The translations under genes were made by a program, and so were the position numbers. Under the pieces are notes generated by a model, which was not told the origin of the DNA, did no database searches, and worked only from the letters and a program-made list of their open reading frames with translations. A DNA stretch of 64,000 bases from Agarophyton chilense (taxonomy: Eukaryota; Rhodophyta; Florideophyceae; Gracilariales; Gracilariaceae): contig JARGXX010000098.1 of assembly GCA_030374765.1 (NCBI GenBank), positions 1,116,001 through 1,180,000 of the forward strand, read 5' to 3'. Positions 1 through 64,000 of the stretch are shown piece by piece. Numbering within the stretch: the first letter of the stretch is position 1; the number at the start of each line of letters is the position of its first letter.

Positions 1-846
1 AGCAAGGTAGAATCTCAGACCAACAAGAAACCGCCAATTGTTCAACTGGACAACAATCAGAAGTTGCCAAGTGGACCCCAAAAAATCAGTGAATATAGAA
101 CCTTTCTGAAAGATCTACATCGACCAATCAGAAAGCAGATTGTGTAACTGGCAGCAACCATTTACAGAAAGTTGTCACGTTGACGGGAGGTTGGATTAGA
201 AAGCCATTGATTCATCGGCTCCCGAGGCCGGTACGGCCACCAAGGCTATTTAAGAACCAGTCGAGCTACTTACCTATTTACGACGATAAATACGCTCCGC
301 TGACAACCCGTCATTTGGATACCAGTATCCCTGCTAGTAACCGACTTGACAGGATACTGAGGGCTGTAAACAAGTCGCGTGCTGACTGTCAGCCAGTTGG
401 GCGTATCTGCTTACCCCGTGACTCCGTAGAGTCACGTTCTCGTGACCTCTGTCGTGACTGTCACCGTCACAAGTCACCCACTGTGTCGTGGACTGATCAC
501 AATTGCTCAGCAGATCACATTCGCTCAATTTTGAGCCAATCTGGATCTGGCGCAGCTCGACACCAAGTACTCGTGGAAAACGTGGACAAGTTGAAAATTC
601 CTTGCCACTTGTGCGATTTGTGGTGTAAGGACGTTCTAGCTTACTTTCATCACTCGCTGACAGAAGAACATCTGCTTCGTGTAAGCGCGTTCCTTGAATA
701 CGCTTCCGTGGCCACGTTACCGAACGGTGAGCCAATTAATCGCAATACAAGGACCCCAAAAGAATCGGTTGACACAATTAGTCAAGTAATTAATTACTTT
801 AAAGGTAAGCATTGAATAAAAAATTAATTGATTATTATTGTTTAAA
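1..846. other. Leader or flank upstream of the gypsy gag
   Basis: No recognisable gene. A long open frame on the + strand covers 180-815, but it opens with TTG, is rich in short inverted motifs and shows no domain I know. It ends just before the gag ATG at 847, so it could be gypsy leader or an unrelated flank. A TATA-like tattta lies near 247. I looked for a copy of the sequence found after the pol gene (5984-6780) and found no convincing match, so no 5' LTR can be placed in the window. The element's true 5' end may lie before base 1. Confidence 0.3.
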
Positions 847-2620
847 ATGTCTACTCCACCTCAACCATCATTTCAACAAAGTGTGCAAGCCATACAAGAA
901 TTGCAGCAACAAGTAGTTCAATTGAAAACTCAGTTGAACAATGCCAACCAAGCATTTATTAGCTTTGCTAATAATAACCAAACTAATACTACACTAAAAG
1001 TAGGTAAACCCGAAAAGTTTCACGGAAAGAATGCACGAAGTTAGATTGAAGGTCTTGAAAATATAATTCAAAGTATGAACACTGCCCCAACTGAGGAACA
1101 GAAAATAGAATATGCTGTCAGATATATGAGCGGATATGCCTTACAATGGTGGGAACTAATCACCATAGATGAGAGTAAACCAGAAACATTTAAAAGATTC
1201 AAAGATCAGTTACTACGATTATTTGAACCAGTAAATAGAGAGTTAACAGCAAGAAGAAGATGTAGGACAACGCTTGGAGCGGAGACACCACGAGGATGTT
1301 CGGGATCTTCCTCTCTTGAGAGACACGCCTCAGGTGGAGGAGACGCGTCCCAGCGGAGCACAGAAACAGAGCCACTCTGGAAAAGCACGACGAAGTAGGG
1401 TGTAAGACCGAGGCCAATCCGGCGGGATATACCTAGAGTGTTTAGGTGAGCACGGCACAGTCCGGGGTGTGACCAATCCTAGGCGGAGCGGTATCACGGC
1501 GATTGTCGGAAAAGGAGCGAGGAAACACTCGTATGAGGTGGACGAGCGAGGTGACTGAGGCGGCCACTCACGAGAGCCAAAACGGAGAACAAGAGGAAAA
1601 TGGGGGCGAAACCCTATATAGGGGCAAGACTACGACAAGTATCGGCGATTAAATATGAACCCAAGGTGGTGGTAGCACTCTCGTTGACAGAGGGGTGGAT
1701 GAACTAACGTGCAACGGGCGCTCACGCAGTATGCGGTGAAGACGCGCCGAAGGCGAAAAGTTCAGAGCCAAGACTCCCTTCTTGGTCTCCCAAGAGGTTG
1801 TTTACTGGGGAGCAGTGCTCAACCTCCTAAGTAGTGGGACGCGCGGCCTCTGAAAGTGGGCACGCGCCCGAAAAATAGACACTAAATAGCGACAGCGTAG
1901 CTAAGTAAATACTAAAAATTACTAAATAATACTAAATAATACTAACCATTAGATAGAATCCGGGCCGCGTGTGGCACGCCTCGCACTCGAGCGTCGGAAT
2001 CCGTGCAGTCCACGTGTTCCACCAGTGTGCAATTCCGGTCCTAACCGGCCGTCAGCACGCAATAGTGGTATAGTTTGTCATAGCCCAAGCTAGTCCTCAA
2101 GCGAGCGAACTCTCTAAGTCCTGCGAAGAAACCCCCCCCCCCTTGAAGGGCATTTTCCTTCAGAAGATTATGCGAATTAAAGCAAATTGGAACGTTTAGT
2201 ACTGTAAGATCCTATAATCATGAATTTACAAGATGGTTACTACAAATTCCTACGATGTCTGGAGCGGAACAATTGTTTCACTACAGTCAAGGCTTAAAAA
2301 CCAGAACTAGAATTGAAGTAGAAAGAGCAAAACCATCCAATATTCAGGAAGCAATGAAAATTGCGGACAAACTCGACAATATATTCCGTAGGGATAGTTG
2401 GAATTATAATCGCTCAGGAAATAGCAATTCGGGTAATAATCAAGGACCAACACCAATGCAAATAGGAAACATTATTACGAGAAGAACTCCATTTGTGTCA
2501 CCTACAGAGAGAAAACGTTGCTTTGAAAACAACTTATGCTTCGTTTGCAAAAAGAAAGGTTGTGTCGCCAAGAATCACTATAGAAATAAGTTTGAAAGGG
2601 CGCATAACCTAAAAAACTAA
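847..2620 (+). pseudogene. gag: gypsy gag, split by a solo LTR
   Basis: The frame starts at ATG 847 (the open frame itself begins at a TTG at 838). The N-terminal third is Gln/Asn-rich with a probable coiled coil. A TAG at 1042-1044 breaks the frame before the retrotransposon gag core, which reads on as YALQWWELI and FKRFKDQLLRLFEP. At 1260 the coding sequence is cut by a 902-bp solo LTR. It resumes at 2168 in the frame expected if LTR plus one target duplication (907 bp) were removed, and continues to TAA at 2618-2620. The C-terminal zinc knuckle reads CFVCKKKGCVAKNH: the usual His and last Cys positions are occupied by Cys and His. Confidence 0.75.
1261..2162 (+). repeat. Solo LTR inserted in gypsy gag
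   Basis: A 902-bp block starts with TGTAGGA and ends with CCTTCA, the TG...CA ends of an LTR. It is flanked by a perfect 5-bp direct repeat, GAAGA, at 1256-1260 and 2163-2167. The gag frame is continuous across the join if one repeat copy is counted. A TATA box (ctatata, 1614-1620) lies inside, with an AT-rich run of CTAAATA-like units near 1900-1945 and an 11-C run near 2132. No internal retroelement coding is present, so this is a solo LTR left by LTR-LTR recombination. Its parent element is not in the window. The orientation is the one given by reading TG to CA on the + strand and is not independently proven. Confidence 0.85.
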
Positions 2621-2640
2621 ATACCGCGCTAGCCAACTGT

Positions 2641-5451
2641 ATGTTAGAGCGCCCATGTAAGTTATGTAATGAATGCAATAATACAGAAAAAGGCACAAAA
2701 ACTATAAAAGATGATACGCAGAAAACTAAAGTTAAAATATGTACCTTAACATCTTTAAAAATGAGTAATGAGTTGAAGAGATCACCTATGTTGGTGTTTA
2801 AAGGGAAAATTGATATTCAAGTACTACACGCATGCAATGTCCTAGTGGATAGTGGTTGTGAGGAGATAATTATCTCAAAAGAGTTTGCAGAAAAGTTGAA
2901 TCTGCAAATAAGTAAACCAAAGTTACAAGCAGAATAGTGGGATGGAACTCTTGTCCCCATGGACATAAGTTCAAACGAACTATCTCTGAAAATTGGTGAG
3001 CTAAGTTTCGACATAAGACCATATGTAGTGGATCTGATTTCTTTTGACGTCATCCTAGGTAAGTCACGGCTATCAGAAATAAATCCACTTATTTATTGGC
3101 AGTCGAATCGAATGCAAGTCAAAGTAAGAGATAAGTTTGTTACTCTGAACGCAGGGCCTGGTAGGTACGGTTTTACATCCCGGCCAAGTTTTTTAATTAC
3201 CAGTAAGCAGTTTTTGAGACTTGTAAGAAAACATAAGAGAATGGTATACCATATTATTGTTAAGTCAAATATGGATGAAGTCGATCCCAAGTTAAATTCG
3301 GGTATCAAAGAAGAAGAGGATATCCAATTACGAAAATTATTATGTGAATATCAAATTGTTTTCCCGAAAGAGTTGCCTAAGAAACTACCCCCGGATAGAG
3401 AGGTAGAGATGAGAATTAATCTCAAAGAAGGAGAAAATCCTAAGATGGGACCAATCTATAATTTATCTAAGATAGAACTGATTGAAATGAAGAAGCAGCT
3501 AAATGAACTCTTAACGCATGGCTTTATTAGACCAAGTATAAATCCTTGGGGAAGCCCAGTTCTATTTACAAAGAAAAAAGATGGAGGTTTAAGAATGTGT
3601 GTCGATTATCGAGCACTAAATAAACAGACCATTAAGAATCAAGTACCTCTCCCAAGAATTGATGAAGCATGGGATCAAGTAGGAGGTGCGAAATACTTCT
3701 CTGTTATTGATTTAAGATCCGGCTATAATCAAATAAAAGTCAGAGAAGGCGATATAGAAAAAACCGCCTTGCGAACAAGATATGGGCAGTTTGAATATTT
3801 GTTTGCGCCTTTTGGACTCACAGGAGCCCCGGGATGTTTCCAAACCTATATGAATATGTTATTCAGAGAATATTTAGATGATTTCATACTCGTTTATCTT
3901 GATGATATACTGATATATAGTAAGACGAGAGATAAACATCTAAAACAACTAAAAAGAGTATTCCAAATACTCAAAAAGAATGAACTTTATGGAAAGGTGT
4001 CCAAATGTGACTTCATGAAAGACTCCATTGAATACCTTGGACACATTATAACATCAAACGGAATTAAAGTTAATCCAAAGAAAACTGAAGCTATTAGGAA
4101 TTGGGAAATACCTTCGAATGTTACGGAAGTACAAAGCTTCCTTGGCTTGTGTAACTATTACAGAAGATTTGTGAAAGACTTCTCGCGAATAGCAGCACCA
4201 CTTTCTGGCCTGACAAAGAAAGCTATTCCCTTTCAATGGTCATTGCCTCAACAAGAAGCTTTCAACAATCTTAAAGAAGCATTAAGTAATACACCCGTTC
4301 TAAGATGCGCAGACCCGACAAAGCCATACGAATTAACTACTGATGCATCAGAAATCGGAATATGTGCAGTTCTTACTCAAACTGATGAGAAAGGAACCAG
4401 ACCAGTAGCTTATGCCTCAAGAAAGTTATCAAGTGCGGAACAAGGCTATTCCACACATGAACGAGAATTATTAGCTATTGTATACGATCTAGAAACTTGG
4501 AGGTCTTATTTGCATGGATCGGAGTTTACTATCTATACTGATCATCATCCACTAAAATACCTTGAATCGCAAAAAGTGCTTTCAAGAAAACAAGCAAGAT
4601 GGGTGGAATTCATGCAAGAATTCGATTATGAAATAAAATATATAAAGGGGAAAAATAATCAGGTTGCAGATGCTTTATCACGAAAACATAAAGGTCTAGA
4701 AAAAGTTTCCTCTGAGATAATCAGAAAACTTCTAAGCGTTACAACTATAAAAATTAAAGAAGGTATTCTGAACGAATTAAAAGAGAAATATAAGGAAGAT
4801 AAATTCTTCAAAGACATTATAGAAAATATCAAAGATCCATTTCATTGGCATAATAAAAGATTGTATTTCGAGAATAGATTGTGTATCCCTGAAGAAGATA
4901 TGAAACAACAACTATTAGATGACAACCATAAGTCATTACTTGGAGCTCACAGAGGAATCCAACGAACAATATCATTAATGAAAAGAGATTTCTTTTGGCC
5001 AGGTATAAATAAGGATATAAAAGAATTTGTTAGATGTTGTCCAGAATGCCAAGCAGCCAAAAGTACAAATCAAAAAATGATGGGACTTCTACGGCCGTTT
5101 CCTCCACCAACTAAGAAATGGGAAGTCATATCGATGGATTTCATATTTGATCTACCAAAAACAAAGGATGGAATACGTTCAATCCTTGTTGTCGTTGACA
5201 AACTATCAAAGAGAACTCATTTCATAGCAATGAAGAACAATGTTAATGCAAGAGATACTGCAGAGATTTTCTACAAAGAAATCTACGAAAATCATGGCCT
5301 ACCGCGTAAGATCATACCCGACGGAGATTCGAGATTCACTGGGAAGTTCCGGAAGGAATTGATGCAGATCTTGCGGGTGAAACTCAATCTGGCTACCGCA
5401 TCTCACCCACAAACCGATGGACAATCTGAACGAGCATTTAGAACCTACTGA
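2641..5451 (+). pseudogene. pol: gypsy pol: protease, RT, RNase H, integrase
   Basis: One frame carries all domains. Protease: VLVDSGCEEIIIS near 2840. A TAG at 2935-2937 interrupts the frame; the rest runs from about 2959 to 5451. Reverse transcriptase has the VYLDDILIYSK active-site motif (about 3890-3920). RNase H follows with TTDASEIG and YTDHHPL. Integrase has an HHCC finger (His/His/CPEC, about 4926-5055), catalytic Asp in SMDFI (about 5134), Asp in the PDGDSRF region (about 5320) and Glu in QTDGQSERAF (about 5428). The frame then stops early at 5449-5451, so the normal stretch of integrase between the Glu and the C-terminal domain is missing. This is a decayed copy; the family assignment is firm. 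Confidence 0.9.
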
Positions 5452-5983
5452 AACAGCTAAAGAATCAATAGAAGCTACAAATTTGAGAATGATGGATGAA
5501 ATCAATTCTAAGCGCAAGGAACAGAACTTTGAAGTAGGAGATAAGGTTTTACTTTCAACAAAGAACGTTAATTTGAAAAAGGGACGAACGAAGAAGTGGT
5601 CTCCAAAGTACATTGGACAGTATACCGTGTGTAAAGTTTTAGCCGCAGGACGATCTTATGAACTGGAATTACCGAAGAAGTTAGAGAGGATTCGTCATAA
5701 ATTTCATGTATCACTTTTGAAACCGTTTGTACAACCAAACGATACAAAAAGACAAGAACTGAATGAGGCGAATTCCTCCAACGTGGAGAAAATCATCAAC
5801 GTACCAGACAAACGCATCGAAAATATCCTCGATCATCGCATTCGAAGCATTAGTCTTCAGTACCTCGTGCACTATAAGAACACAGACGAGACCGAGAATC
5901 AATGGGTGGATAGCCAGACGTTGATCACATCAGTCGAACCGATGTTAATCGAAGAATATACATCATGGAAGCAGACTCATTAA
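5417..5983 (+). pseudogene. gypsy integrase C-terminal part with chromodomain
   Basis: This piece lies in a different frame from the pol ORF and overlaps its end. It contains the integrase C-terminal GPY/F-like region (FEVGDKVLLSTKN, then KWSPKYIGQYTVCKV and HVSLLKPFV) and a chromodomain (IENILDHRIR, YLVHYKN and NQWVDSQTL, about 5815-5960), ending at TAA 5983. Chromodomains in this position direct insertion to particular chromatin in related elements. In a working copy it would be fused to pol; here a deletion or frameshift near 5440-5460 separates them. Confidence 0.8.
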
Positions 5984-7130
5984 TCATCCCGGATTACGCC
6001 CGTTCGAGTCATGTAATATTCTTTCGACGTCATATAGTTACTGGAAGATTAGTGCAAACCTGGTTTCTACCCTTAACAGAGAATGAAGTTTATCAGGCTG
6101 CCATTACTCCCGACCAAAGTCGTCTTGTCGTTTCTTTTCACTTCCACTATTCTACCAACCGTCATGACGACCATGTTAAAGCTCTGCGTCCGCTTAGAGC
6201 TTAAGATAAGATTGTTACGCTTAATAGAGAACGATTAAGGATTTTAAAGGAGTAGTAGTTGTTTTGAGTTGATATAATTGCATGGAAGGAACTATTTGTT
6301 GGAATAGTATATTGATCTTTTTATTGATTTGTTGTTTAGAATTTGGACTTGCTGGAAAATAGTGATGTAGAATAACTTAGGCTTTTATTGTTGGACTATT
6401 GTGTAACTGCGAAGTACTATAACTATCTAATGCAGTACGCCTACTTTATATCTCAAAAGTATATATAAGCGCTTCTTGAGTCGCACTGGCACTCTCTTCC
6501 TCCCTTGCCAAGTGCAGATCGGAAAGAGTGCCCAGAAGTGCCTCCCCGACAGAAGCACCTGTTGATAAAAGAATTGAATCATTAAAATTTAATTACTTGC
6601 ATTATTGCACCATCACAGTAATTAGTAAGATAAATACATACGAACCTGAAAACCCAATTGCTACAGCCTTCTCGTCTGAAACGTGTCATGACCAACAGCG
6701 ATCCTGCGAGAACTGTAATGCTGATTGACACTGTGTATGGAATTGAAATTTGGTTTAAATAAAAATTTAACACCTAACTTTGAGATTTATAGATGCGTTT
6801 TCAAATCATTATTATTAGTAATACTAAATCTCTAACGCTTTGAGAAACGAAAAAAGTACGTCGGCGTCAGAGACAAACTCGAGCGCGTCCAATGAAATAA
6901 TTTTCTTGACGAACCATCGATCGTTCACATAGAACGGAATCGTTTTTGTTCCATGTTGTTCGGATTTAGAAAAGCAAGATAGCACTAGATGCGAATCGTA
7001 ACAGACAAAATTTAGTTTGCGTAAGGCGCACCTCTAATTATTCTCGTGAAAAACCTCGTATTGTAGGTGTGAAAGGTGGCTACAAAATTTCTCACGAGAA
7101 CTGGATTGGGTTAAATCCTCTATTATGATA
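5984..7130. other. Gypsy 3' flank and fasciclin-1 distal promoter region
   Basis: No gene was recognised. The AT-rich stretch 6205-6780 has a TATA-like tatatataag near 6463 and could include the gypsy 3' LTR, but no boundary or partner LTR could be found. Roughly the last 80-100 bases before 7130 match the reverse complement of 23501-23600 (shared core taaatcctctattatgata). They are therefore part of the ancestral sequence upstream of the duplicated fasciclin genes, outside the copia insertion. Confidence 0.4.
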
Positions 7131-7135
7131 GAAAG

Positions 7136-7224
7136 TGTCAAACATTACAGTAGAAATAGCCAGTATTTAGGGAAAGCAAAGAAGAGCTCGAAGTAAAAGG
7201 TCCGGGCAGAGTCTTCCTCTCCCA
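7136..7224 (+). repeat. 5' LTR of copia copy 1
   Basis: It starts TGTCAAACATTACAG and ends CTCTCCCA, 89 bp. Target duplication GAAAG precedes it. The near-identical partner is at 11666-11753. This is unusually short for an LTR and has no clear TATA box. Confidence 0.9.
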
Positions 7225-7241
7225 GGTTATGCGCCCACGCA
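7225..7241 (+). other. Primer binding site for an initiator tRNA-Met half
   Basis: Directly after the LTR end comes GGTTATGCGCCCACGC. The copia copy 2 has GGTTATGAGCCCAACGC in the same place. The reverse complement reads GGGC(G/T)CATAACC, the anticodon stem-loop of initiator tRNA-Met with its CAU anticodon. This internal site, not the tRNA 3' end, is the primer site known from Drosophila copia, which uses a cleaved 5' half of that tRNA. One base in the loop arm differs from the usual tRNA here. Confidence 0.7.
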
Positions 7242-7446
7242 CCCGCTGCGGCAAACCCACACACCCCTAAATCTCACACACATAACAAACCCGCATACCA
7301 TACAACGCAACACGAATTCTCCAGATCCCCGACTCCTCCGCCGTCAAAGTAGGCAGCACGCAGAACACATCAACGAACTATACAGGAACGCCACACAAGA
7401 AGCAAACGACACACATCAACACAAAGACACAACACAACATTACCCA

Positions 7447-9081
7447 ATGGAGCACGAAAGACAACCCAGGCTCCCAGAACTACACAAAGCCAATTATGCA
7501 CCATGGTATCTCGCTCTTGAAACATACGCAACAACAATCGACGCCACAGAACATCTTTCCAGCAATCCTTCTCTTCCAACAGATCCAGCAGATCTCAGGC
7601 GACACACACAGAACAAGTCCAAATTACTCTCGGCCATACTGAGCAGCGTACCATCCGACATCCTCGGACTCTTACTAGTTCCGAAAGACCGACCCACCCC
7701 AGACGACCTCGTCACCGACATTATATCTCACATCGACCAAGCTACGAAAGACGACCACAAGTTCTTGAAAACCGAAGCCGAAAGTATCACTTACACTCAG
7801 GACACCACCATTGAAAATTACATCAAAGCGCACACCGACCTTCGACAGAGAATGATAGTGGCACGCTATCCCAACATCAAACAAGAAGAGACAACTGTCG
7901 ACTTCATTATCAACGGACTCAAAACGAACACAGCCCTCACTCCTATCATTGCGCCCATCTTGTTACAAAAACCAACCACGATCAAAGCTTTTCTCATCAG
8001 CTTCAAACAACTTCATTCATTGTATCAACCCTCGCACGCCCCCACTTCCCAATGTTCAGCACCCAAAACGTTCCCCGGGGACTACGGGCCCCAAAGAAGC
8101 ACCGGGGACTACTACGCCAGGAGCAGAAACCAATTCCGCCGCCCGTATCGCACATATCGCAGAACGGAATACACTCCAAGACACCTACCCCCAGGGTACT
8201 CACCGTGCAAATTCCATACCAGCCTCGGAATCCCATCGATGCACACTGACGAAGAGTGTCAAGATCGCAGGCATCCCAAATATCAGCCAAAAACACAAGC
8301 CCAGATGGCACACACCCAAACGCCACCACCGCCACATACCTATGGCCCGCCCCCAGCCTATCAGCAGCAGTATGGGGCAGCCTCCGCATCAATGCCGTAC
8401 AATGCCTCACACAGGGAAGAGACGGAATCCGGAAATGGAACCCAAAGTACGTTCATCCTCGATAGCGGCGCGACACCCTCCCATATCGCACGACCAACTT
8501 CCGCAATGACGAAACTCAAACACCCTACACTGACCACCACTGCGACCAACTCCCAGACAATGTGCACGCATCATGGGACGATCCAGATTATCCCCAACAA
8601 GACTGAAAAAGTCATTCAACCCAGGGCAGTGGCCAACAAACACATACAACAAAACCTACTATCAGTCCATGATCTCACAAAAAATTATGGCCTAGTAGCC
8701 TTCACACCACACATGGGATACATCATAGACACCCATCACCGCCCGCCCCAAATACTAGCACAAGCTCCGTGGATTAACTCGCAATACCAAGTTAAGGGCA
8801 CACTCGTAGATCAAAACCAGGCGCACACAGCCCAAACATTACCACGTAAATCACGCACAACAAGCAAAACCAAACACCCCCCATCTACCGTAGCCCAGAA
8901 AAGACCAACCACAACCAAAGCGAGCAAGCCAGCATCTTCATTGCAACAAGCAGCCCCCCCACCAACCCTGCTGCACAACCCAAAACAACCACACACTCGC
9001 TTCACCTCCTATCCAACCCCAGAAAGCATAAACAGCAGTCAAACGATCACTTGCTGGCTCACGACTGGCACATACGCATGA
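7447..9081 (+). CDS. copia copy 1 Gag-protease polyprotein part
   Basis: 544 aa from ATG 7447 to the stop at 9081. The capsid-like N-terminal half begins RQPRLPELHKANYAPWYLAL and is shared with copy 2. A Cys/His cluster (CKFHTSLGIPSMHTDEEC) lies about residue 256-275, followed by a Pro/Gln/Tyr-rich linker and the protease active site LDSGATPSHIA about residue 338. The frame is open upstream to the primer site at 7225 without an ATG, and copy 2 has extra homologous N-terminal residues, so the original Gag probably began further upstream and its start codon is lost here. The frame ends 31 bases into the pol frame; in copy 2 the equivalent junction is read through in one frame, so the stop is a lesion. 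Confidence 0.8.
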   Translation: MEHERQPRLPELHKANYAPWYLALETYATTIDATEHLSSNPSLPTDPADLRRHTQNKSKLLSAILSSVPSDILGLLLVPKDRPTPDDLVTDIISHIDQATKDDHKFLKTEAESITYTQDTTIENYIKAHTDLRQRMIVARYPNIKQEETTVDFIINGLKTNTALTPIIAPILLQKPTTIKAFLISFKQLHSLYQPSHAPTSQCSAPKTFPGDYGPQRSTGDYYARSRNQFRRPYRTYRRTEYTPRHLPPGYSPCKFHTSLGIPSMHTDEECQDRRHPKYQPKTQAQMAHTQTPPPPHTYGPPPAYQQQYGAASASMPYNASHREETESGNGTQSTFILDSGATPSHIARPTSAMTKLKHPTLTTTATNSQTMCTHHGTIQIIPNKTEKVIQPRAVANKHIQQNLLSVHDLTKNYGLVAFTPHMGYIIDTHHRPPQILAQAPWINSQYQVKGTLVDQNQAHTAQTLPRKSRTTSKTKHPPSTVAQKRPTTTKASKPASSLQQAAPPPTLLHNPKQPHTRFTSYPTPESINSSQTITCWLTTGTYA

Positions 9082-10949
9082 ATCACGCTCACCCATGGAA
9101 ACTAGCACTAACGGCCAAACAAAGACTACTCCCCACAATGCCGAAACCCTTCCCCACAGACATCAAACTCTCCTGCAGTGCATGTCATCACGCCCAACTA
9201 GCCCCCGCACCACACAAACCAACAAGCCACACATATCAGGTGGGAGCATACGTCAGCTCAGACACTTGTGGACCAATCAAACCAGTGTCCAAGCATGGAC
9301 ACAACCACATACTCCTGATCACCTGTGCGCGAAGTCGCTTTACAGTTGCCCATTTCGTCAAAGACCGCAAGGACATTCCCACCTACATCAGCCAAACACT
9401 CGAACACATACGCCATAAAATGAAACACCCGCTGACATACTTCCGTGCGGACAACGCCAAAGAGTATACATCATCAACTATGCAACAAATATACCAACAG
9501 CACAAGGTGCAACTTCACCTCCGCACCCCGCATCAACCGCAAGAAAACTCAATCGCTGAAAGGCTAAACAGAACAATTATGAACTCGGTACGAGCGCTCT
9601 TACAAACCGCCAAACTCCCCGATGAATACTGGGAAGATGCCGCCCGCGACACGGTGTACAAGTATAATCTCCTCCATCATGTCGCAATTAACACATCACC
9701 ATTCAACCTATGGTACGGGGTCCCACCACCACCACAAACACTATTCATCTTTGGGGAGCTCGGCACAATACCAATATATGCCCCCGAGAGCAAACAAAAT
9801 CCAAGAGCAGATCCGGTCCGGTACATATACCCAATATCGCACAAACACATCGTGGTACTCAATCTCAAGACACACCAATACCAGAGCATACGAACCAAGG
9901 TCTTTCATCCATACCACAAATACAAGGACCCCACAGCCACCACCACATCAGCGTTCAAGGCCAGGACCCTACCGCGACCACACATCCCCACGGAAATCCG
10001 AATCAATACACCCCCCCCAGCCAACCTGACACAAGCCCGACAATATCCGGACGCAGCGCAATGGCAAGAAGCACATGATCGTGAATTGAACAACTTAGAC
10101 CAACACAACAGCATCAAATGGATCCCAAATACATTCACACCACCCAAAGAAGCTATCATCCCCCTCATGATGTTGTATCGTTACAAACGTTCAGCAGAGG
10201 GGCACATCGTCCAACGGAAAGCCAGATGCAACCTCCGAGGCGATCTCATGAAACCTGGCCTCCACTTCGATCCAAAGCATATCACCACTTACACCGCCGA
10301 CCGCACCACCCAGCGGATGTTAATCGCCTTACACGCACGCCACAACATGCCATTAGAGCACTTCGACATCACATCAGCATACTTGCATGAAAAATACCAA
10401 CACACCCGTCCAGTCGACGTCAGGCAGATGCAACGTTTCAGCGGTAGCTACGCCCACAACAGCAAATATGGGCAACTCTTGGGCAATTTATACGGATCCC
10501 CGCCGGCGGCATTCTATTACAATCACGGATTAAAGTCGTTTCTCATCCACTTGAACTTCACACCCTCCGAACACGACCCATGCTTTTACGCCCGCCACAA
10601 TTCAGACGGAGTCACATTAGTCAGTACCACCATTGACGACTTTTTAGTACCAGCCTCAACCCAGGATCTCATCAACACACTCTACAAAGAACTCCTCACG
10701 AAATACAATCAAAAGACTAGGGAGACCCACTCGCTTCTTAAACTGGACCATCACATACGGCGACGATGGTTCGGTGCACATAGCACAACCGGATGCCATC
10801 GAGGCCCTCTTTGCGCAGACAAAAATGAGCTCCTGCAACCCAGCTGCAACACCGTACAACAATCAAAAAGCGTTAGATCAGCTTCCGGAAACAGAAACAC
10901 TACCAGAAGAACAAGCCGTCAGATACCGCCAGATCTTGGGAGAAATTAG
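9051..10949 (+). pseudogene. copia copy 1 integrase and reverse transcriptase
   Basis: This lies in the -1 frame relative to the gag-protease ORF. GAG-preintegrase/HHCC: WHIRMNHA then CSACHHAQ (about 9064-9190). Integrase core: Asp in SSDTCGPI (about 9252), Asp in YFRADNAKEY (about 9440-9468), Glu in QENSIAERLNRTI (about 9540-9575). The RT region has NSIKWIPNTF, LYRYKRSAEG, the FDITSAYL motif (about 10361-10385), a diverged NLYGSPPAAFYY and the catalytic IDD box TTIDDFLVPA (about 10627-10655). After about 10730 the frame no longer matches the family; the continuing RT sequence is found in another frame from 10774. Confidence 0.8.
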
Positions 10950-11640
10950 GTACATAACAGACAGCACTCGCCCAGACATTACTTACGCCACCAATAGACT
11001 GGCAGAACACATGGCACACCCCAAGCGCACCATTGGAAAGCATTAAAGACGCTTCTAAGATATCTGAAGGGCCCCAAAACCCACGGGCTGCGATACAATT
11101 CCAAACACATCACTCGAACCCCGCTCACAGTGTTTAGCGACGCAGATTTCCCAAACGAGAACAACCGACGATCAATCACAGGAACAATTCACTCCGTCAA
11201 CGACACACCCATATCATGGCTTTCCAAACAACAGAACATCGTTTCCCTCTCGACGACGAAGGCAGAATATATAGCGGCATCCAGTGCCACCCAACACACG
11301 TAATGGCTTAGAAAACTCCTCCGAGCAACACACCTGACGAACGAAAACCCCACGCCGCACTTTATAGACAATCAATCAGCCATCCAGATTGCCGAGAATC
11401 AAGCTCCAACCAAACGACGGAAAAACATAGATATTCGACATCATCATCTGCAACACTACATCGCAGAGAACGCAATCGACCTACACAGAATCCCAACCGC
11501 AGAGATGCCCGCCGACATACTCACGAAACCCCTCCACCGAGACAGATTCAGGAAACTACGAGACCTGCTCCAAGTACACCCCAACCCGAACAAAAATGCG
11601 ACGCATCAACCGGGGACTGTCAAACATCATCATGACCGAC
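10774..11640 (+). pseudogene. copia copy 1 RT C-terminus and RNase H, frameshifted
   Basis: RT thumb sequence (VRYRQILGEIRYI, RPDITYATNRLAEHM) runs to 11046, then another frame change leads into RNase H: TVFSDADFPNE, SITGTIHSV, SLSTTKAEYIAASSATQHT, FIDNQSAIQIAEN, DIRHHHLQHYI and MPADILTKPLHRD (about 11125-11535). A TAA near 11301 cuts the RNase H. These are the standard C-terminal motifs of copia Pol, so the identification is solid and the copy is non-functional. Confidence 0.8.
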
Positions 11641-11665
11641 ATCTTGATGCGCCGCATTTTTCGGA

Positions 11666-11753
11666 TGTCAAACATTACAGTAGAAATAGCCAGTATTTAG
11701 GGAAAGCAAAGAAGAGCTCGAAGTAAAGGTCCGGGCAGAGTCTTCCTCTCACA
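11666..11753 (+). repeat. 3' LTR of copia copy 1
   Basis: 88 bp, TGTCAAAC...CTCTCACA, followed by target duplication GAAAG (11754-11758). Compared with the 5' LTR it lacks one A in an A-run and has one base change. A degenerate relic of the LTR start (ggggactgtcaaacat) sits about 45 bp upstream at 11616-11631, in the place expected for the polypurine tract. Confidence 0.9.
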
Positions 11754-11759
11754 GAAAGC

Positions 11760-12926
11760 ACCCACAAACCATAAGATTTTTGAAAAACTTCGAGCTATCT
11801 CGCGGTTTCAAACGGGATCCAAATCTACACAGTGCACCATGATGAGATGTCGGAGGTCTGTCCTGTCACCGGCCTCTGTACCTCCGTCTCCTGCGCCTTG
11901 TCTCCGAATCTCAATATCGGCCACCACCGCCGCCATGGCCTCCTCCTTCTCCTTCACCGCGCCCGCCTTCATCGCGGCTACCCCGCTCTGCGTCCCCGCC
12001 GCCGCTGCGCCGTCTCCCTCTCTCTCGCGGCGCCGCCCTCCGCCGCGCATGGTGGCCTACCCATACACGGGCAGCGGCTACGGCGCCGCCGGGATTCCCT
12101 ACGCCAACGACCGCGTGGGCCAGTCCTTCCGCCAAACCGCGACGGACGACATAATGACCACCGTCGCCGCGCTCCCGCCCTTCTCCACGCTAGCTGCGCT
12201 GCTCCGCGAAACGGGCCTGGACTACGACCTTCGCAAAGCCGGCCCATACACGCTGCTGGCCCCGTTCGACGACGCCTTCGCCGCGCTGCTGCAGCCGCAC
12301 ACCTTCGCCACCTTGGCGCCGCTGCTACGCCCGGAAAATCGCGGCGACCTGCGCGCCGTGCTGGCCCACCACGTGCTGTGTGGCCGTGTCTCGTCCGTCG
12401 CGCTCATGCGCGCCGGTCGTCTGTCGTTGCCCACCTTGGGTGGCTCTCACGTCACCCTCATGGCTTACAACAAGAAGCTTTCCGCGGGCCCCGCGCGCAT
12501 CGTCAAGACGGACGTGCCGTGCGCTAATGGCGTCATGCATGTCATCGGATCGCTGTTGCTTCCGGACGGCTTTGTGCCGCCGTCCCTGCCGCGCAAGCCC
12601 GCCTTTGTCAGCTCTACAGTTTTGGACGTGTACGCTAACATGCTCACCCCGCGCCAGGCGCTTGGCATTGACCCGCTGCCGGAGCAGTCCGTCGCCTCCT
12701 CCTCTTCCGCACTCGCATCGTAGGAGGTCGCTGCCAGCCCATAAAAAAGCATCCCCCCTCTCTGTCTAACTATCTCCACAAGCCTGCACTCACCGACCAC
12801 GCTTCAAGGAGCGCGTTATAACCGCAACTGCCACTGTGCGTGCGCCGTCGCAACCTCCCGCCGCGCTTGTCTTAAGAATAAGCGCAACAGCACCATGCAT
12901 CACCCACGCGCGCGGGGCAGCGTAAA
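11760..12926 (+). repeat. Left arm of fasciclin inverted duplication
   Basis: This segment matches the reverse complement of about 16979-18147 almost base for base, including the 5' flank, coding region and about 200 bp of 3' flank. In the coding part I count two differences in 789 bases. The outer border abuts the copia target duplication; the inner border is at gcagcgtaaa, after which the two sides differ completely. Confidence 0.9.
11935..12723 (+). CDS. Fasciclin (FAS1) domain protein, copy 1
   Basis: 262 aa from ATG 11935, chosen because it sits in gccgccATGg; an in-frame ATG at 11839 would add 32 residues. The N-terminus is Ala/Ser/Pro-rich with few acidic residues, like an organelle or secretory leader, followed by a short AYPYTGSGYG stretch. 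The FAS1 domain covers about residues 75-210: IMTTVAALPPFSTLAALLRE, TLLAPFDDAFAAL, the YH-type motif LAHHVLCGRV, and ANGVMHVIGSLLLP. FAS1 proteins mediate adhesion or extracellular/periplasmic interactions and also occur in chloroplasts; the role here is not known. A copia element separates the gene from its distal promoter region. The second copy (17182-17970) differs by one residue in the leader (Phe versus Ser) and a silent change. Confidence 0.8.
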   Translation: MASSFSFTAPAFIAATPLCVPAAAAPSPSLSRRRPPPRMVAYPYTGSGYGAAGIPYANDRVGQSFRQTATDDIMTTVAALPPFSTLAALLRETGLDYDLRKAGPYTLLAPFDDAFAALLQPHTFATLAPLLRPENRGDLRAVLAHHVLCGRVSSVALMRAGRLSLPTLGGSHVTLMAYNKKLSAGPARIVKTDVPCANGVMHVIGSLLLPDGFVPPSLPRKPAFVSSTVLDVYANMLTPRQALGIDPLPEQSVASSSSALAS

Positions 12927-14747
12927 CACTGTCAATTCGGTGACGTCTTCGCCAACCACGCCTGTCGAACAAAGCATCCAGCCCCCATCACCCCGTCATT
13001 GAATCCATCCTACCTATGACCTAATTTCACACCGAGCTGATTACCAAGCTGGCACCCATCTTCTCGCTACCCCACTCGTGCTCATCCGCTCCCCATATCG
13101 CAGCTGACGCCCAACGCCGTGCCGACACCAGCAGTCTCCAACCAAATTGAGATATGCCACTTGCCGACATCCAGTCACGGGAATGGCCAGCTGAGAGCGC
13201 TGTGTTGGGTCTGGTCCGCACTATGCGTGATCTTCAACAGTGGGAGCCGAACCCCATTCACATGATGGTAGACCTAGAGCAACTAATTAATTACGACTTA
13301 TACATTCCATGATCGTCGTCTTCTCTCCGTCTTCAAGTGTCACAATGGGTACATAAGAAGCTGCAAGCAACCTCCTTGGTGTCGGAAAGCGTCCGGTCGC
13401 AGCCCTGATGACGCTAAAGCATCCCCTCACTTTCCAGCGTCCAAGTCTTTCGTCGTTCTCCAGCACAGCCTGTGACTGTTGAGGAAGAGGCTGCCGTTCT
13501 AATGTTCGAACGAAACCAGTCCAAAATGGGCAACATTTGCAGTCTGAAGTCCAACGGCACCCGAGGGCCGTGCCGCGGTCTAAGCCCCTCGCGAGCGCAT
13601 CCAGAAGCACGCGCAGATCCCGGGGTGCTTTCAACAGGAATCTACAAAGATATTCTGAAGAACAAGATGTGGCAGGCAGAACCAATCTCGCTATTCTGCA
13701 TGTCACGGGCTTTGTTATTGCACCCCGTGTGGAATTGGCCAGAAGCAAGGGCTCAGGCCAAGGGGTTCATCGCCCAGACCCAACCCATGTTCAGCGCGAG
13801 AACAGGGCGGGTAACCCCTTAAAACGCAAGCGAAAGGGCCTGGGCCCTGGGTTTGACGATGAAGTGGGACCGCCAGCTCCGAAAAAAGCTCGACGAGGGC
13901 TGGTGGTGGACTTGGGGACTTACGTAACGAGTGGAAAATGGGCCGCCTCAATTGGGCAGGATACCCCCAACACTTGTGCAGGCGAATGATGTATCACAAT
14001 CGCCGAGCCCTGGTCATCAAAAAGATGATGATCAAGGGAGCAACTGTGCATGGAGATTGTAGCCCTGAACATCTTAGAAAGTCTGGGATCTCAGGGAAGA
14101 AGCAGAAGTGGAGTCGCGGTTCACTGTCTAAAAACCAAAAATAATCGGGGTCTCCAGAAAAGGACGCCTCTTAATTGCAACGCAAGAGTTAGCCGCAGTG
14201 TTGGACTTGTGCACGGCATTCCATATGCGAAAACCTTCGAATAGTTCGCAATAGACGAGAGTGATATACCGTGGAGCGCAAGCAATAACCGTAAAGGCAA
14301 CTTATGTTGCCATGACTGCATTCGGGACAGAAAGATTTCTTTTCATACACAAGGGGGATACGCGCATGGTTGTCACGTTTGATTGGAAAGTTTAAGTCTT
14401 CATAACATCTTGCCATGCTTGGACAAGCTGCCCCATTTGCTATCAAAAGAAAAGCTGTAGCTAATGGGCAGCAAGAAGGGGGGTATTTATAAAAAGAAAG
14501 AAGCGAACAGAGTTTATTAGAAGGGGTGGGAACCAGGCTTGTGACTAAGTATCATAAAAACTTGGACACGTTGAACTAACGATTTCCACATAGGCAATGA
14601 CTCAAACCCATGTAACCTGATACTGAACGCCAAACTACGACGAATGACGAACTACAGTTCACAATTTAACCTTATTGCATAGCATGAAGCTTCCCACTAT
14701 CAAGTGACAAGAGAAGATCTAATCTATGCAGAATTCTGACATCAACA
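12927..14747. other. Spacer of the inverted duplication, no gene recognised
   Basis: Several short open frames exist (for example 13472-13989 on +), but none carries a domain I recognise and none has both a good start and protein-like composition. A segment at about 14314-14470 resembles 59069-59250 (shared gggacagaaagatttctt and similar translated fragments on the minus strand), so at least part is a dispersed repeat. Confidence 0.4.
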
Positions 14748-15168
14748 ATGTCCCAATCGAACCCAACTATCTCAATTACAGCTGCAGATGTCATAGCAAA
14801 TCAACAAGCAATACAGAAAAAAAGTCAAGGTGTTCGAGGTGGTATGGGTTCAAACACATTCACAGTTCTCCAGCCTATTTCAGCCCGATACGTTAACCAC
14901 TGTTGCTCGTGCTATTTTGGCAGCTCAGCCATCATCTGCAGCTGCAGAAAGAATGTTTAGTTATCTGGGCCGTCGAGAAGGATCGCAATCCAATTCATTG
15001 CTCTCTAGCACCGTTGAAATGAGCGAACTGCTCCGAGTTTGCATGCACAGTGAGCTACAGTCTAGCAAAGATGTGGTTCTAACTGGACTGTTGCATCCCA
15101 TGGGTCAAAAGATTGAGAATATTGTGGGGTTGTCGAATACATGGATGTCAAATAAAGTGACTGAGTAG
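14748..15168 (+). pseudogene. hAT transposase C-terminal remnant
   Basis: The frame ending at 15168 includes LTTVARAILAAQPSSAAAER followed by MFSYLGRR and, after a spacer, VEMSELLRVCMHSE. This is the hAT-family C-terminal dimerisation signature (small residues, then AERMFS, then a distal hydrophobic segment). The catalytic DDE part is not found upstream, only broken frames. It is a short relic of an hAT element. Confidence 0.6.
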
Positions 15169-15548
15169 CTCTTTAGGCAGTGACTGATGACTTCTATCTT
15201 GGCATTATTCAATCACATGTACGTGCCTGGTAGAAACCATTAGCGACTAGTACGAGAGAATCGGGCACAGAGCCGAAACGAGCATCCACTGCGGCGACAA
15301 CGATGTTGGACAACCCACACGCAACAATAACTCAGGCACTCTGTTCATCAAAATATATCCTTTTCTGCGTACCTTGAAACATCATTGCTTCAAGTTCAAT
15401 CGTTTGTAGAACATGTGGCAAAAGATAAGATTGATTTTTGTAGACATGATCACCAACGAAAAGCAAAAGTGCGGTACTACATTCTGTTCCTGAGCGGGCA
15501 CTGTTTGAATATATAAGATTGCTTAAAGTTGTGTTTGAGTGTTGCAAG

Positions 15549-15594
<46 letters not shown>

Positions 15595-16029
15595 TCAAAA
15601 GTGATCAGGTGAGGATGCGGGGCTAAAGCGAAAATGATTTCATGTCGAGTACGTACTCTACAGCTACATTACACAATCTCCTCACACCACAAAGTTTCGA
15701 CACTAAGATTCAACTCTCCTGCTGAGTACTAGTTTTATTGCCACGTTAAGCATACGGCTTTTGTTCAACAGCAACAAGCCCTATCTCATCTCTCCTAAGT
15801 GCAACTATCGTTGTTTTAGTTCTTCTTGAGTGATGTAAATAAACAATTGGAATCTATGATGAAGAAGAAATACCTAAGAAGCAAAAGACAACACATGTTC
15901 CTGCCGTTTTCGCCAAATATCCGAAGGAGAAGGTTTCGTCGCTATTGGAGAGGAGGAAGACACGAAGTCTAGAGGGTATTCATTTCGTGTAGTGTTTACG
16001 ATGAGATGCACGTCGTTTGAGTCAACTCT
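15169..16029. other. Non-coding spacer with a GA microsatellite
   Basis: Nothing gene-like. A (GA)n tract lies at about 15549-15589. The rest is AT-rich, with no domain in any frame. Confidence 0.5.
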
Positions 16030-16737
16030 CTACTAGTGTCCACAAGTGTCTCTACGACGGGTGCAGCTGTTTGATTTTTTTTTTGGATTGTAGTTCTGTT
16101 TCATGCACAGCTCCAGAACGATTTTTTAGAGTGCAAACGGTTTTTCCACCCAAGAATACCTGTTTTATATTCTAAGATAGAAATTAGCTTGCTTATCAGT
16201 TAAACATATATTCTATACTGTTTTGTTCCTTAAGTTGCATTCTTTCACATGGAAGCAGTTTCGTGAAGCGCATATTCTTTTGAATAGGTTCTACCAAGTC
16301 TTTACTGTTTGGAGCTCAAAACAGGAAAACAATCCCGTCAAGATAACAAAAAATCAGCACCTAAATTTACAGTTTGGCCTCATATGAGGCCAAACTGTAA
16401 ATTTAGGGGCTGATTATTAGTAATTTTGACTGTTTTTTTTCGTGTTTTGACCTCGAAGCAGTAAAGTCTTTATATCACCTTTTTATAAAAATCTCTGCCT
16501 CATGGAATTTCTTTTACGCGTAAGAATAAATCTAAAGGAACCAAGTAATATAGAATTTATATATAAATGACGAGCAGGCTAATTATTATGTTAGCATATT
16601 AAACCTTTTTTGGATGCAAAAACAGTGATTGCACTCTAAAAAATCGGTCTGGAGCTGTGTATGAAACAGAACTATCCTTCAAAAAATAATCAATTTCGAA
16701 CAATTGCCCCGGTCGTATAGACACTAGTGTCTATAGA
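16030..16737. repeat. Fold-back element (about 0.7-kb imperfect palindrome)
   Basis: The two halves are reverse complements about a centre between 16383 and 16384. The core 16354-16413 is a palindrome of 60 bp with one mismatched pair. Outer arms pair well: gttctgtttcatg (16092 on) with catgaaacagaac (to 16673), attagcttgct with its counterpart near 16580, and tacgac near 16052 with gtcgta near 16712. The right end contains the palindrome gacactagtgtc. No coding is present. This is the structure of a fold-back or MITE-like transposon, or of a transcript able to form a long hairpin. Confidence 0.8.
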
Positions 16738-16743
16738 ACTATT

Positions 16744-16815
16744 GGCCTCATATGAGTTCAATTGGCCTCTGGCCTCGTATGAGGTCAATTGGCCTCTGGC
16801 CTCGTATGAGGCCAA
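16744..16815 (+). repeat. 27-bp tandem repeat with GGCCTCRTATGAGGCC core
   Basis: Two full 27-bp units (16744-16770, 16771-16797) and a partial third (16798 to about 16815). Each carries ggcctcRtatgag, the same palindromic core that lies at the centre of the neighbouring fold-back (16376-16391) and recurs near 46474. Confidence 0.8.
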
Positions 16816-16978
16816 ACAGACAACATTGATAGAGTTTGTAAACTTTGTCAATATTCCTTAATTTTCGCGCCTGAGTGTTGTCAATACTCTCTTCTCCGGC
16901 GTCAGCCTCGGGGGAAGTTTTCGAGAGGCGTTTCTTGCAGAGGGTGTGAGCGTGGACTTTCTTAGAGCTGAAGCGCTA

Positions 16979-18147
16979 TTTACGCTGCTCCGCGCGCGTG
17001 AGTGATGCATGGTGCTGTTACGCTTATTCTTAAGACAAGCGCGGCGGGAGGTTGCGACGGCGCACGCACAGTGGCAGTTGCGGTTATAACGCGCTCCTTG
17101 AAGCGTGGTCGGTGAGTGCAGGCTTGTGGAGATAGTTAGACAGAGAGGGGGGATGCTTTTTTATGGGCTGGCAGCGACCTCCTACGATGCGAGTGCGGAA
17201 GAGGAGGAGGCGACGGACTGCTCCGGCAGCGGGTCAATGCCAAGCGCCTGGCGCGGGGTGAGCATGTTAGCGTACACGTCCAAAACTGTAGAGCTGACAA
17301 AGGCGGGCTTGCGCGGCAGGGACGGCGGCACAAAGCCGTCCGGAAGCAACAGCGATCCGATGACATGCATGACGCCATTAGCGCACGGCACGTCCGTCTT
17401 GACGATGCGCGCGGGGCCCGCGGAAAGCTTCTTGTTGTAAGCCATGAGGGTGACGTGAGAGCCACCCAAGGTGGGCAACGACAGACGACCGGCGCGCATG
17501 AGCGCGACGGACGAGACACGGCCACACAGCACGTGGTGGGCCAGCACGGCGCGCAGGTCGCCGCGATTTTCCGGGCGTAGCAGCGGCGCCAAGGTGGCGA
17601 AGGTGTGCGGCTGCAGCAGCGCGGCGAAGGCGTCGTCGAACGGGGCCAGCAGCGTGTATGGGCCGGCTTTGCGAAGGTCGTAGTCCAGGCCCGTTTCGCG
17701 GAGCAGCGCAGCTAGCGTGGAGAAGGGCGGGAGCGCGGCGACGGTGGTCATTATGTCGTCCGTCGCGGTTTGGCGGAAGGACTGGCCCACGCGGTCGTTG
17801 GCGTAGGGAATCCCGGCGGCGCCGTAGCCGCTGCCTGTGTATGGGTAGGCCACCATGCGCGGCGGAGGGCGGCGCCGCGAGAGAGAGGGAGACGGCGCAG
17901 CGGCGGCGGGGACGCAGAGCGGGGTAGCCGCGATGAAGGCGGGCGCGGTGAAGGAGGAGGAGGAGGCCATGGCGGCGGTGGTGGCCGATATTGAGATTCG
18001 GAGACAAGGCGCAGGAGACGGAGGTACAGAGGTCGGTGACAGGACAGACCTCCGACATCTCATCATGGTGCACTGTGTAGATTTGGATCCCGTTTGAAAC
18101 CGCGAGATAGCTCGAAGTTTTTCAAAAAACTTACGGCTGTTTGTGGG
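16979..18147 (-). repeat. Right arm of fasciclin inverted duplication
   Basis: Reverse complement of about 11760-12926, nearly identical. It ends where the old copia LTR begins (about 18144). The arms are separated by a 4.05-kb spacer with no symmetry of its own apart from the fold-back element. Confidence 0.9.
17182..17970 (-). CDS. Fasciclin (FAS1) domain protein, copy 2
   Basis: 262 aa, starting at the ATG whose first base is 17970 in the same good context as copy 1. The domain layout is identical to copy 1 (FAS1 motifs, LAHHVLCGRV, ANGVMHVIGS). I see one residue difference (Ser in place of Phe near residue 5) and one silent change. The gene points towards copy 1, so the two are convergent. 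Its upstream side is occupied by the 3' LTR of copia copy 2, so both copies share an LTR within about 200 bp of the start codon. Whether the LTRs alter expression cannot be told from sequence. Both reading frames are intact. Confidence 0.8.
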   Translation of the reverse strand: MASSSSFTAPAFIAATPLCVPAAAAPSPSLSRRRPPPRMVAYPYTGSGYGAAGIPYANDRVGQSFRQTATDDIMTTVAALPPFSTLAALLRETGLDYDLRKAGPYTLLAPFDDAFAALLQPHTFATLAPLLRPENRGDLRAVLAHHVLCGRVSSVALMRAGRLSLPTLGGSHVTLMAYNKKLSAGPARIVKTDVPCANGVMHVIGSLLLPDGFVPPSLPRKPAFVSSTVLDVYANMLTPRQALGIDPLPEQSVASSSSALAS

Positions 18148-18232
18148 CACGGAAGACTCTGGCTGACCTTTTTACTTCGAGCTCATCTTTGTTTGACTGA
18201 AGTACTGTCTATTTCTACTGTAATGTTTGACT
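18144..18232 (-). repeat. 3' LTR of copia copy 2
   Basis: On the minus strand it begins (A)GTCAAACATTACAGTAG, with the first TG mutated to AG, and ends near CCGTGCCCA, where the fasciclin copy 2 flank takes over. The polypurine-like ccggggac lies about 50 bp upstream, as in copy 1. Confidence 0.75.
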
Positions 18233-18418
18233 TTTGAAAATGTGTCGGATCAAAGCATCTTGCAGTGAGGGTGTTTGCCAGTCCCCGGTTGCTGCGACGC
18301 GTTTTGCTTGCGGTCTGGGGTGTACTTGCAGACGTTCTCTCAATTGCTGGAAGCGGTCTCTGTGAAGTGGTTTCGTGAATATGTCAGCAGTCATTTGATC
18401 CCCAAAAACTCTATGCAA
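18215..18418 (-). pseudogene. copia copy 2 RNase H C-terminus
   Basis: The frame includes MTADIFTKPLHRDRFQQLRE, the C-terminal copia Pol motif matching MPADILTKPLHRDRFRKLRD of copy 1. It marks the end of pol just before the 3' LTR. Confidence 0.75.
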
Positions 18419-19530
18419 GGTGATTGCTTGTTGCGATATGTGATCTTGGAGATAATGATGTCTTAGGTAAATGCATTTCTTCCGTTTTGTGGGTAAGTGG
18501 TCTTCGGCGATGAGGATTGCCGATCGGTTGTAATTGAAGTGAGATAAGGGTTTGGATGTCGTTAATCGTTTCGTTTCAAGCAGTTTAAGCAGCCATTTTA
18601 TATGTTGTGTAGCATTTCGTCGTGAACAGCGCTACTATGTTCTTTTTTTGGATAAAAATGAACTCGGAGTGCTGTTTATTCCATGAAAGTTGCTTATGGT
18701 TGGATTTATGTTGTTCTAACTTCCAAAATCAGCGTCGCTATGTGTGGTGAGCGGATTTTTGTTCTTTTTGTTTTAGAATAATTCTAGTTCGTACGTCGTT
18801 GTGCCTTGAAGATTTTTAAATTCGGTTTTGAGAGAGTTCTAGTGATTGATCTGCGGTTTAGACAAATGCTGATCTAAAAGGTCGGTTTCTGAATTAATGT
18901 CTGGCCTTGTGCTGTCTGTGACATATCGGATGTCGCTCAATATTTGTCGGTATCTGTGGGATTGTTTGGGTGACAATGGGGTTGTATATTTTTGCTGTTC
19001 TAACGTTTTCAGGTTGTTTTAAAGAGCGACGGCTGGATTGCAGTGGCTCATGTGGTTCTGTTAGTGAATTGCTTTCATTGGGTCCGATTCTTTTTTAACG
19101 GATCCATCCATTGCAAAAATTATCGCCCAGTAAAGAAAACGGGTTAGAGTTTCTAACCTTTTGAAATTGTATTTGGTAAGGAGTTAGCGATGAAGGATAT
19201 CTATCAATTTTTGTTCCATTGCTAGAACCAAAAATTCATCTATTGTTGTAATGACTAGTTTTGTGCCTTCTTCTGTGTGTATTACACAGAGATATGGGTC
19301 GTGTTCAGATGCCTGGAACTTGAGATGTGTCAGGAATGTTTTCAGTCCGTGGTTGTAATAATACGCTGCTGGTGGCGATCTGTAGAGGTTCTCTATGAAT
19401 TGGCCATAATTTCCATCGTTTGTATATGAACCGTCGTTTTTGGGATTTGTTTCACATAGATTGACTTTTAGTGTTGCTATTTTTCGTGTAATTATGCCAA
19501 GTTTATGTCAAAGTGGTCAAATTGCATTTG
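18419..19530 (-). pseudogene. copia copy 2 RT/RNase H, heavily broken
   Basis: The minus strand between the RNase H tail and the RT N-terminal part has no long frame. It occupies exactly the place of RT palm, thumb and RNase H in copy 1, and scattered short matches can be read (for example the YYNHGLKTFL-like segment near 19350). It is treated as decayed pol by position. Confidence 0.6.
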
Positions 19531-20049
19531 CTACTTGGCATGCATTTCGACGAGTAACTTTTGCGTTGTACGATCTTCTGTGTATGTAATCGTGTGTTTT
19601 GGGTTATAATGAACTCCTGGTTTCATCATGTCGACACTGAGGTTGCATCGCGCTTTGCGTTGTATGATGTTTCCTTCGGCTGATCTTTTATATCTGTAGA
19701 GCATCATAAGGGATATGATTGCTTCACTAGGTGGCTTGTATTTTTCTTGTAACCATTTGATACTATTGTGCTGGTCGAGGTTGTCTATTTCCGTGTCATG
19801 CGCATTCTGGCACTTCTGTGCGTCGGGATATCGGCGCGTCTGTGTCAGATTGATAAAGGGAGGGGTTGTAATCTGGATCTCATGAGTAATGTGTTGTCGG
19901 TCTTGCGCTCGGGATTTGAATGCGTTGATGTTTGTGGCTGTGGGATCGATGGTGGTGTGATACGGGTGAAAGTCTTGCGTTCGTATTTGTTGATACTGCT
20001 GCGTGCGCAGGTTGAGGGCCATTAAGTGCGTGTGAGATACTGGATACAT
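19531..20049 (-). pseudogene. copia copy 2 integrase end and RT start
   Basis: A 172-codon open frame whose sequence runs parallel to copy 1: YPVSHTHLMALNLRTQQYQ, LDQHNSIKWLQEKYKPP, LMMLYRYKRSAEGNIIQRKA and YTEDRTTQKLLVEMHAK. The same residues in copy 1 lie in the integrase-RT junction and RT fingers. Confidence 0.75.
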
Positions 20050-20535
20050 ATATCTAGCTGGGTCAGCCCGTGGGTCGAGTTTCTTTTTCGTTGCGTAAGC
20101 TAGGATAGTTCCTAATTCTTCGAATGTGAAGAGTCGTTGTGTTGGTGGTCGATGGCCGTATTATAGATGGTATGGGGATGTGTTGATTGCTGCGTGGTGG
20201 AGTAGGTTATATTTGAAAGTTCATATTCCTGGCTGCGTCCTCCCAGTATGTGTAATCTAATTTGGCTGTGTGTAGCGGTGCTCTGACGGATTTCATAATC
20301 GTTCCGTTAAATCGTTCAGCGATTGAGTTCTGTTGTGGTTGATGCGTTGTGCGGAGGAGAAGTTTGACTTAATGTTTGTGATTTATGTCTTGCATAGCCG
20401 TGGATGTGTATTCCTTTGCGTCATCGGTTCCAAAATCCGATAGCGGGTGGTTAATACGTTGATTAATATGATGTAGAGATTTATCAATATGTTTGGGTAT
20501 GTCTTTGCGGTTTTTGACGAATTGGGCCATGTTTG

Positions 20536-21321
20536 TGTTGTTCCACTGAAGACTGTAGAGGTCTCAGTGAAGAGGGTATCCACAGAAATAACTGCGAAGA
20601 GCGGTTGTCGCCTTGCGAGCGACGGTTCTTAGATAAGAAGAGAGTGTGCGAAAAGCAACCAGGTGTGCCTGAACAATGGGGATAATACGTGTATTCAAGA
20701 GGCGAATGTCCAGATACGGCGGTACGTAATGCACACGAGATCGGCTCGGCAACCCTTTTGATAACACAAACAACCAGGTAACAATAGAGGAAACAACAAA
20801 GAAACAACACACACACACACAAAGCTGTAGAAAAAGGGCGGTAAATGCGCAACAGTAGGGGGTATCCTCGGAATAAGAGTTATAGCTCAGAACGGTTGAG
20901 AACTGATACTATAGGTGTCCCTTTGTGGGGAACCACTTTAGGATTTCTAGGACTCACCAAGATAGTGTTTAGGTTCGTTGATGGTTCGTCTTCCGCCGTC
21001 CTCACCTGGGCCTTATGCCCTTTAATGCGCCAAGAGGCAAAGCAAGTACTGTACAGTAAGGCATACACGTTGCGTGCCACTACACAGTTATCTAAATAAC
21101 ACTAAATAAAAAATTTGGTGATGGCCCCTTACGGTGTACACTAAATACAGTACTTCCTAATTATATTTCTCCTGTCCAAACCTTTCCATGATGTAACTCT
21201 TCTCATAACTTCTCGTAGTAGAGAATCGCCCAAGCAATTGCTTATGAATGCCGTATCGTGACTTCGTAGTATTTCGACCGGTCGAACTCAGGTGCCTCCA
21301 CAAGGCTACAATGGTGAATCA
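20536..21321. repeat. Probable solo LTR inserted in copia copy 2 integrase
   Basis: Integrase coding on the minus strand breaks after LIICAK near 21325 and resumes near 20530 (FVKNRKDIPK), so about 790 bp is inserted. On the + strand the block reads TGTTGTTCC...GTGAATCA, with imperfect flanks gtttg and ggttt. Removing it makes the element almost the length of copy 1. It contains a short CA repeat (20806-20820) and CTAAATA-like units similar in style to the solo LTR at 1261-2162, but I could not show that they are the same family. Confidence 0.5.
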
Positions 21322-21813
21322 GGTTTTGGCACATATGATAAGGACCATATGGATATTTCCATGTGTCCATGTGGGCTTAACAGTTCCACATGTGTCTGAA
21401 CTCATGTAGATTCTTACTGGATACATGTGGGTTTTGGGTTTGTGTGAGGCTGGAGACAGTTGGGCGTGATGAAATGCCCTACATGTGAGTTTGATATCTT
21501 TAGTTATTTGTTTTGGCATGGTTGGTAGGAGTCTTCCGTTGGAGGTGAGCGCTATTTCTACGGGGTTGGCATGGTTTAATCTGATGTGCCAGTTGTGGAG
21601 GTGAAATACTGTGCTGGATTGTGCTGGAGGTATAGTGGAATCAGATAGTCTCTGAAGGGTCTGATTGGTGTGAATTTTGGTTGGTGAAATGACGATCGGA
21701 GGTGCGGCACTATTGTTCGGAGTATCTCGTGATTTTATTATGTTTGTGAATCGCTTAGCATGTTGTGGCGCCGGTTTTGGTGTAGAGCGTCGTTTATTAG
21801 CTATTTTTCGCAA
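21319..21813 (-). pseudogene. copia copy 2 protease-integrase linker and integrase N-terminus
   Basis: The frame carries NWHIRLNHANPVEIALTSNG, the altered finger CRAFHHAQLSP (a Cys of the usual CxxC is Phe here) and MSSDTCGTVKP with the first integrase Asp. It runs through the junction that is frame-shifted in copy 1. The inserted block cuts it at the C-terminal side. Confidence 0.75.
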
Positions 21814-22188
21814 TGTGTATGCATTGGTTTGATCTATAAGTACGCCCTTAAATCGGTAATGGGCTTGGTTTCATGGGGCTTGCGCAACTATTCTTGGCGG
21901 GTTACGATGCATATTGATTACATATCCTGTTGATGGTGTAAAGGCTGTGAGGCCATATCTTATAGCGAGGTCATGTACTTATAATAGGTTGTGCCTGACA
22001 TTGGGATTTTCCACTGCTGTTGTTTGTATGATATGGTTACTCTTGAGTGGGCAGATTTTGAGCGTTCCACGGTGTGTGCACGGCGTCTGTTTGTTGGTCG
22101 CAGTGTTGGTTAGAGTCAGTCGGCATACTTTGATCATGGATTTCGTTGGGAATATGATGTGTGTGGGATGTGCTCCGCTGTACCATTG

Positions 22189-23407
22189 TTATGATCGTCT
22201 TTTTCTGTTACGGAATATCCTTGGGATAGGTGGTACGGTAATTGTTGTGCTTGTAGAGCTTAAGCTTACATTGGGAAGGAGTATTGATGTGTGGTGTAAG
22301 GGGGTTAGGTGTAGGCCATTCGTGCTTGTGTTTTCATCATATATTTCGGATAGTTTCGGTTCTGGCATTCCTCTTCTGTGTGCAGTGATGGGATTCCTGG
22401 TAACGTTTGAAACCGACATGGAACGGTACCTGGAGGCATGCGGCGTTGAGTGCATTTGCCACGTCAATAGAGGCGGCTTGTTCGTCTGAATTGACTTCGT
22501 CCTCTCAGTAAGTGGTCTGGGGTGACTACTTGAGGTGAGTACACCCCGGTGAATCTAGTAGATGCTGAATATTGAGTTGTTGGTCTATGTACTGGTTGGT
22601 AAAGAGCGTGAAGTTCTTTGAAGCTCCTGACGAATTCATTAATAGTTTTCCGTTTCTAGAGAAGTATAGGAGCCAGAATGGGAGTGAGTGTCGTGTTTTT
22701 TCTTGAGGCCGTTGAGTATGAATTTGACTGTAGTTTCTTGAAGGTTTTTCCCGGGATAACGTGCCACTATCTTTTTCTGGCGTATATCAGTGTGAGATAT
22801 GATGTATCTGTCAATGTTGGAGGCGTTGTAGTATGGCACATTCTCTGCTTCTGTATTTAAAAACTTGTGAACGTCTTTGGTCGCTTGATTGATATGGGCT
22901 ACAATATCTGCGACTATTTCATGCGGTGTAGGACCGTCGTCCGGTACCAGTAAGAGGCCGACTATTTCTGATGGGACACTACTTAGTATAGCTGATAGTA
23001 GCTTTGATGATCGTTTGATCTGAATTTCGAGTTATCTGGGGTCTGTGGGTATGTATGGATTGCTGGACAGACTTTCTTTGGTGTTGATTGCAATGGAGTA
23101 GGTTTCGAGTGCAAGATACCATGGGGCATAGTTGGATATATCTAGTTCTGGTAGTCTGGGTTGTCTGTCGTTGTTTATGTTGCGGTGTTGTATGGTGTGT
23201 TTTCGGTGATATGTGTCGTTTGCTGTGATAATGGCGTTTTGAAATAGCTCTTGCGTGATTGTGTTGATGTCTTTGATGTCTTGCCTTCGTTGGCGGCGGG
23301 CGTTGCGTGCGTGTGTCGTATTTGTTGTGTGTTGTTTGTGTGTCTGTGGGGTAGGGTTGTAGAAGGGATGATATACGTATTGCATTTTCTGGCAGCGTTG
23401 GGCTCAT
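22189..23407 (-). pseudogene. copia copy 2 gag and protease, fragments
   Basis: Gag pieces: the frame from ATG 23385 contains RQPRLPELDISNYAPWYLAL, matching copy 1; 22839-22639 contains HTDIRQKKIVARYPGK; 22467-22189 covers the region before the protease. Several frame changes and stops separate them. A second ATG at 23407, inside the primer site, opens a different frame of 142 codons with no family similarity. Confidence 0.7.
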
Positions 23408-23411
23408 AACC
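23394..23411 (-). other. Primer binding site of copia copy 2 (initiator tRNA-Met half)
   Basis: On the minus strand the sequence directly after the LTR is GGTTATGAGCCCAACGC. Its complement is the anticodon stem-loop of initiator tRNA-Met (GGGCTCATAACC). Confidence 0.75.
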
Positions 23412-23500
23412 TTTTAGAAAATGACTGTGGCTGACGTTTTTACTCTGAGCTCATCTTCGTTTGACTCAAGTACTTTCTATTTCTACTGTAATGTTTGACA
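23412..23500 (-). repeat. 5' LTR of copia copy 2
   Basis: 89 bp, beginning TGTCAAACATTACAGTAG on the minus strand. The sequence beyond it (23501 on) matches the region upstream of copia copy 1, showing that the duplicated unit originally extended past the insertion site. Confidence 0.85.
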
Positions 23501-23505
23501 GGTAG

Positions 23506-25060
23506 CCCTCGTACTTTATATCATAATAGAGGATTTACGCCACACCAATTCTCGAGGGATAGCCACGCTTCACACGTAAAATACGTGTCTTTATGGCAAA
23601 GGGGGAATATACACGACGTACCACTTGTAGCAGAATGATTGGATTTAGACCAATGAAAATAGGTTACCCAACTCACGGAGCTAAAAATGCGCCGTGTTAC
23701 CCAATTCAGAGCTCAATTCCGGCCACATCATCCGGACGCGAATAGGATCCTCTTATCACCCTCCTGCGCCAATCCTCTCTGCTTCTTATATCAACTCCCA
23801 ACTCACGAGTAGTCTCGCGCCAAGTCAAAGCGCAAATGCGCGCTTTTTAGGCGCACATTTTCAAACAGAATGGGTGAATGCGGAAACCAACAGTACGCGA
23901 GGCGGCCAGATTTTTAAAGTTGTTTAGAAACCCCAATTTATACCAGTAGGTTAATATTGGCGCCCAGCAGAACACCAAATCCCCTTTTCCTCTAGGACTA
24001 GTGCTATTAAAGCAAAGCGCAATCCCCTTTCATCCCAATAAACGATCTCCGGAAGGAAAATGCAAAATAAACTACTTCCGAAAGTCTACGGCTCACACCG
24101 ACGCGATTACTCGACCGGATAACAAAACTTCACCACCCTCTACAACACAGTCTCCTGAACAATCCTTCAGTTTAGTAAAGAAACCATCACAAAAAAGGCT
24201 GACAAGAAAATGTTTACGTATGAAACGCAATCTAAATTGAAGACTACAAGAGACACAACGGATGCACCAAAATATAAAAAGTTTCATGTGACAAGCCTTC
24301 TTGCTATTTTCGAACGAATCTAAACAATTGATGCAAACGTGCGGGCTACTTTTACCTAGGAGTTTAATTCGTCGAACAAATCAAACTTTTTTCCTTCTGA
24401 GGTCCAAGATTTGTTTAAGAACAAGTTTGATAAGCTCTGCAACACTAAGAAACGAACTGGAGATCTCCCCTGCCCACCAAATGTTAAACGTGGTACTAAA
24501 TTACGCGAAACAATCAAAGAATCATTGCCGCCACACTTGTAGAAGCTAATGAAGACGGTGAAATTCAGTCGAAAGAAGAGACGAAAAACGAAATACAACA
24601 ATAAGATGCAGGAATTGGAGAGAGAGCAAAAACGACGCCCAATTGATCATGCAGGGTTGCATGCAAAAACTTCTAAAGACAGAACCTTTAGTGAGTAGTG
24701 TTGAGAAAATAAAGAAGTTTAGGGAAATCATCGCTAACTAAATAGGATCTACGGGTGTTTTTGCTCCAGTAATCTCCAGTCATGAAGCTTAAATTACCAA
24801 CGCAGTCAAATAAGAGGTATTCGCTTTGAAAAAGGAAGTCCAAAAGAGCACGAGTGACACGAAGGAAGTGCTCGTAGGCATGAATGTTGCTTTGAAAGCG
24901 CTTGTTGGTACGCTGTTTGCGACGCCTCCAGCCGCAAATCCGTAGTAACGAAACAGAGCGAATTGTAACAAATGTCGTCAGCTTTTCGTATTTCCTGGCC
25001 TTACATAGCTGCACTCGTATTCTGCCGTATCGCCCGCCTTGTTATGGCTCCATGACTCTG
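23506..25060. other. Decayed repeat tract
   Basis: 23501-23600 is related to the flank of copia copy 1. From 24000 to 24700 there are short + strand frames rich in Lys/Arg (for example the stretch starting at ATG 24549, KFSRKKRRKTKYNNK), which could be DNA-binding parts of a transposon, but no domain can be named. The remainder has no support as a gene. Confidence 0.35.
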
Positions 25061-25324
25061 TTATCGGGATGGGTTAGAAGTGTTTTCTATCTGATTAGGA
25101 CTTATTGTGTGCGTACGGTAGTGGAATAATCGTACGACAAGTTCTATGAGGATACTTCGTCTCTTTACGTCTGTTGTCAGTGCTGTTTTGAGTCTTCCAA
25201 ATGTCTGTTGGATAGCTCTGATACCCCATTCAGCACTCTGTTGTTCATTTGGCATAACTCGCTGCAAAATAAGGTCAATTTCGGCTACTTCCTGTGACTC
25301 TGGAATGTCATTAGTTTCGTTCAT
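25061..25324 (-). pseudogene. Harbinger-like DDE transposase fragment
   Basis: The 87-codon frame contains AEWGIRAIQQTFGRLK followed by RRSILIELVVRLFHYR. This is the C-terminal signature of DDE_Tnp_4 (PIF/Harbinger-like) transposases, (V/A)EWG(M/I)RALQ..FGRLK with a following LIELCVRLHNFR. Further upstream on the same strand (near 25440-25500), a segment resembling the NxPGxWHDSxLA region can be read across stops. Only a relic remains. Confidence 0.55.
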
Positions 25325-28300
25325 GTTTCATACCCTTATGATCTTTCCATGTTTCCGTTCGTACAATTTGTATTATTTACCAACTCAGAGTATCCTAGCA
25401 TTTCCATAACAGGCGACGACATAAGATCCGAAAGTTTGGGAGAGTACTATCCAGACACACCAGCCAAGTTTGTGTTATACCAATCCCCCAGAAAGTTGAT
25501 CCCAGGATGTATGATCTCTCCATAGAAGATAAAAAAGAAGGTTCATAACTTCTTCTTGTTGCGTATGGTTTTCTTAGTACGCGTTCTGTACGTTAACTTC
25601 TCCATAGTTCTGGCATTTACACAGTCCTCCATCAGTTACACCAAATGAATCTTTCAGCAGGGTTCCAAACTGGCGATTATCTTCTAAAAAAGATGCGGAT
25701 GCCTGTTGTTCATATGGCGAAGGGCATCGAACCTGGAAAAAACAGCTTCTTCTGTCTTTGTTCCTTTAAGAAGAACATCAAGAGCGCAGTCTGGCCAGAA
25801 ACTCGATGTCTAGGGAATGATTTCAAAGAATGGACATAATTAACACGCCTTGCAGCTCGTCTTCAAGAAATAAAGGACCAGCGCTAGTAAATAGAATGAT
25901 CTCATGAGTGGTTTCCTGCCATGAGGGCTGACTGTTCTTCCTAATGGGCTACCGTAATTCGTAGTAGAACGAGTAGCGTCAAAGAGAGGCAACATTGTTA
26001 GAAGTAGAATGTCGGGTGTAAAGTTTACGGAGATGATAAAGTCGTTGTCTGTTCCAAAATGAAGAATTAGTTGCTATGGTGTGTGTCACTTTGCATATGC
26101 TGGATGAAGGAAGCCGGCTCTGGTGTGCTGAGCAGAGTTATGACAGCGGCGAGATCTTTTGCCTTGTTTTCTGAGCAGAAACTATTTGCACAGAGCTGTG
26201 GAATAGGCAGCCGCAGAGGAAGATATTTCAGCTCTATGGAGTCTCGAGTGTTTCGAAAGACCTCTGCAGTGAAGCAATATCTGGCAGACGGGTTGGCGCG
26301 GTGAATAGTTTCTTGGGCGGGCTATTCTGAACGTCAAATTTGGCGAAACTCCACCAAAATTGAAGCGAATTAGCTTTCTTTAATCGAGTCTGATTTGGCC
26401 AGCGGGAGATTTGGTGATTTTCGCAAGCACCGAATGTTCGCATTCTCTCTTTTGTTGTTCTATTCTAACGATTGCATCCAAACCATCGTTAGTAATTGTT
26501 TGAAAACCGCAGGTAACCGCACTTCTTCCATATACTCAGACGCTAGCGTCCCAAACGGCCTTTCAAATGACTCAAACGCCTTTAATCTGCAGACTGTATG
26601 CATCAAATATCTCTTTAACATCAACAGAGTGACTGTATAAAATAAGTATCTACCATCAAACTATTGGCGGTGAATACTTTCAATGACACTAGTTGCTTTG
26701 TTCTGTGCCTTAACAGTTCTATTTTTGTGACCTGTTCCACGGGATTATGGTCATGTTATGAAGAAAGAAAGCTGTGAGAAATACTATTTTCAGTTTCTTG
26801 GATCTGTTTTGTATCTATGGTGTCCGTTCTCCGTCTTTTTATGGACAGCTTCTCCGCAAAGCCTCTTTTCCGTTTACTAAGAATCAGTGGGTGAAGAATG
26901 GGAGCCTGTATCACAGCCACATTTATCAAGTGGTCACCAGAAGTGAAATTAGTCTTTGAATTCCGGCCGCCAGGAAGACGTAGGCTTTCAAGATATCGTA
27001 CTGGGGATAGAGAGGTAATGAATCCTCTGAAAGAACATATTTCACTGAGGTATAAAGTTTCTGGACTCTTTGGACGGCGATTGTACTTATACTAGCCGCG
27101 AGGCGATGAATTTGGTCGTATATTTCCTTTCCTTCTCCCCATTTTAAATAGTTACTTATCTTTGCGTCATTATTTTCTATCACAAGGCTTTGGAGCTCTC
27201 TACTTTCTTCTGTCATTGCTTTAGTTTTCGATTCTAACGCATCAATATCAAAAAGCCCAGCTTGTCTTCGAAGATTAGACACGAGCTCCATGTTCTATTC
27301 GTCGGAACACGTTTTCCAGTAAGTTTAAAAATCCTATCAAGCAGAACGTCCTCAGATAGAACCAACTTGAATCTAGGCTGACGCAATACTTCTTCTGTGT
27401 ACACCATGGCGCAACGCACAATGAGGCGGCAGGTAAATCCCAACGTCACGATCACCCTACAACCACCACGAACCTCGAGACTTCGTTCTGCATTTGTACT
27501 GCTCCATCTCACATTGTATTCAAAGAAAACAATTGGAGGCGTTGATGATTTTAGGTACTGTGACGGGTTTGATGCGGAACGCTTTTGTTCAGCTAGTGAT
27601 GCCAGACGTTTCCTCCATACCATCTGAAAGCAAGCCACTGGACCTATATAGCTGTTATGGAGGTTCAAATCCGGCCATTCGAAGATTTCTAGATCAACCA
27701 GAGAAGCACTGAGAACTCCATAAGTCTTTGAGGGCTCAATGCTGAGCACCTGGATCTTCAGCAGGGAGTAATTTGTATTCTCGCTTATTATGTGGTCTAG
27801 TACAGAGAGAGAGAGAGAGGAAGCTGAAAATAACGGATAGACCTTGGCCTGAAGCTCAGAGTACTGAGTGATCTCAATTTCGCGGCGTTCCTCTCCGCTT
27901 TGCGTGTTCCTGTATGTCGATGTAGTTCATGAGGGATCCTGGAAAATGGGGTCTTCTTTGACAAGATTTAGGCACGATAGCCCGAGTTGGAGGCTTCGTT
28001 ACATCCAGTATCCTGGAAAGGGTATCTTCTAGACACCGCTGCGTCACGGAAGAAAGTCACTACCATTTGTGGCTTGCGTTGATAGAGATAGTTGAACCAG
28101 AATGGGCTCCGTTGGTTTAAATCTGTGAAGTATATACGTTCGAATGATTCTCTTTTTTCAGTGAAGCTTGACATAGAATTTGACCTTTGCAAATTGAAAA
28201 GCTTCCGTGACATATCATCACACCAAGCCACCCTTCCCAATTTCGTACACCATGAATTTACATTGTTTATCTGGTTTTGATTAAGATGCCATTCATCGAG

Positions 28301-28400
28301 AGAGATGAATGACGTATGGAAAAGCTTCTCAGTCACGTTTATGCAAGCGAAGCTCTGATCTATGGTTACCATTTTCGGGGAGACTGGAGTTATTGGCATA
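25325..28400. other. Decayed DNA-transposon tract
   Basis: Minus-strand frames at 26926-27291, 27234-27749 and 27968-28399 overlap end to end in different frames. Two of them look protein-like (coiled-coil content in 26926-27291), as if a large coding region had been broken by indels. I recognise no domain. They lie upstream, on the same strand, of the Harbinger-like fragment and could belong to the same element. Confidence 0.3.
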
Positions 28401-29090
28401 AATTCTGTTAGGACTTATACGATATCCTCTTCAGTTTCTCTGGCAATGAAAACCATAAAAAATTTAGTGTGAGTTCGTCATCAGCTCTTCCATTTACGGT
28501 GAACAACGTGTATCCGAAGCGGTTGGCCATCGCTTTGCATTCCACTAAGATTTGCGGCACTATACCATACCGTTCATAGTTCTTTATTCATTCTCTGAAA
28601 CTTCAAAAAGCCGAAATCACTAGCCCTCGTCGGTGTTTTCGGAAAGCTATAATTGGGTGCTAGATTTCTAGTTTGGGTGTGCAACAATGTCTATGGTTAC
28701 ATTCAACAATTCGCAGAATTTTGATGCCAGAATATCTAGCGCAAAAATACTAGCCCAAGTGAATTTTAGGGAGACTGTAGAAAACTAGCAAACGTCCATA
28801 CTAAAACCGGCACACTAGGAAGAATGAAAGAGAAATTGGGAGATATCTTTTGATACTCATTCATCGTAGACCATGAATTCTACCGACAATGAAAGGAATA
28901 CTGAACGCTATCGAGCGCGTGATCATTCATTCCACGCAGGTAACGTAGCTAGTATGAACCGTTAAATGCCCTGCAACTTCTATTTAATGTTCTCTAATGA
29001 CCGTAACGGTCAGTGCATAGTACTGCGATCCTGCAATGGAGACCCACAACCGGTCGACGTTGCACGTGAAATGAGATCTTCCCATTACAC
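28401..29090. other. No gene recognised
   Basis: AT-rich sequence without open frames of note on either strand. Nothing to report. Confidence 0.5.
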
Positions 29091-31036
29091 ATGCGGAGAC
29101 CCGCTTCGCATCACGACCTCCGATCGTTGCGCATCACATCGCGTTGCGCAGCCGCGCGATTCAATTTGGGTCGCAACGTACATCCCAAAAGGGAAACCTG
29201 GTCAACCCGTCACCCCCCACCCCATTACGTAACTCTCTACTTGCGCTCAGCCCGTTCGCACATAAACATAAGCCAAGTCAACACTTGTGAAATTCCAGAA
29301 AATGGCCACACCTCCCTTGTCCAACATCAGCGCCGGTGTGGCTACCGCACCACCCGCAACACCTTTCTCGCCACCAGCTCGAAGGATGGCACTCAATTCC
29401 CACCGCGCACGAAGTGCCCACGCGTCAAGACCGCAGACACCCGCTCTGTCTGCATCTCAAACCGCCTTTCCAACAACGCTCCGCTGGTAGAAGAGGACGA
29501 CAACCATTCCATCCTGCTCGCTCTGGCCATACGCTCCCCAGACGCCGCCCACATTCTCCACGCTTCTCCTCGCTCTCCTTCTCCCAGCCCTCGCTCCTCA
29601 GTGAAACTCCATCCCATCGTCTCCTATATCTCATTCATCGCCACCAAGCCCGGCAAACGCAAAGCCAACGAACTCATCACCCTCCTCAAGGACCCCGACT
29701 ACTCCCAAACACTCATCCAACAGGTAACCTCCGTCTCCCACTGCCCTCAAATTCATTCCAAACTATTCGAGGACACTGTTGGCTCCATTGGCTTCAAATC
29801 CACAACCGTGCGTCACGATCCCTCAAACATCACTGCAACTCTCTACCTCAAAAACCCCGTCAATGTCCTTCTCCAGCAACTCCTCTACGCCACTGGCGCT
29901 AACAACTTCTTCCACCCTGTCAGAAAGTGTTCTTCAGATGGTTCTCCTGCACACGCTCATCCCATGGCTTCAAAACTCGGCAGATGTGTCTATCCGAACC
30001 ACAAACACCACATTCTCTGCTCTCAAGACCCAGATGTTATTTGGCACAACGCGGATATTAATGGCATAATACCTTTCTTCGGCTTCACACAGCTCTACTC
30101 GGACAAGTCGTGCACTTCCTTGACAACTCCTCTATCACCTCCTACCCCCTTCACATCACCCTCCTCAACATTTCAGACTCCTTCAGCCGCCATTGCATCT
30201 CCGGCAAGTACACCCTCCTCGGCTACTTCCTCACCTCGTTTGACGCGCCTTCCTACATATCCGACGGGGAATCAATCGAAGGCCGCCCTCTTTCTTCAGC
30301 CATCAGCCGCACCACCCGAATGGAACTCATCCAAGAATCTCTACAAACTATACTTGAACCCCTCGCTGCAGTCGCCCCCAAGGGTTTCCCTTTCCGTGAT
30401 GAAAATCAGGTCATCTGACAGTGCCACCCAGTCATGGAAAAGTATGCTGCAGATATCCCGAAAGCAAAAAACATCCTTGCCATCCTACACGCCACAAACC
30501 CATCCATGCCCTGCCACAGATGCCTAACACCTCGCTCCGACCTCAACGGCCACCTCAATTCCCTATCACCTCCAACAGTTTCCAACACCCGTCACAACAG
30601 ATCCTCAAACAACGCTCTTCTCAAGGATGCCTACGACGCCGAACAACTTCGCCGACCGCGCATAGCAAGAACTCTCAGAGACCAACCAGTATCTCTCCTC
30701 CTCACAAACTCCCTCTCTGCGTACCACTCCTTCTTCGAAGCATACCCCCTTCTTAACATATCCCCACTCCTCACCCCTTACTCTTTCTTCTCCTTCGAAC
30801 CCCTTCACAATTTCTATCTGGTTATCTCCAAGCTCTTCAAACTGGCAACCATCGAACGCTTGAAGTCCGACAGCCTCTTCCCCACTGTTGCATCCTCCAA
30901 TGGCTCGTCTAAATTCTTCAAATCCATCCGAAGCTTTCTTCTCACCCACGCAAACACCATCCTCGCAGATATCGAAGCGAACTTCTCCGCACCCGGACTG
31001 TACATCGACTTTTTCATACCAGAAAAGGATACATAA
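29091..31036 (+). pseudogene. Plavaka-like transposase, broken
   Basis: Three + strand frames form one protein. The first (29091-30527) includes FFGFTQLYSDKSCTS. After a frame change near 30100 the second reads YPLHITLLNISDSFSRH, KYTLLGYFLTSFD and LIQESLQTILEPL, and stops at a TGA at 30416-30418. The same frame goes on as CHPVMEKYAADI, PCHRCLTPRSDL and PLHNFYLVISKLFKL to 31036. This follows the Plavaka (CACTA-like, CMC group) transposase order: LYSDKT, YP(V/L) with NI, LLGYLPT, ILEPL, then CxxC and an LHxLxxxV-type helix. The early part (29091-29640) is Pro/Ser-rich and may not belong. One frameshift and one nonsense codon make it inactive. Confidence 0.6.
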
Positions 31037-32352
31037 CTAAATGGGTTCTTCGAGCAGGCTGCTCGATCACAGTAGAGGGGTTAAAGCTGATACTGTAAGC
31101 TGAACCAACATGTAGTTTGGTGACTAGATAGACTGCGCACTATTCGGCAGTAGCAAACGAAACGCAGATCATTTTTTCGTTTGGTTCGTCACCTTTTGGA
31201 AGTTCGTTTCAAAATTTAATGTGCTTTGCTGATGAAAAAATGCGTGCCAACTGTGTAGTATAGCGAGCTACGCCAATAAGATAGGGATGCCACCTTGTAG
31301 AACTAGATGGTTGCCAGCATACGCCGTATACTGTGGTGGTTTACTTAGCAATTAGCTTGGCTTTTCTCTCATGTAGTGTCAGTTAGATAGGGGTAATTAG
31401 ATAGGGAGGCGCACCACAACTGCACCTCCCCGTGGCCCTGTGGCGAGGAGCGCCACCGTAGGTCGGATGGCCGGTGAGATACATGTATTCATCACGCATG
31501 GCCACCCCGGTCACTATTGTAAAGTCAAGCACCTACTAGACTTCTTTTACCCCTTTTGGTTTCTACAGTCGACCATAAAGGTATTTCTAGTGTCCTTACG
31601 GTTTTCCGGACCCGCGTGCGCTGTGCATCACCGTCTACCAACGTGGTCTCAGTACGCCCGCCGTTCCTGTACCACCCTTCAGTGGCTGGGGCTGCCACAA
31701 CTTAACGATATATTTAATCTCCGCCTCCTAGGTCGAGGACATTACGGGCTCCGTAGAACCGAGAGGTCTTACACCCTTCCGATATTGTTTCGGTTCATAC
31801 CACAGACCCAAAAATGCAGCGCCATTTCACTTGCGAGTTGAGACTTTTGGGCGTTAACAGGCTCGAAATTTTTTCTTCTCTGGTGTAACGATCGGTTTTA
31901 GCAGCCGTGTTGGGCCTCGAGCGCTGGGAAGGAGCTCAAACTTCGAGTTGATAGTGGCGAAGTTGACGCGGCGGCGTCCATATTATGTGAAGTCCTTTAA
32001 CGTCGAATGTCTCGTGAAGTCGTGGTTAGCGGCTCGCTCTCATGGAGCGTTTATAAAGTCTCCCACTAAGCGGTTATGCTCGTCACGTGTGTTATTGAAA
32101 AAGAGGATTTTTCATTAGATGGCTGGAGCCGAGGGCTGTTGAGACTCGGATGCAGCTAGGTAATAATGGTAACCCTTCGTAAGAGTTCCAATTGGAAAGT
32201 ATCTGTAAAACGGCCATGCCACTAAGACATGCCTTTTCGGAGTCCTGCCCTGTGGGCGATAACAGGTGCGTATCGCTCACAATTTTGTATGCGTGCGCGT
32301 TATTCTGGTGTTTCTGTCGTTCTTACTGTTCCTGCTGAAGCTTCACTCGCTG
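31037..32352. other. Repeat-like tract without a gene
   Basis: The open frame 31440-31841 (+) has no ATG start and no domain. Short near-repeats (ttagatagggg, taattagataggg near 31384-31408) and GC-rich blocks resemble LTR sequence, but no boundary or partner was found. Confidence 0.35.
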
Positions 32353-32845
32353 TTAAACGGTAAAATTTTGTTGCGTTCGCTCAGTAGTAGTCTCAAAACC
32401 TTGATCCACATGTCGGTTAAACTTCGCTTTCTGCTGCAGCTGTTTACGACCCTGTGCGATCTGCGCCCGCAATAGCGCAACTCTCGTCTTGGCGCGCAAA
32501 ACTTTCTGGTGTGAAGCGCTGGGGCCTGATCTGCCACGAAAAAGCTGTTGCCGCAGTCTCCTTAGGGGTTTTGAAGCGTCATATGCCTCCGCACATACGA
32601 CAAGAATTGCGTTTTTTCCTTTCTAAATCTCTTCTCCTTCTCACCGAACGATATTTGTTCGCAATGAATTCCTCGGGGTAACGTGTGAGCATGAACGCAT
32701 TGTGCACCCCAGCCAGACGGCGATGTTTTGCGTGTGACCTGCGCGTGTTTCCGCCTAGTTCCAGTAGCTGTCGAAGCACCAGCTTCTCAGAGAAGACGCA
32801 TAACGGAGTTCGAGAACTGTCGTCGTTCTCAGAATCATCAGCCAT
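32353..32845 (-). CDS. Possible two-exon gene, small basic protein
   Basis: The minus-strand ATG at 32845 opens an 82-codon frame (MADDSENDDSSRTPLCVF and a basic tail YRSVRRRRDLERKKRN). A consensus donor GTATGT lies at 32598-32593. An acceptor-like AAAG at 32505-32502 leads into a second open stretch (RVALLRAQIAQGRKQLQQKA) ending at TAA 32353-32355. Exons 32845-32599 and 32501-32353 sum to 396 bases, a multiple of three (131 aa). The second exon looks like a charged coiled coil. No family is recognised. The splice model is mine; the acceptor is weak and a nearby CAG (32505) would put exon 2 out of frame. Confidence 0.3.
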
Positions 32846-33945
32846 TCTTAAATCTCTATCTACGTATTTATATTAGCGCGTGCTAAAAACCGCCGTTGCT
32901 TCTAGTTTCTTTCCAACTGCCGCTTGATTTCGATTGCAGCGGTACAGCTACACATTCAGTGCTTTGATGAACTGCTTGATCTCGCCCAATTCGTGCGTAA
33001 AGCAGTTAAACGTGTTGCTTCTCCACCGACGCAAAAATGCAACTTAGATGCTGTTGAGAATGCGTTTAAGTTCGTTTTTATTCAGCTGGAGCCGTGTGCG
33101 CGGACAGAGAAATAAGCGCAACTTATGGCGATGGCACAAAAGAAAGCCCGGACGGGAACGCTCTGCGCGGCGGAGTGTAGGACGCGCGTTGCGTGCGGCC
33201 ATATGTGCGTGTATTACGACGCTGGTGCGGAAAAGCGGGGTACGTATTGCCGGTGCGTGAGCGTGGCGTTCCCAGAGGAAGCGCGCCAGCGTATGGAACA
33301 GAATCTGGTACTTACAGAAAGTTTTAATACGAAAACTATATAAAAACGTACGCATCTTTAGTAGACATCTATATTTTTGAGTGCTTAGTTTCTACAAGTA
33401 AACTTGTATACATGTATATGAAAATTATAGGGAGAAATGTTTTGCTTAAATCCTTTATTGATTAAAATTTTTCGTCAGTTGATTTCTTAACTTTAAATTA
33501 GTGTGGTTGAAAAACGGGGGGCAATATCTGGCTATTGGTTGGTTATAGTGAAAGCTTTATTTTTTATTATTATAAAACTTCGGTGATGGAAGTCAAATTT
33601 GTGTTTTTTTTTGTTGCTCTTGTATGCAGTCCGTGACCGCCCGAAATAATAGTGCAATTTGGGCAGTTATGACAAGAAATTTCCACATAATCAACTTCTC
33701 AGGAAATCAGAAAACCTCCCCCCACAGCTCTGTAATGGCTTTTTCTGTACAGCCGTCAACATTTAGCAACTTCTGTTGCTTGTCGGCACCGCGGTCGTTT
33801 CGGCGCGGTTTTCACCGCCTCTATTCTCAAGAGTGTCAGAAATACAACACCTGTAAGGAACTTGGACATTTGTACTCTCGTAATGGAGTTGGCGAAAGGC
33901 GTTAGCGCAGACGCCTACATATTCAACGACGAATCCGGCCTCTAA
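32846..33945. other. No supported gene; short + strand frames
   Basis: Two + strand frames follow each other closely: one ending at the TAA at 33113-33115, and one from ATG 33125 to 33343 with a Cys-rich pattern (CAAECRTRVACGHMCVYY...CRC). They may be part of a small gene or of a repeat. The rest, 33350-33620, is AT-rich and empty. Confidence 0.25.
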
Positions 33946-36720
33946 TTGTTACCCTGTTATGCGTGCGGTACCGAAGATCAACTAAAATCCAGCAAGGAAC
34001 TCATCCAAACGAAGTCCCAGATTCACCATCGCGCTTCTGTAGACACCAGAAGATGTAATAATCCATTTAAAGACACCAACATGACATCCTCTAGACACAA
34101 ACTGATGCTCTGCACGGCATGTAGGGGACGCGATACAGGGTGGGACATCATTTGCAACCCACATAAATATGGAGCTTTGAAGTCTGGTAAAGATCTACAG
34201 GCTTGTAAATCTCAATTGCAGCCGAACCAAAAAGTCCCACCTTGACAGTGTTGCGTCGTATGAGCCACTAAAGAGTCAAATGACAACAAAGGGACATGAG
34301 ATGCCGGAAGTTTTGGTGACAAAAGAGCCCCAACCAGAGATCTGACTTTACTGAACCTGGCCTATGCTACGGAGAAGGCTAGCGGAAAATTTGTATCTGA
34401 GTTGCTACGGCTTTTTCTTCGCCGGAAGAAACAGTTTTGAAGAGTCCAGCATCCTACGTGCTCTGCTACAGACACATTAACCACTCAAGGTATGTTAATA
34501 GTGCTGCCATACGTCACGGCAAGAGGGGTTCTTCTGGGGGTCATTGCATTTTTTTGGAACATGGTTGCCATGAAAGTGGTACAAGATTGCGCGGTTTTCC
34601 ATATTTTTCGAAAGAAGAGGCACATCACATGGAGTTGTATGCAGAGTTTTAAGATGCAGTGTCTTACCATTCTAATGGCCACCCAGACGTAGAAACGTGT
34701 GCTGGGAGGTATGCCTGCTCTCAATGCTTATATCTTTTAACGTCTGACAATCACGGATCAGCATCACTGCTGGATGTCCAGAGCGTAGAATGCGTTACAG
34801 ATCTGTGGCTGATTCATTGCATCCTTTTTGCATTGGACGAAACAAGGAGAGATGTGTTCAGGTTACCGGAGGACTCCAGGAGGGACAGCGTGTTAGAAAA
34901 AGCCGCTGACTTCCTCCACTCCAATCGAATTAGACCTTGGAACAACGTTGCTCTCTTGCCCTTCAGGCATGTCGTCACAAGCCGCAGGCTCATCACACGC
35001 GGAAAACATTCTAAAAAGCGTCAAGATGTAGACCCAAGAACTTTGGAAAGGAGGATTAATATAGTGCTGGCGTCTCGACATATAAAATTGCATAAGCTCT
35101 CTGCGAAGTCCAGAGTTTACATGACTACTCAATGGTTTGACGCAGCCGTTCACGCCGGATTGAGATTGTCGCGCGAACAATACGAGGTTGGTGAGCATGA
35201 TTTGTTTAGTCGAGAAAAGACGTCTATGCTGGATCAGGTAGCACAGTACTTTCGTGAAGGAAGGATTCGTACTGGGGTGAGAACTGGACATTGAGCACTG
35301 AAATTCCCAAAACACCAACGCGTCTGTGGGCTAATCTGGTAAGCCAAATGAGCTCAGCAAGACGAGTGTCTACGTGGAGGCTTTCCGCTTTGGCTCTTGG
35401 AACGCGTGTCGATGATATATTCCCTCTATCGAACCTTATGGAGCATCTTCCAAAGCCATCCATTGAAGAATGCCTCTCTTCCTCTGGTGGGGGGTACATA
35501 ATGACGGATATAATCATTTAATTCGCACGTACAAGGTCCTTGAGCAAATCGTTTTGTCAAGGACAAACAGCATTGCCGTTCCGCTCACAATCTTTCTGTC
35601 CGCATGCAGCATTGTAGAGCAAACCCCGTCCTTCGTGAGCGTTCAAAACGCTCTAGGGATCTTACTTTTGTACACTACAACAGAGAGATATCGCAAAAGA
35701 CTTATTGCGGAGAGAGAACGATCAACTCGGGGCCCGTGGGAGGACCTCCCTTTCTGCGAAGGTGAATCTACTCCGCAGTGTCAGTTCGACAAATGGGACA
35801 TTTTTCCACTCCGCGCAGTAAAAGCAGAAGGCAAAGCCAACTTCAAGGTCAATGGTTCTCTTTTACAGGGCGTTTTAAAACCTCGGAAGCGGAAACGGAA
35901 TTCGTTTGGGGTGTCCGACAGAGAGTCTAAATTTGAGTGGAAGCGTCCTGCTCTGCATGGTACACGGACCGCATTCGCCGAGTCGTTCACATCACAGAAG
36001 AAATATGAAGTACTATAACAGTTCTATGACATTGTTTTTGGTCTTTTTTACACTCATAGGGAGGGTCTCTTGGGCCACAATACGCTTGGAGAGGTCGGCA
36101 GAACAATGAGCCGTCATGAGCCCTGTTCTGCGAATACTGCGATTAACTTTCGATCCCTGTTCCTGACAGCATTCAAGCCTCACCGGGGCGTGCGGTACGA
36201 CGATGAAGGGTTTGGAGATCAGCGCATCGTCTACATCGACATCTGTAGGGAGAACGCGTCGGATCTATTTACAATCTGTCGCATGCTTGATATGATTTCA
36301 TCTACATTGCATCTAGGAAGGTAACATAGTCCCCAATTAGTGGTAGTCTCCGGGGGGCAGTCCTCATACCAGGTGCTTTTTGAACTCTGGTTAGCCTCGT
36401 CAAGGGAAACATTGAAAGAGCACAGGACTTCACGCCCAAGTAGGAACACATCACCAAAGCTACATGAATGGATGATACCATTTCCGGGATTCTTCCATGC
36501 TGAAAAGCAGGCAATTTATTCTATATGTAAGGAGGTGATGGATGGCGTGGGTTTAAAAGAGCTTGCGTCCTGTGCCGGACTTTCCGCATCACAGACAGAG
36601 AACATGTTAGAACATGGGCACGCCGGCAACAACCGGGCGTTCTTGTTCTCGCTCACCTGCGATATGGTAATCCATCTCATGCACGTAGATCTATCAGAAC
36701 ATCCTAAACTGCGGGACCAG

Positions 36721-37283
36721 TGTAGGATCCGCTTTACGGAGATAGCAGACACCTGAAAAAGTGTTCGGGACTGCCGAATGGGTGCTTGCGGCTAAAGGGA
36801 AGGTGTGGTAGAGCACAACACTAGTGAGCTAGAATGGGGGTTGTAAGGCCCCACTCGCCAATGAGGGTGGTTGGTACTATTGAACGGACAGCTACTTGTT
36901 GTAGCTTGTCCGGATCTCCGGTAAAGAAATCCTGAACAAGGAACAAGTGAGTTGTGAACCCGTTTGTTGTCTCCTTTACTTTGGAGTCGGCGCCCCCTTC
37001 TGTGCCTTAAGTACAGGGCACAGGGGTGAGCGCCGTACATAATAATATCTAGATATAAACTTGGTTAGCCGATAAACCCCTCTACAGTACGGGATAATGG
37101 TTGCCACGTGGCTACTCACTACAGTAAATGCGTCGTCGCCAATCTGGTATTTCTCTACAAAGGGTCGAATCGGGTGCGCCGTGGCAGACCAAGGTCCCAC
37201 GTGTAACGTACCACCTCATGGACCATCTGCGGGGTGCCGCTTCATAACTTCATCCTAGCCGTTGCACTCACTTATGAGTATCA
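36721..37283 (+). repeat. Dispersed repeat, copy a (inside the PIN/CXC relic)
   Basis: About 560 bp starting TGTAGGATCCGC and ending GAGTATCA. Its reverse complement is related to 41383-42041 (shared agcagacacctg, ttcggactgccga, gcttgcggc, ctcacttatgagt). The ends TG/CA would suit an LTR, but no target duplication flanks it (accag versus ttata), so the borders are approximate. Confidence 0.6.
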
Positions 37284-39321
37284 TTATACTTAGCCAAAAA
37301 AATCTTCCATTGGCATTCCGACAGTGCAGAATACTAAAACCGGCTTAAAAAGCTACAGCGACCATCTGGGCGGAAGGACGTAGTTTCGGAAAGTAGGCAT
37401 TTATCTGCTCGTCACATGTTGGGAAAAGGCGGAAAAGGCAGAGCGGATGAGAAACCTTCACGGGGCTTGTATGGCCAGACTACGACAATCGTTTCCTCTC
37501 AGATGCTCGAAGAAGGGCAGTTAATTTGGCGAAATGTCGAAGAAGTCTTTGGGAAAAGTGTAAACGGAAAGAATTTCGTCACAAACATCCTGTTTGGCTG
37601 CCTTCTACCTACATTCGGTTTTCATGTGTTGTCGCGAACGGGACACACGGATTTACGGAGTGCTTTTGGTTCGGACTGACATATATCCTGCACTCATGAA
37701 ACCATTTGAAGGATCAGAAGCTCTCTCTGTTTTACGCATTCATGAAAAAATCCTCCCATCTTCCGTTGTGTCTTACTTGTTTATCGATAAGCCTGGAACG
37801 TGCGTCTTAAAACTTTCAAGCTTTTCAAGTGGGACTCGGAATGCCATTGACCAGAAGGGATGGACTTGCGTGCACATTGATGAAGCATTAGCAATGCTCA
37901 TAGTCCGACATCTGAAGAGCCTCAGCCTAACTTTACTGAGTCATTTGGAGAATTCCGCATCATGGTTACTTCAGGTGTCACATTTCTGTAACATGGCTCA
38001 GGACGTCACTGGGGCGACGCGAAAGCACGGACGTTTCAGAAATGTAGATGACGTAGGAGAGAGTAGGAATGTCCTCGCCATGGTTGAAATAATGCGAAAA
38101 TCACGATTTATGACCCTGGAACAACGGGAGAGAGCCTGGATATCCAACATGTTCTCCACACCTCCTTTATGAATAAATATAAAGAAGGACCAAGACTCCC
38201 TTCTTAAAATACAAGAGCGCGGAAAGACAACAGTTGCCCTACACGCTTCGGTGCTGTTTCCGGATGTGTTTAGTCCTCTTTCTCAACAGGACAGACACAA
38301 ATTTTTCGACGGGAAAATGTTTAAAAAGTGGACAACCCAGAAAAGGGTTGCCACTGCGGGGCAGTCGATCAGAAAGAAAGGACGGCTTTCATCTTCGTCG
38401 CCAGAAACGGAAGGTACTTTCCCAATGATGGCTTTGACAGCGGTTAAGAGACCAACCTCGCTCCAATCGGCCTCAAAAGAGTTCTCCGAGAGACGTCGCA
38501 AAATTCAGAGAGCAAAAGACCTGTTACATAATGCCGAGAGAGAGGCGCGCGGCAAAATAAACGAACTATCTACAGAGAAAGCCTCGGATCGTTGGGATCT
38601 TGTGCCTGACTCTCGGCACTTTATTTGGCCTCAGGCGGACGCATAATTGAACAATGACGGCACTTTAGTGCATGCTCACAAGTCACGGTTTCTCAAATAG
38701 GTTTCCTCGAGTGGACGGCAAAAAATCTACACATTGAACGAGCTTTTGCCCTCCATCGATGATGCACCAACCCGAAACCACCCGGTATCCAAGGGTGTCT
38801 TCGACGCCTCTATTGGGGGCATCTTCTCCATTCTGTTGGATGCGATGAATGCCATACACTACCGTGGATACAGCGCCGAGAGCGGAACCACTTTAAAAGA
38901 GGTAATTACTGGAAAGATGAAGAATATACTGCGGCGGTGGCTGTAGCGAAGGAGGGGAGCCTGCCTACGACAACTACACCTCCACAATGACGACCCATAT
39001 CTGGTTCTTTCACAGAAAGGCGCTGATCAAGAAAGGAGAGACGCAAATAGAAAAGGGCGAGGAATTGGAGGGAGTTTGGATGAATCGGAATGCATTGTAG
39101 GACTTAGCGCGCTCCCCAGCTTCGATGAAGAGCTTGTATTCCCATGGACGCACCTGATTCGGGATCGAAGATAAAAAGACGAGATAGCTTCTCTCCATCT
39201 TATACGCGGTGTAGTTGCAGCTCAGGGGCTTTGCCGTGAGGCTGGATTCGAGCTCACCCTTTACCTACACGGTGGAGCGTTTTCAAGCGGACCTAGTTCT
39301 ACCGGCAAACTTTTATCAAGT

Positions 39322-40299
39322 TTGGAGGCGAGGCGAGCTACGGAATCGGACAGTGGTGACACAAGAGGCACCGTTGTCTTGGAAGAGAAGCGTCACGACG
39401 GGGAACACGAGTCTGAATCAAGCGGGAAGTTCGAGACTGCTCCTCGCGGGTGCGTCGTGACCATTCGTAGAAGCGGTCACCTTGAAATATCTCAAATTCA
39501 CTTGTGTCACGGAGAGGCTGAAACGGGAATTGTGTCGACATTTAAGGTCTTAATCGAGGCTCCGTTTCTTCGATTGTTCGAACAAAGACGCGCAGAAGCC
39601 CAGCAAGCACACGTTTCTCTGCAGCACTCCTGTGTAGTGCTCTCCGATGATACCGACCTGTTTATAATACTTCTTTTGTCAGGTTGGATGGCAGGGAAGC
39701 CAGTTCAGCACGTAGTACGTGACACGGTGCACGATTTGGACTGCGCTATTCATCGAATGGGGAAAGCCCGCAGCAATCCCGCAGCTCCTGCCATGATGTA
39801 TGCGATGGCGGGGTGTGACTTCACTCCCGGGACGAGAGGTATCGGTCATGAAACGTACACGGCGGCGTACATGGCATCTGCGCCAAATCTCGGATGCGTC
39901 GTCATTTCTACTTCGGAGGAGCTATATGGGAATCTAGTCTGCCTAGAATTTATGCGAAAGTCTGGAGTGACATGTTTTTCGACGCTAATTGAGAAAGAAG
40001 AGAAACGATTGCTACTAGCTGAGGCTGTTAGGACGCACGCAATGAGGCACAGAGAAATGCTTCGGGCACTCGACTCTTCTTTCGCCTCTTCGCAAAAGTT
40101 CGGTTCCCCATCATGGCGTGTCATTGTTCGAAATTATATTTCCGACAAGGTGGAGACTTTTTATTCACTCATTTCTCCTAAGCCTCATATTTCGTTGCAG
40201 GTGGCCAGGTGTCGTTTTATCATATTCAATTACTGGGCAAGAAGTAGTGAAACTGATCTATCGGGTTTGAAACACAGCCTCTCTGACGGAAATGGGTAA
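39322..40299 (+). pseudogene. XPG/FEN-like PIN segment of the relic
   Basis: The longest surviving piece, 325 codons. The acidic DDTD motif at 39646-39657 follows a hydrophobic strand (CVVLS), and AGCDFTPGTRGIGHET at about 39805-39855 matches the SGCDYLP..GIG pattern at the helix-hairpin-helix entry of FEN1/XPG nucleases. The acidic residues expected to bind metal are therefore present in this half of the fold; the N-terminal acidic residues cannot be assigned. The piece ends at TAA 40297-40299 and the same frame continues into the Cys-rich tail. Confidence 0.5.
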
Positions 40300-40767
40300 A
40301 GAAAAGATGAAAGCATCTTAACTGAGGACGGGAAAGATGTACAATCACTACAAGCGCAGATGAAAGCTAATTTTGCGAACTGCGGGTGCAGAACAAATTG
40401 TGAGACGTTGCGATGCTCTTGTCACAAGGTTTCAAGAAAGTGCATTGGATGCAGATGTATAGCTGGAATATGCCGAAACAGGATTGCAGGAGAACGACGC
40501 ATTCTGAACGGTGAAAAAAGTAACCTTCTCAGTACGCATGACGATGCGGAAGGAATGCCTGAACCTGCGACTAATGAAAATAGCCAAGTACTTGTCTCAA
40601 ACGGATCTACAAACCAATTCGGACAAGTTCAGAGTCAGGACAATTACGTCTCTCTTGTCTCGGACAGCGACACGACATCCGACACAAGCTGCGCAGAAAT
40701 ATCCTATGAAGAGATGGTAGTCCACGACGAGCTGGACGAGTTGATCGCTGGAGAAGAGCATTTATGA

Positions 40768-41382
40768 ACATCATGGAATTCACAGCTTCAAGCACCGACG
40801 CCCAAGTTCGGCTTTTTCGCAAACAGGCCTAGATGCCCCGGAATTTCAGTGTGATATTGTAGTCATCGTATCCTCCAAAGGTACTTCGAAAGCCTCTGCG
40901 ATTCCATCCGAGTTCCATAGTGTCTTTGGGAATGCTTTCGAAAAGGCCTCGAGGTTTACGACGACCTTTTCTGGATTGAATAATGCTCGGGACATCCATC
41001 TTAGGTAAACGAATTCCACATCTTTTGGTACAGGATTCTTTTGGAGGTACTCCCTGTTTTGCCATATTAAAAACCCCAAGGCTTACTGCGGGTGGGGTTT
41101 AGGAGATTGCCTGTCATTGAAGAGGATTTGATTCGGATGCTTGAAGGGAAGACAGTCAGGAGGTATTGAAACGTGCAGAATTGCTCCGGCACATATCCCT
41201 TTGACATCTACAAGCACACTATAGCGTTTTGACAGAAGCAGTTATGCACATCTGCAGTACCGACGACTTGAACGAACTTATTTTTCAAATAGAGAGATCA
41301 AATGTTTAATGATACCTACTTCGAATGTAGTAATCTACTATGCCGGGGAATCCGATAGGTTGGGTTTTCGCGAAGTCGCAGT
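40768..41382. other. No gene recognised
   Basis: Two overlapping minus-strand frames (40829-41065, 40846-41079) are short and lack known domains. Likely part of the surrounding repeat tract. Confidence 0.35.
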
Positions 41383-42041
41383 TGGAACTCATAAGTGAGT
41401 GTTGTCATCAGCATTGTGATATGAAACGGCATCCCGCATAGGATGCCTAGAGGCAGAATGTCTTTGTGGAACACGTGGCGTCATGGGTCGAGTGGCTTAC
41501 CACGGAGCGCGCATAGTTGCGACCCTTCCTAGGGGAATGCCATATTGGCAACGGCGCATGTAGTGGCGATCCACGTGGAGGGCTTTACTACCCTTTGTAG
41601 CTAGACGTCCATTAGGGACCATACTCGTACAGTGGTTTGGCTAAGTGGCTGACCACTGGGTATTATTTATATATTTATTTGGGCACTCACCCTGGTACAC
41701 AGTATATAGGGTACCAGAGGTGAGCGCCGACTCCAAGTGAAGGAGACAACATGGGCATCATGACTATTCTGTTCCTCGCTTAGGATTCCTTAACCGGAGA
41801 TCCGGACGAGCTATAATAGATAGTCAGTCCCCAACCACTTCACGAGCCGTCTCGTACCTACGTTCCCTCAACGTTTTACAGTTGCACTGTTCACCCTCGC
41901 TGGCGAGTAGTGGCCTTACACCCCACTTCCAGCTCGCTGGTGTTGTAGCTCTACCACCCCTTTTCCTTCGCCGCAAGCAACCCATCGGCAGTCCGAACGC
42001 TGTCGCAGGTGTCTGCTCTCTCCGTTAGAGCGGATAATACA
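41383..42041 (-). repeat. Dispersed repeat, copy b (inverted)
   Basis: Related to 36721-37283 in opposite orientation and about 100 bp longer. On the minus strand it starts TGTATTATCCGC and ends GAGTTCCA. A minus-strand open frame (42292-41951) runs into it and ends in residues resembling the end of the frame that runs into copy a (ALTERADT versus FTEIADT). No target duplication was found. Confidence 0.6.
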
Positions 42042-43736
42042 TCCAACGGAGGATTGGCTCCTGCACCTTCAACGAGCAGCTCATTTGCCTCCCAACAACC
42101 GGAAGATCTGAACAGTGTATCGACTGATGATAAACTGCAGTCATTTGTGAGAACGCCGCTTTGGTTCACGCTTTCGGCGAATACTTCCATTGAAATAAAG
42201 CTGGTTACTCTATAAACGGAGTAAATGTCAGGTGAAACTGACCGAAAAGTATGGCAGGTGAGATTAGTAATCTGTTCCTTCGCTAACATCACTAAAGCTC
42301 CTTAAAAGAGCCTCTGTCATTTTGTCCAGGCATCTGATCGATAACCGTCATAGAACGAGTTATAAATGATAAAGTCTGGCCCCGGCCGGATGCGCTGCAG
42401 CATGTTAAAGAAACTAAGTCGACTTTGAAGTGACGTATCATCTCAGAATTTTCGATAGTTTCATCATCTCAGAATTTTTGATAGTTTCATCATCTGGTCT
42501 GCTCCTGTATCTCCGAAAAGGCTTGGCTGAAAAATCTTAAGTAATTAACAGAGCCCACCGCTGACCGGTACCTTTCCTTGTTCTTTGTACTTTGTAAAAC
42601 GGCCTAAGTACATCTAAAATCTTCTAATTTGTTGTCATGACTTTGAAAGCATCGTGGCATACAGTAAAATCGTTTTGATGAACATAGTTGCTGAATTGTG
42701 TCGTCACATTGCGGTCTCTGCATTGTACCGTATTGCAACGACCCCAAAACGGCTTCAATTCGTAATTATATGTTCCAAGCATTCTTTCTTGTGTTGGAAA
42801 ATGCACTTTCAATTGATAAAGGAACTTACGGGGGCGTTGAAGAAAAGTTGAGAAGCTGGGAAACAGTTGCAAATGATGGTGTCACTGATAATTGTACCGC
42901 TTCATTTGATACATTTAAAATCACTCGGTCGTGTTCAAAAGAGGTCCGCCTTAGCTTTGGGTGACATTTGTTTGGGCTGGTCTGCCCGAATGCGGTTGAA
43001 GAAGAGTATCACTGAATGGAATCGTCTTTTTCTTGTTGAAGAAGGACGGTGAAGGGGGAGTGAAATTGGGATGGGTAAATGCTTCTGCATTGCTTTAATT
43101 CAATATGGAATATGTTTTGGCTTCGGTTTTGACCCCAAATTCGCACTTTGCACCATTTCTGGCGAAGTGTGTCGGCCGATCACGGACTGTGTGATATGTC
43201 GTTAAAAGATAGATCATTTTACATCAACAAGCTTCTCTGTCGTATTGCTATGTGCCAGTGTATGCGTCCGTAGAATTGAACTCCCATAAAGCCAAATTGA
43301 CCTTATATGATTCCAATATTTCTCTTACAACAGAACTGAAAATTTTCATGATTTAGAATTTCAAAATTAAAACAGTAAAGAATCTTTTGAGTCCTCAGCA
43401 GAAATAAAAACTATATTTTTTGTGTAGCAAACATAACTATGTCCAAGTATACCAGTAACTAAAATTTTGGCGTCAAGCGATCCTGGAAACCCTCGTCGAA
43501 GGTTTGTATCTCGTTTAATGATCTAATGTTGCATACTTTGAAGGTAGATTCCAACGAAGGCAGAGTGTTCCACAATACGTTACAGTTACGTACAGTGCGC
43601 AAAATCTGGATAAAGTCACCACCCTATTCCTCCTTACTGCCATCCAAAGACGGCAACTGGGACTTTTACCGTAGTCAGTACTTAAAAAACCATGAAAAAA
43701 CAAGTTTCAGAGCTTTGCAGAACTAGACCGAGCCCA
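42042..43736. other. Decayed tract with a 26-bp tandem duplication
   Basis: Two 26-bp units, tcatctcagaatttt(c/t)gatag..., stand at 42438-42463 and 42464-42489. Short + strand frames at 42698-43052 look like pieces of a broken protein but show no known domain. Confidence 0.35.
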
Positions 43737-44921
43737 CAGTTTTCTGAACTTCACAAAATCCTGAACAAGATAGCGAAATCTAAATAAAGGCCAAAACAAA
43801 GAAACACATTTATTTCATTCAATACTTAGTCATTTCACCCTTTTCTTTACCACTTGAATACAGCGCTCCTGTATAGAACTTTAAAGTGATTTAATAAACT
43901 CTTCGCTTAAATTATTCCAACATTCAGTCACACATTCCAAAAGCGTTCCAACATCTTGGGATTGGCACTGATTGGCGTAAACGCGGCGTGCTAAACCTCC
44001 CCAAATGTTTTCCATAATGTTCAAGTCAGGTGACTTGGCTGGGCACTGTAAAACATTAACATTATGATCAGCCAACCACTTTGTAGTATACAATGAACTG
44101 TGTACAGAAGCCCCGTCTTGCTGAAAAGTAAAACTTTCTCCGATTGTTTCGGCCGCAAATGGAAGCAATTCTTTCTGCAACACCTTGCAGTACTTCATGG
44201 AATCCATTTTACCGACGCAAACAACCAGATTACTTAAACCATAGTAGAAACAAGCACCCCAAAGCATCACAGAATCCCCTCCATTTTGTCGCTTAGAAAA
44301 ATTAATCTCTTTCTTAATTTTATCATGCCAATAATGAGCAAATCCGTCTGGTCCATCTAGGTTAATTTTATTCTCATCGGAAAAAATGGGTTTCTTCCAT
44401 TTCGTCATAGAAAAAGTCATCTTCTCTCGAGCCCAAATAAACCTTTTCTTTTTATGTATTTTCGTCATCATTGGTACTTTCTTCATCTTCTTATAGATTA
44501 AATTTGGATCATTATGAACACTTGTTGTATGCGCCTGACAGAAACCGAGAGAGAAAGATCTTTACGGAGTTCTCTCGCAGAGCTAGATGAGTTTGATGCC
44601 GAGCGAAGAAGATCTCTTTTAGCCGTCAAACTCATTTTGTTGTTGTTAGAGCCTTTATAACGTTTTTTGTAGTTTTCGGGATCTTTGAGAAAGTTTTGGA
44701 CCACAGTGCGAGAGCTTTTAATGGTTTGAGCAATCTCTCTTTGAAAAAAGCAATGTAATGAAGCTTCAAGTATCATACCTTTTTCTTTATCCGTTAAAGG
44801 TTTTTAACGGCCCATTTTTATGTTCTTGGACTTTGAAGTTGTAGGAAATGTTGAGGAGAATGTTGTTGGAGCTTTTGTTTTATTCAAAATGCGCGCGCGT
44901 TTGTTCAAAGGAAAAAAACTG
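43737..44921 (-). mobile_element. Tc1-like transposon A
   Basis: About 1.19 kb. The ends are imperfect inverted repeats (CAGTTTTCTGAAC on the left; CAGTTTTTTTCC read from the right), with TA after the right end. The transposase is on the minus strand (43881-44776). Its family is Tc1/mariner but its sequence is distinct from elements B and C. Confidence 0.7.
43881..44776 (-). pseudogene. Tc1-like transposase, element A
   Basis: The N-terminal helix-turn-helix part (REIAQTIKSSRTVVQNFLKD) is in one frame (44776-44498) and the catalytic part in another (44486-43881). Reading matches the family again if the frame moves by -1 near 44510. Catalytic triad: Asp in IFSDENKINLDGPDG, Asp in FQQDGASVH, Glu in SPDLNIMENIWGGLAR, the DDE set of Tc1 transposases. 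A possible earlier start near 44815 is followed after three codons by TAA. The gene is inactive. Confidence 0.8.
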
Positions 44922-44962
44922 TAGTGGACTTTAATTAGATTTCGGGGGTGTTTTTGTACATA

Positions 44963-46260
44963 AAGTGCGTTTCAAAAACATATCCCTTTACAAAAACTGC
45001 GCCAAAAAGGCATTTCACGTACTGGAGAGCACATTTCACAACAAATAAAAACCACTAAGTCAATAACACTGTTTCAAAAGTATATCCTTTATACAATCAT
45101 TCGCTCAATTATGGCTCGTTGCGCACCTCTGACACGCTCTGAACAGCTAGAAATCATGGAATTAGTAGGTCAGGGTATGATTCCAGCAGATATAGCCCGA
45201 AAACTCAAGCGCAGCCCAAAAACAATCAGCAACTTCATCAAAAACCCCGCTACATACGGAACAAAGCGTTCAACCGGCCGTTCTACGGCACTATCCCCGG
45301 CCGATAAGCGTGGAAGTAAGCGAGAAATATGCCGCAACACTTCATCTTGCGGGAAAATTGTCAGAAATCTAAATTTGTCTCTATCAAGATCTACAATATG
45401 GCGTGAAGTCAACCGTCAAAATTTGTTCAAGTACACAAAAATGAGGAAATATTTTTTTTAAAAGATAATCACAAGAAAAATCGAGTTGAATGGTGTGCTC
45501 AAAAGGCTTATTGGAAAACGGAATGGAATAATGTTATCTTTCCAGACGAAAAAAAGTTTAACCTTGATGGTCCAGATTGCTATAAATTTTATTGGCACGA
45601 TCTACGAAAAGAAAAGAAGGAATTTGTGACTAGGCATTCAGGAGGCGCATCAGTAATGGTTTGAGCTGGAATCTCTACAAAAGGAGCAAATGATATGGCT
45701 TTTGTTGAAACTATAATGAACTCTGAGAAGTATGCTGAGGTTCTAGAAAACTATCTTTTACCTTTTGCATACTGTATACACGGAGAAGAATTCATTTTTC
45801 AGCAAGATAATGCACCTGTGCATAAGTCAATTCTATGAAACAGTGGTTTAATAGTCTAAATATGTCGGTTATGGAATGGCCTGCGCGCTCTCCTGACCTC
45901 AAACCTATCGAAAACATTTGGGGAATGTTGGCCCGAATGGTTTATGGCCAAGGAAGGCAATTTGATACAGTTTTTGATCTGAAGAATTGTATCAAAGATT
46001 GCTGGGAAAAGATTGACTGTACTGCTATCAATCCTTTTATAAAATCAATTCCAAAGCGTTGTATAAGTGTTATACAGGCTAGAGGAGCAAAAATAAACTA
46101 CTGAACTCGCGTTAGAATAAAAAGGATGCAATAAAGGTTATGATTTTGAAACAGTTTTTTTACTTGAAAATTTTTTCACACTGATTTTGTTAGTTTTACT
46201 GTAGCCAAAACGTCGATTTTTGGAAAATTTGCGCGAGGGATATGATTTTGAAACAGACTT
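44963..46260 (+). mobile_element. Tc1-like transposon B
   Basis: 1298 bp between TA dinucleotides (44961-44962 and 46261-46262). Terminal inverted repeats begin AAGTGCGTTTCAAAA on the left and AAGTCTGTTTCAAAA on the right, each followed by CATATCCC. It is a close copy of element C (57119-58417) in the opposite orientation. Confidence 0.85.
45111..46104 (+). pseudogene. Tc1-like transposase, element B
   Basis: Starts MARCAPLTRSEQLEIMELVG at ATG 45111 with a paired-like helix-turn-helix (IPADIARKLKRSPKTISNFI). At 45452-45463 a run of eight T then four A ends the frame with TAA; the catalytic domain continues in the -1 frame (DNHKKNRVEWCAQKA, VIFPDEKKFNLDGPD). A TGA replaces the Trp of SVMVWAG near 45661. 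A further one-base deletion near 45830 again shifts the frame; the last part (SPDLKPIENIWGMLARMVYG) holds the catalytic Glu. The first two lesions are shared with element C, the third is not. Confidence 0.85.
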
Positions 46261-46262
46261 TA

Positions 46263-46839
46263 GTGTTATTGACAGTGTAGATAAGTAGAAAAGGTTTCTT
46301 AATGGCGTCTAAAGTGTTTCATTTGTTCTTTTTAAGCGTTACTAGAGAGAAGGTTGAGAGGAACATGAGAGAAATGGAGTGCATCATCAAAAAGGGGGGT
46401 GGCTTTAATTGGATTTCGCGCAGTGTACAGCTTGTAGATCTTATTTATTGCGGAAGAGCAAAGAAAAAAAAAAGGCTCGTATGAGGCCATTGGACCTATA
46501 GACACTAGATGTTGAAAAACGTCTGTATCTGTTTTCGTTTTCGAAGGAGAGCTATTCTACGATCCGAGGTATATAAATCTCGCTGACTCTACGTAACTGT
46601 GTCTAGCCTCTCTGGCAGCAACAAGACGAGCAGCTTGACTTGCAGGAAATGTGTTTAGACGCGTTAGTTATCAGTTCTCCCACAGTGCGATAATCAAAGA
46701 TTTACTGTACGCTTGCACGCTTGCACGCTTGCACTGGCACGCTCTGTTTCCACAGCGCCTTTGGCGCGCAGGAGCTCTAAGCGCGCTCCGCACCGCACGA
46801 AGCGCAAGTGACGTGGAGCGAAAAGTGCGCGCGTCTTCA
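46263..46839. other. Upstream region of LSM7 with a GGCCTC-type repeat end
   Basis: Near 46474-46510, gctcgtatgaggcc followed by cctatagacactag resembles the right end of the fold-back element and the tandem repeat at 16.7 kb. Three 8-bp units (gcttgcac) lie near 46710-46735. The last 150 bp, GC-rich, should hold the LSM7 promoter; there is no clear TATA box. Confidence 0.4.
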
Positions 46840-47305
46840 ATGGTACGTCACTCCTCTTTCCTATCCCCTCCCCCGCCGCACTCTCCCTCCTCGCACGCTA
46901 ACCGCAGCCCCCTCCCGCGCGCAGAGTCATCGCCAACGCGCCGCCGAGCGCGCCGACAAGGGCGACAAGAGCGACAAGAGCGGCGACAAGGGCGACAGGG
47001 CGCGCAAGAGCCCGCAGCACCGGCTGCTGCACGACCTCAGCAAACACGCGGGCGATCGCGTGCAGGTACAGCTCACTGGCGGCCGGCTGGTGCGCGGCGT
47101 GCTCAAGGGCTGGGACCCATTGCTCAACCTGGTTCTGGACGACGCCGTGGAGCAGCTGCGCGACCCGCTTGACGCCTCCGCGCTCGTCGCGCGCCACCGT
47201 CGTCTGGGGCTGCTTATTGCCCGCGGCACCTCCGTCATCACCATCGCCCCGCTGCACGGGCTCGAGTCCATTCACAACCCGTTTCTTGCGCAGCCCACCG
47301 TGTGA
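46840..47305 (+). CDS. LSM7: LSM7, Sm-like protein
   Basis: LSM7 is a subunit of the LSM1-7 ring (cytoplasmic mRNA decapping) and LSM2-8 ring (U6 snRNA). The Sm frame (46925-47305) shows Sm1 DRVQVQLTGGRLVRGVLKGW, then DPLLNLVLDDAVEQLRD, typical of LSM7, and Sm2 LGLLIARGTSVITIAP, ending ESIHNPFLAQPTV. It has no in-frame ATG of its own. The ATG at 46840-46842 is followed directly by the donor GTACGT, and an 82-base intron ends at CAG 46922-46924, joining ATG in phase to the Sm frame. This gives 127 aa (typically about 100) with a basic, Lys/Asp-repeat N-terminal extension. The first coding exon would thus be the start codon alone. The PMI-like gene begins 134 bp downstream. Confidence 0.85.
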
Positions 47306-47438
47306 CACCTCTGTCTCCCCGCCGATCGCCTTTCTTTTTCTTTTGTTCGCCGCCCTTGTGCCATTCGCTTTCGTAAACCTCCCTCGCTCTCGCTCGCTCC
47401 CTCTGCCTTTCCCCCTTATTGCCGCTGCGGCTCCCACC

Positions 47439-48982
47439 ATGCAACAAACGCATCAACCGGATCCCGACGCCCCCGCCACCCCGCCCAACCCCCTGCGATC
47501 CGCAGTCGTGCCGCTGCTCGGCGCCGTCACGCACCACAAATGGGGAAAGCACCCCCCGTCCTCCCTCCCCGCCATGCTGCACACCAACAACGCCCTCGCC
47601 CCCATCCACACGCACAAACCCTACAGCGAGTTCATCTTAAGCTCGCAACCGCCGCTACACGCCCTCATCGCCTCCACCCCAACCCTCTCACTTCACCACT
47701 TCATCCAGTCACAAGCCATCCACGTCCCGCCCGCCGCCGTCCACTTTTACCGTCATCTGCACGCCCACGGCATCCCTTACACCCTCAAAGTCGCCTCCGT
47801 CGCCACTCCTAGTCCGTTGCGCCTGCACCCGGACGCCCGCACCGCACAGTCGCTCACATCCCAGCTCCGCTTTCGCAACCCTGCCGAGCGCCCGGCCATG
47901 CTGGTCGCCCTCGGTCCGTTACACCTTCTCTTCGCTTTTCGCCCAGCCGCGCGCATCGCCGCCGAGCTCCGTCGCTCCCCCGAGCTCGTCACCGCAGTTG
48001 GCGCCTCAACGGCAGATAACTTTATGCGTCGCGCCGACGCCGGCGCTGCATCGCCACAGCTCATCAAGCAGCTCGTGTCCGCGCTGCTTACGGACCCCGT
48101 CCGCACGGCAGACTGCGTGGCGAGCGCTGCCACTCGTTTGGCTCACGCCCCACCCGAAGTCATGTCCGAGTGTGACACGTGCTTTGTGGCGTTGCAGCGC
48201 GAGTTTCCGCACGACGCTATGTGTTTCGCCGCCTATTTGCTCAACCTCCTGGAGCTGGCCGACGGAAATGCCGTGTTTGTCCACGAGAATGAGCCATATT
48301 GCGTGCTTTCCGGCGACTTTGTGGAGGCGGCCACCGAGAGTGATGCTACGGTTGTTGGTGGTCTGACCCATGAGGAGGACGTTGGCAGCCCAAATATTTT
48401 TGCGCATTGTCTTAGCTACGATGACTCACCCGTCGAGGTACGTTCAAACGACAAAACAGCAGCAACAACATCAAAAGTGCGTTTTTGCTCTCTGACCAAA
48501 AGCCCCGTTTTGCCTATCTGACGCTTTGTACATGTAACATAGATTTCCCATGGAGAACGAGTTAGCGAATGTACCGTGTCCTACGTGCCTCCGGTTTCCC
48601 ACTTTCAACTTCTCCGTTTCACACTGCCGGGAGGAATATCGCAAAAAATGGTCCAAACAATGTAAGTTCGCATAGCGAAAACAGCTCACGCAGTTGCTCA
48701 ATACCTCGACGCAAACGCAAAGACTCTAAAACATCAATCACTAATGTTCTTGTGTATAGTGCCCCGTCCGTTATTCTCGTTCTCGACGGCACAGGATACA
48801 TTGCCGTCGACTCAGAAAGCACTCTCATGCCCTTGAGAGCTGGATCCCTTTACTACCTAAGTCCGCAAACGTCGCTCCTCGTTTCCTCTACAAAGCACTC
48901 TCTCACGCCGCTTCACTTCTTTCAAATTGGCGTCAACGAATCTGCTGCACCCTCTTCGTCGTCTTCATGTTCCATAATGTAG
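47439..48982 (+). CDS. Phosphomannose isomerase-like protein lacking the zinc site
   Basis: Three exons: 47439-48437, 48543-48661 and 48760-48982 (introns of 105 and 98 bases with GTACGT and GTAAGT donors), 446 aa. The fold of type I mannose-6-phosphate isomerase is clear: HKWGKHPPSS at the N-terminus, THKPYSEFILSSQPP, LKVASVATPSPLRLHPDA, FAFRP, LNLLELADGNAVFVHENEPY, VLSGDFVEAATESD and, in exon 2, VSYVPPVSHFQLLRF; exon 3 has ILVLDGTGYI and LRAGSLYYLSP. Compared with PMI, the zinc ligands Gln, Glu and His are Arg128, Ala153 and Tyr287; only His130 is kept, and the conserved active-site Arg before (A/G)GLT is Val306. It is probably not an isomerase. The frame, splice sites and fold motifs are intact, so it looks maintained and not decayed. 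Confidence 0.75.
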
Positions 48983-49275
48983 ATTCCTTGCGGGATTACT
49001 AATCTATTTCCCTTCTTCAAACATGTTAAAGACGTCACCAATCATTTGTGGCACAGTGCCCGTAGAGTACGTGTGTTGCGGTCTTTTTGCAAAAAGATAA
49101 TATGTTTTACTTGCTGCTACAAGTGGCCATCGCGTTGTCACGATCAGCATTACCTTATCATTGTTGCAACTAATAATATGACAAAATTACCCACAAGTCT
49201 CATATATACCTCAAGCATTGTTAGCGTCCAAAAGTAGTTGAGAAAAATAGTGAACCACCGGTGAAAGAATGCGTT
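48983..49275. other. Intergenic between convergent genes
   Basis: 3' ends of the PMI-like gene (+) and the methyltransferase-like gene (-). AT-rich, no gene seen. Confidence 0.6.
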
Positions 49276-50394
49276 TCACAGTGCACCGGCTCTGATGTTG
49301 TTCAAATCGTATAGAAAGAGTTGCTTTCGAACAGAGGGATCCCCGCTCATATCGTTCACAACTCGAAGCGGCTCATCGAAACGGTATGGTGCTCTCCGAA
49401 CATTTACACGACCGCTTTTGCTAGCTGATCCCGGGTTATGCTTCACGTCGGGAAAGTTGGGCACGATGACGTACTTTGTTTTCGATTTTCTCAACGACTT
49501 GATCAGCTTCCACGCCCGCTGTGGCGATAAATACCCGAATCCATACCATACAAAAGCCAAGTCAGCCTTTGGAAGCTTCGATGCCCATGCGACAGGGTCC
49601 TTTACCACTGTGGCTGAGCTGTACTCTTTGTACTGAAGAATCCCATTGATAAGATATTCATCATCAGGCACCACGCAACGATAATGAAACCTCGGCACTT
49701 CAAACTCGAGGATCTTCAACAATTCGGGCATCCATATGGTACTCGATGTGCATGGAACGTCGATCACGCTGGATATTTTGTGGGTCTTGATCAATCTATG
49801 TACCATAAACGAGAGATGAGTAATGTTGTCGGCTTTGAAAAGGTGACCGTTTTCGGAGTTTTGTTCAACACCCTGAAATGTTGAATGTGGTCTATGCATT
49901 GCTGGGGAAACCCGGCCTTGTTCATGGAAGGACTTCCTGTTCTTCATTGCTAGCAACCTCTCTCGCTTTCGTATCGAGTCTTCAATGACTTTCTCCCGCG
50001 CTTTCTTTTCAAACTCTTCGACGCTGTACGCAGCACCGCGAATTTGTATGCCCTTTCCATTTCTGGGACGGCCGTTTGTCCCCGGCACTTGAGACTTCGT
50101 TTCCATTCTGACTTGCTTGATCCCGTTCTTCGTGACTCTAGATTCCGGGCGAATCGTCATTCGTACCGACGACTCAGAAATCTTTTCTACATCTCCTCGA
50201 ACCCAGTCGAGGTGGTGGTTGCCAGCACGTGGCGCCAAAGGAACAAGCCCACCTCCTGAGTCAATGACCTCTGTCATGAATGCCTCCGAAAGAAAAAGAC
50301 ATGCCGTCAGAAGGCAAGCAATCGTGTACAAGGCAGACTTGGTGCCAAACCACAGGCACTTTATGTGCGTGTACCTTGCAGTCTTTCTGCCCAC
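49276..50394 (-). CDS. Membrane-anchored methyltransferase-like protein
   Basis: 372 aa from the first in-frame ATG (50394); the open frame extends 15 codons further but only to a TTG. Residues about 20-39 (SALYTIACLLTACLFLSEAF) form one membrane segment behind a basic N-terminus, a type II signal anchor as in Golgi/ER enzymes. A charged, probably disordered linker follows (residues 60-180). The C-terminal 180 residues look like a class I SAM-dependent methyltransferase: SVIDVPCTSSTIWMP in place of the glycine-rich motif I, LPKADLAFVWYGFGYLSPQ, KYVIVPNFPDVKHN, and a C-terminal RRAPYRFDEPLRVV with KQLFLYDLNNI. The glycines usual in motif I are missing (PCTSS). The substrate is unknown. Intronless, and downstream of NDUFA2 on the same strand. 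Confidence 0.55.
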   Translation of the reverse strand: MGRKTARYTHIKCLWFGTKSALYTIACLLTACLFLSEAFMTEVIDSGGGLVPLAPRAGNHHLDWVRGDVEKISESSVRMTIRPESRVTKNGIKQVRMETKSQVPGTNGRPRNGKGIQIRGAAYSVEEFEKKAREKVIEDSIRKRERLLAMKNRKSFHEQGRVSPAMHRPHSTFQGVEQNSENGHLFKADNITHLSFMVHRLIKTHKISSVIDVPCTSSTIWMPELLKILEFEVPRFHYRCVVPDDEYLINGILQYKEYSSATVVKDPVAWASKLPKADLAFVWYGFGYLSPQRAWKLIKSLRKSKTKYVIVPNFPDVKHNPGSASKSGRVNVRRAPYRFDEPLRVVNDMSGDPSVRKQLFLYDLNNIRAGAL

Positions 50395-50864
50395 CATTTG
50401 CTGGTGAAAAGAGCAGAAGGATGAGAAACTGTTGAACAAGTAGGGGACCTTTCGCGAATGAAACGGAGGACCTGCAAGAGAAGCTTGATACAGCAGCTGC
50501 GTACATCCGCTACTTTGTCATGCTTTCCCGCCTAAAGCTTGCGCGCAAGTAGTCTCTTCTGGTGTGGAGCACTTAATGCTAACAGGCATGAAAAGTGGGA
50601 TCATCGATTCACTTCTCTCGGTTTGGAGCCAAAATGCATTATATTCTGAGGCATGCACGTTGCAAAAGCGCTCCGTGTCTTTGTTTGTTTTCGGCTGAGT
50701 GAATTGTTTCTTTGCCTCCCCACAACCTCTCAACAGTCATGTTTACTGAATAAAAAGTAAGAAGCATACAGACGATACAGCGACCGGATAGAGCCATCAG
50801 CCTTTCGCACCATGACATGAGCAACCATGCTCCAATGCTATTTCATATATATGTCATCATCAGT
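50395..50864. other. Intergenic, promoter side of the methyltransferase-like gene
   Basis: Between the NDUFA2 stop and the ATG at 50394, both on the minus strand. Short overlapping frames only; no TATA box stands out. Confidence 0.5.
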
Positions 50865-51396
50865 CTAGACGACATCTGCGAGCCTGAAGGTATCTCCCCC
50901 GATACTGCTTCCAACTTTATTGTTGACCACAGTCGCAGCAGCTTCAAATTCTTTCACAATTCCCAAAATCTGATCCGCGGTCAGATTCGAAGTATCCTTC
51001 ACGTCGTACACACCACGAGCTGTCGAAGTAACGGATCAATTAGACGACTTGATTCCTGGGCCTAGAGCCGACGAAGAGCGGTGATCGAATGAGTTCACTT
51101 ACCGTATCGGGCCGCAATGTGAGGCTCCACACCATCTGCGGGTCTGGCGTAAATGGGAAGACCAGGGTTGAGAGCTTTGAGGTCAGCGTAATTGCTCTTC
51201 AAAAACTCCCTGTTGCAAATCGCATCGTTCGATCACTCGCCGCTTTCCGTCAGAGTTCAATGTTGCACTCACTGCGCGTTCGTTGAAACCAACAAAGACA
51301 GTTTTCTTACCTAGTACCAAAGCTAGATGGGGAACTGGTGCAATAAACGATTCGTAATTCGTTCAGGCTACAAGACAGCCTTGCCCGCCAGCTCAT
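50865..51396 (-). CDS. NDUFA2: NDUFA2, mitochondrial complex I B8 subunit
   Basis: Three minus-strand exons: 51396-51311, 51209-51103 and 51019-50865, total 348 bases, 115 aa. The introns are 101 and 83 bases with GTAAGA and GTAAGT donors and CAG acceptors. The product starts MSWRARLSCSLNELRIVYC and continues SSFGTREFLKSNYADLKALN, then GLPIYARPADGVEPHIAARY and ARGVYDVKDTSNLTADQI. This is the L51/S25/CI-B8 thioredoxin-like domain of the accessory complex I subunit: the (T)REFL..NY..LK..NP.LPI..RP..GVEP...ARY pattern is diagnostic. It sits in the matrix arm in the inner mitochondrial membrane complex. The family has a conserved Cys near the N-terminus, here Cys20. C-terminal extension AATVVNNKVGSSIGGDTF is longer than in animals. 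Confidence 0.88.
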
Positions 51397-51995
51397 GATG
51401 GCGTCCTGGATGAAAGGAAATGAGTTGACGGAAGTGAGTTATGGAGCCATAAATACGCCGATCTGGTGACCGGTGAGCGCTGTTGAAGTCCCGAATCAGC
51501 GGTCTTTTTTTAGGGGCGTACTGTCATTTTTTTGAGTAAAGATTTGAAGCATACCAGGCGTATTTCTGAGCAATATACACAGGATCAAAATATCTGCTGT
51601 TGTGTCAAAGGCGGACTGTTCTAAGCAGACCAGCTCTGGAAGGACCCTATTCGACGAAGCAAAAGACACATTCTGGACACTCAAGTCAATGCCAGTCAAG
51701 AAAAAAGCGAACGCTGGAGAGCGAACGGGGTCAGGCGATATACAACAATCCTTTTGTCAACAGGAGCTCCAAGCCCTTGGATACAGTCACAAAAACGGCT
51801 GTCGAGTCCTATGCTGCCCACACTATAAGAACGGATTACGTTATTAATTTGGTCAGGCCGACGACGAATAGCAATCGTTATTGCTGGTGCAGGATATGCA
51901 TGAGTTTACAAACAAATCGACTTTATGCGCAGCCCCCGTTCTTAACTTGTTTTCGAACTGCGTTGTTGGTTTCTGCCATGTGATCATCATTAGTC
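51397..51995. other. Divergent promoter region, possible extra exons
   Basis: Between NDUFA2 (-) and the 51996 gene (+). On the minus strand some stretches look coding (for example DSTAVFVTVSKGLELLLTKG near 51750-51825, bordered by tag at its upstream side), which may be an exon of a small unrecognised gene. I could not build a consistent model. Confidence 0.3.
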
Positions 51996-52952
51996 ATGGA
52001 CAAAACTAGTAACGTGACCGAGGAGAACGAATTTGTTTGTTTTCTCGGTTTTGGTCAAAATGGTGCACTGAGATGGAACGTTTCAATTCCGTACAATGTT
52101 ACAGACGACTTCATCCTTCGGAAAGTGCGCCTATTTCTGGCATGTGTTTCTATGTCATCAGCCGTTTTCAAACCGTACTACGTAGATCCTTTTGCTGATA
52201 CCCACTACGAAAATACCCGGGGGACTCTTAGAGCTACCTATGTCAACTGTGAAGATAACACTATGATAGTCGCCAAACAGATTCAGCACAAGCCAAACGA
52301 GTGGCAAGGTCTCATCATAAGACCATCTCGTGTCGTGAGTGAGCAAGTGATTCTCTCGATATCTGACGCCCTTGAGGAAGCGGCAGAGCACCTCGTTCGA
52401 AAAGCTTCCGACAGCAGTCTGAAATTCAAGATCTTGTCGGAATGCATTCAACGTCTCTACGACACGGACAACTGGTGGAGAAAAAAGTCCCTCTTTCTTC
52501 ATTTATATAATGGCTTGGTTAATTTGGGCACGAGCCGTGGAAACGAAATAGAAGAGTACGTAAAGGGAGAAAAACGGGCGGAAACGTTCCCGTCTAGCAC
52601 AACGTCTTTGGCCAATCTCAAAGGGATTTTGCTTCAATGGCAACGCTCCATTCCTTCCATATGGGTGGCGTCCCCGACGAGTGAGATCGAGTATTATGAC
52701 AACATGACAATTCATGAAACCAAGACTCTTTCGTGGTATTATGTTTCTGTCTTTTGCATTGGGAACCGTGAAAGAAGAAAACACTATGTTGAGATTGTCC
52801 CCGATGGAACCGTTCGTCTGTGGCTTAGACTTCATAAATGGATTACGGTAATACAGTTCACGGCTGACAAATCCTTTACGACGACTATACCGAGTTTGCT
52901 CCGTCATGCCGCGGATCAACTGATGGATGAATTGGCAAGAACTCACAAGTAG
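51996..52952 (+). CDS. Hypothetical protein, 318 aa
   Basis: Intronless open frame from ATG 51996 to TAG 52950-52952. I do not recognise the family. It has no signal peptide or membrane segment; it is mixed alpha/beta in composition, Trp-rich (for example DNWWRKKS, LSWYYVSVF, RLWLRLHKWITVIQF) and has a helical stretch at about residues 125-165. Full length, balanced composition and position between intact genes argue that it is real. It is convergent with the ABC transporter, 400 bp away. Confidence 0.6.
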   Translation: MDKTSNVTEENEFVCFLGFGQNGALRWNVSIPYNVTDDFILRKVRLFLACVSMSSAVFKPYYVDPFADTHYENTRGTLRATYVNCEDNTMIVAKQIQHKPNEWQGLIIRPSRVVSEQVILSISDALEEAAEHLVRKASDSSLKFKILSECIQRLYDTDNWWRKKSLFLHLYNGLVNLGTSRGNEIEEYVKGEKRAETFPSSTTSLANLKGILLQWQRSIPSIWVASPTSEIEYYDNMTIHETKTLSWYYVSVFCIGNRERRKHYVEIVPDGTVRLWLRLHKWITVIQFTADKSFTTTIPSLLRHAADQLMDELARTHK

Positions 52953-53352
52953 TGACGAAAATTCTCGATGCTTCCATTATTGCTCGAGGCGAAATGGATT
53001 AGCTCGGGAAGAATGTTTTTTTTACACGATCTATTCCTAATTTAACTACATTCGAATCGATTTGCGATGCCTGTCTTCTTACTTTCCTGATACTCAGAGA
53101 GGCACCTGTTCGACAAAAGACTTATTCGCTGTATTGCAATTCTCTGTTCTCAGTGGTAAGTTCTGCCCTTTAAATACGCCATTAGCACGCATGAAAGTAT
53201 GTGAATCTATAAAACTTTCAACACCGCGGGTCTGTCCACTCTTGTACTGTACAGAATAAAGTATATCCCTCCTTTTCTCTTCGAGGGAAAACACTTGAAG
53301 TATAAGTTCCCTTATATAAGCGTTCAGACTACAACAAATATTGATATTCACA
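52953..53352. other. Intergenic between convergent genes
   Basis: 3' flanks of the 318-aa gene and the ABC transporter. AT-rich; no gene. Confidence 0.6.
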
Positions 53353-55389
53353 CTAGAACGATGCTTTGCGGTCTACAAAGTTAGTGGCCGACTGTACCAA
53401 CGTCCGGAAGTATCCGTTCTTCATTGCTACCAATTCTTCATAGTTCCCCTGTTCTAGAATTCGTCCGTCACCAACAACCAGAATCTTATTAGCCGCCCGA
53501 ACTGTGCTTAGGCGATGAGCTATCAGCAAGACGGAACGGTTCCTCATGATTCTTTCAAGGGCTGTTTGAACAAGTCGTTCGCTCTCTTGATCCAAGGCTG
53601 ATGTGGCTTCGTCAAGAATTAGTATGCAAGGAGACTTAACGAGGCTACGTGCTATAGCAATCCGTTGTCTCTGGCCTCCTGACATGTTTGAGCCGGGACT
53701 CCATATGGTGTCATAACCATGAGGTAACTTTGAAATGAACTCGTGTGCGTTGGCTTCCTTCGCTGCTCGAATTACTTCGCTGTCATCCACCACATCGTTG
53801 GGGCGGCCATAGGCGATGTTGTCGCGAATAGTACCTTGAAATAGAACAGGGTCCTGTTCGACAACCGCAATTTGTTTGGCATAGACCTCTGGAGGAATAT
53901 TTTGGATGTCGAGGCCATCCAAGGATATTTGACCCAAAGTTGAAGCATACATACGGCTAAGGAGCGCGGCAATGGTTGATTTTCCACCACCCGAAGCCCC
54001 TACAAGCGCCACCATATCTCCTGGTTTCATTGTGAAACTAATTCCCTTGAGGACGGATACATTCTGTCTGCTGGGGTAGTGGAAATACACACTCCTAAAC
54101 TCTACATTTCCCATGAATTTCTCGGGAGAGCTATGTGCCGTGAGTGTGCCTCGTTGCAATGAATTCCCATGATACGAGGTCGCATTGTCAAGCACAGAGT
54201 AAATAGAGCGCAGTGAGTTCGAAAGTTTTGAGGAGTCTGAAAGAGTAAAGGACAGACCAGCTACACAAAAGTTGAGGTTCCAGATATATCCAGTGAGGCA
54301 AGCAAAGAGCGCGTATGTCATACGTCCTGAACATATCATCAACCCGCCAAGGGTTAAATAGGCCATCATGGTGGTGTAAATCGTGAGCCGGCTTGTCGAC
54401 TCAGACAGCGCACGACTAAACGACGACTTCTTCGAAATTTGTTCAACGTCACTCAGGACACCACGAAATGCTTTTGATTCCTTTCTCTCTGCCCCATATG
54501 CTTTCAGCGTTCTTAGCCCTCCAATGCGCTCGCTAACAAAACCGCGCACCCTGGACTCTTGTCGGTTGACATTGAAGGCTAACCTTCCATTACGCATGCC
54601 AACACGAGCCGAAGTCACGGATAGAATTGGCACCATCATGGCGAACACTGGTAGACCTGCGATACCTGTAATAGATAGACATATAAGCAACCCAAACACG
54701 ACCTCGATTACAGCACGAATACCGCGGTCTTTGCTGAGGTTGGCCCATATAGTGTCTCGTACGGTCTGGATTTCAACAGTGATATTCTGTTCGATGCGAT
54801 CTCGACCCTCTCTATCAAAGTATCCAACATCGTTTCCGAAGGTCTTCTCAAACAGGCGCTCCCTCAAGCGTCGTGTGGCTCTATCCACAGCCCGAGTAGC
54901 CATAGAGACAAACCCGAGTGTCAGTGTAGCTTCGGTGAAGAAGAAAATGAAGAGACGCACGACATGCCCAATTAGCTCTGCACGTGCAAGCGCAGGGTTA
55001 ATGCTTCCAGCACGCGCCAGAAATGAAACTGTTCGTCCGTACATGATGGGAACGAATAGAGCACACATGCTTCCAAGAATGGCAGCAGCTATTGCTGGAA
55101 CAAGGAAGCGCCATTCGACCAGCAGACTTCTCAGAAATCTTAACGTTGGGCTGGCTAGCCTGGCTACGTTCTCAATAGGTCTTGCTTCTGTCCCAGGCCG
55201 TACCGCGGATTCATGGAATTGTTTGGATATTCCTGCAGACAAAGAATTGGTTGCCACAGGCCTCTTAGAGCGAATGCAACTAAGTCTCGGTCTAAGACGG
55301 TTTACAGTCCTAGCGCTTCCATGAAGAAAGGTCGTTTGTCGGGTGACGACCGGGGTACTGCTCACAAATGCAAAATTCCGAACCAGCAT
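53353..55389 (-). CDS. ABCB-type half transporter
   Basis: 678 aa, one exon, from ATG 55389. One transmembrane domain (about residues 90-400, first segment FLVPAIAAAILGSMCALFVP) and one nucleotide-binding domain: Walker A GASGGGKST (464-472), Q-loop VVEQDPVLF, signature MSGGQRQRIAIARS (569 on), Walker B ILILDEATSALD with Asp593-Glu594, and H-loop His625 (AHRLST). All catalytic residues are present, so it should hydrolyse ATP as a dimer. The layout is that of half-size exporters of the TAP/ABCB8-ABCB10/MDL type. The first 75 residues are rich in Arg/Ser/Thr with almost no acids, like a mitochondrial or plastid presequence. The substrate cannot be told. Its start is 1.7 kb from the nearest feature upstream. 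Confidence 0.88.
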   Translation of the reverse strand: MLVRNFAFVSSTPVVTRQTTFLHGSARTVNRLRPRLSCIRSKRPVATNSLSAGISKQFHESAVRPGTEARPIENVARLASPTLRFLRSLLVEWRFLVPAIAAAILGSMCALFVPIMYGRTVSFLARAGSINPALARAELIGHVVRLFIFFFTEATLTLGFVSMATRAVDRATRRLRERLFEKTFGNDVGYFDREGRDRIEQNITVEIQTVRDTIWANLSKDRGIRAVIEVVFGLLICLSITGIAGLPVFAMMVPILSVTSARVGMRNGRLAFNVNRQESRVRGFVSERIGGLRTLKAYGAERKESKAFRGVLSDVEQISKKSSFSRALSESTSRLTIYTTMMAYLTLGGLMICSGRMTYALFACLTGYIWNLNFCVAGLSFTLSDSSKLSNSLRSIYSVLDNATSYHGNSLQRGTLTAHSSPEKFMGNVEFRSVYFHYPSRQNVSVLKGISFTMKPGDMVALVGASGGGKSTIAALLSRMYASTLGQISLDGLDIQNIPPEVYAKQIAVVEQDPVLFQGTIRDNIAYGRPNDVVDDSEVIRAAKEANAHEFISKLPHGYDTIWSPGSNMSGGQRQRIAIARSLVKSPCILILDEATSALDQESERLVQTALERIMRNRSVLLIAHRLSTVRAANKILVVGDGRILEQGNYEELVAMKNGYFRTLVQSATNFVDRKASF

Positions 55390-57118
55390 GTTTGGGAATT
55401 AAGTGATGGAGGGTGGGAGGTAGTGCAGACGTCGGGCTTCCCAGTGACATTAGAGTTTTCTCAAAAAGGTGCGATTTGGTTAAGGAATTCGGATACCGAC
55501 TCACTTGGGATTGATTATGGTATTGTGGGGACGGTTTATCAATTGGTGAAATGCATGATTTCTGTGTCGGCTACGACAACATTGCATGCGTGCATGTAGA
55601 GATGGATAGTTTTATGAAGCTTTTTGCGCTGTAGTAGCTGTGTGCAGTAGACAGATACCCGGAACAAAAACGCAATGCTCCAAGAACGTGTGGTGCATCA
55701 GAGGGCTTTCTGTGGTGCTCCGATAGGCAGGCGTTACTTCGAAATGAGGGGCTGTTAAAATCGGGCTGCCAGTGCGTGGTGCCATTGCCACTAGTTCTGC
55801 ACACACACCCCACGATGGTGATTTTTGTGGACCCAAATCGCCAATCGAACCTCCACAGAAATATATACATCCAAAAAGATAAACCTCTAACCTCTCGTAT
55901 GTCGTTGCAATCGCTTTATTATCCATATCCATTCAGTATGCGCGCTATGTCGCCTTCTACAGCACAGCAACAGTTTTCGTACAGACATGTTCTGTAGAGA
56001 AGCACGGGAATCAGAATGAGTTCCATCGAAAACCGAGTGACTCTTCACCGCGCGAGGTTTTTTTATGCAACGTGCTTATCGCACTGCTGGCCGGTTTTGC
56101 CCAACCAACTTCAACGCAACAATGGCGGGGACACTTGAGTATTCTCTATGCCAGTGCAATGCATCGAAAGAATGCATATTACGAATATAATATCCGATTT
56201 GAAGACCCGGTTTGTACTCACCCTGCAACGAGTGTGATTACCATGGACCGCTGAGGAATCACACTCGTTGCAGTGTGATAAATACTGATACGGTACAGTA
56301 GTATTTACTCCATACAAAATTTCATGGCTCACATCCAAGAGCCCTCCTTTACAAGCTAGGTCATACCCAAATAGAAAAGTATTTCCTACAGGCAGTGCCA
56401 TCGTTAGGAAGCCCGAGAACTCCTGTTTCATACTGAACCATTTTTGTGGAAGGCTCAAGTACAATGTAAAAGAAGACTATCGTCCGGACGAGAGAGAATT
56501 CTATTTTCTCTTGTTCCGGTGTATTTTTTTCTCGAAATGCGTCGGTAGTCGGACATAGGAAGTCCATGTAACCCACTTCTTTCCTCTCTCTCTCTTTATG
56601 GGTGCACTAGCCTAATTCAAGCATGGCGCATAACGCTAATGGTCAAAGAAGCGTTCCCTCACTAAGAAAGCCAACACTCTCTCAGGCCATTTTCTAATAA
56701 AAACACAAACAATGATGAGTCCCTAACCTTCGTTATGGGAGGCAAAAACTCTCTCCTTGTCCTTGTCCTCTTGGGGCATCTGAGGACGAAGTGTCCGCGC
56801 CGTTAGAACGCCTGGTCTGCAATCACACACAACTTTTTTTTTTTCTTTTCTTTTCGTTTACCAAGGGTACTGTTGTAAGTTGACCTTCGGACATGTTTTT
56901 GAAGTTCATACGTGTGCAGTGGTGGGGACGATCTCAACACAAGCGATACTCGGCACAAAGGGTCTGCCGGAAGCTCTGGGAAGAGCTCCAAGGTTATTGA
57001 CGTGGGTTTTTACAGGGATACTATGCGACCCTTCGGACACTTGAGGTGACGTACTCCTTCTAGTAGTGTGTACGTCATCGATTGATGTTGTACGTGTCTT
57101 AGCTATCTCACAACTGTA
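55390..57118. other. Upstream of the ABC gene; no gene recognised
   Basis: Minus-strand frames at 55571-55932 and 56111-56464 are short and of no known family; the second has protein-like segments (GFLTMALPVGNTFLFGYDLA) and may be repeat-derived. A strong hairpin lies at 56223-56273. Confidence 0.4.
56223..56273. other. 17-bp perfect hairpin
   Basis: ctgcaacgagtgtgatt (56223-56239) and its exact reverse complement (56257-56273) are separated by 17 bases. There is no T-run after it and no gene end near by, so its role is unknown. Confidence 0.7.
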
Positions 57119-58417
57119 AAGTCTGTTTCAAAATCATATCCCTCGCGCAAATTTTCCAAAAATCGACGTTTTGGCTACAGTAAAACTAACAAAATCAGTG
57201 TGAAAAAATTTTCAAGTAAAAAAACTGTTTCAAAATCATAACCTTTATTGCATCCTTTTTATTCTAACGCGAGTTCAGTAGTTTATTTTTGCTCCTTTAG
57301 CCTGTATAACACTTATACAACGCTTTGGCATTGATTCTATAAAAAGATTGATAGCATTACAGTCAATCTTTTCCCAGCAATCTTTGATACAATTCTTCAG
57401 ATCAAAAACTGTATCAAATTGCCTTCCTTGGCCATAAACCATTCGGGCCAACATTCCCCAAATGTTTTCGATAGGTTTGAGGTCAGGAGAGCGCGCAGGC
57501 CATTCCATAACCGACATATTTAGACTATTGAACCACTGTTTCATAAAATTAGACTTATGCACAGGTGCATTATCTTGCTGAAAAATGAATTCTTCTCCAT
57601 GCATACAGTATGAAAAAGGTAAAAGATAGTTTTCTAGAACCTCAGCATACTTCTCAGAGTTCATTGTAGTTTCAACAAAAGCCATATCATTTGCTCCTTT
57701 TGTAGAGATTCCAGCTCAAACCATTACTGATGCGCCTCCTGAATGCCTAGTCACAAATTCCTTCTTTTCTTTTCGTAGATCGTGCCAATAAAATTTATAG
57801 CAATCTGGACCATCAAGGTTAAACTTTTTTTCGTCTGGAAAGATAACATTATTCCATTCAGTTTTCCAATAAGACTTTTGAGCACACCATTCAACTCGAC
57901 TTTTCTTGTGATTATCTTTTAAAAAAAATTTTTCCTCATTTTTGTGTACTTGAACAAATTTTGACGGTTGACTTCACGCCATATTGTAGATCTTGATAGA
58001 GGCAAATTTAGATTTTTGACAATTTTCCCGCAAGATGAAGTGTTGCGACATAGTTCTCGCTTAATTCCGCGCTTATCGGCCGGGGATAGTGCCGTAGGAC
58101 GGCCGGTTGAACGCTTTGTTCCGTATGTAGCGGGGTTTTTGATGAAGTTGCTGATTGTTTTTGGGCTGCGCTTGAGTTTTCGGGCTATATCTGCTGGAAT
58201 CATACCCTGGCCTACTAATTCCATGATTTCGAGCTGTTCAGAGCGTGTCAGAGGTGCGCCACGAGCCATAATTGAGCGAATGATTGTATAAAGGATATAC
58301 TTTTGAAACAGTGTTATTGACTTAGTGGTTTTTATTTGTTGTGAAATGTGCTCTACAGTACGTGAAATGCCTTTTTGGCGCAGTTTTTGTAAAGGGATAT
58401 GTTTTTGAAACGCACTG
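57119..58417 (-). mobile_element. Tc1-like transposon C
   Basis: 1299 bp between TA dinucleotides (57117-57118 and 58418-58419). Same terminal repeats as element B (AAGTCTGTTTCAAAATCATA on the left; the right end reads CAGTGCGTTTCAAAAACA inwards). Near-identical to element B throughout, inverted. Confidence 0.85.
57275..58269 (-). pseudogene. Tc1-like transposase, element C
   Basis: Start MARGAPLTRSEQLEIMELVG at 58269 on the minus strand. The helix-turn-helix part ends at the T8A4 run (57919 region) with TAA; the catalytic part goes on in the -1 frame. TGA stands for the Trp of SVMVWAG near 57718. Then MAFVETTMNSEKYAEVLENY, FQQDNAPVHKS with the second Asp, and ARSPDLKPIENIWGMLARMV with the Glu run unbroken to the stop at 57275. 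It has two lesions, both also in element B; the third lesion of B is absent. Confidence 0.85.
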
Positions 58418-58419
58418 TA

Positions 58420-61400
58420 CATACTACTATCACACAGTTTCATTTTGTTGAGTCAAATCCAAAGGAGTGTGGACCATTTTTGAAGAAATATTTGGAATAT
58501 GGATGCATTCCCATCGCTCAGTTTACGCACAACAGGCCGGCATTTCTTGAGAGCCTTTGATACACTTTTCCCCAGACAAAGTATGAACGCTCACGTCTTC
58601 GTCATATTGAGCGCTACCGTTGATTCTCGTAGAGTGTAGGGTTTTCTAAATACACAAAACGCCATAAACTGCGCCTCTCAGACAACAATCTATGGCCGCA
58701 AGTCCACAGCTCTCTGTTACGCTCACAAGGCGACTATATTGCCATCCTAAAAACACACTATACTTCTGAGATGTTCCCGACCGTGAGCGTTTTGCTTTAT
58801 ATTCTTATCGTCTATTCATCAATTGATTCTTTACTTGCATAATTTCATATACACTCTAGAGCTCATCGACAGAGAGACACACCACGACATGACGCTCTAC
58901 ATGTCCCCCGGTGTGCTGCATAAGAGATCACGGGGGCGATCTGTCATCCAACACCCCATATCACCAGCGATTCTGAATTACAGAACACCACTCTCCTTGG
59001 CACACACCTTCAGCCTGCTGTCTTGCGGGACCTGCTTTTGAATATCAAATACATTTATGTCGTGGAAGTGGGCTTTGGGACAGAAAGATTTCTTCCTAAA
59101 TATAAACAGAAGAAGATACGGGCATAATTGTCGCGTACTAATCGAGAGCTATTCTCGTAAGCACAGCTTACAAAGCCTGTGCAAGCTGGCTCCGGTTGCG
59201 ATAATGTGAAGCAATGGCCCTTGTGGGGGGAGTTGGTATGAACAAAATGGGAGATAAGCGAAAGCAGTGCAACTGGATAGACTGTCACAATCGACCAAAT
59301 TTGAGAGAGACAGCAAAGCCCTGTTGCAGGTTCCCAGAGTTGTGGTATCTTAGCTTCGTTTCACGAGCATTGCAGTGCAATCGCCAGATGACTGCTATGT
59401 GCTTGGTTCCTCTGCATACCAATTCAAATTGATGGAAAGTAAACGCGCTCTCATCGCCAAAATTCTCCCACTCCTTCCGCGAAACATCACTGAACGCCAT
59501 TGAATTGGATCTTACGACAGGTTCGCAAACCATTTTAGCCTACGTGATATAGTTGAGTGGCTTATTTGGGTTTTCCGGAGAGCTCCTTTGGAATATCAAG
59601 TTCCAACTCCATGATCTTGAAGAAACAGAAATCTACACTGCTTATAAACGGGCGATGAAGGGGATGAATGAAGAGGTTGAAACCGAAAGGAACAAGCAAT
59701 AATTGTTTCCAGAAGGATGCAAACGTGAAAATGGCGTGAGAGATGCAAGGATAGCTGAAGATACATTGGCTCAGTGGTACACATGACATACAGCCTCGCT
59801 TCATCCGGTGGCGAGCGACATAAACAACAAAAAGTCATGATACGAATGTGCTCTTTCAATTCGGAAAAACGGGGATCATATCTTACACAGCTACTCGCTG
59901 AAAAACTCGAGCCGTCCTGAAACACTTCGCGACCAACGAGGAAGCACGCGGATGACGATTACAGAATTCATATTTGAAGCTCCACGAAAGATGCCAAGCT
60001 TTTTGGGGTAAGAGAAATATCTGTATGATACAGTAGCACTCTGTGGTGTTCGGAATTAGCAGACATCGTCCATAGCACAACAGAAGAAGAAGGTGTGAAA
60101 GGCGATGATCACCTGTAGCGAAACAATAGAGCGACTGAGAAACTTCTTTGGGTCAAACGCTTTGTTTAAAAAAAAGACAAAGTTGCAGAGTGAACGAAAC
60201 ACGACAGAAAATCTGTAGCTCGTAATTGATGCAGAAAAATACCTGATTGATATTGGAGGTCTTTCAAATCAGTTTGGCACGCGGCAAAGCGACGAACCAA
60301 ACTCGCAATGAAGAAGTGAGAAGAGAGAGAAAACGAGAGGGATGGGGAGTTTTACAGCTTTTACAACGCGCTCGCTTTTTTTGTTTAGCGAACTGTTCCC
60401 TCGATACCTCTGCAACAAATGTGTTCAAAGGCGTAACTGAAGCAATACGAGACACCGTCGAGCATCTCAAAAGACGCAGAAACCACGCCCCGTACTCGCG
60501 AAAGAATTGTGAACCTGAACTGCAAATGCAAGTATAGAGACTGTATTCACCGTACCGTATACACATTGCTATGCCTTTTCCGTGATGTGTAATGAAGTCA
60601 GATTCCTATTGATCTTGATGTGCAGGTCTACATTCTTCAGGCTTTTTGCAACCGTGGCACTTGTCTTACTCCTTAAGCAGTTTTTCGGTTTCTTGTTTCC
60701 CACCCTCGTTTTGTACCTTTCATCATTTTTAGAACGGATCACAAGGGACTCGTACCACTGTCATAGAAATGTAAAGTGCCATACTTCACGCATTAGCCTA
60801 GTTTTCTACGAAATATGACGATAATACTGCTTCTCATCCTCGCTCAATAGCTAGAACTCTCTTACAGGCTCCCGCCATGGACCGTTTAAACAAACGCGAT
60901 CAAAGTCCTAGCAGCTTGAGATCGTACTGAATCCCAGTCCATGAACCACGAACGCGTTTAATTGATTGATCGCTCACTCCAAGTCCATCTTCAAGGAAGC
61001 CAACAACACGTTCTCGGTCAAACTGGATTGAATGCACTGTATGATCGGGATCTCAAATTCCAGCATGTGCGGCAGAGCACGGGGTACATTGGGTGTGGCA
61101 TTTGCTGGGTGGAGAAAATGGGGAGGGGTGGGAGGGAAATAGTAGTGTTTGGAAGCTATCTGGATGTTTAGCAGAGCTTTTGACTTGTGGAACTTCTGCT
61201 TTACACTATTTGATGATAAGGGTGAAGACAAAAGAAAACCTGTACGGTGTGCATGTTGTACAAATAACGCAGTTTCAAGCTCTAGACTTTTACTGAATGA
61301 AAGCGAAGGCAACGGCTAGGAAGCATAGAGAATTTGATATTGTCCAGGTTTGAAGCACAAATGGTACGTTGACGCGTCATTCAGGATATGTGGCGGTCAT

Positions 61401-61644
61401 ATGACTGCGCGGAGGGTGTTGAATGAAGATAAACAGCAAAGTCGGGCAAAACAAATGCGGAGCGTAGGTCGCAGTGCTAGTTACAGTTGAACGAGGGGGA
61501 GGGGGAGAAAATCGGCGATGGACAGGGCTGGTGCTGAGTGGAAGTTGGAGAATTGAATTAGATGTACGTTAAGTAGTGCAGCGAAGAGTATGAGGCGAAA
61601 AGCGGCGATTGCAAGAATGCGGGATGTGGGGATGGCGATGAGAA
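58420..61644. other. Repeat-rich tract without a recognised gene
   Basis: 59069-59250 is related to 14314-14470 (dispersed repeat). Minus-strand frames between 59055 and 60080 follow each other in different frames, as if one coding region had been broken, but show no domain I know. 60582-60818 (+) could encode a hydrophobic peptide and has little else in favour. Nothing else is supported. Confidence 0.35.
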
Positions 61645-62115
61645 TCATCTGTTGATACCAAGAATGCGTACTGAATCCATGGCGGGCAGCTTTGCGATAA
61701 AGACAACGACGAAGGCAATGAAGTTGATAAGGTGATAGAAGGCAAGGTGCGGGGGTGTAGTGAGAGCAGCGCAAAAGTACAGGAGACATACAATGGCAGT
61801 GCAAAACTTGCGACTAGGAGTGTTCTGCCAGCGATGATCAAGCTGCTCCCACCAAGTGCGCTTATCGTTGGAAGGGGTAGCTATTGCCCAGTAGGTGGGA
61901 AACGGGCTGCCCTTAAGCCAGTGAAAGATATAGAAGGTGATGACGGCGTGCAGAACGTTCACGATGGTCCAAGCATGGAAGGGAGTGCAACCGGGGAACA
62001 AGCCGGTAAGAAGACGCACGGTGGCGATGATGGAGAGGTAGAAGGCCCAAGCGGCGGGGGCGTTGAGCCACTCCACGCCCACGTCGTCGGGCTGCGAGCC
62101 GTGGCCGGCCTGCAT
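61645..62115 (-). CDS. ORMDL: ORMDL family protein
   Basis: 156 aa from ATG 62115, the length of the family (about 153); the open frame upstream of it is a GC-rich artefact. ORMDL/Orm proteins are ER membrane proteins that bind and restrain serine palmitoyltransferase, the first step of sphingolipid synthesis. Visible signatures: WLNAPAAWAFYLSIIATVRL, TPFHAWTIVNVLHAVITFYI, FHWLKGSPF, TWWEQLDHRWQNTPSRKF, and the C-terminus LPAMDSVRILGINR. Four hydrophobic segments are present. The gene is divergent from the NYN gene; the shared upstream region is 62116 to about 62530. Confidence 0.9.
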   Translation of the reverse strand: MQAGHGSQPDDVGVEWLNAPAAWAFYLSIIATVRLLTGLFPGCTPFHAWTIVNVLHAVITFYIFHWLKGSPFPTYWAIATPSNDKRTWWEQLDHRWQNTPSRKFCTAIVCLLYFCAALTTPPHLAFYHLINFIAFVVVFIAKLPAMDSVRILGINR

Positions 62116-62526
62116 GCGCCTGTGGGGGGAGGGGGTCGTGGGATGGGGGAAGGAAGGGGGAGGAGGACGCCGCAGCGTTGGGGGGGAGAGAGAGGGGCGG
62201 AGAGGGTGGCGGAGAGGGTGGCGGAGAAGCGTGGGCGGGTGGGCGGCGCGGGGGCAGGTAGATGAAAGGGGCGGACGGGCGGGCGTAGACGCGCAGCAGA
62301 GCTGCAGGAAGGGGTGGGGGCACTCGAAGGTTGCTGAGACTCGCATGTACAGTATGTAGAGAGTACTGTAATATGCACAGTGCCTTTTCGGGGGCACATC
62401 ACACGACCACGCGCGAGCAATTCATGCGTGCGATGCGTAACACGTTGACTGAACCACAATGGCGAAAGGGCGCAGGGCCGTTGCGTTTCGCACGCCCATC
62501 TAGCCGCGTCGCGCCGTCACCACGGC
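62116..62526. promoter_or_regulatory. Shared upstream region of ORMDL and NYN genes
   Basis: GC-rich and purine-biased (long G/A runs at 62125-62260), so several spurious open frames appear. A TATA-like stretch is weak (gtactgtaatatg, 62362-62374). Two short ATG frames (62424, 62459) precede the NYN frame on the + strand. Confidence 0.35.
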
Positions 62527-63750
62527 GTGATAGCCTTCAACACGCTGCGCGTTCCCACGGAGAGAGCCGCCCCCGCCGCGGCGCTGCTCGCTGCCGCGGC
62601 GGCGGCTGTGTCCGCGTACTTCGTCTTCACGCGTGTCAGGCGCGCCGAGAAGGCGAGCGCGCACAAGCGTTCGCCTTCCACCGAGGAGCGTTGTGAAGCG
62701 TCGTCGCGCCCCGACGGCGTCACTGCCGATGCACCATCCGGCCGTGCTTCTTGTACACTTGCTTGCGTCTGCGACGCCGATGATGCTCGACGACTCGCTC
62801 TGCCTCCACCGCACGTCAAGCGCGCCGCCGCGTGCTCGCGCTGCTTGCCGTGGATGGTGTTCTGGGACCTGGAGAACACCCGCGTGCCCTCGTCCATGCC
62901 CCCCGCCGCGCTCGTGCAAGCGCTTTGCAGCGCGCTGCGCGCCATAAGTCCACATCCATGCGCCGCCCATCCCCAACCGGTCCTCCGCATTCTAGCTGTG
63001 GCCAACATTCACGCAATCCCGCTCGAGCAACGCAAGGCGCTGCAGTCGAATGGAGTCTCAATACTTCATTTTGAGACCGGCGGCCGCAAAGATGCTTGTG
63101 ACAAGGCGCTCATCACTGAGCTGTGCCTGCTTACTCTCGAACATCCTCCCCCCATGGGCGTCGCACTGCTGTCAAGCGACGTCGACTTTGCCTACGCTCT
63201 CTCTCGTCTTACTGCCATAGGCTATTTCACGGCCGTTGTTACACCCAGCATGCAGACTCTTTCCCGCCAGCTAGCGTCTGTGCCGAAAACCATACTCACC
63301 TTTGATCACATCTTCGCACATGTCTCCCCACTTCTCATGCCTCAAACCAAGCAGATTCCTAACATCAAGGCTGGGGCCCCACAGCAAGCTGATCAAAAGC
63401 AACACGCTTCACGGAGCACAAGAAGACGCCAACAGAAACACAAAACGCCGAAACGCCCACTGCCCGCGCCTGACGCTAACTCTTCACTTGACAATTCTAA
63501 CACTGACCCTCGGCACCGATTATTGCCTCAAGCTCATCTAAGTGTTTCGAACGACACTACTGTCTCGCCTGTAATTCGCTCAAACACGTTCAACGTTGCT
63601 CAAATTCCACATTCCAGTTCTCTCACCAAAAAACTAGTAGGTGGTACTTGTTTCCGGTATACCGTTTGTGTCGCAACGCTATTTTCAATCATGTGTATTA
63701 TAGGTACCTTGCTTTTTTTCAATCGTTATCCCTGTAATTGGCCATGGTGA
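62527..63750 (+). CDS. NYN-domain (MARF1-like) ribonuclease-like protein
   Basis: The open frame of 407 codons has its first in-frame ATG only at 62854, giving 298 aa; the 62527 start is a GTG. The ATG form begins MVFWDLENTRVPSSMPPAAL, the first strand of a NYN (PIN-like) domain with its catalytic Asp. Next come RILAVANIHAIP, GRKDACDKALITELCLL and VALLSSDVDFAYALSRLTAI with further acidic residues, then GYFTAVVT: the MARF1/limkain-b1 type. A Lys/Arg-rich segment (SRSTRRRQQKHKTPKRP) and a C-terminal membrane helix (CVATLFSIMCIIGTLLFF) follow, which would tether the domain to a membrane. The sequence before 62854 (AAALLAAAAAAVSAYFVF) could be a second membrane segment if the true start lies upstream in an exon I cannot see. 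Confidence 0.75.
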   Translation: MIAFNTLRVPTERAAPAAALLAAAAAAVSAYFVFTRVRRAEKASAHKRSPSTEERCEASSRPDGVTADAPSGRASCTLACVCDADDARRLALPPPHVKRAAACSRCLPWMVFWDLENTRVPSSMPPAALVQALCSALRAISPHPCAAHPQPVLRILAVANIHAIPLEQRKALQSNGVSILHFETGGRKDACDKALITELCLLTLEHPPPMGVALLSSDVDFAYALSRLTAIGYFTAVVTPSMQTLSRQLASVPKTILTFDHIFAHVSPLLMPQTKQIPNIKAGAPQQADQKQHASRSTRRRQQKHKTPKRPLPAPDANSSLDNSNTDPRHRLLPQAHLSVSNDTTVSPVIRSNTFNVAQIPHSSSLTKKLVGGTCFRYTVCVATLFSIMCIIGTLLFFNRYPCNWPW

Positions 63751-64000
63751 GCAACATGTGAATCTCTTCATGGCCGTGAGACACGTTTGTCAATTAGGTC
63801 TCGGAACGTTTGAGAGCAACTTGTTGGCCACAATGGAGCTCCTGCCACCGTCTTCACTTTTTTCTAAAGCTAAATTCTTAACCTTTCTGTGGTTTCATAA
63901 AACTTAACGTAACAATGAATACAATATATGGTCCCTCGAAGCGCCACTCACCCATACGTACTTGGAATGCGTAATAAAGGCTGCATGTAGACCAAAATGA
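63751..64000. other. 3' flank of the NYN gene
   Basis: AT-rich; no gene in the last 250 bases. Confidence 0.6.

Follow-up and report, generated by a model that had tools for sequence, protein, structure and literature searches.

A probable phosphomannose isomerase pseudoenzyme with a putative CaaX box in the red alga Agarophyton chilense

Phosphomannose isomerase (PMI) opens the way from glycolysis to the mannose-derived sugars, and it stands on the route to L-galactose in agar-making red algae. In the Candida enzyme we take Trp18, Glu48, Lys100, Ser109, Lys136, Tyr287, Glu294, Asp300 and Lys310 to be active-site residues, their places in other proteins being set by alignment; Arg304 was adopted as a further one from an earlier note on the DNA described here. 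The zinc ligands of Candida PMI are given as Gln111, His113, Glu138 and His285 in the available parts of two sources (PMC3765361, PMC10069634). Crystal structures of the H99A, E134A, H255A, K132A and R274A variants of Salmonella PMI are found in partial records, the numbering of which suggests equivalent sites; none of the literature matches listed dealt, by title, with the kinetics of the Salmonella mutants. A dead partner of a GDP-mannose pathway enzyme is described in the available text on GMPPA, a non-catalytic paralogue that regulates GMPPB (PMC11228364). For the red alga Gracilariopsis, PMI appears among the listed steps of the agar pathway (PMC5970526), and the correlations reported between PMI activity and agar content are mixed (PMC5970526, PMC9319447), as far as the available parts of both sources go. 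In the open-licence literature we found no report of a PMI pseudoenzyme or inactive PMI paralogue, which is weak evidence of absence, and no report for a PMI of a dead-enzyme switch at the entry to the mannose pathway; two papers that bring pseudoenzymes and cupins together do not, to judge by their titles, deal with PMI. A paper on red algal sex chromosomes (PMC12502185) mentions neither mannose nor an isomerase.

Within the window, by which we mean the whole stretch of 64,000 nucleotides that was analysed, a PMI-like gene occupies positions 47439..48982 of the forward strand, with three exons, two introns and a product of 446 aa. Exon 1 (47439-48437, 333 codons) covers the catalytic cupin and helical region and contains all of the altered active-site positions described below. 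Exon 2 (48543-48661) encodes the beginning of the C-terminal region; exon 3 (48760-48982, stop codon TAG) encodes what remains of it, together with a Ser-rich tail. The introns, of 105 nt (48438..48542) and 98 nt (48662..48759), are both of the GT-AG type, and the exon structure, intact according to the earlier note, was recovered as such; retention of intron 1 leads to an in-frame TGA and a 360-aa product. GC content at the three codon positions of the coding sequence was 0.64, 0.48 and 0.68, as against 0.43 and 0.42 in the introns and 0.39 in the 298 nt downstream. Exon 1 has no stop in its frame, in comparison with a mean of 7.0 in base shuffles (0.1% of 2000 shuffles were free of stops), and its other two forward frames contain 2 and 8. 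By codon-position composition and open frame, the gene looks coding.

Several other features were observed in the window. A gene that looks by eye like LSm7 lies at 46840-47305 (+) and ends 133 nt upstream of the PMI-like start; its first exon would comprise hardly more than the ATG, with a GTACGT donor immediately after it. Two arms of 1158 nt (11769-12926 and 16979-18136), 99% identical and 4052 nt apart, form an inverted repeat, each arm carrying a 294-aa ORF with a fasciclin domain. One retroelement ORF (2959-5451) has reverse transcriptase, RNase H and integrase domains, and another (9078-10949) has RVT_2, presumably of the copia type, and integrase; the ORF between them (7447-9081) matched no Pfam family. 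ABC transporter domains were found in the ORF at 53353-55389 (-) and an NYN domain in that at 62854-63750 (+). Elsewhere in the genome, contig C39 gave ten strong phycobiliprotein matches and was taken as plastid, in keeping with a red alga; the beta chains of phycoerythrin and phycocyanin come close to red algal structures, short of identity.

Sequence searches with the PMI-like protein matched PMI entries only, including Candida PMI (1PMI) at E 4.1e-23. Exon 1 scored 31.2 bits against the catalytic domain family PF20511 (PMI_typeI_cat), above the gathering cut-off of 22. The C-terminal domain PF01238 (13.6 bits, cut-off 21) and the manA equivalog model TIGR00218 (64.2 bits, cut-off 116.2) were both missed, and the helical domain PF20512 gave no match up to E 1. 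The PMI fold was recovered in a structure model, which drew on an alignment of canonical PMIs (57 of 76 relatives) and can thereby lend confidence to any relative. In the core columns, 78 of 84 residues are hydrophobic, in comparison with a mean of 51.7 and a maximum of 64 in 300 runs of neutral simulation, a difference that speaks of past constraint only. Its catalytic domain places the predicted protein within the type I PMI sequence family, and the comparison with simulation shows a predicted fold retained far beyond neutral drift in the time after it separated from the presumably active copy in the genome, described below.

Alignment with 1PMI placed R128, A153, Y287 and V306 opposite Candida Gln111, Glu138, His285 and Arg304, exactly the replacements read by eye in the earlier note. 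In the segment P126-L127-R128-L129-H130 (47814..47828, +), opposite Candida S109-I110-Q111-A112-H113, the ligand Gln is lost to Arg and the ligand His is retained as H130, the only one of the four zinc ligands to be kept (1/4). The ligand Glu has become Ala in R151-P152-A153 (47889..47897, +; Candida K136-P137-E138), and the ligand His has become Tyr in Y287-C288-V289 (48297..48305, +; Candida H285-A286-Y287). From V306 to E312 (VGGLTHE, 48354..48374, +), opposite Candida R304 to K310, the GLT motif is retained and both basic residues are gone. Four of these losses were absent from the earlier note: Ser109 to P126, Lys136 to R151, Tyr287 to V289 and Lys310 to E312. On the other hand, W35, E64, K117, H130, E296 and D302 preserve Candida Trp18, Glu48, Lys100, His113, Glu294 and Asp300. 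Since Arg304 and Lys310 are lost along with the metal site, the protein looks less able to bind sugar phosphates in the usual mode; K117 is still there, however, as is an Arg in place of Lys136.

The replaced positions were compared with a set of 76 type I PMIs, of which 75 came from prokaryote contigs and one from a viral contig; the set leans canonical because it was fetched with patterns from conserved stretches. Gln111, His113, Glu138, Ser109 and Lys136 are retained in all 76, His285 and Tyr287 in all 72 with a letter there (4 gapped), and Arg304 and Lys310 in all 71 with a letter there (5 gapped). The PMI-like protein has lost eight of the 14 named active-site residues and, among 29 further positions with a constancy of 97% or more, 16, which makes 24 of 43 altogether. 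A clustering of losses at the active site, which had been expected, is not borne out by these proportions; the losses are not concentrated there, and the drift is therefore wide and general. As judged from the zinc ligands, the Arg304 and Lys310 positions and the TIGR00218 score, the protein would stand outside the PMI enzyme class (EC 5.3.1.8).

Two explanations that would keep PMI activity were weighed against these data. That a canonical site is concealed by a faulty assembly or by alternative splicing is scarcely credible: we found no point in its support, eight residues are changed, a single exon with no interruption contains all the altered positions, and a search of 46001-49400 in six frames for the exact canonical motifs gave no occurrence. 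The earlier note had named the restoration of the ligands by such means as grounds for abandoning its reading, and the motif search brought up no frame that restores them. It is also very improbable that an altered metal site still supports weak PMI activity. The protein does retain a zinc ligand, an active-site Lys and three acidic residues (E64, E296 and D302), but Ala, Tyr and Arg in the place of three ligands would leave no plausible site, and the active Arg has gone as well, together with a Lys.

The search for other copies covered 79.76 Mb of the genome in 135 contigs and revealed one further PMI, at C2:138547-139950 (-), a single open frame of 467 aa ending in SDAASLD. In this copy Q114, H116, E141, H277, R296 and K302 are intact and all 14 named active-site residues are present; it passes TIGR00218 with 196.5 bits, as well as all three Pfam domains. 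PF20511 retrieved the PMI-like gene and the C2 copy, PF01238 the C2 copy alone, and a search with the PMI-like protein its own gene and the C2 copy; an intron-split PMI could be missed, because these searches were six-frame. The suggestion in the earlier note that the gene is a paralogue of an active PMI elsewhere thus gains an intact-looking candidate, whose activity is predicted from its sequence. A PMM is encoded in the same genome (C95), and an NTP_transferase protein on C6, the best of four matches, may be GMPP.

The PMI-like protein is 34.5% identical to the C2 copy and 24.1% to Candida PMI, the former value ranging from 30 to 35% across two alignments (124 of 414 and 142 of 412 pairs). 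A tree was built from 35 of the 76 relatives, the two algal copies and Candida PMI; it carries warnings for the long PMI-like branch and for an odd letter make-up in both copies. The best tree joins the PMI-like and C2 copies (98/82), and a tree holding C2 with Candida was not rejected (p-AU 0.20), so that a lineage-specific duplication appears likely, though unproven. The PMI-like branch is very long, with 3.17 changes per column versus 0.99 for the C2 copy, a length that would suit relaxed selection as well. Between the paralogues dN was 0.82, dS 1.38 and pS 0.63, values too near saturation for use. No relatives of the PMI-like protein were found in the viral contigs collection, nor in the genome contigs collection (29 pattern matches). 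As a separate observation, one record in the phage collection, from human stool, contains a stretch (MT835584.1:25872-26492, -) that is 30.6% identical to exon 1 (residues 112-310); it is possibly a phage or contaminant PMI.

These results bear on whether the gene has any function left. A decaying, functionless copy, recent enough to stay open, would agree with the very long branch, with the loss of near-constant positions beyond the active site as well as in it, and with the lack of an orthologue in the viral and genome contigs searched. Yet the low identity to C2 and the pS value speak of a long divergence, across which the frame and both introns have stayed intact; the hydrophobicity of the core exceeds anything in the neutral simulation, and the codon-position bias is above that of the surroundings. 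Simple decay is thus quite unlikely, and a recent loss of constraint following a long functional life may be compatible with the intact frame and core. Alternatively, the gene may encode a new metal-independent enzyme, its cupin pocket rebuilt around H130, Y287, K117, R128, E296 and D302 for acid-base chemistry on another sugar. Retention of H130, K117, E296 and D302, the introduction of a Tyr and an Arg into the pocket and a constrained core, which an enzyme would need too, are in line with this proposal, and metal-independent sugar epimerases occur in the cupin superfamily according to the available part of PMC3765361. We nevertheless consider a new enzyme unlikely, as the viral and genome contigs searched yielded no relative that shares the new residues, and the loss of so many named active-site residues is what usually distinguishes a dead enzyme.

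The lost residues, a TIGR00218 score below the cut-off and the retained fold argue strongly for a pseudoenzyme, as the earlier note had proposed, with support at the level of sequence. The reading that we prefer is that of a catalytically dead, retained paralogue of the alga's own type I PMI, which would bind no catalytic zinc and would not isomerise mannose 6-phosphate. We put at roughly two in three the probability that such a pseudoenzyme has been retained to do non-catalytic work, irrespective of which partner it has.

The C-terminus of the PMI-like protein adds a further element. The protein ends in NESAAPSSSSSCSIM, where C443-S-I-M446 (48968..48979, +) forms a CaaX box behind the Ser-rich tail. 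This feature, which the earlier note did not mention, was noticed after the fact in one sequence, and the probability of about 0.0017 for a CaaX-like tail arising by chance from the protein's own composition is to be read in that light. Prenylation genes are general in eukaryotes. In the genome, a farnesyltransferase beta subunit is encoded on C113 (its top match, 1jcq_B at E 5.7e-98, clearly surpasses those to the beta subunits of GGTase-I and Rab GGTase) and an alpha subunit on C117 (best match FTase/GGTase-I alpha, E 1.1e-33), the alpha subunit of Rab prenyltransferase being a separate gene on C116. PF00432 gave two matches in the genome, on C113 and at a C68 locus, and only the former was identified as farnesyltransferase beta; no GGTase-I beta was identified from these two. 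An ICMT-family protein on C2 (94.9 bits) and three Rce1-like matches were also found, which are no proof of CaaX-processing enzymes because, of 14 prokaryote controls, 5 also give matches to PF04140 and 11 to PF02517. CSIM is a CaaX substrate in the available parts of PMC11152559 and PMC9231725: human prelamin A bears it as its CaaX box, and in a yeast system it was modified fully by human farnesyltransferase and about half by human GGTase-I (PMC11152559), and Rce1p is able to cleave it (PMC9231725). The box and the farnesyltransferase genes together give the predicted protein the sequence features of a CaaX protein. The prenylation genes only permit the anchoring reading, and we regard prenyl anchoring of the protein as somewhat favoured.

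Farnesylation at C443 would hold the pseudoenzyme on a membrane face, where it may act as a non-catalytic regulator or scaffold. The simplest target would be the supply of mannose 6-phosphate and GDP-mannose, reached by way of the active PMI or of the enzymes that follow it; that the regulatory partner belongs to the mannose pathway is a tentative proposal. The complete scheme is more doubtful, namely that a farnesyl-anchored pseudo-PMI serves red algae as a regulator or scaffold, bringing mannose-6-phosphate supply to the membrane and feeding the use of GDP-mannose and GDP-L-galactose in glycosylation and wall polymers, to which the protein may conceivably be linked. If true, a dead paralogue that stays beside the active enzyme and carries a membrane signal of its own would offer a point of control over mannose flux that can be tested. 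As a warning for annotation, counts of red algal "PMI" genes may include a copy unable to catalyse the PMI step.

In comparison with known systems, the PMI-like protein is like the type I PMIs (Candida PMI1, Salmonella ManA) in fold and length, and it differs from them by three zinc ligands, by the equivalents of Ser109, Lys136, Tyr287, Arg304 and Lys310, and by the CaaX tail. The metal-free cupins, such as seed storage proteins and sugar epimerases, belong to families separate from it. GMPPA, which we take to be of a protein family different from PMI, resembles it in its way of working only, as a dead paralogue beside an active enzyme of the mannose pathway; GMPPA belongs to a different step of that pathway, and its ligand and partner binding have been reported.
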